From positions 1-42,062 of the IMG/VR virus record IMGVR_UViG_3300025645_000149: a stretch of 42,062 nucleotides of DNA. The stretch is one strand, 5' to 3'. This DNA comes from a virus. Shown here piece after piece: positions 1 through 42,062 of the stretch. A program made the translations under genes and the position numbers. The notes below the pieces were generated by a model. The model saw nothing but the letters and a program-made list of their open reading frames with translations, made no database searches and had not been told where the DNA came from. Position 1 is the stretch's first letter; each line of letters opens with the position of its first letter.

Positions 1-69
1 CCATACCATTACATTCAGCGCCACATCGCTGAGTCTGGCGTCGAGACGATCATCGCTCAGGCGGCGTAA
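1..69 (+). CDS. 3' end of a small early protein (partial)
   Basis: An open frame enters from the left edge and stops at TAA 67-69, giving 22 C-terminal residues that end in AQAA. The stop is followed within six bases by a strong terminator hairpin, and the last codons plus terminator are repeated 196 bases downstream after the next small gene, which supports this as a real gene end. Nothing about function can be read from the fragment. Confidence 0.6.
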   Translation, partial: PYHYIQRHIAESGVETIIAQAA

Positions 70-74
70 TCCAC

Positions 75-100
75 GGGGGCCACGCGCCCCCTTATTTTTT
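75..100 (+). terminator. Rho-independent terminator, copy 1
   Basis: GGGGGC (75-80) pairs with GCCCCC (86-91) around a five-base CACGC loop, followed by TTATTTTTT. The six-base all-GC stem with a U-rich tail is a classic intrinsic terminator for plus-strand transcription, just after the stop at 69. Confidence 0.85.
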
Positions 101-112
101 AGGGAGAGAAAC

Positions 113-265
113 ATGAAAAAGATTTACGAAGTGCTGGTAACGGAAGAAGTCTATCTGAAGGTCTGGGTTGAGGCCGAGTCTGAGGATGAGGCTATTGAAA
201 ACTGGCAGGACTCCAACGATATGAAGGAGACTGGCTCTCAGGTTTTGACGGTAGAGGCGGCATAA
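113..265 (+). CDS. 50-residue early protein, DpnD/PcfM-like
   Basis: ATG at 113 has an AGGGAGAG ribosome site 5-12 bases upstream and the frame runs 50 codons to TAA 263-265. The protein begins MKKIYEVLV and continues with a pattern of alternating hydrophobic residues and then an acidic stretch (VEAESEDEAIENW), a pattern shared by short DpnD/PcfM-like proteins common in phages, whose role is unknown. It sits alone between two identical terminators, so it looks like a self-contained cassette. Being short, the call rests on the ribosome site, the family-like sequence and the terminator context. Confidence 0.8.
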   Translation: MKKIYEVLVTEEVYLKVWVEAESEDEAIENWQDSNDMKETGSQVLTVEAA

Positions 266-270
266 TCTAC

Positions 271-293
271 GGGGGCCACGCGCCCCCTTATTT
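271..293 (+). terminator. Rho-independent terminator, copy 2
   Basis: Same hairpin as copy 1: GGGGGC (271-276), loop CACGC, GCCCCC (282-287), then TTATTTCT. The U tail is slightly interrupted compared with copy 1. The next gene starts 28 bases later with no obvious promoter in between, so leakage or antitermination is implied for the downstream operon. Confidence 0.8.
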
Positions 294-320
294 CTAACAA
301 GTCCCAAGGGAGGGATCGCA

Positions 321-575
321 ATGGATACCAGTAAATCAGTTTTGGAATTGATTGAGCTTGAGTCTGAGGGCTTTGCCTCGCAAGTTTATGATGTTGTCGT
401 GGGCGGCAATGCGTTCAGCAAATCCACGATGTTTGTTGTTATTGATGAACTTTTGCAAGACCTGATATCTCAGGCCCAAGACACGGCAGATCAGGTCAAG
501 ATGCTGTCGGTGGTTCGCAATGCAAGCAAGGCGCTCAGGGACGTAATGCAGGATGAGGAGGGGGAAGCAAAATGA
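321..575 (+). CDS. Small early protein of unknown function (84 aa)
   Basis: ATG 321 follows a good GGGAGGG ribosome site. The 84-residue product is mostly helical in appearance and acidic at its C-terminus, with no cysteines, membrane segment or recognisable domain. Its TGA stop overlaps the ATG of the next gene (ATGA at 572-575), which indicates translational coupling. I do not recognise the family; the coding call rests on length, ribosome site and operon packing. Confidence 0.8.
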   Translation: MDTSKSVLELIELESEGFASQVYDVVVGGNAFSKSTMFVVIDELLQDLISQAQDTADQVKMLSVVRNASKALRDVMQDEEGEAK

Positions 576-751
576 GCTACGCGAAATACTTGGATCAGCG
601 CACTGAATCACTAAGCGAGGAGGAGTGGGAACAGGTTTTTGACCAGATCAAACATGACCTTGCAATGGGCGAGTTTGCCGCCTTGTTTCAAATGCTGGAT
701 CAACTGCCGCCCCGCATCCTAATAAAATTTTTAAGGGAGGGGCCGCAATGA
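572..751 (+). CDS. Small early protein of unknown function (59 aa)
   Basis: The ATG at 572 overlaps the upstream stop in an ATGA junction and the stop at 749-751 overlaps the next ATG (748) in another ATGA. The upstream AGGAGGGGG supplies a ribosome site. The 59-residue product has an acidic EEEWEQVFDQI segment and a C-terminal amphipathic stretch (QLPPRILIKFL). No domain is recognised. The double coupling makes it very likely that the frame is translated. Confidence 0.75.
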   Translation: MSYAKYLDQRTESLSEEEWEQVFDQIKHDLAMGEFAALFQMLDQLPPRILIKFLREGPQ

Positions 752-1242
752 AAGATAAAGCTTTTCCGCATGATGTCAGCAAGGAGGTTTTTGAGAAGGC
801 GGTAGCCGATCAGAATCTTGAGCTAGATCACGATGACGAGTTTATTCAGTATTGGGTGGACTTGTCTACCGGACTGTCCATTGGGCGAGTAACCAAGCCG
901 TATCAAGATGACCCCAAGTCTAAGGCGCGGTACTCGCTGAGGTATGATAGTAGCAAAGAGAGCCACCCTACAGGAGGAGAGCCAATGGGGAACGTGATTG
1001 AATTTCCAGATAAAAGTGCAAACGAGCATGACATGCTTGAAGCGTTTCATCGTGGCGTTGCCGCCGCGCATGGACTGCTGGATGCCATGCACGACAAGGA
1101 GGGGCGTGTCGCTGGCTCCGCAATGACGGGCGTGCTGTCCGCTGTTATCCGCAGACTCTATGACGAGTGTGATGATATTGAGGCGGCGCGGAGCGTACTG
1201 CATGCGATTATCGACAAGGTAGACCCGCCCACTAAAAAGTAG
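748..1242 (+). CDS. Unknown protein, possibly two in-frame products (164 aa)
   Basis: ATG 748 has a GGGAGGGG ribosome site and is coupled to the previous stop. The N-terminal half (residues 1-79) is hydrophilic; the C-terminal half begins at Met80 (ATG 985) and contains a helical block with GVAAAHGLLDAMHD and SAMTGVLSAVIRRLYDE. A strong AGGAGGAGA site at 972-980 lies just before ATG 985, so a shorter 85-residue product from the same frame is likely, or the gene is a fusion of two once separate small genes. No catalytic motif is visible. An AT-rich gap with a TATAAT box follows. Confidence 0.85.
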   Translation: MKDKAFPHDVSKEVFEKAVADQNLELDHDDEFIQYWVDLSTGLSIGRVTKPYQDDPKSKARYSLRYDSSKESHPTGGEPMGNVIEFPDKSANEHDMLEAFHRGVAAAHGLLDAMHDKEGRVAGSAMTGVLSAVIRRLYDECDDIEAARSVLHAIIDKVDPPTKK

Positions 1243-1298
1243 ACCTGCGACATATATAATGTTATGTTCAGTTTGTCATATCAACTAGGGAGGTTTGT
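1243..1298 (+). promoter_or_regulatory. Possible promoter with perfect TATAAT box
   Basis: This is the only sizeable gap in the early plus-strand operon. It is AT-rich and contains TATAAT at 1255-1260, but the region 16-18 bases upstream has no good TTGACA-like element. A GGGAGG ribosome site at 1288-1293 serves the next gene. A promoter here would restart the operon after the two terminators upstream. Weakly supported. Confidence 0.3.
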
Positions 1299-1385
1299 AT
1301 GGAATTGTGTCCTGTTTGTCTGGTCGTGAACGGCCATCACCCGAACTGTCCGAACCAGCGGAGGCCATCCAATGACTCCGCATGA
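1299..1385 (+). CDS. 28-residue Cys/His mini-protein
   Basis: ATG 1299 follows a GGGAGG site and encodes 28 residues that begin MELCPVCL and continue with NGHHPNCP. The CPxC plus HxxxC arrangement is that of a tiny zinc-binding knuckle; proteins of this size and pattern occur in other phages without known role. It overlaps the next gene by 14 bases in a different frame. Because it is so short the call is moderate. Confidence 0.55.
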   Translation: MELCPVCLVVNGHHPNCPNQRRPSNDSA

Positions 1386-1620
1386 GCATACGTTTGGCGA
1401 ATTAAATCAAAAAGACCGCATCTTGCAGTATCTGGAGAGGGGTCGAACCCTGACACGCCTCAATGCGTGGGCGCGTCTGGGAATTCTGGAGGCTCCCGCT
1501 CGCATCTCCGAACTGCGAGCAGAGGGCCACGATATCAACACCAAGATGGTTAAAGTCCGCAATCGCTACGGTCACAAGGTGAGTGTAGCTGAGTGGTCAA
1601 TGGGAGACGCCAATGGATAG
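1372..1620 (+). CDS. Helix-turn-helix DNA-binding protein (82 aa)
   Basis: The product matches the small phage winged-helix family typified by PF14090: residues about 12-55 read QKDRILQYLERGRTLT, then RLGILEAPARISELRAEGHDI. These give two helices, a recognition helix rich in Arg/Glu and a following wing. Such proteins are thought to regulate phage genes, although individual targets are mostly unknown. It starts inside the preceding mini-gene and its stop overlaps the next ATG, as expected in this tightly packed early operon. Confidence 0.85.
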   Translation: MTPHEHTFGELNQKDRILQYLERGRTLTRLNAWARLGILEAPARISELRAEGHDINTKMVKVRNRYGHKVSVAEWSMGDANG

Positions 1621-1786
1621 GGATCAAATAGCTCAGCAGATTGCTGAGTTTGAAAAGCGAGGCGGCAAGATCAAGAAGGTCGAGCGGGGCGAAGGAACCG
1701 TCGATCAGCATGGCAGTCCGTTCAATAACAGGAACCGCACCAAAGGCGGGGGCCGAGGTATATCAATTAGGGGGAGCGACAGATGA
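1613..1786 (+). CDS. Small basic protein of unknown function (57 aa)
   Basis: ATG 1613 overlaps the end of the HTH gene and the TGA at 1784-1786 overlaps the next ATG (ATGA). The product starts with a helix-like DRDQIAQQIAEFEKRGGKI and ends in a Gly/Arg-rich, probably disordered, tail. The N-terminal block resembles short regions near HTH or zinc-finger phage regulators, but no fold can be claimed. Coupling on both sides supports translation. Confidence 0.7.
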   Translation: MDRDQIAQQIAEFEKRGGKIKKVERGEGTVDQHGSPFNNRNRTKGGGRGISIRGSDR

Positions 1787-2019
1787 CTGACGTGATGGAG
1801 GTGGACGAGCGATTCATGCACATCGCCACGCTGGACACGGTGGTGAAGTATATGCAAGCCGCCGACACCGAATCCTTTGTTCGTAAACTTGTTATCAGGA
1901 AGAAGGTTGCGAAGAAGTCTGACGAGGACTTTCAACTAACCGTGGATGAGGTCGGTGATATGTTGCAGGAATTATCCCTGCGAGTAATCGCGGACTTCCT
2001 TGGGCAAACGAGGCATTGA
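1783..2019 (+). CDS. Small early protein of unknown function (78 aa)
   Basis: The start is coupled to the preceding stop and preceded by an AGGGGGAGCG site. The 78-residue product is helical in appearance with an acidic N-terminus and a central basic patch (VRKLVIRKKVAKK). No domain recognised. The next gene begins one base after the TGA stop. Confidence 0.75.
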   Translation: MTDVMEVDERFMHIATLDTVVKYMQAADTESFVRKLVIRKKVAKKSDEDFQLTVDEVGDMLQELSLRVIADFLGQTRH

Positions 2020-2020
2020 T

Positions 2021-2236
2021 ATGGGCGCGCTAGACAGACAAGTAGATGGCAATCATTACAAGACCTTGAAGATTCAGCCGTTGGAGTATTGCCTGCGAAA
2101 CAATCTGGGCATTTGCGAACACGGCGCGATTAAGTACCTATCAAGGTGGCGCACCAAAAACGGGGTTTCTGACCTACGCAAAGCGATTCATTATATTGAG
2201 ATTTTGATTGAGGAGGAGACCCGTGAGCAAGAGTAG
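2021..2236 (+). CDS. DUF3310 family protein (71 aa)
   Basis: The sequence shows the hallmarks of DUF3310 (PF11753, SaV-like): VDGNHYK near the N-terminus, then IQPLEYCLRNNLG, AIKYLSRWRTKNG and DLRKAIHYIEILI. These proteins are widespread in phages and sometimes labelled nucleotide-kinase-like, but the biochemical role is not established. I chose ATG 2021 over an in-frame TTG at 2000 because the family normally starts within a few residues of the HY motif and AGG at 2011 region can serve as ribosome site. Confidence 0.9.
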   Translation: MGALDRQVDGNHYKTLKIQPLEYCLRNNLGICEHGAIKYLSRWRTKNGVSDLRKAIHYIEILIEEETREQE

Positions 2237-2411
2237 GCTGGAGGAGGCAGTCCTCATCGCGTTCTTACTTTTAGTGATCGTGATTGTGCACGACATGGAT
2301 TTTGATGATCGCGTCCAAGAACTAGAAAATTACTGTGAACACGTCAGGAGTAGTGCTTGGCCTGACTACAACCCTGAGACCAACTGCGAGGAGGTAGCTT
2401 TAAATGACTGA
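2223..2411 (+). CDS. Small membrane protein with single TM segment (62 aa)
   Basis: A GTG at 2223 follows a perfect AGGAGGAG site, preferable to an upstream in-frame TTG at 2208 that lies inside the ribosome site's own upstream region. Residues about 9-23 (AVLIAFLLLVIVIV) form one membrane helix, followed by a short hydrophilic domain with two cysteines (YCEH and TNCEE) and a WPDYNPET motif. Similar N-anchored peptides with two cysteines and a WPDY motif are recurrent in marine phages; role unknown, perhaps an envelope modifier. Overlaps both neighbours. Confidence 0.75.
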   Translation: MSKSRLEEAVLIAFLLLVIVIVHDMDFDDRVQELENYCEHVRSSAWPDYNPETNCEEVALND

Positions 2412-2889
2412 TAAACAAAAACTTGTAGATAAGTATCCTCACTTCCGAGAATACTATTTCGCTTCAAAAAAGGAGGCAAAAGTGCGTAAACGCTGGACTG
2501 CGGATGAGGATGTCCGCTTGTATGAACTCATGTCTGCTGGCGTGTCATACGCGGAAATTGGCAAGGAAATGGGTCGCACAGACAAAGCTGTAGAGATGCG
2601 AGCATTCACGCTAAGACGGAAAATGCGAGCCGCTGGCATGAATGGTCAGTCAGATGTGATGACCAAGCGGAAGCCACGCAAACGCAAACCCGCCAAGCGC
2701 AAAGCTTCTGCTAAGAAGGTGCCGCAGAAAAAGGCTCCTCGCGCAAAGCCTGAGCCAGAGATCGTTTACTCCGGTGGCGCTATGTTTGAGGAGCGCATGG
2801 GTCACCTAATGTTGTTGGGTGCGGCTGGAGCGGCAGGCGTGTGGCTTGCTCTCATCTTAATTGGCGTTGGGTTTTTCCTGAACTTATGA
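2404..2889 (+). CDS. Myb/SANT-like DNA-binding protein with C-terminal membrane anchor (161 aa)
   Basis: Residues about 30-74 form a Myb/SANT-like or GcrA-like helix-turn-helix (RWTADEDVRLYELMSAG, then YAEIGKEMGRTDKAVEMR), with the Trp, acidic helix and IGxxMGRTxxAV recognition region typical of the fold. Residues 87-116 are extremely Lys/Arg/Pro-rich, like a histone H1 tail, and would bind DNA without sequence preference. Residues about 134-160 are a long uncharged stretch (MLLGAAGAAGVWLALILIG) that should span a membrane. The order DNA-binding domain, basic tether, membrane anchor suggests a protein that holds DNA at the inner membrane. Function is inferred, not known. Confidence 0.85.
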   Translation: MTDKQKLVDKYPHFREYYFASKKEAKVRKRWTADEDVRLYELMSAGVSYAEIGKEMGRTDKAVEMRAFTLRRKMRAAGMNGQSDVMTKRKPRKRKPAKRKASAKKVPQKKAPRAKPEPEIVYSGGAMFEERMGHLMLLGAAGAAGVWLALILIGVGFFLNL

Positions 2890-3089
2890 CGGGCGCTCGA
2901 CTTGCTGGTAAGAAGTTTTGTCTAAGCAAGAACCAAGTGGCGAAAGCCCTTGTTCTTGCTGAGGAAGGACATTACTGGTGGCAAATCGCAATCATGCTAG
3001 GGGTGGCGCAATCTACCCTGATGCGGTACGTTAGAGGTGCAGAGCGGTACGGTTACTCGTTTTGGTCTGAATACCCAAGGGAAGATTAA
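2886..3089 (+). CDS. Small HTH protein (67 aa)
   Basis: I chose ATG 2886, which overlaps the previous stop in an ATGA junction, over a GTG 45 bases upstream. Residues about 13-52 resemble the HTH of Hin-type resolvases: LSKNQVAKALVLAEEGHYWWQIA, then LGVAQSTLMRYVRG. The rest is a short tail. No catalytic domain is attached, so it is probably a regulator. Confidence 0.75.
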   Translation: MTGARLAGKKFCLSKNQVAKALVLAEEGHYWWQIAIMLGVAQSTLMRYVRGAERYGYSFWSEYPRED

Positions 3090-3310
3090 TGCATGATTCG
3101 ATCTCATATAGAGCAACAATGGCTACGATAGCCGTAACGAACAGATCGCGGGAGGCTATAGGCCGTGTCGCGACTGACGATAAAGAAAAGATCCCGCAAG
3201 ACAGGCTAGAGAAGTTTATTAACGGTAAGTATCACTGGAAGGCGCTAACGCCGTCTGACCAGATGAAGATTGCCAAAGAACTCTACTTGTTGAGGCAGGG
3301 TCTAACCTAG
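3089..3310 (+). CDS. Small early protein of unknown function (73 aa)
   Basis: The ATG at 3089 shares a base with the upstream stop (TAATG). An alternative in-frame ATG at 3119 would remove the first ten residues. The product carries a REAIGRVATDDKEKIPQDRLEKF segment that could be an HTH, but no family is recognised. It is the last gene of the early plus-strand run. Confidence 0.7.
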   Translation: MHDSISYRATMATIAVTNRSREAIGRVATDDKEKIPQDRLEKFINGKYHWKALTPSDQMKIAKELYLLRQGLT

Positions 3311-3311
3311 T

Positions 3312-3369
3312 CTCCCCCCTAACTCCCTACGGCGAGCGGTGGCGTCGAAGGCTGGTTGAGAGGGGGGAG
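3312..3369. other. Inverted repeat between convergent operons
   Basis: CTCCCCCCT (3312-3320) and AGGGGGGAG (3361-3369) are perfectly complementary across a 40-base spacer. The site lies in the only gap between the early plus-strand genes and the minus-strand genes. There is no T tract on either side, so it is not a standard intrinsic terminator, but position fits a block to head-on transcription. Confidence 0.45.
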
Positions 3370-3390
3370 TGTGTTCACTTGAATCTCAGC

Positions 3391-3654
3391 CTAGCCATCC
3401 ACCGCACCCCACTTCTTGGTCATCCACTCTCTATGCCAACTGGCTTTATCGTATAAAGTTAGCTCAACGCCATACTCGTTGTGATCCTTGGCAGACCTAA
3501 TCAACTCCACTTGAACGCCGTGAGTCAATACGGCTCGCGCCCTCCTCTTGCTCACCCCTAGAAATTCTTGAACATCCCTAATGTGAAACGCTGTCTTGGG
3601 TATCTCCAGAAGATCGTGTATCAAGTCTGGCGCAGTCCTGTTTTCATTTTCCAC
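3391..3654 (-). CDS. HTH protein (87 aa)
   Basis: Residues about 22-50 (FHIRDVQEFLGVSKRRARAV) read as a helix-turn-helix with a basic recognition helix, followed by a β-rich tail ending WMTKKWGAVDG. It is the last gene of the minus-strand replication operon, and its start overlaps the preceding gene by 11 bases. Likely a DNA-binding regulator; target unknown. Confidence 0.75.
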   Translation of the reverse strand: MENENRTAPDLIHDLLEIPKTAFHIRDVQEFLGVSKRRARAVLTHGVQVELIRSAKDHNEYGVELTLYDKASWHREWMTKKWGAVDG

Positions 3655-4123
3655 GGATATGCCTCACAGGATTCCTACCGCCAGCCATTCTCCGGTCGGC
3701 AACCCAACTCAGTCCCTTCTTCAATACTTTTAACTTGTCAGGACTATCTGACACATCCCAGTTATGCAAAACAACTTCCTCAACTAAGTATTTCGCGTAG
3801 TCACCGAACCGCTTTGTGATTAGCCCGATGGTACGGCTATATCGCATTAGCTGGTCACTCTCCAGTCCATTCTTGGACATCCCGCCCGATGATTTCGGCT
3901 CATAATTCAATGGCTTGGCGTAGACCCCAGCACTCGCCGCTTGGCTCAGAATGTACTCTGCCGCCTGATGTTCTTGCAGTGTCAGCAGGCCATTCATCAG
4001 CATTCTGTCCACAACTATCTGATCCATGACTTTGGCGCGGGGCATCTTCCCGCCCTCAATCATCACGCTATGGCGTTTGTAGATTTCTTTCGTGCCGAGG
4101 TCTGTGTGTGACTTGTCAGACAT
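3644..4123 (-). CDS. Unknown protein downstream of primase-helicase (159 aa)
   Basis: ATG 4123 opens a 159-residue soluble protein without cysteines. A helical LTLQEHQAAEYILSQAASAG block near residues 47-66 and a C-terminal LKVLKKGLSWVADRR block are the most structured-looking parts. The general shape (helical, basic C-terminal helix) is compatible with a phage transcription regulator such as an antiterminator, but there is no diagnostic motif. It follows the primase-helicase after a 59-base gap. Confidence 0.8.
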   Translation of the reverse strand: MSDKSHTDLGTKEIYKRHSVMIEGGKMPRAKVMDQIVVDRMLMNGLLTLQEHQAAEYILSQAASAGVYAKPLNYEPKSSGGMSKNGLESDQLMRYSRTIGLITKRFGDYAKYLVEEVVLHNWDVSDSPDKLKVLKKGLSWVADRRMAGGRNPVRHIRGK

Positions 4124-4182
4124 AAGAAACCTTCCCGGTAGCTTCGGCGGAAATCCCGGTCACAACCTTATTCTTAACAAGT

Positions 4183-5931
4183 TTACAGGTCATCGAACCC
4201 CTCCCAGTCCCGAGCATTGCCCTTGATGGAAGAACTCAACTCGACGCGCTGGACGAACTGCTCATACCTTCCTGTGGACAAGTTATAGTCAAGCGCCGCC
4301 ACGCCCTGCTGTCCAACCCACTTGAACCTAGATTTCCAGCAATGGATCTCCACGCACTCATCTGTCCGGTGAACTGTGATGCCGAGGTCAGCCTTGGCAA
4401 ACCATGCCGCAGATCCAGAGATGTTCATGCCCTTGGGCACAGCGTAGGTGCCGTCCTCCTTGGGGTACATCTTCTGAGGGTGGGCCACAAACCAGACGTG
4501 GATACCGTGGGCCTTGGCAAACGAGGTGATCTTGCTGAGCATGTGGGAGATACCGGAGTGCTCTTCCTGCCCGCTCTGCTCAATGTAGTTGTAGGGGTCG
4601 ATGACCAAGCCGCGCACACCCAGACGCATGACAGCCTGCTTGGTTCTGTCGATCACGCTGTCAATGGTACTCATGCCGCCATCTTTAGACTCAAGGAACA
4701 CAAAGTGCTCATTGATAAAATCGACAGATTCTTCTAGCTCTTCCTCACTCATCCGCTGAGTAAGTCCGTCATAAAACGGTTTGCCTGTAATCTTCTCTGC
4801 GAGCTTGGCTATGTGCATGTGGGGCGGGTTCTCAAACGAGCACACCGCAAACTTCCACGCTTCTCGCTGGGCAAGGTTGACCATAATCTGGTCGATGAAT
4901 TCAGACTTACCGGACGACGGCATGCCTGTGACGATGGATAGCTGTCCCTCCGCTACTGTGAACAAATCATCAATAGCAGGGAAGCCGGTAGACGCCCCGC
5001 GTCCGTGGCCGTTGGCATAAATCTCTCTGATGCTATCCAGATAATCGGACGCCCCGTAGACACCAGACAGTGGTACTGGCTCTGGATTCTCAAACAGGTC
5101 GTGGGTCTGGTCTTTGCCTAGCTCTCTGACGGCGTCGTTGCCGTCCTTAATTTCGTCTGGGAACTGCACCCGCCAGCACTTAGCTCGCCCCACCCTGCGG
5201 GCAATCTCTTCTGCTAATGCCTCACCCTGATGGTCGTTGTCTGTCGCCAGCACAATCTTTTTGCACCGCTCAATCCGCTCCCGTTCTTCCCAGATATAGG
5301 AAAACTTATTGTCCTCCTCGGGGCTGACCCGATTCTGGCTCACCTTCGCGGGTGCTCCGTTGGGGCAGGAAACGGCTCTAATTCCGACGCTAGCCAGAGC
5401 TATAACATCACACTCCCCCTCGACGATTATCAATTCTTCATCGTCTGCACCCATGTTTTCGATACCGTAGAAGCTACGGGGCGCCCCTTCGCAGGAAAAT
5501 TCCTTCCCGTCCACCGATCTCCACTTAATTGCCGATGGATTTTCTCGACTGCCGTATATAAATCCGACCGCCTCTTGGTTCTCGCCACCGAGCCAACGTG
5601 TGCCAGTGGTCATTGCTGGTAACTCGTCAAGATTATCAAGCTCGACGCCGCGCCCACCAAAAAAATCCTTGATAACATCTACGTTGTAATTTAATTGCGT
5701 TGGTATCTTTACTACTTTGCTTGGCTTGCTCACCTGATATTCCTCCCAGAATTTTTTTCTTTTGACCGCCCCCGACAATCCACAGTGATGGCACATGTAA
5801 ACTGAATGGTCGTGATGAACGGTTATAGATAATGTTTTTTCGTTTTTCTTTTTTCTTTGGTCTCCACATTCGGGGCACCTCGTCCTGATGTTGTCCCCAA
5901 AGCCTAAGACGTACTCATCTATGGCCTGCAT
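4183..5931 (-). CDS. T7 gp4-like bifunctional primase-helicase (582 aa)
   Basis: This is the replicative primase and hexameric 5'-3' helicase. The N-terminal zinc ribbon has Cys19, Cys22, Cys47 and Cys50 (RCPECGD and MCHHCGL). A TOPRIM region follows, with LIIVEGECDVIAL near residue 170 and LATDNDHQG near 230, matching the Glu and DxD metal sites. The RecA-like helicase half has Walker A GMPSSGKSE near 337-345, a Walker B-like GLVIDPYNYI near 445 and the VWFVAHPQK motif near 480. Length and order match the T7 gp4 class, where both activities are on one chain. The gene has its own upstream regulatory gap (5932-6116) and begins the leftward replication operon. Confidence 0.95.
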   Translation of the reverse strand: MQAIDEYVLGFGDNIRTRCPECGDQRKKKNEKTLSITVHHDHSVYMCHHCGLSGAVKRKKFWEEYQVSKPSKVVKIPTQLNYNVDVIKDFFGGRGVELDNLDELPAMTTGTRWLGGENQEAVGFIYGSRENPSAIKWRSVDGKEFSCEGAPRSFYGIENMGADDEELIIVEGECDVIALASVGIRAVSCPNGAPAKVSQNRVSPEEDNKFSYIWEERERIERCKKIVLATDNDHQGEALAEEIARRVGRAKCWRVQFPDEIKDGNDAVRELGKDQTHDLFENPEPVPLSGVYGASDYLDSIREIYANGHGRGASTGFPAIDDLFTVAEGQLSIVTGMPSSGKSEFIDQIMVNLAQREAWKFAVCSFENPPHMHIAKLAEKITGKPFYDGLTQRMSEEELEESVDFINEHFVFLESKDGGMSTIDSVIDRTKQAVMRLGVRGLVIDPYNYIEQSGQEEHSGISHMLSKITSFAKAHGIHVWFVAHPQKMYPKEDGTYAVPKGMNISGSAAWFAKADLGITVHRTDECVEIHCWKSRFKWVGQQGVAALDYNLSTGRYEQFVQRVELSSSIKGNARDWEGFDDL

Positions 5932-5938
5932 AAAGCGT

Positions 5939-6090
5939 TTGCCTTTTCTGAATTTTCGTGATAATTATGGAAACCTCTAGTACAATCCTAGTTACTAGGA
6001 CAGTCATAGCTTAGATACTTTCTAATTTAATTAACTTAGATATATACCAGCTTAGGACAGTCCTAGAGGACAGAATTAGCATTTCCTCCA
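5939..6090. promoter_or_regulatory. AT-rich control region with TAGGAC palindromes
   Basis: The gap before the primase-helicase holds two related palindromes. The first is TCCTAG-TTA-CTAGGA at 5986-6000 and the second is TAGGAC-A-GTCCTA at 6053-6065. The ten bases TAGGACAGTC occur twice, at 5996-6005 and 6053-6062, and CCTCTAG (5974-5980) can pair with CTAGAGG (6063-6069). Between them is an AT-rich core with several possible -10 boxes. A weak rightward promoter (TTGCCT 5939, GATAAT 5960, 15-base spacer) is also possible. Either paired operators controlling the leftward primase operon, or a structured rightward RNA, would explain it. Confidence 0.6.
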
Positions 6091-6091
6091 C

Positions 6092-6118
6092 AGCCCTGCC
6101 ACACGCGGGGCTTTTTTT
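6092..6118 (+). terminator. Plus-strand rho-independent terminator
   Basis: AGCCCTGC (6092-6099) pairs fully with GCGGGGCT (6105-6112), with one G-U pair, around a CACAC loop, followed by seven T. This is a strong intrinsic terminator for rightward transcription, although every neighbouring gene is leftward. Its T tract overlaps the stop codon of the gene at 6117-6368. It therefore ends either antisense read-through or a short rightward RNA from the region 5965-6090. Confidence 0.8.
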
Positions 6119-6368
6119 ACACATCATCTGCAAGCTCTTCCATCAGCATTCTCGCCACGACCACCTGCTCAGTTTTGCTGAGCAATAGCATTTCGTCGAG
6201 CGCATCTTGTAGCCCGAACGGATAACCAGCGATATTGCAATGCTTGAGGAAGGAGGGGGACTGTAAATACTTGACGGCATCAGCCTTTAACTGAGGCTGA
6301 TTGCTTATCAGGTCTCTGATGGCCTGACTAATTACCTTGGTATAAACCGTCTTGTAGATTCCAGACAC
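6117..6368 (-). CDS. Unknown protein after RusA (83 aa)
   Basis: The frame starts at a GTG (6368) 41 bases inside the end of the resolvase gene and has no upstream ATG alternative. The product is helical, with a central LQSPSFLKHCNIAGYPFGLQDALDEM block; the stretch SFLxHCxxxGYPxGLQ is reminiscent of a recurrent phage protein near recombination genes. No catalytic motif is seen. Its stop merges with the T tract of a terminator pointing the other way. Confidence 0.75.
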   Translation of the reverse strand: MSGIYKTVYTKVISQAIRDLISNQPQLKADAVKYLQSPSFLKHCNIAGYPFGLQDALDEMLLLSKTEQVVVARMLMEELADDV

Positions 6369-6714
6369 TAATTACAGCCCTCGGGTTTTCTTTGTCAACC
6401 CCGCCCCAGATGATGTGTTTTTCTTTGACCTGCCTGTCGTTCTTGTATATTAGTCCTTGCATACAGTCCAATATCAATGACTCGTCCAGATCAGGTCTGC
6501 GACTAGCATAATATATCGTGATTTTTACCGCTACATCTTTTTCGTAAAGCGGGTCAATTTTTTGGCACTGCTTTATAAAAGACTTGACATAATCCAACGC
6601 CTTCTGGGATTTGATGAACAGCGGGCGCCCCGTCTTACTCTTAACTAGTCTACGACTGTTAGCCTTACTGCACGGCTCACCCTGTATCGTTATATTCAAT
6701 ATATCGTTTGACAT
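6328..6714 (-). CDS. rusA: RusA-like Holliday junction resolvase (128 aa)
   Basis: The fold-defining signature of the RusA family (PF05866) is clear: residues 73-96 contain RPDLDESLILDCMQGLIYKNDRQV, giving candidate metal ligands Asp75, Asp77 and Asp93. The N-terminal GEPCSKANSRR matches the family's first strand and basic loop. The enzyme would cut four-way recombination or replication intermediates before packaging. The lysine that follows the DxD by four residues in E. coli RusA (Lys76) is Ile81 here, so activity or mechanism may differ. It is the first gene of the leftward operon, divergent from the recombination block on the plus strand. Confidence 0.88.
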   Translation of the reverse strand: MSNDILNITIQGEPCSKANSRRLVKSKTGRPLFIKSQKALDYVKSFIKQCQKIDPLYEKDVAVKITIYYASRRPDLDESLILDCMQGLIYKNDRQVKEKHIIWGGVDKENPRAVISVWNLQDGLYQGN

Positions 6715-6799
6715 TGCCCCTCTACCGTTATTAACTTATCGACAACCCTGCGCTTGCTGACGCAATGAAGGCGCGTTGAGCAAGCTAGCCAGTCGGTTA

Positions 6800-6828
6800 G
6801 TGCCGCCCCGATGGGTTGAATGCGGCAC
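6800..6828. promoter_or_regulatory. Hairpin in the divergent promoter gap
   Basis: GTGCCGC (6800-6806) and GCGGCAC (6822-6828) form a perfect seven-base inverted repeat around a 15-base spacer. It lies in the gap between the leftward resolvase gene and the rightward recombination operon, 25 bases before the first candidate rightward start. There is no T tract. It could be an operator or a 5' leader hairpin. No convincing -35/-10 pair was found on either strand of the gap. Confidence 0.45.
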
Positions 6829-6852
6829 AACATTATCAACCGGAGAGCACCC

Positions 6853-7083
6853 ATGAGCAAGATGGGCCGACATGTTTATCGCATACAGGAACAAGAGGAA
6901 CGTGAGCTTTATGACAATCACGATAGAGAAGAATGTACCGATGCCGCAACGCACCCGCTTGCCAGAGCTACCCTTTGGCGCGATGGAGGTAGGAGACTCG
7001 TTCCTCGTACCCCTGTTGACGCAAGACTCCCAAAGCGTGGCTTCACTGCGCCAGAGGGTGTCGAGATTCCAGAGGGCGCATGA
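6853..7083 (+). CDS. Possible leader ORF overlapping the next gene (76 aa)
   Basis: ATG 6853 has a well spaced CCGGAGAG ribosome site, better than that of the following gene, and opens a 76-codon frame starting MSKMGRHVYRIQEQEERE. However, three quarters of it overlaps the gene at 6911-7144 in another frame. The first ~20 residues look protein-like, the rest is Arg/Pro-rich as expected of an off-frame read. It may be a short leader whose translation delivers ribosomes to 6911, or a genuine overlapping gene. Confidence 0.35.
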   Translation: MSKMGRHVYRIQEQEERELYDNHDREECTDAATHPLARATLWRDGGRRLVPRTPVDARLPKRGFTAPEGVEIPEGA

Positions 7084-7144
7084 ACCCAAGAAGTTTAGCA
7101 CCGTCAAGTCTGAAGGTGGCATGAGGGTATTCCGAGTCGCATGA
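6911..7144 (+). CDS. Unknown protein opening the recombination operon (77 aa)
   Basis: I place the start at ATG 6911 (MTITIEKNVPMPQ) because the family-like body begins there; an in-frame ATG at 6872 would add 13 residues. The motif order LPFGAMEVGDSFLVPL, then SLRQRVSRFQ, then STVKSEGGMRVFRVA recurs in small phage proteins encoded near recombination genes; the VxxRVxxFxRxH block may be nucleic-acid binding. Function is not known. The TGA stop overlaps the ATG of the nuclease gene, showing translational coupling. Confidence 0.8.
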   Translation: MTITIEKNVPMPQRTRLPELPFGAMEVGDSFLVPLLTQDSQSVASLRQRVSRFQRAHEPKKFSTVKSEGGMRVFRVA

Positions 7145-8013
7145 TTATCACGAACCAAACTAACCTGCCTGAGCCTGTATTTCTGTCACTGACTCATAGC
7201 GACTACACAAAGGGCGAAAGTAATCGGTCTGTCACCCAGCTAATCGACTCTCCGCGTGTACGCATCCTGCGTAAAGAGCACGAAGAGCAGATCATGGAGG
7301 ACGCCGCCGATATGGTTTGGTCTGTGCTGGGTACTGCGGTGCACAAGATGTTTGAACAGCACGATGCTGACGGGCACATATCTGAAGAGCGATTGTATGC
7401 TGAGGTGGACAACTGGATTATCAGTGGCGCTATCGACATACAGCGAGCAGAGGATGATGGTTCTGTCACGGTGCTGGACTACAAGTGCACATCAGTCTGG
7501 TCTGTTGTACACGGCAAGCCTGAGTGGGAGAAACAACTTAACTTCTACGCATGGCTTGTCGAGCACTGCAAAGAGGTAGAGGTAAAGTCCCTACAAATTG
7601 TGGCGGTATTACGCGACTGGCAACGCACCAAGGCAACGCTGGAATCCAACTATCCCGAGGCGCCGATCACCGTGGTGGACGTGCCTTTGTGGAGTCAGGA
7701 TGAGAGGGATGCCTATGTCCGTGGGCGTGTACAGCTACATCAGAACGCCGAGTTTGACCGACTGACTGGCGGCACCCTGCCTCTGTGTAGCGATCAGGAG
7801 CGATGGAAGAAGCTAGATTCTTACGCCGTGATGTCTGGCAAAAACAAACGAGCAACCCGAGTCTTTGATTCAGAGTCCGGGGCCAAGTCGTTTATTGCTG
7901 ACAAGTCAGACCCTAAGTTTCACATCGAGCACCGTGCTGGCAAGTGCACTCGGTGCGTGGACAACTACTGCAAGGTCGCGCAATTCTGTGACCAGTATCA
8001 GGAGGAAGCGTGA
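7141..8013 (+). CDS. Cas4/RecB-like PD-(D/E)XK nuclease (290 aa)
   Basis: The exonuclease core is recognisable: GTAVHKMFE (His68), GAIDIQRAED (Asp99), VLDYKCTS (Asp113, Lys115) and EKQLNFYAWLV (Gln132) match the RecB-family motifs H, D, D/E-x-K and QxxxY. Four cysteines at the C-terminus (Cys269, 272, 277, 283) could hold an iron-sulfur cluster or zinc, as in Cas4 and AddB relatives. The likely role is processing double-strand ends to single-stranded DNA for the annealing protein encoded three genes later. The start is an ATGA overlap with the upstream gene. Confidence 0.88.
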   Translation: MIITNQTNLPEPVFLSLTHSDYTKGESNRSVTQLIDSPRVRILRKEHEEQIMEDAADMVWSVLGTAVHKMFEQHDADGHISEERLYAEVDNWIISGAIDIQRAEDDGSVTVLDYKCTSVWSVVHGKPEWEKQLNFYAWLVEHCKEVEVKSLQIVAVLRDWQRTKATLESNYPEAPITVVDVPLWSQDERDAYVRGRVQLHQNAEFDRLTGGTLPLCSDQERWKKLDSYAVMSGKNKRATRVFDSESGAKSFIADKSDPKFHIEHRAGKCTRCVDNYCKVAQFCDQYQEEA

Positions 8014-8237
8014 ACCCACTTGGAACTGACCCCGACTTCTACCGTAAGGTGGTGGGCATGATGCAGGCAACAAGGAACTGTCTGAGAATAACAATCAGCG
8101 GTAACACGCTGTCGTTTTGGTTGAGCGGTAAGCACATTGGCGATATGAATGGCGCTGACTTCTACAAGATGACGGCAAACGAAGTGTGGAAACAACTAGG
8201 AGTAAGTGATGAACACAAAAAAAACTGGCTCATCTGA
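8010..8237 (+). CDS. Small protein of unknown function (75 aa)
   Basis: The start overlaps the nuclease stop (ATGxxx at 8010-8013) after an AGGAGG site. The product begins MNPLGTDPDFYRKVVGMMQA and ends with an FYKMTANEVWKQLG helix. No domain is recognised. It sits between nuclease and annealing protein, so a recombination accessory role is conceivable but unproven. Confidence 0.75.
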   Translation: MNPLGTDPDFYRKVVGMMQATRNCLRITISGNTLSFWLSGKHIGDMNGADFYKMTANEVWKQLGVSDEHKKNWLI

Positions 8238-8559
8238 TGAGTTTTTTATTGGTGTAATTAAGCAGGTGCACAACGGGCCTGTGCGGGTGGTGTCTATGGC
8301 GGCATCCGATATCGAAGAGGCGAGTGAAAAATGTAATCAGCTTTGCTATCAACTGACGCCCGACGCAGGGCAGGTTGAGAGGGAGAAGGATATTGATCCT
8401 AACTATCGGTGGTTCACTCTCACCGTCGTCAACGTGGATGACATCCGCACCGTCGAAGGTTTGAGCGTTTCGATGAAGGTTGTGCATGACAACAAGTATG
8501 GCAATCAGCCTCCTCCGGAGTTAAAGCTGGCCACGAATACAACAAGAGGTGAAGCATGA
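8209..8559 (+). CDS. Unknown protein (116 aa)
   Basis: ATG 8209 is chosen over the adjacent GTG 8206 because TAGGAG at 8196-8201 is then better spaced. The protein has an N-terminal basic stretch, a VVSMAASDIEEASEKCNQL helix and a β-rich centre (YRWFTLTVVNVDD). It overlaps the preceding gene by 29 bases and the following one by four. Function unknown. Confidence 0.75.
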   Translation: MNTKKTGSSDEFFIGVIKQVHNGPVRVVSMAASDIEEASEKCNQLCYQLTPDAGQVEREKDIDPNYRWFTLTVVNVDDIRTVEGLSVSMKVVHDNKYGNQPPPELKLATNTTRGEA

Positions 8560-9287
8560 GCGCGAAGCACACATACAAGGCAGTGTGGGAAACGCTATCG
8601 AAGGTTGACTGCAATGACCACAAGCAGAGCAAGGGAGGTCTAAGTTACCTGTCTTGGGCATGGGCATGGGGCATTCTCATGGAGAACTACCCTGATGCTA
8701 CCTATGAGTTTTTCAACGAGTGCCGTGATGAAATGGGCCACGTCGAGGTGTGGTGTCGAGTCCGGATCGGAGAGCTTGAGCGCACCATGTGGTTGCCAGT
8801 CATGGACTACAAAAACAACGCGATGAAGAATCCCGACCTGCGGAAGATATCCGATACTAGAATGCGGTGCCTGACTAAGTGTATCGGCATGTTTGGGCTG
8901 GGCCACTACATTTACGCTGGCGAGGATCTTCCGAGTGGGCCTGACGAGCCTGAGCAAAAGCCGGCGCCCAAAGCGGAAGCAAAGCCTGCACCCAAGAAGC
9001 CGGCGGAGAAGAAGACCGCGCCGTCTGCTCCAAGCAAGTCAGAGGCAACCCCATCCGCCGGAGCATCACCCTCGGTCGGAAGCGCAGAAGAGGCGGCAAA
9101 CGCAGTGACATTCTTGATGAGCACAGTCGATCAGTTTGCGTCCGATTCTATTCAGTCGCTCAAAGAGTTTTATGGCAACAACAAGTCAGTCATTGATCTG
9201 CTGGATAGCCAGTACCCAGAGCAATACGCTAAGTTGAAAGATCACCTTAGTGCACTCAAGGCCAAACTACAGGAGGAAGCGGCATGA
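8556..9287 (+). CDS. Sak/DUF1071 single-strand annealing protein (243 aa)
   Basis: The N-terminal ~130 residues match the PF06378 (DUF1071, Sak-type, Rad52-like) family: YKAVWETLSKVDCNDH, GGLSYLSWAWAWGIL, a TMWLPVMDYKNNAM strand and MRCLTKCIGMFGLGHYIYAGEDLP. These proteins coat and anneal complementary single strands. Residues about 140-175 form a Lys/Pro/Ala-rich flexible linker, followed by a C-terminal helical domain of about 65 residues. Neighbours (nuclease, SSB-like protein, HNH, NinB-like) complete a phage recombination set. The SYLSWAWAW signature is diagnostic. Confidence 0.92.
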   Translation: MSAKHTYKAVWETLSKVDCNDHKQSKGGLSYLSWAWAWGILMENYPDATYEFFNECRDEMGHVEVWCRVRIGELERTMWLPVMDYKNNAMKNPDLRKISDTRMRCLTKCIGMFGLGHYIYAGEDLPSGPDEPEQKPAPKAEAKPAPKKPAEKKTAPSAPSKSEATPSAGASPSVGSAEEAANAVTFLMSTVDQFASDSIQSLKEFYGNNKSVIDLLDSQYPEQYAKLKDHLSALKAKLQEEAA

Positions 9288-9619
9288 GTAACGATAAGTA
9301 CCCCAAGACAGAGGGCGGTCTGTATACCAACCAGTACAAGAAGGCTAACAACCACCCAGACTGGACGGGCAACGTGAAGATTTCGTCTGCCCAGATCAAG
9401 AACATCATTGCGATGGGTAAGGCGGGGCTTGAGCCGAAGATGAAGCTGGCGGCGTGGAATCGGAAAAGCAAGGAAGATGGGAAGGAGTATTTCTACATCA
9501 CAGCCGAAGCCGCGTTCGACGAGTCAAAGGTTTCTGCACCGCCCACTGAGCCTGACTACTCAGCAGTAGTGTCAGAGCCTGAACCAATCGCTACACCGGA
9601 AGATGACTGGCCGTTCTAA
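9284..9619 (+). CDS. SSB-like protein with acidic DDWPF tail (111 aa)
   Basis: The small basic core (residues 1-78) contains strand-like segments WTGNVKISS, KMKLAAWNRKS and KEYFYITAEAAF consistent with a minimal OB-like fold. The last 30 residues are Pro/Glu/Asp-rich and end in EDDWPF, closely resembling the acidic tip (DDxPF) of bacterial and T7-type single-strand binding proteins that recruits partner enzymes. Position directly after the annealing protein (ATGA overlap) fits a single-strand binding role. The call is by tail and context rather than by full-length homology. Confidence 0.8.
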   Translation: MSNDKYPKTEGGLYTNQYKKANNHPDWTGNVKISSAQIKNIIAMGKAGLEPKMKLAAWNRKSKEDGKEYFYITAEAAFDESKVSAPPTEPDYSAVVSEPEPIATPEDDWPF

Positions 9620-9939
9620 TGATTAGAAGCAAGCCCATGTTGGCCGGCGCAAAAGATCAGTCATGTGTGAACTGCGGTGTCTGCGATGGCACCGTGGTCG
9701 CCGCGCACTACACGGGCTTACGAAGTCATCTTCTTGGTAAAGGGAAGGGCATCAAGTCTCACGATCTAATGGTTGCTGACCTGTGTTTTAAGTGTCATCA
9801 CGCGTTTGACGTGGACTATGACGGCTCTAACTTTGAGAAAAAGATAGACCTTAGCGAGCAGTTTCTTTACTTGATTGCGCGGACGCTGTTGCGCCGCGTA
9901 GAGCAAGGCATTATTACCGTCAAGGGATATAAACCATGA
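9619..9939 (+). CDS. YbcO/DUF1364-like HNH nuclease (106 aa)
   Basis: The sequence has the YbcO (PF07102) signature: Cys16 and Cys19 (SCVNCGVCDG), VVAAHYTGLRS, GKGIKSHD, and LCFKCHHAFD. The two Cys pairs would bind structural zinc, with AAHY and the HH pair forming the ββα-metal nuclease site. YbcO-type proteins are small phage-encoded nucleases found near ninB, rusA and similar recombination genes, as here. ATG 9619 immediately overlaps the preceding stop. Confidence 0.88.
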   Translation: MIRSKPMLAGAKDQSCVNCGVCDGTVVAAHYTGLRSHLLGKGKGIKSHDLMVADLCFKCHHAFDVDYDGSNFEKKIDLSEQFLYLIARTLLRRVEQGIITVKGYKP

Positions 9940-10157
9940 GCTACTTAAATCCAATCGCCAATTTAGAAAAACACCGCACAAGGCAGAGGGCGATCAAGGC
10001 TATGTGCGCCGCCTGTATGGGCTGTACTAAAGATCATATTGAGCAGGGGTTCCGTGAGTGCGTTCGTAACTGCACATCAGTGAACTGCCCGCTCCACTTC
10101 TATAGACCCTATCAAGTTAAGGAGAGTGAAAATGCTGATTCCAATTCCACGCGCTAA
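9936..10157 (+). CDS. Cys-rich zinc-binding protein (73 aa)
   Basis: Residues 20-56 contain AMCAACMGCTKDH, FRECVRNCTSVNCPLHFYRPYQ: six to seven cysteines in CxxCxxC and CxxxC-x4-C spacing, typical of a small zinc-binding module. Such proteins are common beside ninB/YbcO genes in phages but have no assigned activity. The start overlaps the HNH gene stop by four bases, and the end overlaps the NinB-like gene by 26 bases. Confidence 0.8.
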   Translation: MSYLNPIANLEKHRTRQRAIKAMCAACMGCTKDHIEQGFRECVRNCTSVNCPLHFYRPYQVKESENADSNSTR

Positions 10158-10557
10158 ATCCATAGAGCTACTCAACACGTTTCAGTATTTATCGTCCGCG
10201 TTTCCGGAGAAGCTCACGGAGCTTGTCGATGTAAACAAGAAGGCGGCAGAGGGCGTGGTCATTGAGATCAAGCCCATGCGAGCAGGCAGGACTAGGCCGC
10301 AGGAGAACTACTACCGTAAGTGGTGTGCGGAGTTTGGGCGATTCTGTGGCATGACGCCTGATGAGACGCACGAAGAGATGCTGTGCCAGTGCTACGGCTC
10401 AACAGAACACGCCACCAAGTTTGGCATTCGTCGGCGCCCAGCAAAGCGAAGCACTGACGCAGACAAGCACGATTACTCTGAACTTATTGAGACATTGTGC
10501 CGCATAGCCGCCGAGGTTGGCTTCTATGTGCCTCCAGCAGAGGAGGGCAGGACATGA
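10132..10557 (+). CDS. NinB-like recombination protein (141 aa)
   Basis: The core motif RTRPQENYYRKWCAEFG matches the NinB (PF05772) pattern in which an Arg/Gln-rich loop precedes a long helix, and the C-terminal YSELIETLCRIAAEVGFYVP matches its second helix. Lambda NinB is a recombination mediator (Orf) that helps annealing proteins displace SSB. I set the start at ATG 10132 with AAGGAGAG upstream, not an in-frame GTG six bases earlier. Context with Sak-like and SSB-like genes supports the role. Confidence 0.75.
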   Translation: MLIPIPRAKSIELLNTFQYLSSAFPEKLTELVDVNKKAAEGVVIEIKPMRAGRTRPQENYYRKWCAEFGRFCGMTPDETHEEMLCQCYGSTEHATKFGIRRRPAKRSTDADKHDYSELIETLCRIAAEVGFYVPPAEEGRT

Positions 10558-10775
10558 GTAGTATCAAGCTGACGCTGGAGGGGGACGCCTATCGTGATCT
10601 AGTGGTATCTGTGGATGCGTTTATTGATGACACGGCAAACAGGCTGGAAGATATAGAGGCTACTGTCGATGACATTCATCGGATGATGCTGGAGCAACAG
10701 GCTGACTTGTCGCTGGTGATGAAGAAGGTGGGTGCCGTAGGGATTCTTGCGGCGGGAGGGTCTAGTGAAAAATAG
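10554..10775 (+). CDS. Small coiled-coil-like protein (73 aa)
   Basis: ATG 10554 (ATGA overlap, GGAGGG site) is preferred to the longer frame opening at 10497. The acidic helix VDAFIDDTANRLEDIEATVDDIH has heptad-like spacing. The C-terminus ends in a Gly/Ala-rich segment that could insert in a membrane. Function unknown. Confidence 0.7.
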   Translation: MSSIKLTLEGDAYRDLVVSVDAFIDDTANRLEDIEATVDDIHRMMLEQQADLSLVMKKVGAVGILAAGGSSEK

Positions 10776-10872
10776 ACTATCTAATCTAGGTGAGCATTGG
10801 CTGGCGTTTTCTGTGGTCGTGGCTGTCTCGCTGACCTTTTTGCTGTTTGAGCTAGCGGATAACCTAAGCTAG
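10765..10872 (+). CDS. 35-residue membrane peptide
   Basis: GTG 10765 is preceded by GGGAGGG (10754-10760) and encodes 35 residues; positions about 13-29 (LAFSVVVAVSLTFLLFEL) form one membrane helix. It overlaps the previous gene by 11 bases and its stop overlaps, head-on, the stop of the first leftward late-block gene by four bases. Small single-TM peptides at operon ends are common in phages. Role unknown. Confidence 0.55.
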   Translation: MKNRLSNLGEHWLAFSVVVAVSLTFLLFELADNLS

Positions 10873-11147
10873 TGGAGGGTCTCGTCACCATCCTCGTAGG
10901 GCGCCATCTCATATAAACAAGCCATGTGAACTGCCGCCGCCATCATGCCGACACTCTCGGCGGTGGCGCTGGTGGTGCACTCAAAGGTCACATCCCCGTC
11001 CTTGGTTCTGTACATCAACACGACACAGGACAACTCATCCGCAAGACCAGTTTCTTCGTCTGTGATTGACTCGACAAAGCCCTCCAGCATATCGCTGACT
11101 TCTTCCCAGACTGAGGGCTTTTTGGTAAGCGTTACAATCTTACTCAT
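10869..11147 (-). CDS. Last gene of the late block, unknown (92 aa)
   Basis: A soluble 92-residue protein with an acidic C-terminus (YEMAPYEDGDETLH). The LSCVVLMYRTKDGDVTFECTT segment gives consecutive β-strands, and VGMMAAAVHMACLYEM a helix. Similar small β-β-α proteins are present in many phages without assigned role. Its ATG overlaps the end of the phosphoesterase gene by eight bases, and its stop overlaps the convergent gene. Confidence 0.75.
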   Translation of the reverse strand: MSKIVTLTKKPSVWEEVSDMLEGFVESITDEETGLADELSCVVLMYRTKDGDVTFECTTSATAESVGMMAAAVHMACLYEMAPYEDGDETLH

Positions 11148-12294
11148 TCCGTGGCCTCACTGTGACGCGGTGAACTTCTCCATCTAACTTGTCGTAAGTA
11201 ATAACCTTGGCCCCACGCTGGCTAACATACCCGTGGGAACTGCTGTAATTATCTCGGGCCGCGAGGGTCGGGTGCTGTTCAATCGTGGCCCCCGCGTCAT
11301 CTAGAACTCGCTCATGGTGGAGGTGCCCGCAGTGGATATACGCATGCTTGCAGGAACCCCAGATTTTTCTAAACCGAGGCTCTGACGCGAACAGCTTTTG
11401 TAGCTGTGGCATTCTCATCTTATGCCCGTGATGGAAGCCCAGCATGATTTCGCCGTGCTTATAGGCATAGTAAGGGAACTCGTTGTCGATAACCTCGACC
11501 CGAGGCTCATCCTCAAAGCGATGCTTGATGAACTTCCGCATCCACACACTGGACGCCAGATCGTGGTTGCCCTCAGCCTGCACCACAATTACCTTGCCGA
11601 ACTTCTTCAGCATCATCTGAACTGCTTCGGTCATTACGCTGATGCTAAGCTCAACAAGTTTTGAGTAGCGGTCGTCCCCGGTAAGGTGGTGCCCGGAGGT
11701 CGGCGTAACCTGAACAAGTCCGTCCCAGTGGAGGAAGTCGCCCAACTGATTGAGAATCCCTGTGCCGGACTTCGGGCTTGCTGATATCATGTCGTGAATA
11801 GCGTTCATAAATACGTCGCGAGCTATCTTCACGTCCCAATCGTCGCCATCTGAATCTTTCCACGCCTTCATTCCAAGGTGGAAGTCAGTGATGGTCAGGA
11901 GAGATGCTAGGTTTTCATCTGACTGAGCGGGTGACTTGACGGGCTTAAACTTGGGCAGGGCAGTGGCGGCTTTCTCTACCGCGTCGAGCAGAGCCTGCGC
12001 TCGTTGTTGCTCGTCTGTCGCGGACTTAACCCATTGCGCGACGGGGTTGCCTTCATCGTTGTAGAAAGTGGATACACCCTTTACCTTGTAGCCTTTTGGC
12101 ACCACATGATTCATGTCGTGCTCTGGGCTGTAACCCCTCTTGGCGGCGTTCGTCCTTAGTCGCTCAATGGAGCGGTACACATTACGCTCTGTAATGCCAA
12201 GGTCTTTAGCTATTTTCGCCTTAGTTAAACCCCTGTCCAGCAAGGTTGCTACTGCTAGCTGGCTTTCACTTTCCGCAAACTGTGCATACTGCAT
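11140..12294 (-). CDS. HTH-metallophosphoesterase (384 aa)
   Basis: Residues about 10-50 form a helix-turn-helix (LLDRGLTKAKIAKDLGITERNVYRSIERLR). The calcineurin-like phosphoesterase core starts near 135 with all five metal blocks: TDFHLG, LGDFLHWDG (near 187), EGNHD (near 243), HHGH (near 290) and HCGHLHHE (near 324). Such enzymes hydrolyse phosphodiesters or phosphomonoesters with two metal ions. The fusion to an HTH suggests action on DNA or a regulatory role. It follows the giant polyvalent gene after 19 bases. Confidence 0.9.
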   Translation of the reverse strand: MQYAQFAESESQLAVATLLDRGLTKAKIAKDLGITERNVYRSIERLRTNAAKRGYSPEHDMNHVVPKGYKVKGVSTFYNDEGNPVAQWVKSATDEQQRAQALLDAVEKAATALPKFKPVKSPAQSDENLASLLTITDFHLGMKAWKDSDGDDWDVKIARDVFMNAIHDMISASPKSGTGILNQLGDFLHWDGLVQVTPTSGHHLTGDDRYSKLVELSISVMTEAVQMMLKKFGKVIVVQAEGNHDLASSVWMRKFIKHRFEDEPRVEVIDNEFPYYAYKHGEIMLGFHHGHKMRMPQLQKLFASEPRFRKIWGSCKHAYIHCGHLHHERVLDDAGATIEQHPTLAARDNYSSSHGYVSQRGAKVITYDKLDGEVHRVTVRPRNE

Positions 12295-12313
12295 CCCATG
12301 CCCCGCTAGAATG

Positions 12314-15300
12314 TTACTTGTTTTTGCCTACAACCTCATCATACCTGTCATTGAATCGCTCAATAACACGGTCTATTCTATCTTGCAGGTGCTTTTCTTG
12401 CTGTGCAAGCTCTACGGCTCGGTCAGGACTGATCGCTTTTAGCTTCTGTATGGCGCGCAAAGACGCCCTAAGACTCTTTAACGCCTTCTCAGTTGCCTTT
12501 GAGTTGGGCATCATATTGAAGAATGGCCTATTCTCCTTGATGTATGCCGCTCTTTCGGCACCCCTAAGCACTTTGTTGGCTTGATTGAGCTTGGCTGTTA
12601 GAGTTTCTCTGCGCTCATAGTATTGCTCGGTGTCTGGTTGGGCGTTGATTTCTCCGCGTATCCTGCGGACAAACGGAATGTCCCTGACCTCAAGCTCTGC
12701 TGTTTCGTCCAGAAGCGCAGACGGCACCTTTAGGAATGTTCTTTCCGCGAATGTTCCCGCGCCACCACCAAAGTAGCCTACCAAGTAGCTCATGGCATCT
12801 GGCGGAAACTCAATCGCCCCTGCTTCTGACTCGTTACCACCAAAAAACGTACTGACGCCTTCGGAAATGTTCTTCCACAGGGAGGCTGTGTTTTTAAAAG
12901 ACCTTCTAGACAAAGGCTCACTAAACCCACCAAACGGGTTGTCTGGTGGGTAAATAGGTGCGCCAAAGTAGTTTTCGTTCATGGTTAGCTCTAACGCCGG
13001 CTTGAGTATTTGTGGTGTTGCGGTTTTCAAGAGCGAGCCAATGTAAGTTTCGCTTGACGAAGTGCCAAGAGGGTTAAACGAGCCTAAGAATACGTTGGTG
13101 GCCCTGACAGCGGCATCTTCTTTAGATAGTGCTCCAGAGCTAACAAGATAGGCGTTCTCGCCAAGGTTGTAGAACACGTTGTACCCGTAAGGGAGCGGAA
13201 TAGTGCTGTATGTTTTCGGGTCACCGCCCCACAAGGCGTCCGGAATAATCATGTTCCTATCCCTAATGTACTCAGGGATGTCATCGAACTCTTCCTCGTC
13301 CATTAGCGATTCGGCAAGCGCGGCCATTAAAGCACCAAAACCCACAATGCCTCCAACAACCGCCTGCTTTGTTCTAGACGAGTCAGGGTTAAACACGTTC
13401 AGCCCGCGCATTGTATTCACGGTGCCCTGTACAGATGCGTTAAAGAACAGGTACAGGCCATTTAATAACTGCCCTGAGTTTCCTCGCCTGTTGAAGTTGA
13501 CTGTCAGATTCTTGGCTAGCGTTGCGGCTTCTTGCAAGGCTGTGTCCCCGTCTATACCCTTCGCCAGCATCGCATCTCTTGCCGCAACAAACGTGGCAAG
13601 CCTGACCCCGTTCTCTACGGCGGAGTTGGTGTCATCAATGAAGTCCTTGACAGCTACCAAGCCCTGCGTGGCATTACCACTAAATGTGCCATTCGCCATA
13701 TCGACCATGCGTTCGATGTTCTTTTTTTGTTGCTCCGGAGGCTTGGAATGAAACCAGTCTGTCTTAGCGCCCGTCTGCATAAACTCACGGAAGTCTATTG
13801 CATCCTGCCCAGTAAGGTTGCTGGGGTCTCGATATCCCTTGTAGAAAACCTTGATGGAGGGGATTGTTCTTTTGAGCACCTGCCCCACGATTTTCTTAGC
13901 ATTGACAGCCTTGCCGCCTTCCATTGTCTGTTCGCCAATGATGTTGTATATAGCGGTCTGCACATCACGGGCGAAGTTGCCCATAACAAACTCAGGGTTA
14001 AGGCTGGTGTTGACGTAAGACATAAAGCGTGTAAAGCCGTTGAGCCTTTCTACAAGAAACCCTACGCTTTCTGCATCAAGATTAATCGCGGCCTTTCTCA
14101 AGCTGGGGTTGGCAAAGTGAACGTAATACTGCTGTCCGTCTACTTTTACTCCAAGAAGCTCTTTGCCGTATGGGTTAATGACGGGATCTTGAATAACTCT
14201 AACGCGCTTGACCCAGTTCTTTTTGTCGTTTTCCTTGGAGATGTCAGACTTGCGCTCGCCGTAGCGTGACTTGTCAGGACCAACGTATGTGTATGAAGTG
14301 TCAAACGCCCTTCTGTACTGAGGGTCATCTGGAGAAATTAACTGCCACACCTCGTCATTCGGATTGTTCTTGATAAGCTCGACAAGGCGCTTGCCAAATG
14401 ACACGTTTTTAACTGATCTAGCAGTCTGCCTTCCACGGTCAGAAATGATTGTTGCAAGCGGAGAGATTGCCTCTGTTTGCCTGCCCATTAGCCGTTTTAC
14501 TTCCTTGCCCACAATACTCAGGCTTCCACCAGAACCAGCGGTGCCCTTGTTTGTTTCTGCGGCAATATCTTCGTCTTGTGAAATGCCGCGCAACGGCGTG
14601 TAATATTTAAAGAAGCCATCAAGGAACTCACGATCTTGCTTCGTCAGCAAGCCACCTCTCTCGGAGATTGCCAAGGTAGTGCTATTGATCTTGTCAACCT
14701 TGGATGCCAGCCTAGACATGAGCCTGCCAGCGTCATTGCCGCCTTCCCATTCGCCTTTTTTGTCGTTCCAACGCATGCCATACTTGTTAAGCATTTGTTT
14801 TTTGACGTAATCGTCAGTAAGCCTTTGGCCGTTCCACTCGCCAGATCCGGCGTCCGGTATGGATGGATTGATGTTTCTCACTCGCTCGTTACGCTCAATA
14901 GCATGCCGGAAAACCAAAAACTCATCCATCTGGTCCAACGACACACCACTTTCTGACATGTCATCAACAAGCGGTTGCAACTCATTTCTCTGGAATCTGC
15001 GATCAAGCTCGCCCAGCTTGCCGGGAATTGTTTCTTCGCCTATGTAGGCGCTTGCTTGAACGGCCAAAGGCGGCTCACCCCTAGCTTTTCTGGCCTCGTT
15101 AATTGCCTCTTCAATCGCCTTGAGGTCGGTTAGCTTGTCTTGAACCTGAAAGACAACCCGATCAAACCATGACCGAGATGGGGTTGTGAAAGAAGGGGCG
15201 TAGCCGTTTTGATCCGCAAATCCCGCGTTTACCGAAAAAGCAATCGGGCCTTGCTCAAGAGTTGCCGCGCCTGCGGGGTCTAGCTCGACTGACTCTGCAT

Positions 15301-18300
15301 ACTTAATAACTTGGTCAAGAGCATTTTGACTAGACCGCTCTACATTTCTGTCTGAGGCTCGACGCGAGAAGGCGACTTGGTCCTCACTGAGGATGTTTGC
15401 ATCGCTAGGTCGCTGTCCGGTGACATCGGCGTCTCCTTCAGATTCAACAGCGTCTGAAACAGCCGCCTCTGTAGTTGTTGTTCCTTCCGAGAAATCTTGG
15501 ATGATTTGATCGAGTCTTTCACGATTTACTTCCTCTGATTGATACCAAGGGTAGCCAGCTTCCCGATATGATTTTACACTAAATTGTGAGGGAATAACTC
15601 CGTTGGCCGGCTTCTTGATGTAAGCCAAGAATTCTTTAAAACGCTCTAAGCCAAACCTGTGCGGGGTGCCAGAACTGTCTGCGTACATAATGTACGGGGT
15701 TCCATCCGCATCGCGGGCATACACAGAGCCAAACGCAAACTGATGGAAGCGTCCTTCGGGTGCGCCTATGTCCGCATAAGACTCGGCTAGCGACCGATCC
15801 CCCTTGGTCTCACTGATTAAGCCCTGTATGGTTGGATGGGACACGACCTGCCCCGAGTCCCTTACCCAGCTTTCCCAGTGATAGCGCCCAACAGACGCAT
15901 CATCCGGTCTGCCGACCCCGTCATAAAGATCCTGTATTTTGTTGGCGAGGGATCGCTCCAAAGCCTCGTATCTTGCCAGCCCATGAGCGCCCTCAAACAA
16001 ACTCGCTATATCGTCATATATTAGCCTTCCGAATCGACCGGCGTCCCACATGGAATTGATTTGTATGCGGTCCAGCACCACTACATCCTTCCTTCCGGTC
16101 ATCAGAAGAATAAACGACAGCACTTTATTCTGAATTCCCATGCCTTGATTCAAGCCGTAGTACCTAGCCCGGATGTCGCTGGTTGGCACAGACTTGTCAG
16201 CTATAAGGTCATGCAGTTCTTCTAGCGCAGACTTGCCGCTTGGTGTGCGCTTTGACATTTTTGGTAGGAATGTTTTGCCAAAGGCACGGAGATTGGATGT
16301 TCCCTGCTTAGATGGAGCAAAGTCTGGAATAACCGTGTCCGTCCACTGAAGGTATTCGTCTATGTCAGCTTGAGTCCATTCCCGCTCGACGGCCCTACCA
16401 ATAAACTCAGACAGTTTTTTGTCTATGGCGGCATCAAGGAACGCTGACTCATGCGGGTGTGCAGACAGCATTCGAGAAAGTATGCCCCACAGCATCAGCT
16501 TACCCGTGGTGTCTACCGTGGCATCCCCGTTTGCGTAGGCTTGGCTCATATCTTCTACAAGCTCAAAGCCCTCTCCAGCGGCGGCAAGCTGTTCTGGAGT
16601 AAGCTCTTTATGCCTCTCAACCCACGCATCTATGTCGTCGTACAGCCTGATTAAACCTGTCGGCGCTGACGGCGTTTCGTTGTCGCCCATTAAATCACGC
16701 TCAAACCGCAACCATGCGGCCTTGCTGGATAGTGGGTCTGGGTGCCGCTCTGCCAACTCAGCCAGTTTTTGAGCCTGCGCCTCACCGTTTTTGGGATTGA
16801 TTGCTTTGGGCAGTGCTGGCTTGCCAGACACCTGACCTCTGGAGGAGACAATATATTCTTTGGGGATTCCATGCTTCATGTCGGCGCGGCGACTAAACAT
16901 CATATCGTCAATGCCCACCCTTCTCACCAACACGCCGGCAGGGCCAAGGTTTAGCGAAGACACCTCAAATTCAGGGCCAAGCGCGCCCCTCACATAATCA
17001 ACAAGCTCCCTCCTAGAGAACCCTTTTTGATAGGTTCCTCTGGTGGTGATAATTGAGGTTGCCTCTGGCCCAAGGTTGCCTTGAGCAGAAAGAACCTCCT
17101 TGCCTCTCGTTGTGATTACCGCAACCCCGCCCGCGTCAAGAGCAGTCCCTATGTCCCTGACAATCCTGTCTCTTGCGTCACGCGGCACCACGTTCAGCAC
17201 ATTGAGGTTTAGGATTTTGTCATAAGATCGCGGGGATATCTGGTCTGGCTCTGTATAGGTGGGAGAAAAGTCTTTGCGAGGAAACGGCTCGTAAGAGTCA
17301 TACCCTAGCTCCTTGGCGCCAAGACCAAGACCTGCGCCAAAGTCCAGATACCTGTCTCCAGACCCCTCTCGGTCCAATATATCTGCGGCCTTGCGGTATG
17401 TCGGCAGGGTTCCCGAAATCTGCGTTCTTTGCGCGTTTTCCGGCGGCGGCAGATCAGTGCGCCTACTGAACATGATGTCATCTTCGTACCGCATGCCCTC
17501 TGGCACAGCAGTGGGGTCGTACTCAGCGAACACGCCCTTGATGTCAGCGGGATTAAATACTGCTATGCCAGTTACGTCCTTGCCAGTCCCGCCCTCAAAA
17601 TCAAGGTAGGAATCAAATCCAGCCGCCTTGATGAAAGGGGATATGGTCTCAAGATCCTCAAACGTGAACTTGGTTAGGGGTGTAGCTCGCACCTTTTTGC
17701 CAATCTTATCTGTGACGGAATCTGCAAAAGAGATCGCGTCTGGCTCAGTGAGATCGAGCCGTGATGTGCTGAGGAGGTTATCGACAATAAGTTTGTGCCC
17801 TTGACCGTCTGCACCTCGGTCGATGTCGGCCATAACTAGGCTCACCATCTTCTTGTCGCGAGGGTCAAATGTGTTTTTAGCGCGCAAGAACACGGGGTAG
17901 ACAGTCTGCGCCTCACCCTCTCTAGCCACTACGGGTACAAACGTGTTGGCAAACTTTGGATCTGTGGTGAAGTGGCCAGCAATGATGCCTTTTGCGTGAG
18001 GGATTTCCGTGCGGAATCGACGAATGTCAGGCGAGGCTGTGCCGTGGTAGTAGGGGGTGCTGGTGTCATAGCCCTGCTCGTCCGCTCTGTCCAGCCTGCG
18101 GCTAAACATCATATCGTCGATGCCAGCCTCTTCCATCAGGCTGTCAGACTCCGGTATTTTTTCCTTCAAAACCTCTAATTTTTCAGGGGTCGAACCTGAA
18201 GCTGTTGCAACAACTGGCGCTCGTCTATTAATAAACTGGCCGGATATCTGCTCCAGCCTGTACAGTGTACGCACCTGCCCGCGCTGACGCTCTCCAATCG

Positions 18301-21300
18301 CCCCAGACTCAAGGTCGGTAATAAACTGAGTGAATGACTCGTAGTCGGGATCGGCCTCTTTTGCCGTATTAAACAAGCCCTTAAAAAACTTAACAATACG
18401 GTTAAATATAGATCGAGGTTTGCCGGTGAGCTTGGCTGACTTGTTATCTATTATGATGCGACCAGATATTCCGTCGCGAATCATTTCGGCTACTGCTTCT
18501 TCTGATATGTTGACGGCAGTGTCACCCGCGTAGGTTTCTGTCGCCCACTCCATGTAAGTTTGATTGGTGTCAGTCTTGCGGTATTTAGTCGCCAATCTTT
18601 CCAGAAGCTGTAACTCTTGCTGGGTAATAACATCAAGCTCACGCAGTGCATGCACAATCTCATGGTTGAGCACGTCAATTACTGCGGACTCAATGTCTTC
18701 TGGCTTATTCGCCCGAGACATAATCGCATCTAACGCAACCTGTATGGTCTTGGCGCCACTGCGTTGATATCCACCCTCGACACGCTCATCCGCGCCCTCT
18801 GCGACGTTGTTAAGGTAGACGTTGCCGTCAGCGTCTCGCTCAACATTGCGAACCAAGTCCGTCACAACCCCTGAGATGTCTGGCAAGCCAAGCGCTTTGA
18901 GGCGTCGATTAACCGCATCAGACAGCATCTTCTTGGTGTCGGGGGCTATCGAGGGGGGCGGTAATGCGGCTATTGGCTCTTGCTCGACTTGCCCCTCGGG
19001 AGACGTGCGCCGCGCTCGACTTGTCACTTCTTTGTATGCGGCGTCAGTCAGCGGCTTCCCCGAGGTGTACTCCAGTTCGGCCCTATTAATATCCTTGCCA
19101 TTGGCTTGGTAGTAGTCTGTTGCGGTGGCAATTTGGCTGGCCGTGTAAGGCCGTAGCTTAAACTGAGGGATCTTGGTGGGCTGGTCAAAACGCGGAAGCT
19201 GGCTGAGCTTCAAGTAAAGCAACTGACCCTCAGCGGGCGTAAGGTCATGTATCCCTTGATCTCTTCTTAACTTGTTACCAGTAAATCTAGCCGCAAGGTG
19301 TTTGATTTCTGGTGAATTGATATCTGAAGATATGTTTTTTTGATCCAGTATTCTGCGTATTTTTTCTACGCTGAACTCTGGATCTCCCATTATCTCCTTG
19401 ATCGGTATCCTAGCTTCGTCCTTCGCCCTGTTAGACTCTCCCGCATAGTCAGAAGCATCCGCCACAGACGTAAACTTCACCCGCTTTGGCGGTCTTTTGC
19501 CCTGCTCTCTGGCCGCTTGGCGCTCTGCCGCAGTTGCAGGACGATCAAAGATGTAGTCGCCGGCAGGCTCCATCTGCCCGTCAACATTCATTGCCTCTGG
19601 AATTACAGCAAACTTACCCTCAACAGGGAACGGCAATGCTCGGAAAGTGTTTACGCGGAAGGTGCCTGACTCGTAGTCAGCAAGACGACCCACATCAGAT
19701 CCGATCTCCCGGCGTATCTCGCTTAGCGCAAACCTGTTAGTAGTAGGCTGATTGTTTTTAAGTCTACGCACGTTAATTCGCTGGGCAATAGTCTGTTGCT
19801 TGCGAGGAATGCTGTTTTTGATGATCTCTTCGGGGGACAGAGTAGGCAGGAACCCTTTCTCGGGAACGGTGCCGCCTGCGTAATTTGCGGCCTCTGCGGA
19901 ATACGACAGCGACTCTGGGCCAAGAGCAATACGGCCTAGTCGGTGCAGTGTCCTAACTTGATCGGGGGAATAGTCTTCGGATGACTCATTAATAACTATA
20001 CGGTTATTCTGGAAGATAGACTCTTCAACAGTCTGAGCATTGAGGGCAACGAGGGCAGGCTGTAGCTTGATTTTTTCTTGAGGCGTGACCGCTCTGCCGT
20101 ATGCTTGTCCAGACGGGTCTTGTATTTGGAAGGTGTTGTTATCGTTTTCAACAATCTCAAACACTGGCTCAGTCGGAAAGCTATCACCCATCTGAGCAAC
20201 AACGCTTTGGCCAAACGCCTTGTAATCACTCGCGCTTAGCTCTTCTTGATTGAGCAGGGTGTTTAGAGAATCTCCAATTATCTCCGGCTCGGCCTCAACG
20301 GGGACGGCAAGTCGCTCAGAAAGTCTTTCTCTTCGGGCTGTTTCATTGTTATCAATGCCGTCGCGCAATTCTTCCTCTGCCGCAACAAGCTCTTCACGCA
20401 AAGGCTTTACTTCATCGGGGCTATCTAAACCAGACAGTCTGCTTTTTCTGGTTGCCAAATTAAGAGCAACATCAAAGAATGCGCCGGCTACACCGCCAGC
20501 CCCTAAGTCAGACGCCAGTGAGTCGGTAATGTCAATGTCTGGGTTGATGTATTCCTTTAGATTGGCATTAGATGCAAGGCCGGCAAGGGCTTCCTGAGCA
20601 CCTTCAAGCGTACCTTGCTTCAGCGCGCTAACCAAATAGTCCGTGATTGTCTTTACGGCCTTCGGGTCTTTTGCCGCCGCTTTGGATAGCGATCGGAATG
20701 CCCCTACAGCTAAACGACCAATCGGAAGACCTTCAGATGCGCCAATCAAAGCCTGATTCCGCATGGCGGTTTCGTAATCTTCGTCGGAGACAGATCGACC
20801 CATCTCCAATGCTCTGGCCGTCGCCTCCATGCCGGCACTGACATTAGCGCCAGACCCTATGGTGGCGCCACCCAAGATGCCAGCGCCGGCTCCCACCAGT
20901 GCACCCACAGGGCCACCAATTAAGAAGCCGGCACCGACACCCGCCAAAGCAGGTCCATAGCTAGGGAGCGCCCCGCCTATTGCTCCCGATAAAAACCCTA
21001 CAGCCCCGTCTTCGTAGCCCTCGTCATACCCAAAGAACTCTGAAATGCTTTGTGCGGCACGGCGGTTGCGCTCTACAAGGGCTTTATCGTCTTCGTCAAA
21101 GCCTTCTTCCCCAAAGAACCGCTCTTGCAGACCGCTTGGGACTTGAGCTAATTGCGTTGCCGCAGAGCCAAGGGTTCTTTGACCAAACTCAACCACGTCA
21201 TCAAACAGGCTGGTCTCTTGGCTATATGCGGCAGACGGGTCTAGTGCGTACTGCTGAGACGCATAGGAAAGGATGTCCTGCTCTGCCGCGCCATCAGGAT

Positions 21301-21352
21301 GCTGAATATCAATCAGCTTGCCATCTGGAGTCTGTACCTGAGTTACCGGCAT
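12314..21352 (-). CDS. Giant polyvalent virion/ejection protein with protease, ART and methyltransferase modules (3012 aa)
   Basis: Order along the chain: an N-terminal VQTPDGKLIDIQHPDGA segment seen at the start of many phage internal proteins; a glycine-zipper hydrophobic region about 110-175; an HExxH site His897-Glu898-His901 with a downstream EEAVAEM block, as in gluzincin-like peptidases; an ADP-ribosyltransferase-like module about 1090-1290 (YYHGT near 1101, GHFTTDPKFANTF, VYPVFLRAKN); a Rossmann methyltransferase-like module about 1310-1480 (YLDFGAGLGLG near 1336); an unassigned module about 1490-1990; and a C-terminal LPD38-like part with LTVNFNRRGNSG and LYLFFNASVQG near 2610-2640 followed by a TM-like helix near 2670. 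Four [DE]D-x-x-[MA]FSRR motifs (near 1083, 1295, 1485, 1994) mark the joints. It is likely packaged and ejected into the host. Module roles are by motif, not proven. Confidence 0.9.
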   Translation of the reverse strand: MPVTQVQTPDGKLIDIQHPDGAAEQDILSYASQQYALDPSAAYSQETSLFDDVVEFGQRTLGSAATQLAQVPSGLQERFFGEEGFDEDDKALVERNRRAAQSISEFFGYDEGYEDGAVGFLSGAIGGALPSYGPALAGVGAGFLIGGPVGALVGAGAGILGGATIGSGANVSAGMEATARALEMGRSVSDEDYETAMRNQALIGASEGLPIGRLAVGAFRSLSKAAAKDPKAVKTITDYLVSALKQGTLEGAQEALAGLASNANLKEYINPDIDITDSLASDLGAGGVAGAFFDVALNLATRKSRLSGLDSPDEVKPLREELVAAEEELRDGIDNNETARRERLSERLAVPVEAEPEIIGDSLNTLLNQEELSASDYKAFGQSVVAQMGDSFPTEPVFEIVENDNNTFQIQDPSGQAYGRAVTPQEKIKLQPALVALNAQTVEESIFQNNRIVINESSEDYSPDQVRTLHRLGRIALGPESLSYSAEAANYAGGTVPEKGFLPTLSPEEIIKNSIPRKQQTIAQRINVRRLKNNQPTTNRFALSEIRREIGSDVGRLADYESGTFRVNTFRALPFPVEGKFAVIPEAMNVDGQMEPAGDYIFDRPATAAERQAAREQGKRPPKRVKFTSVADASDYAGESNRAKDEARIPIKEIMGDPEFSVEKIRRILDQKNISSDINSPEIKHLAARFTGNKLRRDQGIHDLTPAEGQLLYLKLSQLPRFDQPTKIPQFKLRPYTASQIATATDYYQANGKDINRAELEYTSGKPLTDAAYKEVTSRARRTSPEGQVEQEPIAALPPPSIAPDTKKMLSDAVNRRLKALGLPDISGVVTDLVRNVERDADGNVYLNNVAEGADERVEGGYQRSGAKTIQVALDAIMSRANKPEDIESAVIDVLNHEIVHALRELDVITQQELQLLERLATKYRKTDTNQTYMEWATETYAGDTAVNISEEAVAEMIRDGISGRIIIDNKSAKLTGKPRSIFNRIVKFFKGLFNTAKEADPDYESFTQFITDLESGAIGERQRGQVRTLYRLEQISGQFINRRAPVVATASGSTPEKLEVLKEKIPESDSLMEEAGIDDMMFSRRLDRADEQGYDTSTPYYHGTASPDIRRFRTEIPHAKGIIAGHFTTDPKFANTFVPVVAREGEAQTVYPVFLRAKNTFDPRDKKMVSLVMADIDRGADGQGHKLIVDNLLSTSRLDLTEPDAISFADSVTDKIGKKVRATPLTKFTFEDLETISPFIKAAGFDSYLDFEGGTGKDVTGIAVFNPADIKGVFAEYDPTAVPEGMRYEDDIMFSRRTDLPPPENAQRTQISGTLPTYRKAADILDREGSGDRYLDFGAGLGLGAKELGYDSYEPFPRKDFSPTYTEPDQISPRSYDKILNLNVLNVVPRDARDRIVRDIGTALDAGGVAVITTRGKEVLSAQGNLGPEATSIITTRGTYQKGFSRRELVDYVRGALGPEFEVSSLNLGPAGVLVRRVGIDDMMFSRRADMKHGIPKEYIVSSRGQVSGKPALPKAINPKNGEAQAQKLAELAERHPDPLSSKAAWLRFERDLMGDNETPSAPTGLIRLYDDIDAWVERHKELTPEQLAAAGEGFELVEDMSQAYANGDATVDTTGKLMLWGILSRMLSAHPHESAFLDAAIDKKLSEFIGRAVEREWTQADIDEYLQWTDTVIPDFAPSKQGTSNLRAFGKTFLPKMSKRTPSGKSALEELHDLIADKSVPTSDIRARYYGLNQGMGIQNKVLSFILLMTGRKDVVVLDRIQINSMWDAGRFGRLIYDDIASLFEGAHGLARYEALERSLANKIQDLYDGVGRPDDASVGRYHWESWVRDSGQVVSHPTIQGLISETKGDRSLAESYADIGAPEGRFHQFAFGSVYARDADGTPYIMYADSSGTPHRFGLERFKEFLAYIKKPANGVIPSQFSVKSYREAGYPWYQSEEVNRERLDQIIQDFSEGTTTTEAAVSDAVESEGDADVTGQRPSDANILSEDQVAFSRRASDRNVERSSQNALDQVIKYAESVELDPAGAATLEQGPIAFSVNAGFADQNGYAPSFTTPSRSWFDRVVFQVQDKLTDLKAIEEAINEARKARGEPPLAVQASAYIGEETIPGKLGELDRRFQRNELQPLVDDMSESGVSLDQMDEFLVFRHAIERNERVRNINPSIPDAGSGEWNGQRLTDDYVKKQMLNKYGMRWNDKKGEWEGGNDAGRLMSRLASKVDKINSTTLAISERGGLLTKQDREFLDGFFKYYTPLRGISQDEDIAAETNKGTAGSGGSLSIVGKEVKRLMGRQTEAISPLATIISDRGRQTARSVKNVSFGKRLVELIKNNPNDEVWQLISPDDPQYRRAFDTSYTYVGPDKSRYGERKSDISKENDKKNWVKRVRVIQDPVINPYGKELLGVKVDGQQYYVHFANPSLRKAAINLDAESVGFLVERLNGFTRFMSYVNTSLNPEFVMGNFARDVQTAIYNIIGEQTMEGGKAVNAKKIVGQVLKRTIPSIKVFYKGYRDPSNLTGQDAIDFREFMQTGAKTDWFHSKPPEQQKKNIERMVDMANGTFSGNATQGLVAVKDFIDDTNSAVENGVRLATFVAARDAMLAKGIDGDTALQEAATLAKNLTVNFNRRGNSGQLLNGLYLFFNASVQGTVNTMRGLNVFNPDSSRTKQAVVGGIVGFGALMAALAESLMDEEEFDDIPEYIRDRNMIIPDALWGGDPKTYSTIPLPYGYNVFYNLGENAYLVSSGALSKEDAAVRATNVFLGSFNPLGTSSSETYIGSLLKTATPQILKPALELTMNENYFGAPIYPPDNPFGGFSEPLSRRSFKNTASLWKNISEGVSTFFGGNESEAGAIEFPPDAMSYLVGYFGGGAGTFAERTFLKVPSALLDETAELEVRDIPFVRRIRGEINAQPDTEQYYERRETLTAKLNQANKVLRGAERAAYIKENRPFFNMMPNSKATEKALKSLRASLRAIQKLKAISPDRAVELAQQEKHLQDRIDRVIERFNDRYDEVVGKNK

Positions 21353-21361
21353 TTTCGCCCC

Positions 21362-23344
21362 TTAGCCTTTTGGAGAAACGACGCTAAACCCTGCCGTTGA
21401 TGGCATCTGGCTTGGCGGGGGAGCCTCCGGAAGCATGAGGCCATACCGCGATGAGTACTCGCTTACCATATCGGTGATTGCCTGAAGAGTATCAAGCTCT
21501 TCCTGCGTGAGCGAGCCACCCAGTGGGGCCAAAGCGGTAGCCTTTTTGCGAAGTCCGTCTGCCTGATCTGCATAGAATCTAATGAGTTCTCTTTGGGTAG
21601 TGCCCCTGCTAGCACTAAGCTCTGCTCGTATCTTTTCTCGCGTCAACTCAGCCGCATCACCTCTAGCGATGTCCTCACGTCCAGCTTGATACTCAGCCAA
21701 ACGCTTACGGATATCCAAGGCTTGCTGTTGCTGGGCGCCCTTCATTCCAGCCGCTCCAGCGGCAGATATACCCTTAGACAGATCACCGCCAGCAATGCCT
21801 GCGCCAAGTTGCATCAGCATGTTGGCTTGGGTCATCTTGCGAGACTCGCCAAGAATGTCGCTGATATCCAAACGGGGGTCAGGGTCGGGCCTGCTGGCAT
21901 CGGTGTTCGACGCTATTGCCGCATCAAGCAACTCGCTAATCGGGCTGGGCACTGGCTCGCTCCCCGGCGTGGGAGGATCTACAGGAGGCGCCTTTCTGCC
22001 AAGCACATCGCTGACTACGCCTTGCGGACCTATTCCGAGTCTTGCGTTGCTTTGACGAATATCATCGGAACCCTGAACCGACACGTCTTTAGTTGCTTGG
22101 GTCTGCGGACTTTTTGAACCCCCGAAGACCATGAACGGGTCATCAGTAGATCCTGTGACAAGTTGATCCAGCATGTTTGCCGCGCCAGTAATCGGCGGCA
22201 GGTTGGCAAAATCTGTGAACGCCGTGCGAAGAACATTCTCAACACTTCCGGGCGCCTCTCTCACAAGCTGTCCTATACCAGCGCCATATCCTCCCTCATC
22301 AAAAGCGTCGGAAACTCTTTGACTGCGCCCCGCCTCGTAAGCTCTGATTGGCGCCACGCTTCGACGAACATCATCCGCTATGTAGTCACCAGCCTGACCC
22401 AAGTAGTCACCAGCAGAGCCAGCCGCAGAGCTTATATAATCTCCAGCTTGACCAAGATAATCGCCAGCAGAGTCAACGGCAGAGTCAAAAGCAGAGCTTA
22501 TATAGTTACCAGCAGAGTCAACGGCATCCGCCCCTCTGTCGATCAGCCCGCTCAAGCTGGGCCTATTGGCGAGACGATTAGCTATCTCATCTGAGCTAAA
22601 CATCTCAGCCATCTCTGCCTGACTTCTACGCTCAGGCATGGCCCTCCCCATAGCATCCATCCCTCTGTCGATCAGCCTGCCTGCCTCATCCATGCCTCTG
22701 CCAACCATACCGCCGTCCGGAGATGACTGGGGGATTCTGTCATACACGCTCTGAATGCCCCTGCCCATAGCATCTGACATGTCAGACATAACGCCCGGAA
22801 TATCATTTCCTGCCGGAGCAAGCATGCCGTAGTTAGGCATGTTCATTGCCGCTTCTCGCTTGAGGACTTCATACGCCTCCTCAATAGAAACGCGCGCCGT
22901 TTGAGCCAGCACCTGTGCTCGCTCCAGAAGGGGGTCGATGTATTCCTTCTGCATACCGTAAAGACTGTACGCTCCGGGCATGCCGGTACTGCCGCCGTTA
23001 GCCATTCTTGCAATGCCCCCCTGCGCCATACCCATAGGCTGTTGAGGCATCTGTGGTGGCATCTGTGGTGGCATCTGCTGGGGCATCTGCTGGGGCATCC
23101 CTTGGGGCATACCCATCGGCTGTTGAGGCATCATTCCCATAATGCCCTCCTGCACTATCTGGTCTTTTACAGACGGCATAGCCTCTTGTTGCTGTGCCTG
23201 ATACCGCTTACGCATATCGGTACGGCGCTGAATCTCTGATACCACCAGAAACTGAGGCACCTGACCGCTAGGCATTTGTGCTTCTTGGGTCAGCGCCTCG
23301 TCTGGCAAACCTTTGATAAGGTCTTCTGCGTCAAGAATGTTCAT
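21362..23344 (-). CDS. Internal virion protein with Met/Pro/Gln and helical repeats (660 aa)
   Basis: The N-terminal 65 residues are helical. Residues about 70-104 are a low-complexity run of MPQQ/MPPQ units, followed by an AQGGIARMANGGS motif that is also present in the 1172-residue virion protein. Residues about 275-325 hold imperfect repeats of SAGDYLGQAGDYISSA. The C-terminal third has a SDILGESRKMTQANMLMQLGAGIAGGDLSKGI block and a long Arg/Glu helix. Nothing enzymatic is visible. Position between the giant protein and the gp14-like gene, and the amphipathic repeats, suggest an ejectosome component. Begins after a GGGGG ribosome site. Confidence 0.85.
   Translation of the reverse strand: MNILDAEDLIKGLPDEALTQEAQMPSGQVPQFLVVSEIQRRTDMRKRYQAQQQEAMPSVKDQIVQEGIMGMMPQQPMGMPQGMPQQMPQQMPPQMPPQMPQQPMGMAQGGIARMANGGSTGMPGAYSLYGMQKEYIDPLLERAQVLAQTARVSIEEAYEVLKREAAMNMPNYGMLAPAGNDIPGVMSDMSDAMGRGIQSVYDRIPQSSPDGGMVGRGMDEAGRLIDRGMDAMGRAMPERRSQAEMAEMFSSDEIANRLANRPSLSGLIDRGADAVDSAGNYISSAFDSAVDSAGDYLGQAGDYISSAAGSAGDYLGQAGDYIADDVRRSVAPIRAYEAGRSQRVSDAFDEGGYGAGIGQLVREAPGSVENVLRTAFTDFANLPPITGAANMLDQLVTGSTDDPFMVFGGSKSPQTQATKDVSVQGSDDIRQSNARLGIGPQGVVSDVLGRKAPPVDPPTPGSEPVPSPISELLDAAIASNTDASRPDPDPRLDISDILGESRKMTQANMLMQLGAGIAGGDLSKGISAAGAAGMKGAQQQQALDIRKRLAEYQAGREDIARGDAAELTREKIRAELSASRGTTQRELIRFYADQADGLRKKATALAPLGGSLTQEELDTLQAITDMVSEYSSRYGLMLPEAPPPSQMPSTAGFSVVSPKG
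23027..23132 (-). repeat. 12-base tandem repeats with a 25-base flanking repeat
   Basis: Inside the 660-residue gene, a 12-base unit (GGCATCTGTGGT and its GGCATCTGCTGG variant) is repeated about four times. The array is bounded by a 25-base direct repeat at 23027-23051 and 23108-23132 that differs at one base. The repeats encode the MPQQ/MPPQ run. All lengths are multiples of three, so copy number can change without a frameshift. Confidence 0.8.
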
Positions 23345-23347
23345 TAA

Positions 23348-24394
23348 TTAGCCCCCAAAACCGCCAAGTGCGTTGTATAGTCCTACCCCTGCAATGCCAG
23401 AGCCAAGTAACTGCTGTGTCGTGCTGGGGGTAACGCCGTATGATTGTGATATTTGTCCCGGCGCAATCGGCAGACCCTGTAGCATGGAGCTATAGAATGC
23501 CAACTGCTCTTTCGGGAATGCTTGCTGTCGCAAGAAGTCTGTGTAGCCAACATCCAAGCCGCGTTGATTTAGCTCTCTCTGGATCTGGCCTGCTGTCTGC
23601 ATTGCTCGCAGACGCTCCATCTCCTGAGCCTGACGCTGAGCTACGAAGTCGCCCATCATCCCTGCCGCCGCAAGCTGTTGCTGACCACCGGAAAGAAGCT
23701 GACCATATGCGCTCTGGCCAAGCTGAGCCGCCGTCCTAGCTTGCTGTTGCCGGAAGGTCTCACGTTGAGCCTGCGCCGCACGATCTGCCTCAAAGCCTCG
23801 TACAGCCTGCTCGTAAGCAGACTGACTGCCACGGGTCTGGATGTCGCCAAGCTGTTGGCCCAAGTTGCGCTCACGCTCTGCCTGCATAATTGCTTCTCGG
23901 TAGCCGCCAAGACTGCCGATGCCAGCCGCATCCAAGCCAATCTTTTGGCCCATAATGTCAGACTGCCGCTGGGCTTCACGCTTCTCTACATCAACAACAG
24001 CCTGTTGATATGGATTCATGTAAGACTGTACAGCCCCCTGATTGGCCAAGGAGCCGGGAGCAAAACCTACCCCCTGCTCTTGTGCTCGCTTGGTGACTTC
24101 CAGCATTGTGTCAGCATAAGGAATGCCTTGGCCTGCCTGTGCCGCAATGTCACCTGCCGCCATTAACTCGTCAGGAGTACCAGAGACGCCAAGTTGCTCA
24201 AACCGACGCATCGCCTCTTGCTCTGCGGGAGCGAAGTATTCAAGGCGCTGATCGGGAAACGTCTCGTAAGGTATCGACGCTTCATAACCGACACGCGCCA
24301 ATAGGTCTCGGTAAAATGGTTCGGCAAACTCAGGTAGGTTTGTTTGAGTTACCGTTGATTCAGTTGGGCCGCTTGAGCCTCCGCCACCACACAT
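23348..24394 (-). CDS. T7 gp14-like internal virion protein (348 aa)
   Basis: The protein begins MCGGGGSSGP, followed by VTQTNLPEFAEPFYRDLLARV, a start shared by many marine podophage internal proteins. The middle (about 130-290) is a long Ala/Gln/Arg-rich helical region (GLDAAGIGSLGGYREAIMQAE, then REAQRQ, QQQARTAAQL). The last 40 residues are Gly-rich and hydrophobic and may insert into the membrane. Size, helicity and position beside GNAT-fold gp13-like genes suggest a role in the ejection channel. Call is by context and composition. Confidence 0.8.
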   Translation of the reverse strand: MCGGGGSSGPTESTVTQTNLPEFAEPFYRDLLARVGYEASIPYETFPDQRLEYFAPAEQEAMRRFEQLGVSGTPDELMAAGDIAAQAGQGIPYADTMLEVTKRAQEQGVGFAPGSLANQGAVQSYMNPYQQAVVDVEKREAQRQSDIMGQKIGLDAAGIGSLGGYREAIMQAERERNLGQQLGDIQTRGSQSAYEQAVRGFEADRAAQAQRETFRQQQARTAAQLGQSAYGQLLSGGQQQLAAAGMMGDFVAQRQAQEMERLRAMQTAGQIQRELNQRGLDVGYTDFLRQQAFPKEQLAFYSSMLQGLPIAPGQISQSYGVTPSTTQQLLGSGIAGVGLYNALGGFGG

Positions 24395-24865
24395 TTAAAG
24401 CTCCTTACGAGCGCAATATCCAAATCGCTCATATCCTGTTTCATCAAAAATACTTTCAAGTGTTTTTCCGGGGATGCCAGAGCCAATGGTATACTTGACT
24501 TCGCTAGCCCCTTTCGTCCTAGCCCAATCTTCAAAAGCCCCTATCACAGCTTTAGTCGCATCCCTTGTGTGTTCTCGCATGCTTGGGTCAAGCGCAAATC
24601 CATACTCCAACGCATCGTTCCCATCAAAAAGGGGGTTGGAAAACAAACCGCCTAAAAACGCCCCTCTTCCTACTCCGTCAGAGTCTTCTACAACCAATCC
24701 TAAGTTCTGGTCGTACTCAACAACCTCAAAAATAGTTTTTGGTAGTTTTTCTGCGCTTAACGTCCTGCTTGCATACTTAGATTGCTGTATATACATAGCG
24801 AGCAAGTTCGCAACCAGTGGAGCGTCACGATGCTCCAGCAACCTTATCGTGAAGCCTTCCCTCAT
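24395..24865 (-). CDS. GNAT-fold protein (156 aa)
   Basis: The sequence IRLLEHRDAPLVANLLAMY is a typical first helix of a GNAT acetyltransferase, and LEYGFALDPSMREHTRDATKAVIGAFEDWARTKG resembles the acetyl-CoA binding strand and helix, though the usual Q/RxxGxG/A is not intact. The end (FDETGYERFGYCARKEL) is also GNAT-like. It abuts the start of the gp14-like gene, so it belongs to the virion set. It may be structural, like T7 gp13, rather than catalytic. Confidence 0.8.
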   Translation of the reverse strand: MREGFTIRLLEHRDAPLVANLLAMYIQQSKYASRTLSAEKLPKTIFEVVEYDQNLGLVVEDSDGVGRGAFLGGLFSNPLFDGNDALEYGFALDPSMREHTRDATKAVIGAFEDWARTKGASEVKYTIGSGIPGKTLESIFDETGYERFGYCARKEL

Positions 24866-25272
24866 AAGTCCTTCTCGTAAAATGCCGATGTTTTGTCAAA
24901 GCCGTCCTGCTTCAAAAACTTCCAGAAACCAAACCGAGCAGTTCCTTCTATGGCTGAACAATTCATGTTTTTGCCGTGATTTGTCACATGCTCCAGCATA
25001 GATGGATACCACTGCTCAAGACTAGTCCCACCCAAGAAGTGCATGGACAGGCACCGCTTTCCGGGGTATTGAGTAATCTCTGTGGTGAGTGCGCCCCAGA
25101 TGCGTTCTTCGTCGAATGCTATCCAAAGCTGGCTTCTGCCGTTGCAGAGCACGGCGATAAGATGCTCTAGCGTCCATCTGCCGTGTGATGTTTCTACCGC
25201 TGGCTCTAGGTACTCCCTGATGTCTGACCAAACCTCAAAGACATTCTCAGGGGGCACTAGAGTAATTTTCAT
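24862..25272 (-). CDS. T7 gp13-like GNAT-fold virion protein (136 aa)
   Basis: The pattern MKITLVPPENVFEVWSDI, HGRWTLEHLIAVL, LWIAFDEERIWGALTTE and CSAIEGTARFGFWKFLKQDGF matches the gp13-like family of marine podophages, a GNAT-fold protein needed for correct internal core assembly in T7. The acetyl-CoA loop is degenerate. It overlaps the following GNAT gene by four bases, giving two tandem GNAT-like genes, and overlaps the 1172-residue virion gene upstream by four bases. Confidence 0.85.
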   Translation of the reverse strand: MKITLVPPENVFEVWSDIREYLEPAVETSHGRWTLEHLIAVLCNGRSQLWIAFDEERIWGALTTEITQYPGKRCLSMHFLGGTSLEQWYPSMLEHVTNHGKNMNCSAIEGTARFGFWKFLKQDGFDKTSAFYEKDL

Positions 25273-28200
25273 CTGGGCATAACCCTCTGGGCTTCAATCG
25301 CAGGAGGCTGATCTGCCGTGCCGCCTCGCGCCATCCGGACCCTCTCTAACATCGAGTCAAGCTCGTCAGCGCCAGCGTCTGAGCTTCCATCGCCAAGATC
25401 GGACACAACGTCAGCGGGGACAATATATTCTCCCGGCGATACAGCTACCGGCTGAGAAGCCCCGATCATTCCGGGTATCATATCATCCATTCCGCCGCCT
25501 TGACCGCGAATCATGCCTTCATTCTGAGCATTCGGTGTCACCATGCTGAGTATCATTTCACGCACTTGACCAAACACCTCTGGGCCATACTTACCCAAGA
25601 ACATCTGGATAATTTGATCTGCCTCTGGCGCACCACCCAAGAGCGCAGATGCCAGCATAGTGACATCTTGCTCACTGGGGCTTGCCGCAAATTCTGAATC
25701 TACCTCAGCAATGCCCCCTGCTGGGGTCTCCCTTGAGCCAAGAGAGCCTACTAAGGTTCTGCCTCCTTCTTGGAATGGGAAGCGACCCATAGAGTTAAGG
25801 AAGCCGCCGCCAGACTGAATTGCCCCTAGCGCCTGATTCATAGCCTCTTCCTGCTCCGGAGTAAGCTCAGGAGCGCCTGCTGGGGGTGTAGCGGGTGTAT
25901 TTGACGCCGCCATTGCCGCCTGAATAGTCGCTGGATCAATGTTAATGCCGGGAATGCCTGCAATCCCATCCACTGGCTTGGTCTGACGCCGAGACGGGGC
26001 CGCAACGGTTATTGCCTCAGTGTTAGGAACAGATGATTCAGACCCAGCATTAGGGTTTTGCAGATTTCTAAAATATTCAAAGCTACTTGTATAAGGCACG
26101 TCAACGGGGGTTCCCGATCCGGGTGGGCCGTAAATATTCCACGGGGTAATCGTCTCTCCGGTGCCTGTGTCAGGTGCGGTGGATGGGGCGGTTACATCAA
26201 AGGTGGGCAAAGCAGGCGCATTGCTCTGAGAAGACTGTGCGGTCGAAGCGTCTTCCGAACTGGAGGTAGCTGAGTCAGGCGCGTCATCTAACCCGTACAT
26301 CCAGCTAAAGTCATCTTGCGTTATATATGAGTCAGGATTGTCACCAGAACCCGCGTTCCAATCACTCATCCCTACCGCCGCGTTGTCGGGGCTTGGCATA
26401 CTGCCGGTTAGCCGAGCCATCCCAAACTTTTCTTCTTCCGTCATCAGGGCGGGGTCAATAAATGCGGCAGACTTTAAAGCATGGTCTCGTTCACTATTGT
26501 ATTTCTCGTTATATTTTTCCTGACTCATATAGTTGTGAAGCGCACCGTCCTTGTAGTAGATGCCCTCGCCATACATACCTTTGGAGCCGGGAATAATAAA
26601 GGGGTCATCACCGACGCTTCCTAGCACCCTTTCATTCGCAACATAGTATCCGCTCGGAGCGTCAGTTCCATCTAGAGCAGTCCTGCCTGCGTAAACACTG
26701 GGGTCTACGCCCTCGATAGAGGCCATGTCGTAAGCAATAACCTTGCCGTCTACGATCCTGTAAAACGATCCGCCGCTAGATGATTGAGACGCCCCGCCAG
26801 AGGTAGAGCCAATCGTGCCAGAATATCCGCCGCCGCTAGGGTACGAATTGCCGCCGGGAGAGCCACTGCCAGAAACTCCTGCCGAGCCACTGTCAGAAGC
26901 TCCTGCGGAGCTACCTCCGGAAGACCCGCTAGAGGCTCCGCCAGACGCCCCTCCGGTCGTGTCACCGCCGCTTGCTGGAGGCTCCGCATCTACAGGCTCA
27001 GCGGGAGCGTTCGCTCCGCCCATGCCATAGCTAGCCAGAGTTCTGTAGTAGTCCTGTAGTTGAGACAGGTACTGACCCCGCTGAAGAATCGGATCAAAAT
27101 ACTGACCGCCTGACTCTACACCCTCCAAGGTGGGACGGAATGCCCTGTTTGGTATAAACGGTGCGTTCGGATCATCTTGGAAATACTGAAACTCAGGCTC
27201 AAATCCAGCCATGTAATCTAATGGGCTAGCGATCTTGTAGTTTGGTCGCAAGCTACGCTGTATCTCTACAGGATCTATGCCCTGAAGGGCGCCTGCGGGG
27301 GCGGTGTAACCAAAAATGTTTTGATTGGCTAGCATAGCCGCATATGGACTTTCAGCTTCAGGCTGTGCCGCCTTAATAGATCGCTCGCGCTGTGTTCTGT
27401 ATCTTTCGCGCCGGTTGTAATACCGCTCAAGAAAAGACTGCTCTTTAGGGGTAAGTATCTCGCCGGCTTCCGCCTTCTGAAGCGCCTTGTACTCCTGAGT
27501 ATCCTCTGGGTCGGTTCCCGCTTTAATGCCATAATATCCCGGCGTAAGCATGTCTACGCCGTCTTCGTCGAGCACTTCAAACTTATCTGTTACTTTTGGA
27601 GTCGGAGCGACAGGATCTTCGCCTTCGCCTGCCGCACCGTCCGATGAAGCGCCGTCGTAATACTGAGAGGCAAAATCGGCAAACGAAAGGTCACTGGGTA
27701 TCATTCCCGCCCCAAGCATGGCGTCATATATTTGCTTTACAGAAAGAGCGGGGGCCGCGCCTCCTCGGTTCATTCTGACTATGCCGCCCTCGGCGGCGTA
27801 TGTGCTGGGAGCCGCGTAGTCGTAGGTCCGCTGACTCATCTGAGATCGGTAAGGGCTATCCCCTCGCGCCACTCCGGGCTGTGCCATTGAGTATGCTCTC
27901 TGGAGGTCAGCGTATGACTCGCCCATGCTGGCCTCATTCTCTTCCATGAGTCTGCGCTGTTGCTTCTCAAAGTCCTCTTCCATGTCCATCTGAGCAATCT
28001 GGCCAGAGCCAATACCAATGCCCATTAGCTGGCCGGTAGTGCCGACTTTATCTACAACATTCTGAAAGCCTTGACCGACCTTAGAGCCACTCACTGCCGT
28101 GTCAAACTGGCCTACCATGCCGGGAGCTTCGGATACATACGGTGCTGGTGGGGCGCTTAATGCGGCAGATGCGTCCTGAGCAATTTGTTGCGATTGAGCA

Positions 28201-28787
28201 ACATAATCGACCGGAGGCAAGGTACCTGCCGCTTGAGCGGCTTGTTGCCCCGCAGTTTGCGCCTGAGCTAGAAAATCTGTGCCACCGGGAGGAACTAATC
28301 CTTCCGCCAGTGTTGCTGTTGACATGTCTAGGCCAGTAGCGAGGGAGTCCGTTGCTCCAGCGGCTAATTCGGCGCCTGTGCCAAGTGCGTCCGCCCCTGT
28401 GGTGGCAACATCTACCCCCGTCTGAGCACCTTCAACCAAGCCGCCGATACCCTCAGCAAGACCGCTACCCAGACCGGCTGTCAGGCCAGAGAGCAACCCC
28501 CGCTTGAGATCGCCCGTCACTGCCGCTGTGCCGATACCTGTTAGCGCCGCTGAGCCTAATGCGCCCAGACCCAGCTTAGTTCCAAGCATGCCCAGTGCAG
28601 GGGCCAAGAATGGCAGGAAAGCCTCTGGCTGTCCGGTCACAGGGTTGATCGTCAGGTTTCCCGTGGGGGAGAGCGATGCGATGCCCGCAACCTCAACTGG
28701 GTTCATGTGTACCAGCATGGAATCCCCGTAGCGTCCGTACTGGGCCATCTGATCCATCATTGGCTTTGCTGGGTATTGATTGTTCAT
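25269..28787 (-). CDS. Large virion protein with glycine-rich hydrophobic and Ser/Gly linker regions (1172 aa)
   Basis: The N-terminus (YGRYGDSMLVHMNPVEVAG, then PVTGQPEAFLPFLAP) is conserved among marine podophage virion proteins. Residues about 57-120 form a Gly/Ala hydrophobic segment likely to be membrane-active. An AEGGIVRMNRGG motif lies near 337, residues about 610-680 are an almost pure Ser/Gly/Ala linker, and the C-terminus has AVSPGEYIVPADVVSDLG followed by a RVRMARGG motif. No enzyme motif is visible. It probably acts as an internal virion or tail-core protein. The start has AUG at 28787 overlapping the neighbour's stop. Confidence 0.85.
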   Translation of the reverse strand: MNNQYPAKPMMDQMAQYGRYGDSMLVHMNPVEVAGIASLSPTGNLTINPVTGQPEAFLPFLAPALGMLGTKLGLGALGSAALTGIGTAAVTGDLKRGLLSGLTAGLGSGLAEGIGGLVEGAQTGVDVATTGADALGTGAELAAGATDSLATGLDMSTATLAEGLVPPGGTDFLAQAQTAGQQAAQAAGTLPPVDYVAQSQQIAQDASAALSAPPAPYVSEAPGMVGQFDTAVSGSKVGQGFQNVVDKVGTTGQLMGIGIGSGQIAQMDMEEDFEKQQRRLMEENEASMGESYADLQRAYSMAQPGVARGDSPYRSQMSQRTYDYAAPSTYAAEGGIVRMNRGGAAPALSVKQIYDAMLGAGMIPSDLSFADFASQYYDGASSDGAAGEGEDPVAPTPKVTDKFEVLDEDGVDMLTPGYYGIKAGTDPEDTQEYKALQKAEAGEILTPKEQSFLERYYNRRERYRTQRERSIKAAQPEAESPYAAMLANQNIFGYTAPAGALQGIDPVEIQRSLRPNYKIASPLDYMAGFEPEFQYFQDDPNAPFIPNRAFRPTLEGVESGGQYFDPILQRGQYLSQLQDYYRTLASYGMGGANAPAEPVDAEPPASGGDTTGGASGGASSGSSGGSSAGASDSGSAGVSGSGSPGGNSYPSGGGYSGTIGSTSGGASQSSSGGSFYRIVDGKVIAYDMASIEGVDPSVYAGRTALDGTDAPSGYYVANERVLGSVGDDPFIIPGSKGMYGEGIYYKDGALHNYMSQEKYNEKYNSERDHALKSAAFIDPALMTEEEKFGMARLTGSMPSPDNAAVGMSDWNAGSGDNPDSYITQDDFSWMYGLDDAPDSATSSSEDASTAQSSQSNAPALPTFDVTAPSTAPDTGTGETITPWNIYGPPGSGTPVDVPYTSSFEYFRNLQNPNAGSESSVPNTEAITVAAPSRRQTKPVDGIAGIPGINIDPATIQAAMAASNTPATPPAGAPELTPEQEEAMNQALGAIQSGGGFLNSMGRFPFQEGGRTLVGSLGSRETPAGGIAEVDSEFAASPSEQDVTMLASALLGGAPEADQIIQMFLGKYGPEVFGQVREMILSMVTPNAQNEGMIRGQGGGMDDMIPGMIGASQPVAVSPGEYIVPADVVSDLGDGSSDAGADELDSMLERVRMARGGTADQPPAIEAQRVMPR

Positions 28788-29116
28788 TAGCTAGTCTCTA
28801 CACCGAATAAGTTGAAGCTGACATTGGCCGCGCTTGAGTACACTTTTACCACGTCCTTTTGGCCTAAGCACAGGCCAATCACCACCGTTCTGGATGTGGT
28901 AGCCGCCAAGTCTTCGTCATAAAAAATAAACTGCTTGTCATCTGCTCCAGCATTGTTCACATGCACACTCACGCGAAAGGTAATTCCAGACCCTCCCCGG
29001 TTGCATACAACAAGTGAGCTACAAGTAGTCTGCGTTAGGTCGGGCGCTGAGTACAGCGTTGTTGTGGTCGTTGCACTCACATCTACCTGACCAAGAACCT
29101 TAATCGCGTCAGCCAC
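28787..29116 (-). CDS. Small β-rich structural protein (109 aa)
   Basis: The sequence alternates Thr/Val/Ser strands (DVSATTTTTLYSAP, SSLVVCNRGGSGITFRVSV) with no charged helices, a pattern of β-sandwich virion proteins. It is widespread in marine phages between nozzle and internal protein genes. It overlaps the neighbours by one and eight bases. Exact position in the particle unknown. Confidence 0.8.
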   Translation of the reverse strand: MADAIKVLGQVDVSATTTTTLYSAPDLTQTTCSSLVVCNRGGSGITFRVSVHVNNAGADDKQFIFYDEDLAATTSRTVVIGLCLGQKDVVKVYSSAANVSFNLFGVETS

Positions 29117-29303
29117 TTGACGCCCCCATCAGCAGAAACTGGAACCGCCTAAGAGCCAGCGATGAGTCTTTGCTGGTCTTGTTTCGATTGGCGTCCACCT
29201 TCGCATCAAGATCCTGAAAGCTGTTTTCTATCGTCCGGCGAGTTACCTGTTCGTCTCTTGCCAGATACTCTAGCGGTGCAACAGGCAGAGGTCTCGTTGC
29301 CAT
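29109..29303 (-). CDS. Small virion-operon protein (64 aa)
   Basis: The protein has a short N-terminal PLPVAPLEYLARDEQVTRRT segment, a helical coiled-coil-like middle and a terminal SLALRRFQFLLMGASSG that is recurrent in phage genes next to the nozzle gene. It ends on the start of the β-rich gene and begins at the nozzle stop. Function unknown, possibly a trimerisation or assembly factor. Confidence 0.75.
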   Translation of the reverse strand: MATRPLPVAPLEYLARDEQVTRRTIENSFQDLDAKVDANRNKTSKDSSLALRRFQFLLMGASSG

Positions 29304-31156
29304 TAGCGTCTCCCGTCCGTTCTAATGCCGAGCCGTAATGATCCCACTGACCAACCGTAACCCAAGCCGCTTGACTCAATCCGAATGATTGACTCTCTCG
29401 ATCTGGCCCGGACGTGCTCCTGCTGTGATGAGCTTGTTACTGTCGCTGTTGACAGTGTGGCGGGCGTCTCCAGTGGGAAGTTTCGCCCCTTAAATACAAT
29501 ATCAATACTGGCGTTAGATTGATCTCCAAGCAACGTGAAGTCGGGGATCACCCTGTTTATCATCATCAGTGAATCGCCATCACCAATGCCAATGTCTCCC
29601 GACTCCACATACGCCACAAGTTCTGATCCGTCAGCGTCATACCCTATCTCTTGCGTATACAGGTAGTTCGTCAACACATTGTCGAGGTCGTTAGTGGCCG
29701 CAATCGGGTACTCATGGAGCGGCGCGTTAAAGTACGCTCCTCGCCCTAGAGTTCCTACGGCCCAGACGTTTTCCACATAATTGAAAGAGACGTAGTTCGT
29801 GATATCTGTGTTACCACTGCCAACTGGGTAATACCACGTTACTTCTGAGTAGTCAGGATTAGTGGTTGCAAATACCTTGTAGATTTGGTCTTTGTTTATG
29901 TTGTCAAAAACATATCGCTCTACCGAGCAAGGCATTCTTTGCACTGCGCCTCGGTAGATGTAGAAGCCGCCGGGGTCCATGAAGTACATGGTGTCGCCAG
30001 CAACAATCGCCGCCTTTGGTGAGGCAAACGCTACATTCTCCGCCACAGGTGTGAACGAGAAAATAAAGGGGGCGCCCACATACCGCATCGACACTAGGCC
30101 ATTGTCGGTGCTAATTAGTATTTCTTGGCGAGTCTTGATGGCGCCCACAATCGCGGTGCCTGATGACAAGACCTGACCGCCCGCTGAGTTTGTTGCTGTG
30201 GGCGTCCAGTCTGCCGCACTTTCTTGATCCGACCAGCGCACCAGTAGCGGGTCAATCTCGCCTCCGCCAATCGGGTTTACGCCAAAACAAATGACATGCC
30301 GGTCTATGTCAGAGACCATCACTTGGAGGGCGCCTGTCGGAGTGTTGCTTGCCCCTCCAACAGAGCTAAGCGCAACGCCTCGCGCCTCCACTCCGGAGGA
30401 TTTGTCCCAGTAATAGACCCCTCCCGCTCGCGGGTTAAATATCAGGTCATCGCCAAACGCATCTTGGCTGTATATGCGTAACTGGTTGGTTGCGCTGATC
30501 GTAGAGCTAGCACCCCATGATCCAGCACCCCACGGGTTTACGCCCCACCCTGTAGAGCGAACATAGCTATTTAGCCCGACATTTATTTGATAAGCCGCTG
30601 TAACCGACCCGCCGCCATTCGCCGTGTCACTAGAGTTGGCGGTCACTGCTGAGCCGCTCGTATCTACCGCGCTTATCGTGTAGGTGTTGACGGTAAGCAC
30701 AACCTCAACTTGATATTCTTGATTTAACACTGCGGCAGTAATATTGCCGCCTAACGACGTGGCGCCAGAAAATGTCACAAAGTCACCGGATACAGCGCCG
30801 TGGCTGTTGTCGGTCACAGTGATCGTAGACGAGCCATTTGTTGCGGCAAATGTTGCCGCATTCGTGGTGGTCGCCCTGATCGGCGTAATGTCGTTTAGTG
30901 ATCCACCCTCCTCAATATAGAACTTGAGGTTTGTGCCAACACCGAGAAACAAGGAGCCGTCTTTGGTGCCCCAGTCCATAAGCGAACGGCACACACCCTT
31001 AACAACGCCCGCGATGTACTTTTCCCAGCCGCCGATTTTTTCGACGCGGCCCTTTCTGAATCGTATCTTGTCTGAGTCAAACCACCCAGAGTCCGTCGTA
31101 TACTGAGTGCCTTCTTTATCGACACCCGGATTAAATGCAACTTTTGATAATGGCAT
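29303..31156 (-). CDS. T7 gp12-like tail nozzle protein (617 aa)
   Basis: The N-terminus (FNPGVDKEGTQYTTDSGWF, then KIRFRKGRVEKIGGWEKY) and the β-propeller-like body (SWGASS, NPRAGGVYYWD, VRWSDQESAADWTP) match the nozzle/DNA-stabilisation proteins of podoviruses. They form the hexameric distal tube through which DNA exits. A Thr/Ser-rich insert at about 95-190 (TNAATFAATNGSSTITVTD) looks like an Ig-like decoration. Its length is somewhat shorter than T7 gp12 (794 aa). It starts ten bases after the endolysin stop in the same operon. Confidence 0.85.
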   Translation of the reverse strand: MPLSKVAFNPGVDKEGTQYTTDSGWFDSDKIRFRKGRVEKIGGWEKYIAGVVKGVCRSLMDWGTKDGSLFLGVGTNLKFYIEEGGSLNDITPIRATTTNAATFAATNGSSTITVTDNSHGAVSGDFVTFSGATSLGGNITAAVLNQEYQVEVVLTVNTYTISAVDTSGSAVTANSSDTANGGGSVTAAYQINVGLNSYVRSTGWGVNPWGAGSWGASSTISATNQLRIYSQDAFGDDLIFNPRAGGVYYWDKSSGVEARGVALSSVGGASNTPTGALQVMVSDIDRHVICFGVNPIGGGEIDPLLVRWSDQESAADWTPTATNSAGGQVLSSGTAIVGAIKTRQEILISTDNGLVSMRYVGAPFIFSFTPVAENVAFASPKAAIVAGDTMYFMDPGGFYIYRGAVQRMPCSVERYVFDNINKDQIYKVFATTNPDYSEVTWYYPVGSGNTDITNYVSFNYVENVWAVGTLGRGAYFNAPLHEYPIAATNDLDNVLTNYLYTQEIGYDADGSELVAYVESGDIGIGDGDSLMMINRVIPDFTLLGDQSNASIDIVFKGRNFPLETPATLSTATVTSSSQQEHVRARSRESIIRIESSGLGYGWSVGSLRLGIRTDGRR

Positions 31157-31165
31157 TTCTTGGCC

Positions 31166-31516
31166 TCAATAAGTCCAGAGCACCGGCTTAGTTGATCTAA
31201 TGTCCACATGCACAAATGTTTTTGCTACGCCTATCCCACTAAATCCCATAGACAATGCGTTTTTCACCAGAGTCATTCTATCGGCGCCATTCTCAACCCG
31301 AATGTCTGCGGCTACGCCTCTTGCGTGAGTGCCGGGACCATTAGGCTTGTCTCTTTCTGCGCTATGCTTGGCCGACCTGTATCCAGATACAATAGAAAAT
31401 GGAAAGCCGCAAACCCCCCGAAGCTCGTCTAGCGCATATAAGAACTCGGGCTTCATGTCATTTTCGCCCGTCTCAGAACAATCAAACTCAGACGAGCTAA
31501 AGTACTTGTATGTCAT
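31166..31516 (-). CDS. Peptidase M15-like endolysin (116 aa)
   Basis: The zinc site of the M15 peptidase family (PF08291-like) is visible: His64 and Asp71 in GTHARGVAADIR and His103 in FVHVDI, with Ser44-Gly-Tyr-Arg as the substrate-loop SGYR. These enzymes cleave D-Ala or L-Ala-D-Glu links of peptidoglycan. There is no signal peptide, so release needs the adjacent holin-like membrane proteins. It is compact (116 aa), as usual for phage M15A endolysins. Confidence 0.92.
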   Translation of the reverse strand: MTYKYFSSSEFDCSETGENDMKPEFLYALDELRGVCGFPFSIVSGYRSAKHSAERDKPNGPGTHARGVAADIRVENGADRMTLVKNALSMGFSGIGVAKTFVHVDIRSTKPVLWTY

Positions 31517-31710
31517 TCTTTTCTTCCGGAACCTAAAAACAATCCAAACGAGGCGGTAAGTGCTCCTGTCATTACAGAAACTAATGCCGCCTGCTCTGGA
31601 TGTGGATCAGGAAGATCCATAAACCAACCTACGACCTGATAAGTCATGATTAGCATCGTAATCATCAGCATGCGTGGAATGATTCGTAGTTGCTCAAGCC
31701 GGTCAATCAT
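31513..31710 (-). CDS. Two-TM holin-like protein (65 aa)
   Basis: Two hydrophobic segments at about 15-34 (LMITMLIMTYQVVGWFMDL) and 42-60 (ALVSVMTGALTASFGLFLG) flank a short polar loop, with a basic N-terminus and C-terminus: the layout of a class II holin. The end overlaps the endolysin start by four bases. It likely contributes to lysis timing. Evidence is topology and position. Confidence 0.75.
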   Translation of the reverse strand: MIDRLEQLRIIPRMLMITMLIMTYQVVGWFMDLPDPHPEQAALVSVMTGALTASFGLFLGSGRKE

Positions 31711-32087
31711 TGTTGCTTCTTGAGCTTCATCAGCTTATCTGCGCCGCGAATGCCAAAGCTGGCACTAACTGCAAGAAAAAGAAGATACTGATACCAATCA
31801 GGAAGAGTATCCAAAGCCCTAAAACTAGCGAGCACCCGATCAACAACACCGGAATCATTAACCACAACAGAGTATCCAAGACAAAACAGAGGGACCGCGA
31901 GCACAAGAGTCCAAAACTCATCCTTCCAGCTTGAGGCTGAAGCGCCAGCCATTTTGCTTTCCCAGTCTGCATCATTCTGTATTACCTGAAGTTTTGCCTG
32001 ATGCTTGGCCTGAGCCTCTTCTTTTTTATTGTTAAGGTAGCCCCCGATAAGGCTAGCAATCGGAGATATCAGCGCCTGCCAGACCAC
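31707..32087 (-). CDS. GTA-type three-TM holin candidate (126 aa)
   Basis: An N-terminal helix (LISPIASLIGGYLN), a charged coiled middle (KKEEAQAKHQAK) and two TM segments about 62-80 and 98-116, with GIRGADKLMKL at the end, match the holin of gene transfer agents and many alpha- and gammaproteobacterial phages (PF11351-like). Overlaps both neighbours. Likely the main holin. Confidence 0.8.
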   Translation of the reverse strand: MVWQALISPIASLIGGYLNNKKEEAQAKHQAKLQVIQNDADWESKMAGASASSWKDEFWTLVLAVPLFCLGYSVVVNDSGVVDRVLASFRALDTLPDWYQYLLFLAVSASFGIRGADKLMKLKKQQ

Positions 32088-32314
32088 TACTTGTCAGCCT
32101 TTTCATCTAGCTTTTCAAGAATCTTATCTAGCTTGTCTTTGATTTCTCTGATTTCTCGATCATGCGATTGCCTTGCCATGTCGGTTTCTGTGCGAAGAAC
32201 CGCCAGTTGCGTGGCGTGATCTTGCTGACGGACAAACATCAACCAAAGAAAACCCGCTATAGGCATTACAACCCATCGAAGCACTGTCTCCAAAACGTCC
32301 ACCTTACTTACCAC
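32087..32314 (-). CDS. TM plus coiled-coil lysis protein (about 75 aa)
   Basis: The start is uncertain: GTG at 32314 or 32302, each overlapping the upstream gene stop. A single TM helix (VLRWVVMPIAGFLWLMFV) is followed by a long charged coiled coil (REIREIKDKLDKILEKLDE). This layout suits an inner-membrane spanin-like or XhlA-like accessory protein. It lies in the lysis cassette between holin and a conserved phage protein. Confidence 0.7.
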   Translation of the reverse strand: MVSKVDVLETVLRWVVMPIAGFLWLMFVRQQDHATQLAVLRTETDMARQSHDREIREIKDKLDKILEKLDEKADK

Positions 32315-32591
32315 TCGCCATAAATTGAGCCGCTCTCCGCAGATCCGCACGGTGAGCCTTTTCGCAATGGCCGGCCTCAAACGGTCTAAATAATATATTT
32401 AACACAAACATCATGCCGCCCCAGAACCAATCTTCTTGCTGTCGGTAGCTACGCCCAGAGATGGACTCGTTAGGGTTTTCGCTCAAGAACAACACAACAT
32501 TAATTAACTGAGATAGTGCATCGCCACAGCGCACAAGATAAGCACCAATCCCAAAAAACCAATCATAAGCGTCACCATTAACTCGCCACAT
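32304..32591 (-). CDS. Conserved lysis-cassette protein (95 aa)
   Basis: The motif ENPNESISGRSYR, followed by two aromatic segments and a His/Cys-containing C-terminal helix (AGHCEKAHRADLRRAAQF), recurs in many phage and prophage genomes beside lysis genes. Its role is unknown. It starts 28 bases after the lipoprotein gene stop and overlaps the next gene's start. Confidence 0.75.
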   Translation of the reverse strand: MWRVNGDAYDWFFGIGAYLVRCGDALSQLINVVLFLSENPNESISGRSYRQQEDWFWGGMMFVLNILFRPFEAGHCEKAHRADLRRAAQFMASGK

Positions 32592-32619
32592 AATAAAAAT
32601 CCTTTTACCGCGCCAGAAA

Positions 32620-33450
32620 TTAGTTGCAAGTCACTACGACTTTGTTGTTTGAATCTGTAGTGATAACGCAACCGTTAGCCTTCAGCATGTCTTGCATAAT
32701 CAAGTCGCTCTTGTTGAGGTAACTTAGCCAATCCGTAGTGTTTCCTCGAATATTAATCATGCCTTGGATGCCTGCGTTCTCAACCGAGTCAATGCCGTTA
32801 TTACCAAGCGTGACAAGGTTTGCCATACCGTTGGTGCCAAGACCGTAAAGGTTATTCATGCCGTTAGTACCAAGCGTGGTCAAGTTGTTCATGCCGTTGG
32901 TGGCAATAGCCGTATTAGCGTCAAATCCTGACTCACCTAGCTGGGTGAGGTTGTCCATGCCGGTGACACCAAGGGTCACCATGCCGTCAACGAATGGGGT
33001 GTAATCAACATTACCTAGCGCCTCATATCCGGCGGCGGCGGAGTCAGCAAACGCACCGTAAAGCGCCTGTTGAGTATTGGCGTCAGCATTGATGCGAGCC
33101 AAATCTACTCGCGAGTTGTATCGCGCCATCGTCTTGGTAGAGTCGGTCTGCATCCACATCATCCCCAGATTGCTGACCGGCGCCGCAAGTATAGAGGCCC
33201 ATTGAATCGCGACAGATTGCTGTGGTATTGGCTGTACTGTAGGCGTCTGAGTTAGCGCAAGCGCCATTACAGCGGCACTCGCGGCCTGCCCGTCACCAGC
33301 AGAAGCTATAACAGCCAGCGCATCAAACTTGGCTTGCGTGGCGGCGGCATTTGCTTGCGCCGCTTTTTCTACCGCTTGGTAGTAATCAGTCGCGGCAGTA
33401 GTACACCCCGCTAACAAGACAAAACTTACCGCTAAACAAAGCCCTTTCAT
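32620..33450 (-). CDS. Lipoprotein with tandem 11-residue repeats (276 aa)
   Basis: A lipoprotein signal ends in the lipobox LLAGC with Cys16 and Thr17, predicting outer-membrane sorting after processing. Residues 17-155 are helical and Ala-rich. Residues about 160-237 are seven tandem 11-residue repeats such as TNGMNNLTTLG, TNGMNNLYGLG and TNGMANLVTLG, with three nearly identical at the DNA level. The end is β-rich with two cysteines (ANGCVITT, VVVTCN). It may be a lysis lipoprotein or an infection-exclusion factor; function unproven. Confidence 0.85.
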   Translation of the reverse strand: MKGLCLAVSFVLLAGCTTAATDYYQAVEKAAQANAAATQAKFDALAVIASAGDGQAASAAVMALALTQTPTVQPIPQQSVAIQWASILAAPVSNLGMMWMQTDSTKTMARYNSRVDLARINADANTQQALYGAFADSAAAGYEALGNVDYTPFVDGMVTLGVTGMDNLTQLGESGFDANTAIATNGMNNLTTLGTNGMNNLYGLGTNGMANLVTLGNNGIDSVENAGIQGMINIRGNTTDWLSYLNKSDLIMQDMLKANGCVITTDSNNKVVVTCN

Positions 33451-33462
33451 GCGCTTTTCCTC

Positions 33463-33990
33463 TTAGCCTTCAGGCCAATCGTTAAAAGTTGAAGGATTAT
33501 CTGGAGTACCTGCTATCAATGTGACAAACTCTGCATGAGTAGTTACCGCGTTGATCTGAGTTTCCATAGAGTTTGAGGCAGTGCGTACCGCCGTTCTGTA
33601 GGTTAATACGTCAGCAGGAATGGCAACACTAGCTTCCGCCCTGCGTATAACGTACCAATCAGTAGGAGCTAGCAAACTTCCTGCCTCTGCTTTGACTTTG
33701 GCGCACTCTTGAGACTTTAGACCCAGCGTAATGATTGGGTTGCCATCTGTGTCAAAAGCAGGCTCACCGTCAGTTTCGTCTATTTCGTGTACGTCATCTA
33801 GCGCCTTGGGTACGTCTGCCGCCCAATAAAACCGTGGGTCAAACGGAGCAGGGTCATCTACCCACACTAGACCAGCCGCAGTCTTCGCTTCGTCTGACCA
33901 AGATCCCCAATTAGTCGGGTGCTTAATTCCGTCATCATTCGTCCAGCTTCTGCCTTCGCGAATGACTGTAGTGTTATATGTCCATGCCAT
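33463..33990 (-). CDS. Tail fibre assembly-like protein (175 aa)
   Basis: The C-terminal third (LLAPTDWYVIRRAEAS, IPADVLTYRTAVRTAS) matches tail-fibre assembly chaperones, where the LxxTDW and YRxxLR-type motifs are diagnostic. The N-terminus is Trp-rich. It directly follows the presumed receptor-binding gene in transcription order, where fibre chaperones are usually found. Confidence 0.75.
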   Translation of the reverse strand: MAWTYNTTVIREGRSWTNDDGIKHPTNWGSWSDEAKTAAGLVWVDDPAPFDPRFYWAADVPKALDDVHEIDETDGEPAFDTDGNPIITLGLKSQECAKVKAEAGSLLAPTDWYVIRRAEASVAIPADVLTYRTAVRTASNSMETQINAVTTHAEFVTLIAGTPDNPSTFNDWPEG

Positions 33991-33995
33991 TGTTG

Positions 33996-36374
33996 TTACC
34001 TCGCGTTGGCGTATTTGAAGGGCATCTCTGCAAATGCCACGTAAAGGTATGAGCCAGTATTAGACCCATTGTATGCGGCGTTGCTATTTACGATTCTAAA
34101 CCCGTTAGACAGATAATCTATTGCGTGTCCCGTTCCTTCTGCGACATCAAGGTTTGCGTACAGTGTTGCGTTATCTAAGGGGTTATATGGGCTTCTTGCA
34201 GTGTCGTTGATGTACCAGTTTTCAGTGCCATTTGTTCTTTTTATCATCACCCACGCTGGCCTAAATCCGGTATAAATAATTGGCCCAAGCGCACTTCCGT
34301 TATCAAGATAAGCCCCAATCTTGCTGAAGCCTTCTACGCTGTGAAAGCAGTAGGCTACAAAGTCACCAGAGGTATACCAATCTTTAAACGTGGTGGCCGT
34401 TATCGTCATGGTGTCATCACCACTAAATACGTGGGTATCGTCTAGTCGTGCATAATCTATAGTCCCGTCAATTGTTGTAGTGAACGTGTACCATCCAGTA
34501 CTAGCAGTACGAGATTTATGTATGAGTAATTCTGGCGCTTTGTCTAAACCGTGCCCTACGTCATTATGGCCGCTGGCCGCAGTAAAAGTGACAATACTAA
34601 ACCCAGCATCAGTATTGGCAGACACTATAGATGTAATATCTCCTTCATTATTAGTTACGCCTGAACCGCCAGCTTTCCAGTTCCATGCAACCTGACCAGA
34701 AGCGGCATTTCCACCTACGTTTGATCCATACGAAAATCCATCAGAATCAAAAGATGTGAGCGTTGTAGATAAAGTATTCGCTCCGTTAGTGTGGTTAGGC
34801 ATTAAGTAATTTTGTGCGCCTCTAATAACATCGTATAGCTCATGGTCATAGGCATTTGCTCTGTTTTTAAGCCAAACCATATCAGGCTGAAAACCTACGC
34901 CAGTAACCGATATTGACGAACCATTACCTGTATACACCACAGTATTAAAGTAATCTTGTGGGCTTGCGTCTAAGGCAGGGTTAAACGCCGCTGGTGGATC
35001 AGGCAGGTTAGCCGTACATAAAGCTAGATGGCCTGAAGGCGGGCTGTAGTAAAAGTCACCGCGTCCGTTAGCGTCTGTGTTGCCTTGTGCTGTTTTGTTT
35101 CCAGCAAAGCTAGAGTCTTGCCCAAAATTAACTACGCCTGTTGTACCCGTAGAACCGCTAGTTCCGTCACAAAAAAGAGGGACTAAACCCGAAACATCAT
35201 AGGTTTTTGTGTACATTAAAGAATTATTTTTGTAAAACTTAACATCAGTTCCATCGTAACTAACGCCAACAATATCGTCATCTTCTGCGCCTTTACCCGC
35301 GTCAGCACCAGAATCAGTAGATCCATTTACAAGTAAATAACCAGCAGTCCCATACGAGTAGTATGTAATAGAAGGGTTTGCATCGGAAGGAAACGCATTG
35401 CGGCAATCAGACCTACAAAAACCTACTACGGGAGAAAACCCCGCTGTTTTTACATATACCTCAAAATACCAACTTTTAGTGGAAGGAACGCCTATAGTGC
35501 CTTGACCAAAACCACCGCCCGTTACAGGAGTGGCATACTGTAAGCCTCCCTGAGAGTATGAGTTATATCCTGCCCAAGAGCCGGGAGAAAGCGTGTTTAA
35601 AATGGCAAAGTTGTTTGTCGGGCTATCCGGCACTTGATCCGTGGCTACAATGTTTGTAACTGTCCAAGTATTGCCGTTACCGCTGGAGTCCGTGCCTAGT
35701 GAGCTAGAGTTACCAAACTTCAAGTAATACCCTAAAGAGCCGTAGCTACCTGTGTACGCTTTAGGAATCCATGTGTCTGACTTGGTTTCGCCAAAACTGG
35801 CTGGCGTTAGTGCAGTGCCATCAACAAAGTTTACTTCGGTTATGTAGCCATCAAAGTAAGTGGTGTCGTATGGCGTAGACCCAATAGTATGTTCGTTGGT
35901 GTTGTTGACGTATCCTTGCTTGTAGCGATTTGGGTCAGAACTTTCGTACCAATCTGTTATTTGCTCGCCATTAACATATATTTTAATTCTGTTTGAAGCT
36001 GTTTCTTGGCCTGTATCTGTAGCAATTACAATGTGATACCAAGCGGCAGGATCTCTAAACCTTTGAGAGCTAGTGTAAATCCAATCATACGCACTGCTGG
36101 TGTATCCGTTGTAGCTTAACCTGTCGTTGCTATCAAAAAACAAAACATCTCTGTTTACACCGCCAGTACCAGCACTAAAAACACCGTCATAGCCAGAGTC
36201 TGCGAATTTTGAGCGTTTAATCCACGCGCTAAAAGTCCATGTCCTCATGTTGCCAGTAGACGAGGGTGTTATGCTTAGTTGTGAATTAGCATCAAACCGT
36301 ACAGAGTTGTCTATCTCATGCGGATAGAAGCCCGATGAGTACATCCATTGCGGTGAGCCAAATGGACCTGACAT
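33996..36374 (-). CDS. LamG/SPRY-type receptor-binding protein candidate (792 aa)
   Basis: An N-terminal concanavalin A-like LamG domain is suggested at residues about 20-205 (FSAWIKRS, WYHIVIATDTGQ, KIYVNGEQI, DGYITEVNFVDG). A SPRY-like domain follows at about 285-420 (WYFEVYVKT, VGVSYDGTDVKFYKNNSL). Two further β-domains contain VYTGNGSSISVTGVGFQPDMVW and IIYTGFRPAWVMIKR, which look like two copies of one fold. The assembly of lectin-like modules fits a tail spike or fibre that binds host glycans. Confidence 0.8.
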   Translation of the reverse strand: MSGPFGSPQWMYSSGFYPHEIDNSVRFDANSQLSITPSSTGNMRTWTFSAWIKRSKFADSGYDGVFSAGTGGVNRDVLFFDSNDRLSYNGYTSSAYDWIYTSSQRFRDPAAWYHIVIATDTGQETASNRIKIYVNGEQITDWYESSDPNRYKQGYVNNTNEHTIGSTPYDTTYFDGYITEVNFVDGTALTPASFGETKSDTWIPKAYTGSYGSLGYYLKFGNSSSLGTDSSGNGNTWTVTNIVATDQVPDSPTNNFAILNTLSPGSWAGYNSYSQGGLQYATPVTGGGFGQGTIGVPSTKSWYFEVYVKTAGFSPVVGFCRSDCRNAFPSDANPSITYYSYGTAGYLLVNGSTDSGADAGKGAEDDDIVGVSYDGTDVKFYKNNSLMYTKTYDVSGLVPLFCDGTSGSTGTTGVVNFGQDSSFAGNKTAQGNTDANGRGDFYYSPPSGHLALCTANLPDPPAAFNPALDASPQDYFNTVVYTGNGSSISVTGVGFQPDMVWLKNRANAYDHELYDVIRGAQNYLMPNHTNGANTLSTTLTSFDSDGFSYGSNVGGNAASGQVAWNWKAGGSGVTNNEGDITSIVSANTDAGFSIVTFTAASGHNDVGHGLDKAPELLIHKSRTASTGWYTFTTTIDGTIDYARLDDTHVFSGDDTMTITATTFKDWYTSGDFVAYCFHSVEGFSKIGAYLDNGSALGPIIYTGFRPAWVMIKRTNGTENWYINDTARSPYNPLDNATLYANLDVAEGTGHAIDYLSNGFRIVNSNAAYNGSNTGSYLYVAFAEMPFKYANAR

Positions 36375-36383
36375 AGCTTATCC

Positions 36384-37625
36384 TCAGCTAAACGCGAGTT
36401 GTGGAGCGCCAAGCAAGATGCGGCCTGATGCGGCAACAACGTAAGGCACAATGTCCGTGGTCGATGCGGCAGAAGACAGGGTAAGCCCTGCTCCGCTGGC
36501 TGTCTCGTAGTCAGTACCAAGAGACACTGTTCGACTCCCCGTACCATCCTGAATAAACACGATAAACCCGGACTGACCTAAAATCTCCGTGCTTGGGTTA
36601 GCCAAGGTTACGTTGCCTGTTAGCGTTAGCACAAAGTTCTGATCGGCACTAAAGTCCAGAGTAATTGATCCGCTGTTACTGGTATCCGTTTCAGTGCTAG
36701 CGACTGCGGTAGTAAACACACCCGCCGTAAACGTACCTGCGGCGGCAGTAGAGCCACCAATAGTCACGGCATCCGCAGTACCGCCGTTGATGTCAGCAGT
36801 AGTCAGCACTGCACTTGCTACCGTCACTACACCTGTAGAATCTGCAATAGACCCTGCGGCTGTACCATCTTTAGCTTTTAAGTTCGTTACTTCAAGATTG
36901 GTTGCATCAACCGTCGTGGCATTTGCGGTGGTAAACGTGCCAACTGCGGCGGTAGAGCCTCCGATGGTCACATTGTCAGCCGTACCGCCATTAATATCAG
37001 CGGTGGTTAGCACCGCACTCGCTATCGTCACTACACCTGTCGAGTTAGCAATAGACCCTGCCGCCGTGCCGTCCTTGGCTTTTAGGTTGGTAACTTCAAG
37101 GTTGGTTGTATCCACGGTGGTGGCATTTACCGTGGTTGCATTTGCCGTAGTTACGGTTAGCCCCGTGACAGTTAAGTCAACATTAACGTCCGTAACCGTT
37201 GCGCCTGAGCCGCCGCCATTAAACTTCAGCAGGACATCTGCGCCGCTAACAATCTCAAAGTCATTTGAAGCGTTATAGGTGCCCTGAAAAACAATAACAG
37301 AGCGACTGCCCGACAGGCTGTTGCGGATGTGGACAATTTTCTCGGCATTGTTAGGCGTAAGCTGAACGTACGCCGTGCCGCCTAAGTCACCGCCGTCAAC
37401 AAACTCAATGAATTTGTTTCTTCCGTTAGAAGAGGCGCCGTCCGTTATAGGCAGGGCGGTAGGCGACCCAGAGCTTCCAGCAGACGACAGCGTAATGGAG
37501 ATAATCCCGTTGACGGCTTCATCAAGCAGGTCTAGGTTGGTATTGGTCGTAGTGCCCCATGTTCCTGACTGTTCGCCAGTAGCAATCTTTTCAATACCAA
37601 GGTTTGTTGTGTAAGTGCTAGGCAT
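36384..37625 (-). CDS. Tail fibre with 68-residue repeats (413 aa)
   Basis: The N-terminus (STYTTNLGIEKIATGEQSG) is shared by tail fibre proteins of marine phages. The centre (residues about 165-300) carries two near-identical 68-residue units, each with NLEVTNLKAKDG, then VLTTADINGGTAD and TIGGSTAA, and likely forms a β-helical shaft. The C-terminal domain (SADQNFVLTLTGNVTLANP) ends in a small β tip. Confidence 0.85.
   Translation of the reverse strand: MPSTYTTNLGIEKIATGEQSGTWGTTTNTNLDLLDEAVNGIISITLSSAGSSGSPTALPITDGASSNGRNKFIEFVDGGDLGGTAYVQLTPNNAEKIVHIRNSLSGSRSVIVFQGTYNASNDFEIVSGADVLLKFNGGGSGATVTDVNVDLTVTGLTVTTANATTVNATTVDTTNLEVTNLKAKDGTAAGSIANSTGVVTIASAVLTTADINGGTADNVTIGGSTAAVGTFTTANATTVDATNLEVTNLKAKDGTAAGSIADSTGVVTVASAVLTTADINGGTADAVTIGGSTAAAGTFTAGVFTTAVASTETDTSNSGSITLDFSADQNFVLTLTGNVTLANPSTEILGQSGFIVFIQDGTGSRTVSLGTDYETASGAGLTLSSAASTTDIVPYVVAASGRILLGAPQLAFS
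36770..37115 (-). repeat. Tandem 204-base coding repeat in fibre gene
   Basis: Equivalent bases in the two copies are 204 bases apart (for example 37084 and 36880), exactly 68 codons, with most changes at third positions. The two repeats are highly similar in protein, so copy-number change by slippage or recombination would keep frame. Confidence 0.75.
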
Positions 37626-37638
37626 TAATCAATCCTCT

Positions 37639-38109
37639 TTATGCCGCAATTTCTTCGTAGTTTGGCGTCTGCGACGGCGCTATGTTTGAGTAGCTTGGTG
37701 TTTGATCGGGAACAATCGACCCCCAAACAATCACCGCCCCTACCGACCCTGTTGCCGCTAGCCCTTCAACGGACACATTGGCTTTTGCGGCGGCGGTAAC
37801 AGATCCAACCGACCCTGTAGCAGAAAGCCCTGTGACGCTTATGTTGTTGTTTGTGACTGTGGATGCAGACCCAACTGATCCTGTGGCGGCAAGCCCTGTG
37901 ACCGTTATGTTCGCTTTTGCTGTTACTGTGACAGAGCCAACCGACCCCGTGGCCGCAAGACCTGTAACGGCAACGCCAGTGCCCGGAGCGGCAGTGACTG
38001 AGCCTACGCCTCCGGTAGCACCTGCGTTAGTATTGCTACCTTCGTTCCACCCAGCACTGCCCCAGCCGCCACGACCCCAACCAGTAAACGGGACAGTTGC
38101 GTCAGACAT
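37639..38109 (-). CDS. Repeat protein with four 22-residue units (156 aa)
   Basis: The sequence has a Trp/Gly-rich start (WGRGGWGSAGW) and then four 22-residue units of the form NITVTGLAATGSVGSVT, with the GLxATGSVG core invariant. The end has two short PxQTPxYxxI units. The repeats suggest stacked β-strands, as in a fibre or spike shaft. Similar tail-end YxxI units occur in other marine phage structural proteins. Confidence 0.8.
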   Translation of the reverse strand: MSDATVPFTGWGRGGWGSAGWNEGSNTNAGATGGVGSVTAAPGTGVAVTGLAATGSVGSVTVTAKANITVTGLAATGSVGSASTVTNNNISVTGLSATGSVGSVTAAAKANVSVEGLAATGSVGAVIVWGSIVPDQTPSYSNIAPSQTPNYEEIAA

Positions 38110-38543
38110 TACGCTATCCGGATAATTGCGTTGCTCGCGTCAGCCGTGGGAAAAACAATAGTAAAGTCTCCGCTAGAAGATGTTTTATCTGAGCCGAAGT
38201 CCAAGACTACTACCGTAGGGTCTCCACTGGCGCTGTCGTTGTAGATTAGCGCGCCTCTAGCCGTGAGCGACGAAGAGCTAAACGTCAGGTCTGAAAAGTC
38301 TGTGAGCGCAGTGGTGCTCGACGTAGTTGGATCAACCCGCGTAAGAGTTCCTCCGCCTGCCGTATAGCCTGTCCCGCTAGTCTCGTTACTGGTCGTATAC
38401 GCAGTTGTAGCGGCAGTAAAGCTGGCGCTATTGGTATACATGGCCAGCTTAAACGTACTGCCACCAGAGTTTTTAAAATTGTGGACGCCTTCAAGTAATT
38501 CTTTTTTGAAGGATGTGCACATAAAATTGCCACTAAACGCCAT
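38109..38543 (-). CDS. Conserved marine-phage structural protein (144 aa)
   Basis: The N-terminus (FKKELLEGVHNFK) and the following Ser/Thr-rich β segments (FKLAMYTNSASF, SGTGYTAGGGTL) are characteristic of a family common in marine phages near the tail genes. No enzyme motif. Its ATG lies next to the stop of the 92-aa gene. Confidence 0.8.
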   Translation of the reverse strand: MAFSGNFMCTSFKKELLEGVHNFKNSGGSTFKLAMYTNSASFTAATTAYTTSNETSGTGYTAGGGTLTRVDPTTSSTTALTDFSDLTFSSSSLTARGALIYNDSASGDPTVVVLDFGSDKTSSSGDFTIVFPTADASNAIIRIA

Positions 38544-38822
38544 TTAAAGCCTCCTGATAGCTTCGGCTAAGTCTTTTTGCCCTGCATCAAGCAAGGCGTT
38601 ATAGATGGTTGTGCGATCAGAATTAATCGCCTCTTGCATGTAATGCAATAAAACAGAGCGAATCTGACTGCGATAGGCAAGAGCCTGCTGTTTTAATGTG
38701 GGGTGAGCGGCGTCAGACACAGATAAAATACGGTCTAGACACCTTTCTGCTATCTCTTCTGGGGTAAAACCCCTATTGCTGGTAGTTTCCACCCCAACGG
38801 TACCAACCTCCAGTTCAAGCAT
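38544..38822 (-). CDS. Small conserved virion-operon protein (92 aa)
   Basis: A mostly helical protein (GFTPEEIAERCLDRILSVSD, then YRSQIRSVLLHYMQEA and LLDAGQKDLAEAIRRL), similar in shape to short proteins encoded beside adaptor genes in marine phages. The stop of the adaptor gene overlaps its ATG by one base. Function unknown. Confidence 0.75.
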   Translation of the reverse strand: MLELEVGTVGVETTSNRGFTPEEIAERCLDRILSVSDAAHPTLKQQALAYRSQIRSVLLHYMQEAINSDRTTIYNALLDAGQKDLAEAIRRL

Positions 38823-39463
38823 TAGGTTCGCATCTTCCTGACCGCGCCACTGCGATAGCTGTCAGTGGTGCTATATCCCTCTCCTAGCTCTTCCAGACGC
38901 TGAACGGCGTCTTCATACCTCTGGGCATACAACTGCATTAAGTCGGGATCACCCTTCAGGTAAGTGTAAGCCTCTACCAAGCAACCATACAGAAGGGTTG
39001 ACTCTGCATTGGTGCCCAGCCAGCTTGTGCCTGAGCTTGCAGTGGTGATGGACTCGGGCTTGTGGAAGTAATGAAGCTCAACAGTAAAGTTGCTGTTTGG
39101 CGTTGGGCCAATCAGGAAGTAATCTTCACTAAAGGCGGCGTAAGTTTTGGGCACCCCTGTCGTGGTTGAATCGGGATACGCCTCACGCATGTAGTTTACA
39201 TCTTTAAACAGAAGATACTCGTACCCAGAGTTGTTTATTGCCAGCGAGTATGCCGACAAAAAGTCTGACGGCATTGCTAGGTAGTTGTTGCCAGAGGTCA
39301 TAGTCCCCGTGACGTTCTTCCTAAAGTCCGGAAGCTGACAGCGTTTTAGTATCCTATCTTCCGCCTGAGTAATGATTGTCGGCAGATTATTGACAAAGCT
39401 GGTCTCGTTCGACTCAACATAGTCTTGAATTGTTTGCTTTAGCGTTGTAAATGTAAAACTCAT
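38822..39463 (-). CDS. Head-tail adaptor-like protein, SU10 or gp11 type (213 aa)
   Basis: The order FTTLKQTIQDYVES, IITQAEDRILKRCQLPDFR, then LAMPSDFLSAYSLAI and STLLYGCLVEAYTYLKGD matches the phage adaptor family (T7 gp11/SU10 adaptor type), a dodecamer that joins portal to nozzle. The C-terminal helical segment (YAQRYEDAVQRLEELG) is also typical. Function follows from family and position. Confidence 0.82.
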   Translation of the reverse strand: MSFTFTTLKQTIQDYVESNETSFVNNLPTIITQAEDRILKRCQLPDFRKNVTGTMTSGNNYLAMPSDFLSAYSLAINNSGYEYLLFKDVNYMREAYPDSTTTGVPKTYAAFSEDYFLIGPTPNSNFTVELHYFHKPESITTASSGTSWLGTNAESTLLYGCLVEAYTYLKGDPDLMQLYAQRYEDAVQRLEELGEGYSTTDSYRSGAVRKMRT

Positions 39464-40287
39464 ACCGTGTTCACCTTATAGCCCATGCCACTGTGGACAG
39501 TGCAGTATGTGTAGAGCGTTGGCGCTCCTGAAGCCACAGTAATCTGGGTATAGGCGCCTGAGCTTCCCGGTGTGCCAGAGGTCGTTACTCCGGTCGTGTA
39601 CTCGCCACCGCCGCCGTGCGAGCCATCAGATGTGGTTGAAAAGCGCAGTGGGTGGCCAGAGTTACTGCCGGCTGACTGGTCAAATCGGTAGGTTTGACCC
39701 TCACTAATATTGACGCCACTTGTCCCCGGCAATGTTCCGTCTTGATAATATTTGTTGCCAGATCCGGGGTTGCTTACCGTTATCGCATAACTGGTTACGT
39801 TGACGCTTGCCGTAACACCGCCTCCTGCCGTTTGTCCGGCGACCCCTGTAGGATATACAAGCGTATCTTGCAAGGACGCCGTAACCCCGTTTACAGCCGA
39901 GTCTCCAGCAAGCCCCGTGGGGTACACAGACACATTATCGGATGCGCCAATCTCAATGCTTACGCGACCGACGTGCCCTGACATGTCGAGACCGACAGTG
40001 CGGCTACCCAGAGCAGTATCACCGCCACCCACAGGATTGAACGCAAATAAAGCCCGGCTTTGATCCAAGCTATTGTCGGGTCTTGGATTCCGAAGAGCTT
40101 GCGGATCACTCGCATTTACATCCCCCAATTTAAGCTGAGGCTGATCTTTATCTACAACATCGCGACCAACGAGCAGTCCATTCCATCGGCCATCTTCTAT
40201 CTGCTTGACCAAGTCCCTAATCGGATAGCGAAAGCCAGTCCTGTCGCAAAACCCGTAAGCGCGCTTGCCGGTTACATAGCTACTCAT
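39460..40287 (-). CDS. Structural protein with C-terminal cupredoxin-like copper motif (275 aa)
   Basis: The N-terminal segment (GFCDRTGFRYPIRDL, then WNGLLVGRDVV) resembles a zinc-ribbon seen in related phage proteins, but most cysteines are missing. Two β-units with VYPTGLAGDSAV and VYPTGVAGQTAG follow. The last 70 residues have the strand order and ligand set of a type-1 copper protein: His212 (SGHPLRF), Cys262, His265 and Met268 (YTYCTVHSGMG). Such a module on a tail protein is unusual. Copper binding is inferred from the ligand pattern. Confidence 0.8.
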   Translation of the reverse strand: MSSYVTGKRAYGFCDRTGFRYPIRDLVKQIEDGRWNGLLVGRDVVDKDQPQLKLGDVNASDPQALRNPRPDNSLDQSRALFAFNPVGGGDTALGSRTVGLDMSGHVGRVSIEIGASDNVSVYPTGLAGDSAVNGVTASLQDTLVYPTGVAGQTAGGGVTASVNVTSYAITVSNPGSGNKYYQDGTLPGTSGVNISEGQTYRFDQSAGSNSGHPLRFSTTSDGSHGGGGEYTTGVTTSGTPGSSGAYTQITVASGAPTLYTYCTVHSGMGYKVNTV

Positions 40288-40979
40288 AAGTCGTTATACC
40301 CACCGGGAGCCATATACAGGGCCGCTTTTTCGCGAGCAGAATCAGCCGCCAAAGACCACTGCTCCTCATACACCTGCTTGAGCATCGGAGCCATCTGCAT
40401 AGATTCTGGCCGCTTGCTGGCAATTTGGTAGGCAAGTCCCGACACCAAACAAGGCAAGAATCTTGCCGGCACATCCATGTTGTTTGATGCGGGACTGCCT
40501 GTGTCTTCTATCCGTTCCATGTAGTAATACTCGAACGTATAGCTTTGAGTCGCATCAGGAACCGGCCAGAAATGCACGGTAACCCCAGTGGGTTTGCGTT
40601 CAACGTAATACTGCAACGGACGCCCCTGAGTCAGCTTGTTTGTCTGGTGGGCATACTGGCTCACCGAGATTCTTTGCATCGTCAGGTCTGATTGCTTGGA
40701 GGTGTTGCCTGCGTCTGTGCGAAGCAAGCCTTCGATAATGTCTAACTTGTCAGCACTAAGGTCGTATGACGAAGTTCCTGCGGTGAGAGCCTGAGAGGTA
40801 TTTCGTACCGTCCAGAGATTAAGGCCGCGATTTTGCCATTCAAGCATAAGTAGATCAAGACTGCGGCGAGCAGTTTTGTAGTCATACCCGCTCCTAAGCT
40901 CCAGACCCGCGCGCTCATACGCCTCTTCCATAATGTCTGACAGGTCAAGGGTAAAACTGGTTGTTCCGCTTGTCGCCAT
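40284..40979 (-). CDS. gp11-like tail tubular protein (231 aa)
   Basis: The pattern LDLSDIMEEAYERAGLELRSG, TARRSLDLLMLEWQNRGLNLW and RFLPCLVSGLAYQIASKRPE is typical of a marine podophage adaptor family related to gp11. It overlaps the copper-motif gene by four bases. With the 213-residue adaptor, the phage has two proteins of this type, so one may act on the neck and the other on the tail. Confidence 0.8.
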   Translation of the reverse strand: MATSGTTSFTLDLSDIMEEAYERAGLELRSGYDYKTARRSLDLLMLEWQNRGLNLWTVRNTSQALTAGTSSYDLSADKLDIIEGLLRTDAGNTSKQSDLTMQRISVSQYAHQTNKLTQGRPLQYYVERKPTGVTVHFWPVPDATQSYTFEYYYMERIEDTGSPASNNMDVPARFLPCLVSGLAYQIASKRPESMQMAPMLKQVYEEQWSLAADSAREKAALYMAPGGYNDL

Positions 40980-41150
40980 TTATACAGTCCGCCCTATAGT
41001 CCTGCCTCTAATGGCAATTCCGTTTCTACACTTTGGCTTAGGTAGCTTCCCGCCAGCCGCTTTTTTAAACTCGCCCATCACCTTCTTAGCCTTCTTGGAA
41101 GATGGTGCGTTCTTTACCTGCTTACCTGTCTGTGCTCGGCTAATCGGCAT
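40980..41150 (-). CDS. Basic mini-protein 1 (56 aa)
   Basis: ATG 41150 opens a 56-residue frame that ends just before the next gene's ATG. The product is very basic (KKAKKVMGEFKKAAGGKLPK) with one cysteine and ends RGRTIGRTV. It belongs to a run of four such genes. A role on DNA or as a scaffold-like peptide is likely. The start follows GGAAGTAATT rather than a strong ribosome site. Confidence 0.7.
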   Translation of the reverse strand: MPISRAQTGKQVKNAPSSKKAKKVMGEFKKAAGGKLPKPKCRNGIAIRGRTIGRTV

Positions 41151-41152
41151 AA

Positions 41153-41416
41153 TTACTTCCGCCTAGACTTGGCACCAGAACACTTCCACCGCTTACGGGA
41201 AAGGTTGTTAGGTGTGTTGGGGTCATTCTGCTTGGCCTTAGACAGCCTTTTTTTGATGCCTAGAGAGCGAGCGCAATAGCTGTCGCCCTTGCTGGTTCCG
41301 GGCTTTACTCTAGCCCCGCCGCCTTTGGCTTTACCTGCCTGACCATAGCTGACCTTCTTGCCGGTAGAGGTCACCTTAACCTTAGCCTTGCCTTTCGCCG
41401 GCTTTTTAGTAGCCAT
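41153..41416 (-). CDS. Basic mini-protein 2 (87 aa)
   Basis: A Lys/Gly-rich N-terminus (ATKKPAKGKAKVKVTSTGKK) is followed by a conserved core DSYCARSLGIKKRLSKAKQ, DPNTPNNLSRKRWKC, shared with marine phage proteins. Two of its cysteines could bind metal or cross-link. It likely contacts DNA in the virion. Exact role unknown. Confidence 0.8.
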   Translation of the reverse strand: MATKKPAKGKAKVKVTSTGKKVSYGQAGKAKGGGARVKPGTSKGDSYCARSLGIKKRLSKAKQNDPNTPNNLSRKRWKCSGAKSRRK

Positions 41417-41667
41417 TACCTGTGCCTCGCTGTCTTCTTGGCCACCTTCTTCGGTTGGCTGGAGAACTGCTTGCCCTTCTTGGTATCCGCTCTTTTCTTC
41501 TTGCTGGTCGCCGCATACTCTTTTGAGCTTAGCGACTTGATTGCCTTTTCGGGAAGATACCGCTCACCCGTGGCTTTTTTGCCTTGCGTACTAGGCTTGC
41601 CCGACTTGGTGCCCCACTTCTGCTTAGTCCACTTCTTGAGTGACGTTTGCGACTTCTTGAGCGCCAT
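41416..41667 (-). CDS. Basic mini-protein 3, DUF6321-like (83 aa)
   Basis: The sequence SLKKWTKQKWGTKSGKPS, then TGERYLPEKAIKSLSSKEY and SSQPKKVAKKTARHR, matches a small DUF6321-like family in marine phages and related to eukaryotic virus proteins. No catalytic residues. Very basic, no cysteines. Overlaps the neighbours by one base each. Confidence 0.8.
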   Translation of the reverse strand: MALKKSQTSLKKWTKQKWGTKSGKPSTQGKKATGERYLPEKAIKSLSSKEYAATSKKKRADTKKGKQFSSQPKKVAKKTARHR

Positions 41668-41870
41668 CAGTCCTTATAGCCTCCGCCTTTTGACTTGTAC
41701 TGCTTTGCCAGCATCTGCGCTTTACGGGCGCTCCACTGTCCGGGCTTACCGCCCTTACCCCCAGACTTGATTTTGCTAAACAGCCGTTTACGCATCGTTG
41801 GCTTGGTGTAGTTGCCGGCCTCGTTGACCTTCGACTTAGTCTGCCCGCCCTTCTTGTAGTAAACGCGCAT
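41667..41870 (-). CDS. Basic mini-protein 4, DUF5872-like (67 aa)
   Basis: The C-terminal half (GKPGQWSARKAQMLAKQYKSKGGGYKD) matches the DUF5872-like motif WSARKAQxxxxxYK found in marine phage and large DNA virus proteins. The N-terminus is basic and Gly-rich (YYKKGGQTKSKVNEAG). It begins one base before the end of the upstream partial gene. Role unknown; likely DNA-associated. Confidence 0.8.
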   Translation of the reverse strand: MRVYYKKGGQTKSKVNEAGNYTKPTMRKRLFSKIKSGGKGGKPGQWSARKAQMLAKQYKSKGGGYKD

Positions 41871-41871
41871 C

Positions 41872-42062
41872 TTAGCCGTAGTTCTTTTTGACTTTCATCA
41901 CGATGCTATAGGAGTCACCAGAACTGTGCCCTACCGTGGTGAAGTTAATGTCGCCGGTTTTGCCTGATCCCGCGTTGTTTGGGATGCCAACAAAATCAGA
42001 AAAGTCTACTGAGTCTGAGTAGTCAGCAGGAAGCTCCCAAGCTAAAACGTCGGTTGATGCGT
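41872..42062 (-). CDS. Partial β-rich structural protein (C-terminal 63 residues)
   Basis: A frame enters from the right edge and ends at TAA 41872-41874. The residues (FSDFVGIPNNAGSGKTGDIN, FTTVGHSSGDSYSIVMKVKKNYG) form β-strands typical of a small capsid-associated or tail structural protein. The start and most of the protein are outside the window. Confidence 0.7.
   Translation of the reverse strand, partial: ASTDVLAWELPADYSDSVDFSDFVGIPNNAGSGKTGDINFTTVGHSSGDSYSIVMKVKKNYG

Follow-up and report, generated by a model that had tools for sequence, protein, structure and literature searches.

The locus and its giant gene

The window, by which we mean the whole stretch of DNA analyzed (42,062 nucleotides), comprises positions 1 to 42,062 of the IMG/VR virus record IMGVR_UViG_3300025645_000149. 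On its minus strand lies a giant ORF whose parts are listed in Table 1. The LPD38 match scores 121 bits against a curated cut-off of 27, and the ORF combines several domains with disparate functions in a single chain, as LPD38 polyvalent proteins characteristically do, most of these domains being recognized by weak or structural evidence. By homology to virion-associated polyvalent proteins such as gp69 of Burkholderia phage JC1, which is DarB-like (PMC9144972), the giant protein is probably a virion component that is injected into the bacterial host.

Two genes upstream of the giant gene, an ORF at 23348-24394 (minus strand) matches PHROG 4287, a DNA ejection protein. Two adjoining small ORFs at 24395-25272 (minus strand) look acetyltransferase-like by eye (sequence ends), and an ORF of 1172 residues at 25269-28787 (minus strand) has no PHROG match at E 0.01.

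Table 1. Parts of the giant polyvalent protein and their positions in the window
Feature	Residues	Position in window	Strand	Evidence
Polyvalent (multi-domain) phage protein	3012 aa	12314..21352	-	Uninterrupted ORF; LPD38 and PHROG matches
N-terminal part	1-806	18935..21352	-	HMM matches
HExxH metallopeptidase-like domain	~866-1019	18296..18757	-	Invariant residues; confident AlphaFold region
Joint J1, DDMMFSRR	1079-1086	18095..18118	-	
M1, ADP-ribosyltransferase (ART)-like module	~1098-1290	17483..18061	-	ART-PolyVal match below cut-off
Joint J2, DDIMFSRR	1291-1298	17459..17482	-	
M2, methyltransferase-like module	~1310-1480	16913..17425	-	Methyltransf_23 below cut-off; LDFGAGLGLG in sequence
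Fifth FSRR, within M2, not counted as joint	1445-1448	17009..17020	-	
Joint J3, DDMMFSRR	1482-1489	16886..16909	-	
M3, predicted Ogg-like (HhH) DNA glycosylase-fold module	~1490-1960	15473..16885	-	Foldseek; invariant K, D
Joint J4, DQVAFSRR	1991-1998	15359..15382	-	
Conserved C-terminal part	2061-3012	12314..15172	-	Alignment, HMM
LPD38 domain (PF18857)	2686-2895	12668..13297	-	E 8.7e-35

Modules of the giant protein

The domain ahead of J1 carries HEIVH at residues 897-901 with a conserved EE.A downstream, and H98, E99, H102, E152, E153, and A156 (alignment A2 numbering) are invariant across 16 HExxH-domain sequences. All 16 homologues thus have the HExxH motif and the downstream glutamate of polyvalent-type zincin-like metallopeptidases, and AlphaFold models the region confidently at about residues 866-1019. 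Pfam gave no match above cut-off for this domain, and a PDB fold search with its model returned none. We call the domain metallopeptidase-like, with a putative proteolytic activity.

ART-PolyVal (PF18760) matches residues 1100-1170 with an E value of 1.2e-4, below the curated cut-off; when the M1 segment was scanned alone, the match reached E 7.8e-6 and 27.1 bits, under the cut-off of 31.2, and the module is therefore named ART-like only. The Methyltransf_23 match to M2 (residues 1324-1421, E 0.0055) likewise lies below its curated cut-off. M3 had been left unassigned in the preliminary description; its model (about residues 1489-1959) has pLDDT values mostly above 90, and its best fold match is an Ogg-type 8-oxoguanine DNA glycosylase, 3n0u (Foldseek probability 1.00 and TM 0.72 by target length, with an E value of only 9.4e-3), whose fold it shares at about twice the length. 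K1743 and the D of VVLDR are invariant in 47 homologues, in an order that fits HhH glycosylases. No significant sequence match of M3 to glycosylases was found (best, 3fhf at E 0.41; Ogg-HhH at E 0.26 in 1 of 47 members). The model suggests an Ogg-like (HhH) DNA glycosylase fold for M3, and the weak sequence matches agree with this prediction.

In viral contigs, the M3 family counts at least 116 relatives, many of them forming the C-terminal part of proteins of 700 to 850 residues. Queries with M1, M3, and the M3 counterpart of relative L001 gave no tblastn match in the phage collection.

An FSRR peptide at the joints between modules

The tetrapeptide FSRR starts at residues 1083, 1295, 1445, 1486, and 1995. 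The copies at 1083, 1295, 1486, and 1995 each fall between modules (HExxH domain, ART-like, methyltransferase-like, M3, and C-terminal part) as mapped by profiles and models, which bears out the preliminary description that had placed four copies at module joints. The copy at 1445 stands in another context (YQKGFSRREL), inside the methyltransferase-like module, and is not matched by the joint pattern defined below. Composition predicts 0.04 FSRR in a protein of this length, and five or more copies have a probability of about 8e-10, in agreement with the earlier view that the placement is hard to explain by chance. Two of the positions first given (1083 and 1295) were exact, while the other two (1485 and 1994) were one residue short. 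The consensus proposed, [DE]D-x-x-[MA]FSRR, describes J2 (EDDIMFSRR) and J4 (EDQVAFSRR) exactly, whereas J1 and J3 both read IDDMMFSRR and follow DD-x-M-FSRR instead. No joint motif was found in the other ORFs tested within the window.

Modules are exchanged while the linker is kept

Relatives of the giant protein in IMG/VR (relatives in Stx-converting phages exist and were excluded from the analysis) show a cassette architecture, in which modules are swapped, lost, or inserted at the joints and the linker stays. One example is L001, whose N-terminal and C-terminal parts are 80% and 90% identical to those of the window protein: its ART module has diverged, M2 and M3 have been replaced by unrelated modules, and FSRR is kept at all four joints. 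Another relative (L116) has neither ART nor methyltransferase, its N-terminal part running straight into M3 through a single joint, GDMMLSRR, and in a third (L020) the ART module is joined directly to an L001-type M3 through DDILFSKK. Variants at the relatives' joints include YSKR, FSKK, LSRR, and ESRR. Standalone M3 proteins show no joint motif ahead of M3.

The module that replaces M3 in L001 (L001:7997-9769) overlaps a DUF7178 match, and DUF7178 is also found in L039. Residues 1352-1515 of L001, the replacement of M2, contain HDGRHRARQL, which we take to be reminiscent of ParB-like or sulfiredoxin-like folds. A separate lineage (L131-L140 and L178) has FIKK/YIKK-type peptides ahead of both M3 and the C-terminal part.

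Enrichment of the joint pattern in relatives

A joint pattern, [VILMT][LMAIVR][FYLEA][SA][RK][RKQI], was drawn from a set of 15 non-redundant relatives. It has 28 sites in the 10,260 residues of their effector region, compared with 1.2 in shuffled sequence and 4 for the reversed pattern, and stays at background level in their N-terminal and C-terminal parts. Since the pattern came from the same data and some of the sites are mutually homologous, it was fixed and then tested on 24 new proteins that had been retrieved by their HExxH domain. This held-out set contained 15 sites where 3.4 were expected (maximum of 200 shuffles, 9; reversed pattern, 5), and a strict form of the pattern occurred 7 times against 0.4 expected (reversed strict form, 0), with the N-terminal and C-terminal parts again near background; not all of these sites are independent, because some are homologous joints, such as RYEDDIMFSRR after the ART module. 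The linker does mark joints, and the effector regions of relatives, the new proteins included, are enriched in it.

Outside this circle the signal fades. Distant LPD38 proteins give a weak signal at the joint ahead of the C-terminal part (mean percentile 0.59, p 0.01), and a matrix trained on the clade gives none at the ART joints of unrelated polyvalent proteins (mean percentile 0.48, not significant). The expectation that the motif would be enriched at module boundaries across homologues therefore holds for the effector regions of relatives, including the new proteins, and fails for the ART joints of unrelated polyvalent proteins. The plain tripeptide FSR is enriched only 1.7-fold in 76 LPD38 proteins (29 vs 17.5), and a block-end test from local alignments was weak (16 of 34 vs 11.1 ± 2.6). 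Joints within one protein did not agree significantly in their motif variant (27 proteins, p 0.19). The long form DD[IM]MFSR(R) with fixed codon choices had only chance-level matches in viral_contigs and genome_contigs, none of them polyvalent, and we regard it for that reason as lineage specific.

Joint presence and absence of the HExxH domain and the motif

Within the window's clade, motif, HExxH domain, and effectors occur together or are missing together. Four relatives (L016, L018, L019, and L029) have N-terminal and C-terminal parts and lack effectors, HExxH domain, and motif alike; the last ~200 residues of the N-terminal part are also kept in them (HMM matches). These four form one clade, so that the joint absence counts as one evolutionary event. 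Across a set of 65 proteins, those with HExxH tend also to have a motif site (Fisher p 0.033), but longer proteins are likelier to have both. Three observations speak against a general rule of cleavage in cis: the joint pattern finds no match in 11 of the 24 new relatives that bear HExxH, the signal fades outside the clade, and Vibrio phage K248 (L006) keeps NDVMFSKEV with no HExxH in the same protein.

The giant proteins of two Vibrio phages, L005 and L006, are 94% identical in their N-terminal and 97% identical in their C-terminal parts and have entirely different middles; one of the two carries HExxH, and the other does not.

Possible role of the joint peptide

The FSRR-like peptide may be a short recognition site placed between the modules of a protein that is probably injected. 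The chain would be processed at these joints, either before packaging or after ejection, so that the three modules (ART-like, methyltransferase-like, and glycosylase-like) would come apart and be freed from the C-terminal part with its LPD38 domain. The likeliest enzyme would be the HExxH metallopeptidase-like domain, placed just ahead of J1. We infer recognition, cleavage, and the identity of the enzyme alike, and offer this as the leading reading, tentatively, at somewhat short of an even chance. The proposal in the preliminary description, a cleavage or recognition site perhaps cut by the HExxH module, is partly supported. Its fuller form, a self-processing injected polyprotein in which a joint code is read by the protein's own metallopeptidase to release each freely shuffled module, is conceivable but doubtful. 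The AlphaFold model speaks to both sides: J2 and J3 lie in low-confidence and hence probably flexible stretches, pLDDT dipping below 50 at residues 1482-1487 of J3, whereas J4, against a processing role, falls where a helix predicted at low confidence begins and not in a clear loop.

The main rival to processing is that the peptide is bound and not cut: as a docking or handling motif for a capsid, portal, or chaperone partner, it would let all modules be held or threaded alike during packaging and ejection. Such a role would account for the repeats at every joint, for conservation at the level of the peptide, and for the motif without HExxH in phage K248, and P1 DarB reaches the capsid through a short N-terminal signal (PMC9024508). 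We nevertheless consider it unlikely, as the effector-less relatives without the motif still have the N-terminal and C-terminal parts, presumably the packaging carriers.

The cut could also come not from HExxH in cis but from a different phage protease or from a host protease, the latter with a preference for dibasic or other sites. The frequent basic pair and, once more, phage K248 fit this proposal. Some joints, however, end in SRI, ARI, or SRQ, so that the basic pair is not strict, and HExxH domain and motif are jointly absent in one clade, which leaves a foreign protease distinctly unlikely.

A plain structural linker or hinge, through which modules unfold and refold at the portal with no specific recognition, would suit the probably flexible stretches at J2 and J3. 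Flexibility, however, needs no fixed ordered sequence, and the reversed pattern shows no enrichment in the held-out proteins and, in the clade, far less than the forward pattern; we find this explanation very unlikely.

It is highly improbable that the linker is a seam for module exchange, its DNA allowing in-frame swaps by recombination and its peptide having no role in the protein. Swaps, losses, and insertions of modules do occur at the linkers, and J1 and J3 have similar DNA (6 of 8 codons identical), as after a duplication. J1 and J2, in contrast, share 1 of 8 codons and yet 7 of 8 amino acids, with synonymous differences at 6 codons and a single amino acid change. J4 also departs from J1, coding SRR as TCG CGT CGA where J1 has AGC CGC AGG; its serine codon is TCG, and those of the other window joints are AGY. 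Because codons differ in this way between joints, it is the peptide that is kept and not the DNA, and the variants YSKR, FSKK, LSRR, and ESRR likewise preserve the type of peptide.

Internal translation starts, by which modules would be made separately from the in-frame ATG codons of J1 to J3 (DDMMFSRR and DDIMFSRR), are scarcely credible, given that J4 and most of the relatives' joints (IAFSRR, VLESRR, TLYSKK, and ILASRI) have no Met and that purine-rich stretches lie farther upstream than is usual for a start, as judged by eye.

Comparison with known systems

For the possible cutting of polyvalent proteins, the joint motif points to exact sites that may be cut and, in the same chain, to a candidate enzyme. 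It can also help to set module borders where domain libraries fail to resolve these proteins.

Iyer et al. 2017 (PMC5512222) had already proposed in general terms that polyvalent proteins are processed by metallopeptidases; a keyword search of the text of that paper did not find the joint linker motif, and a search of the available literature on FSRR/MFSR in phages, on LPD38, and on self-processing polyvalent proteins returned no joint motif. P1 DdrB, a metallopeptidase-bearing polyvalent protein, is reported to be processed to 76 kDa (PMC5512222). Like the giant protein it bears HExxH, but near its C terminus, and the joint pattern finds no match in it. The DdrB sequence (L198) reads LFLSRAFN at about residues 717-724, near the size of the processed form (76 kDa, ~700 residues); this peptide lies outside the joint pattern and may be a chance occurrence. 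By description, N4 virion RNA polymerase is comparable as a large ejected protein with a zincin-like domain, and yet it is reported to be packaged uncut (PMC5512222), which argues against processing.

LPD38-type polyvalent proteins such as JC1 gp69 are also very long and multi-domain, and the C-terminal part of the giant protein is homologous to theirs (28% identity to JC1). If the giant protein does process itself, the release of its modules would resemble that of viral polyproteins. Relative to the polyvalent proteins described by Iyer et al. 2017 (PMC5512222), the feature of its own, and what is new here, is a specific, repeated, and conserved joint peptide, with evidence for its selection as a peptide while the modules around it are exchanged.

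Follow-up and report, generated by a model that had tools for sequence, protein, structure and literature searches.

The virus record IMGVR_UViG_3300025645_000149 of IMG/VR, analysed over its whole length of 42,062 nt (the window), encodes a 275-aa virion-type protein with a C-terminal cupredoxin-like domain that is predicted to hold a complete type-1 copper site. Two things are well supported: by modelling, the eight-strand Greek-key cupredoxin sandwich of this domain and, by sequence comparison, the predicted site itself, with its ligands in order and Cys-His-Met in the last loop. In cells, sites of the type-1 kind are textbook centres of electron transfer. Fold and site are thus known already; the virion-borne form, with the spread described below, appears to be undescribed. 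A literature search for cupredoxin, blue copper or plastocyanin-like domains in phage particles, tail fibres and cyanophages found no description, in a coverage that excluded most subscription papers and preprints.

The protein consists of an N-terminal domain, a variable middle region and the C-terminal cupredoxin domain (Table 1), and the reading frame is genuine, as this layout is kept in dozens of contigs. The codons for His212, Cys262, His265 and Met268 and the motif YTYCTVHSGMG read as stated in the first-pass annotation of this DNA. The interval given there for the copper site (39460-39690) contains the ligands but takes in only about the last 75 residues of the domain, which starts near residue 164–167 (about 39789–39798 in the window). 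The middle region varies in length in the alignment of full-length relatives and, from its behaviour in the model, can be read as a linker or stalk. Repeats of the VTGLAATGSVGSVTV type, resembling those of this linker, make up a small protein encoded elsewhere in the window (37639-38109, minus strand). In some relatives (L147, L419, L116 and L140) the N-terminal domain has a zinc-ribbon-like CxxC...CxxC arrangement (CDRCGF...KTCPSCYE), and most of these cysteines are gone from the window protein.

Table 1. Window coordinates of the protein, its parts, the predicted ligands and the adjacent genes.
Feature	Position	Strand	Evidence
275-aa virion-type protein: N-terminal domain, variable middle, C-terminal cupredoxin domain	39460..40287	(-)	ORF; relatives with like layout; full-length model
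N-terminal small beta domain, about residues 1-65, conserved, docking-type	40093..40287	(-)	Relatives; full-length model
Middle region, residues 66-158, variable length, TGVxGxxxVGxV-type repeats	39814..40092	(-)	Low model confidence; alignment of relatives
C-terminal cupredoxin-like domain, residues 167-275	39463..39789	(-)	AlphaFold model, full-length model, VIA-align
His212, predicted first copper ligand, just ahead of strand 214-217	39652..39654	(-)	Most conserved family column; aligned with plastocyanin His in profiles
Cys262, predicted copper thiolate ligand, end of strand 258-262	39502..39504	(-)	Conserved in 158/165; co-lost with His ligands
His265, predicted copper ligand (C-x2-H)	39493..39495	(-)	Spacing in 155/155 intact representatives
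Met268, predicted axial copper ligand (H-x2-M)	39484..39486	(-)	Spacing in 154/155
SU10-type adaptor protein, upstream neighbour	40284..40979	(-)	Pfam PF24175, E 1.1e-13
SU10-type adaptor protein, downstream neighbour	38822..39463	(-)	Pfam PF24175, E 4.9e-24

Fold, homology and ligands of the C-terminal domain

An AlphaFold2 model of residues 167–275, built from 38 relatives with templates unused, shows eight strands, with a mean pLDDT of 86.7 and a pTM of 0.80. When the full-length protein was modelled (52 relatives as input), most ten-residue blocks from residue 161 onwards scored about 90 or above and residues 11–50 of the N-terminal beta domain about 78–90, while pLDDT was mostly <50 across the middle (66–158). 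His212 precedes strand 214–217, Cys262 forms the end of strand 258–262, and His265 and Met268 lie in the loop ahead of the last strand (271–274), so that the modelled order of the four residues is that of the type-1 copper ligands of cupredoxins. Their clustering is predicted from this strand topology together with the profile alignments to plastocyanin. No HxH motif, as found in the type-2/3 copper histidine pairs of multicopper oxidases, occurs in the domain sequence, and that assignment was rejected.

Foldseek searches of the PDB with the domain and full-length models gave no match with E <0.001; their top rows were antibody, semaphorin and laccase chains, or antibody and semaphorin chains for the domain alone. 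For that reason, the structural comparison relied on VIA-align, run on PDB chains preselected by Foldseek, and on independent sequence evidence. For both models, cupredoxins or cupredoxin-domain proteins account for 50/50 of the VIA-align matches listed, in agreement with the cupredoxin-like fold proposed from the sequence in the earlier annotation. The best among the matches listed are rusticyanin (Z 8.6, rmsd 2.7, 102 residues) and the N-terminal cupredoxin of the three-domain nitrite reductase NirK (Z 8.7, rmsd 2.6, 97 residues), and the highest Z barely exceeds what unrelated models can reach. Taken by itself, the fold evidence is moderate.

Homology to blue copper proteins becomes visible by steps. 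Searched as a single sequence against the PDB, the window domain returned only antibody chains and noise, and the window protein had no match in Pfam or NCBIfam. Within the window's family, 6/69 relatives match PF00127 (Copper-bind) weakly (best E 0.013), below the curated cut-off, and the profiles A1 and A3 (the latter made from the 69 sequences) when used alone gave weak PDB matches, e.g., A3 to pseudoazurin with E 0.5. The link to the PDB was clear only once a second family and a joint profile were added. Phage P-HM1 carries, besides a module of the window type, a second domain type, and the profile of this second type (A2) matches plastocyanin 1b3i with E 2.5e-4, followed by nitrite reductases, amicyanins and plastocyanins, with the plastocyanin His, Cys, His and Met in register. 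Thirty-one of the 32 members of the second family match PF00127 (best E 7.9e-5), the first member scoring 19.7 bits against a cut-off of 21.2. Profiles A3 and A2 align with a hhalign probability of 96.9% (E 1.5e-10) and all four ligands in register; as controls, 100 column shuffles of A2 gave 3.6% or less and the reversed profile 8.2%. With the joint profile (A5), Anabaena plastocyanin 1fa4 is matched at E 8.9e-4, again with ligands in register; plastocyanins, amicyanins, copper nitrite reductases and copper oxidases make up the whole of this profile's best 26 matches. At the level of profiles, homology to solved PF00127 members is detectable by way of the joint profile or the second family. 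The second phage type (L253–L332, the P-HM1 type) is closer to plastocyanin than is the type found in the window.

The conservation of the ligands was examined in 408 unique copies, gathered from the open frames of 433 loci by six iterations of profile search and reduced to 169 representatives (<80% identity). Ranked by entropy across these representatives, the four ligand columns take positions 1–4, the lowest of all, and H, C, H and M are all present in 118/126 representatives that cover the four columns. Together with the plastocyanin profiles, this bears out the proposal of the first-pass annotation that the four residues stand in the order and strand context of blue-copper proteins; a lack of ligand conservation, named there as a refutation, is not what the alignment shows. 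Among the unique copies, 354/408 have all four ligands, and a further 37 retain C, H and M in sequences that start after the first His, at the edge of their locus; the apparent loss of the first His in these copies is an artefact, the locus start having cut them off. Ligands tend to be lost together, with Fisher p values of 1.4e-9 (Cys with second His) and 2.5e-8 (first His with Cys) when sequences are counted as independent. The conservation was not produced by the search, since one scan was run with two patterns alone, G[SV][EQ]YTTGV and VAx[GN]APTLY, neither of which touches a ligand. In the joint alignment A5, the four ligands are the sole invariant columns.

Degenerate copies are scattered in the family, L026 and L077 being close relatives of the window protein and L295, L310 and L319 belonging to the second type; the latter are examples of second-type loci that pair intact copies with ligand-less ones. 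At the position of Met268, a few relatives have Leu. Cys is followed by Ser or Thr in 104/155 representatives, as is also seen in many cupredoxins. The first His is directly followed by Pro in 114/118 representatives, a position at which plastocyanin and azurin usually have Asn.

Compared with plastocyanin, amicyanin and pseudoazurin (PF00127), the phage module shares the ligand order His...Cys-x2-His-x(2-4)-Met and the eight-strand sandwich, with ligands in register with 1b3i and 1fa4, and its C-x2-H-x2-M loop is like that of amicyanin. It differs from them in scoring below the curated cut-off, in being borne on a virion protein with no evident signal peptide, in the Pro after the first His, and in a long conserved stretch (YTTGV...GTPG) that separates the first His from the Cys. 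Rusticyanin and the N-terminal cupredoxin of NirK (2dv6, 6tfo), the closest in structure among the matches listed, have only 12–14% sequence identity to it, and rusticyanin is a free periplasmic electron carrier.

Spread among marine phages and a SAR86 lipoprotein

The earlier suggestion of a wider family in marine phages was borne out, as copies of the module occur in hundreds of ocean phage sequences, with the ligand set nearly constant among them. Beyond the window, it is carried by large tail-fibre-like, baseplate-adjacent and neck-adjacent proteins of cyanophages, Pelagibacter phages and Methylophilales phages, with one to four copies per frame, and a viral structure library likewise has it in cyanophage virion, tail-fibre-like and baseplate-connector proteins. 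Judged from these sequences, the module is mobile. S-TIM5 (gp134), Bellamy (gp121), Melnitz, Mosig, Syn1 and P-SSM2 have the same module, with ligands intact in the copies read, but on carriers that differ from that of the window and under annotations without copper. The spread suggests that many ocean viruses carry the predicted copper site. The complete site is the most conserved feature of this virion module and occurs in cultivable isolates (S-TIM5, Syn1, Bellamy, Mosig, Melnitz and Baldr), so the copper content of particles and a need of infection for copper are directly testable. If copper were present and needed, marine phages would join the copper cycle and would have a metal-dependent step in adsorption or stability.

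A scan of bacterial genomes revealed a cellular counterpart in SAR86, where the module is a free-standing domain behind a signal peptide and a lipobox (LAAC or IAGC). Two copies (L424:4728-5276 and L431:4731-5276, both on the plus strand) lie on contigs of 471 and 241 kb, at the same gene site on both, between ordinary metabolic genes and a gene for a protein of ~970 aa with a signal-like N-terminus, which is probably secreted. The SAR86 domain is 64% identical to that of the window over 77 residues and has all four ligands; it differs in being cell-encoded, a predicted lipoprotein with a single domain, and flanked by metabolic neighbours. The module is present in 5/8 genomes of the genus, with the four ligands kept in 5/5, and these genomes also encode a separate protein scoring above the Copper-bind cut-off. 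In a tree, the SAR86 copies form one clade with support of 0.88, or 0.97 when the L433 protein is included; no direction of transfer is discernible in this tree of SAR86 and phage copies. L433 (SAR86 MED-G84) is a 541-aa frame with the module at its C-terminus and a weak Copper-bind match (E 0.0093). Other genome copies that lie on short contigs or beside tail-fibre-like frames have the look of phage or prophage DNA.

Place in the particle and possible roles of the site

The 275-aa protein is probably a neck or tail-connector appendage. Its gene sits between two SU10-type adaptor genes, and for this reason the head-tail connector or neck is a better guess than the tail. Adaptor-like genes flank both sides in 145/158 relatives that have the same N-terminal domain and the module (counted within the locus). 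The first-pass annotation had described a type-1 copper site on a tail structural protein: the fold, the ligand set and the wide marine-phage family are all upheld, while the tail placement, although close, was inexact. Planktothrix phage Pag-Yong1 has the N-terminal domain without the module, as a 91-aa protein encoded beside an annotated portal-adaptor gene, and phage 023Pt_psg01 has the two in separate, adjacent genes, from which it follows that the module is an add-on. Carrier proteins are assigned to virions from annotation and gene position; for the phage S-SCSM1, a virion proteome has been reported (PMC9602691).

The reading we lean towards, as moderately probable, is that of a copper-stabilised, surface-exposed module for contact with the host envelope, mounted on a neck-docked virion protein and not serving as an electron carrier. 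The small N-terminal domain would dock beside the SU10-type adaptor ring, and the flexible linker of variable length would hold the outer cupredoxin module away from the particle. As the protein has no evident signal peptide, its folding would take place in the host cytoplasm and bring in little copper or none; the metal could be taken up after lysis or on touching the envelope of the next host. Bound copper may then stiffen the Cys-His-Met loop where the barrel is exposed, at the end that would contact the cell envelope, so that the metal would act mainly as a structural and recognition element. This role is preferred to electron transfer on two grounds: the window proteins scanned included no redox gene, and the repetition and reshuffling of the module resemble those of a binding module. 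Envelope contact itself is argued only from the position of the protein and the absence of redox partners.

The main sober rival is a site that is empty or filled with zinc, the residues being kept for packing or for another metal and virions lacking copper. Seawater copper is scarce and strongly complexed, so the predicted site might be empty, and folding in the cytoplasm, which is very poor in free copper but not in zinc, points the same way; type-1 sites can also take up Zn in recombinant preparations. Packing alone, however, is not expected to require a Met, a Cys and two His at these places, and four ligand types that are kept in exact C-x2-H-x2-M spacing, and lost together, make a metal-free or other-metal site rather unlikely. 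A redox-active blue copper centre, exchanging electrons with the host envelope at adsorption (e.g., as a trigger of the tail or to pass oxidative defences), would fit the complete type-1 set with Met as axial ligand, which in plastocyanin and amicyanin is tuned to move electrons fast, and also the cellular cousin in the SAR86 envelope. We regard it as improbable, since a Pfam scan of the window proteins found no copper, electron-transfer or redox-partner gene, and the many different carrier virion proteins, with up to four module copies in one frame, are a better fit for a binding or structural module.

Copper might instead serve as bait, the loaded domain being recognised by surface proteins with which the host takes up or handles copper, in a copper version of the iron 'Trojan horse'. 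The iron version has been proposed for a marine phage tail fibre (PMC11705849), which is like the present case in placing a transition-metal site on a phage appendage but differs in that the iron is held by His (HxH), with no cupredoxin fold and no Cys or Met ligands. In favour of bait, the phages that bear the module are mostly marine, and a homologue is present in a bacterial envelope. Against this, there is no known receptor, and a position at the neck adaptor is unusual for receptor-binding proteins (though tail-fibre-like proteins bear the module in other phages), which leaves bait an unlikely explanation. Far less credible is an ordinary Ig-like decoration domain resembling cupredoxins by chance. 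It would account for the antibody and semaphorin domains that Foldseek puts first for the domain alone, and for the Ig domain (PF07686) annotated on the module proteins of P-HM1 and P-HM2. In Pfam, the window protein has no Ig match. The VIA-align matches listed, however, are cupredoxins; ligand columns that are the most conserved of the family, and profiles that match solved plastocyanins in register, led to a generic Ig domain being set aside.

Beyond the neck-docked contact module preferred here, a broader proposal may be put forward, speculative and on balance doubtful: that many ocean phages carry copper-loaded domains, in common with copper lipoproteins of the bacterial envelope, and exploit the metal during adsorption, whether as bait, as sensor or as redox trigger, in which case infection would depend on copper from seawater or from the host envelope.

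Several other frames of the window were noted. A 792-aa protein (33996-36374, minus strand) has an SPRY domain and DUF7483 and is related to phage virion and tail fibre families. The largest of these frames encodes 3012 aa (12314-21352, minus strand), takes up more than one fifth of the record and matches only two PHROGs without an assigned function, phrog_14770 and phrog_616. At 2404-2889 (plus strand), weak matches to the GcrA cell-cycle regulator and to Myb-like domains (E 5e-4 to 9e-4) hint that the host is alphaproteobacterial.
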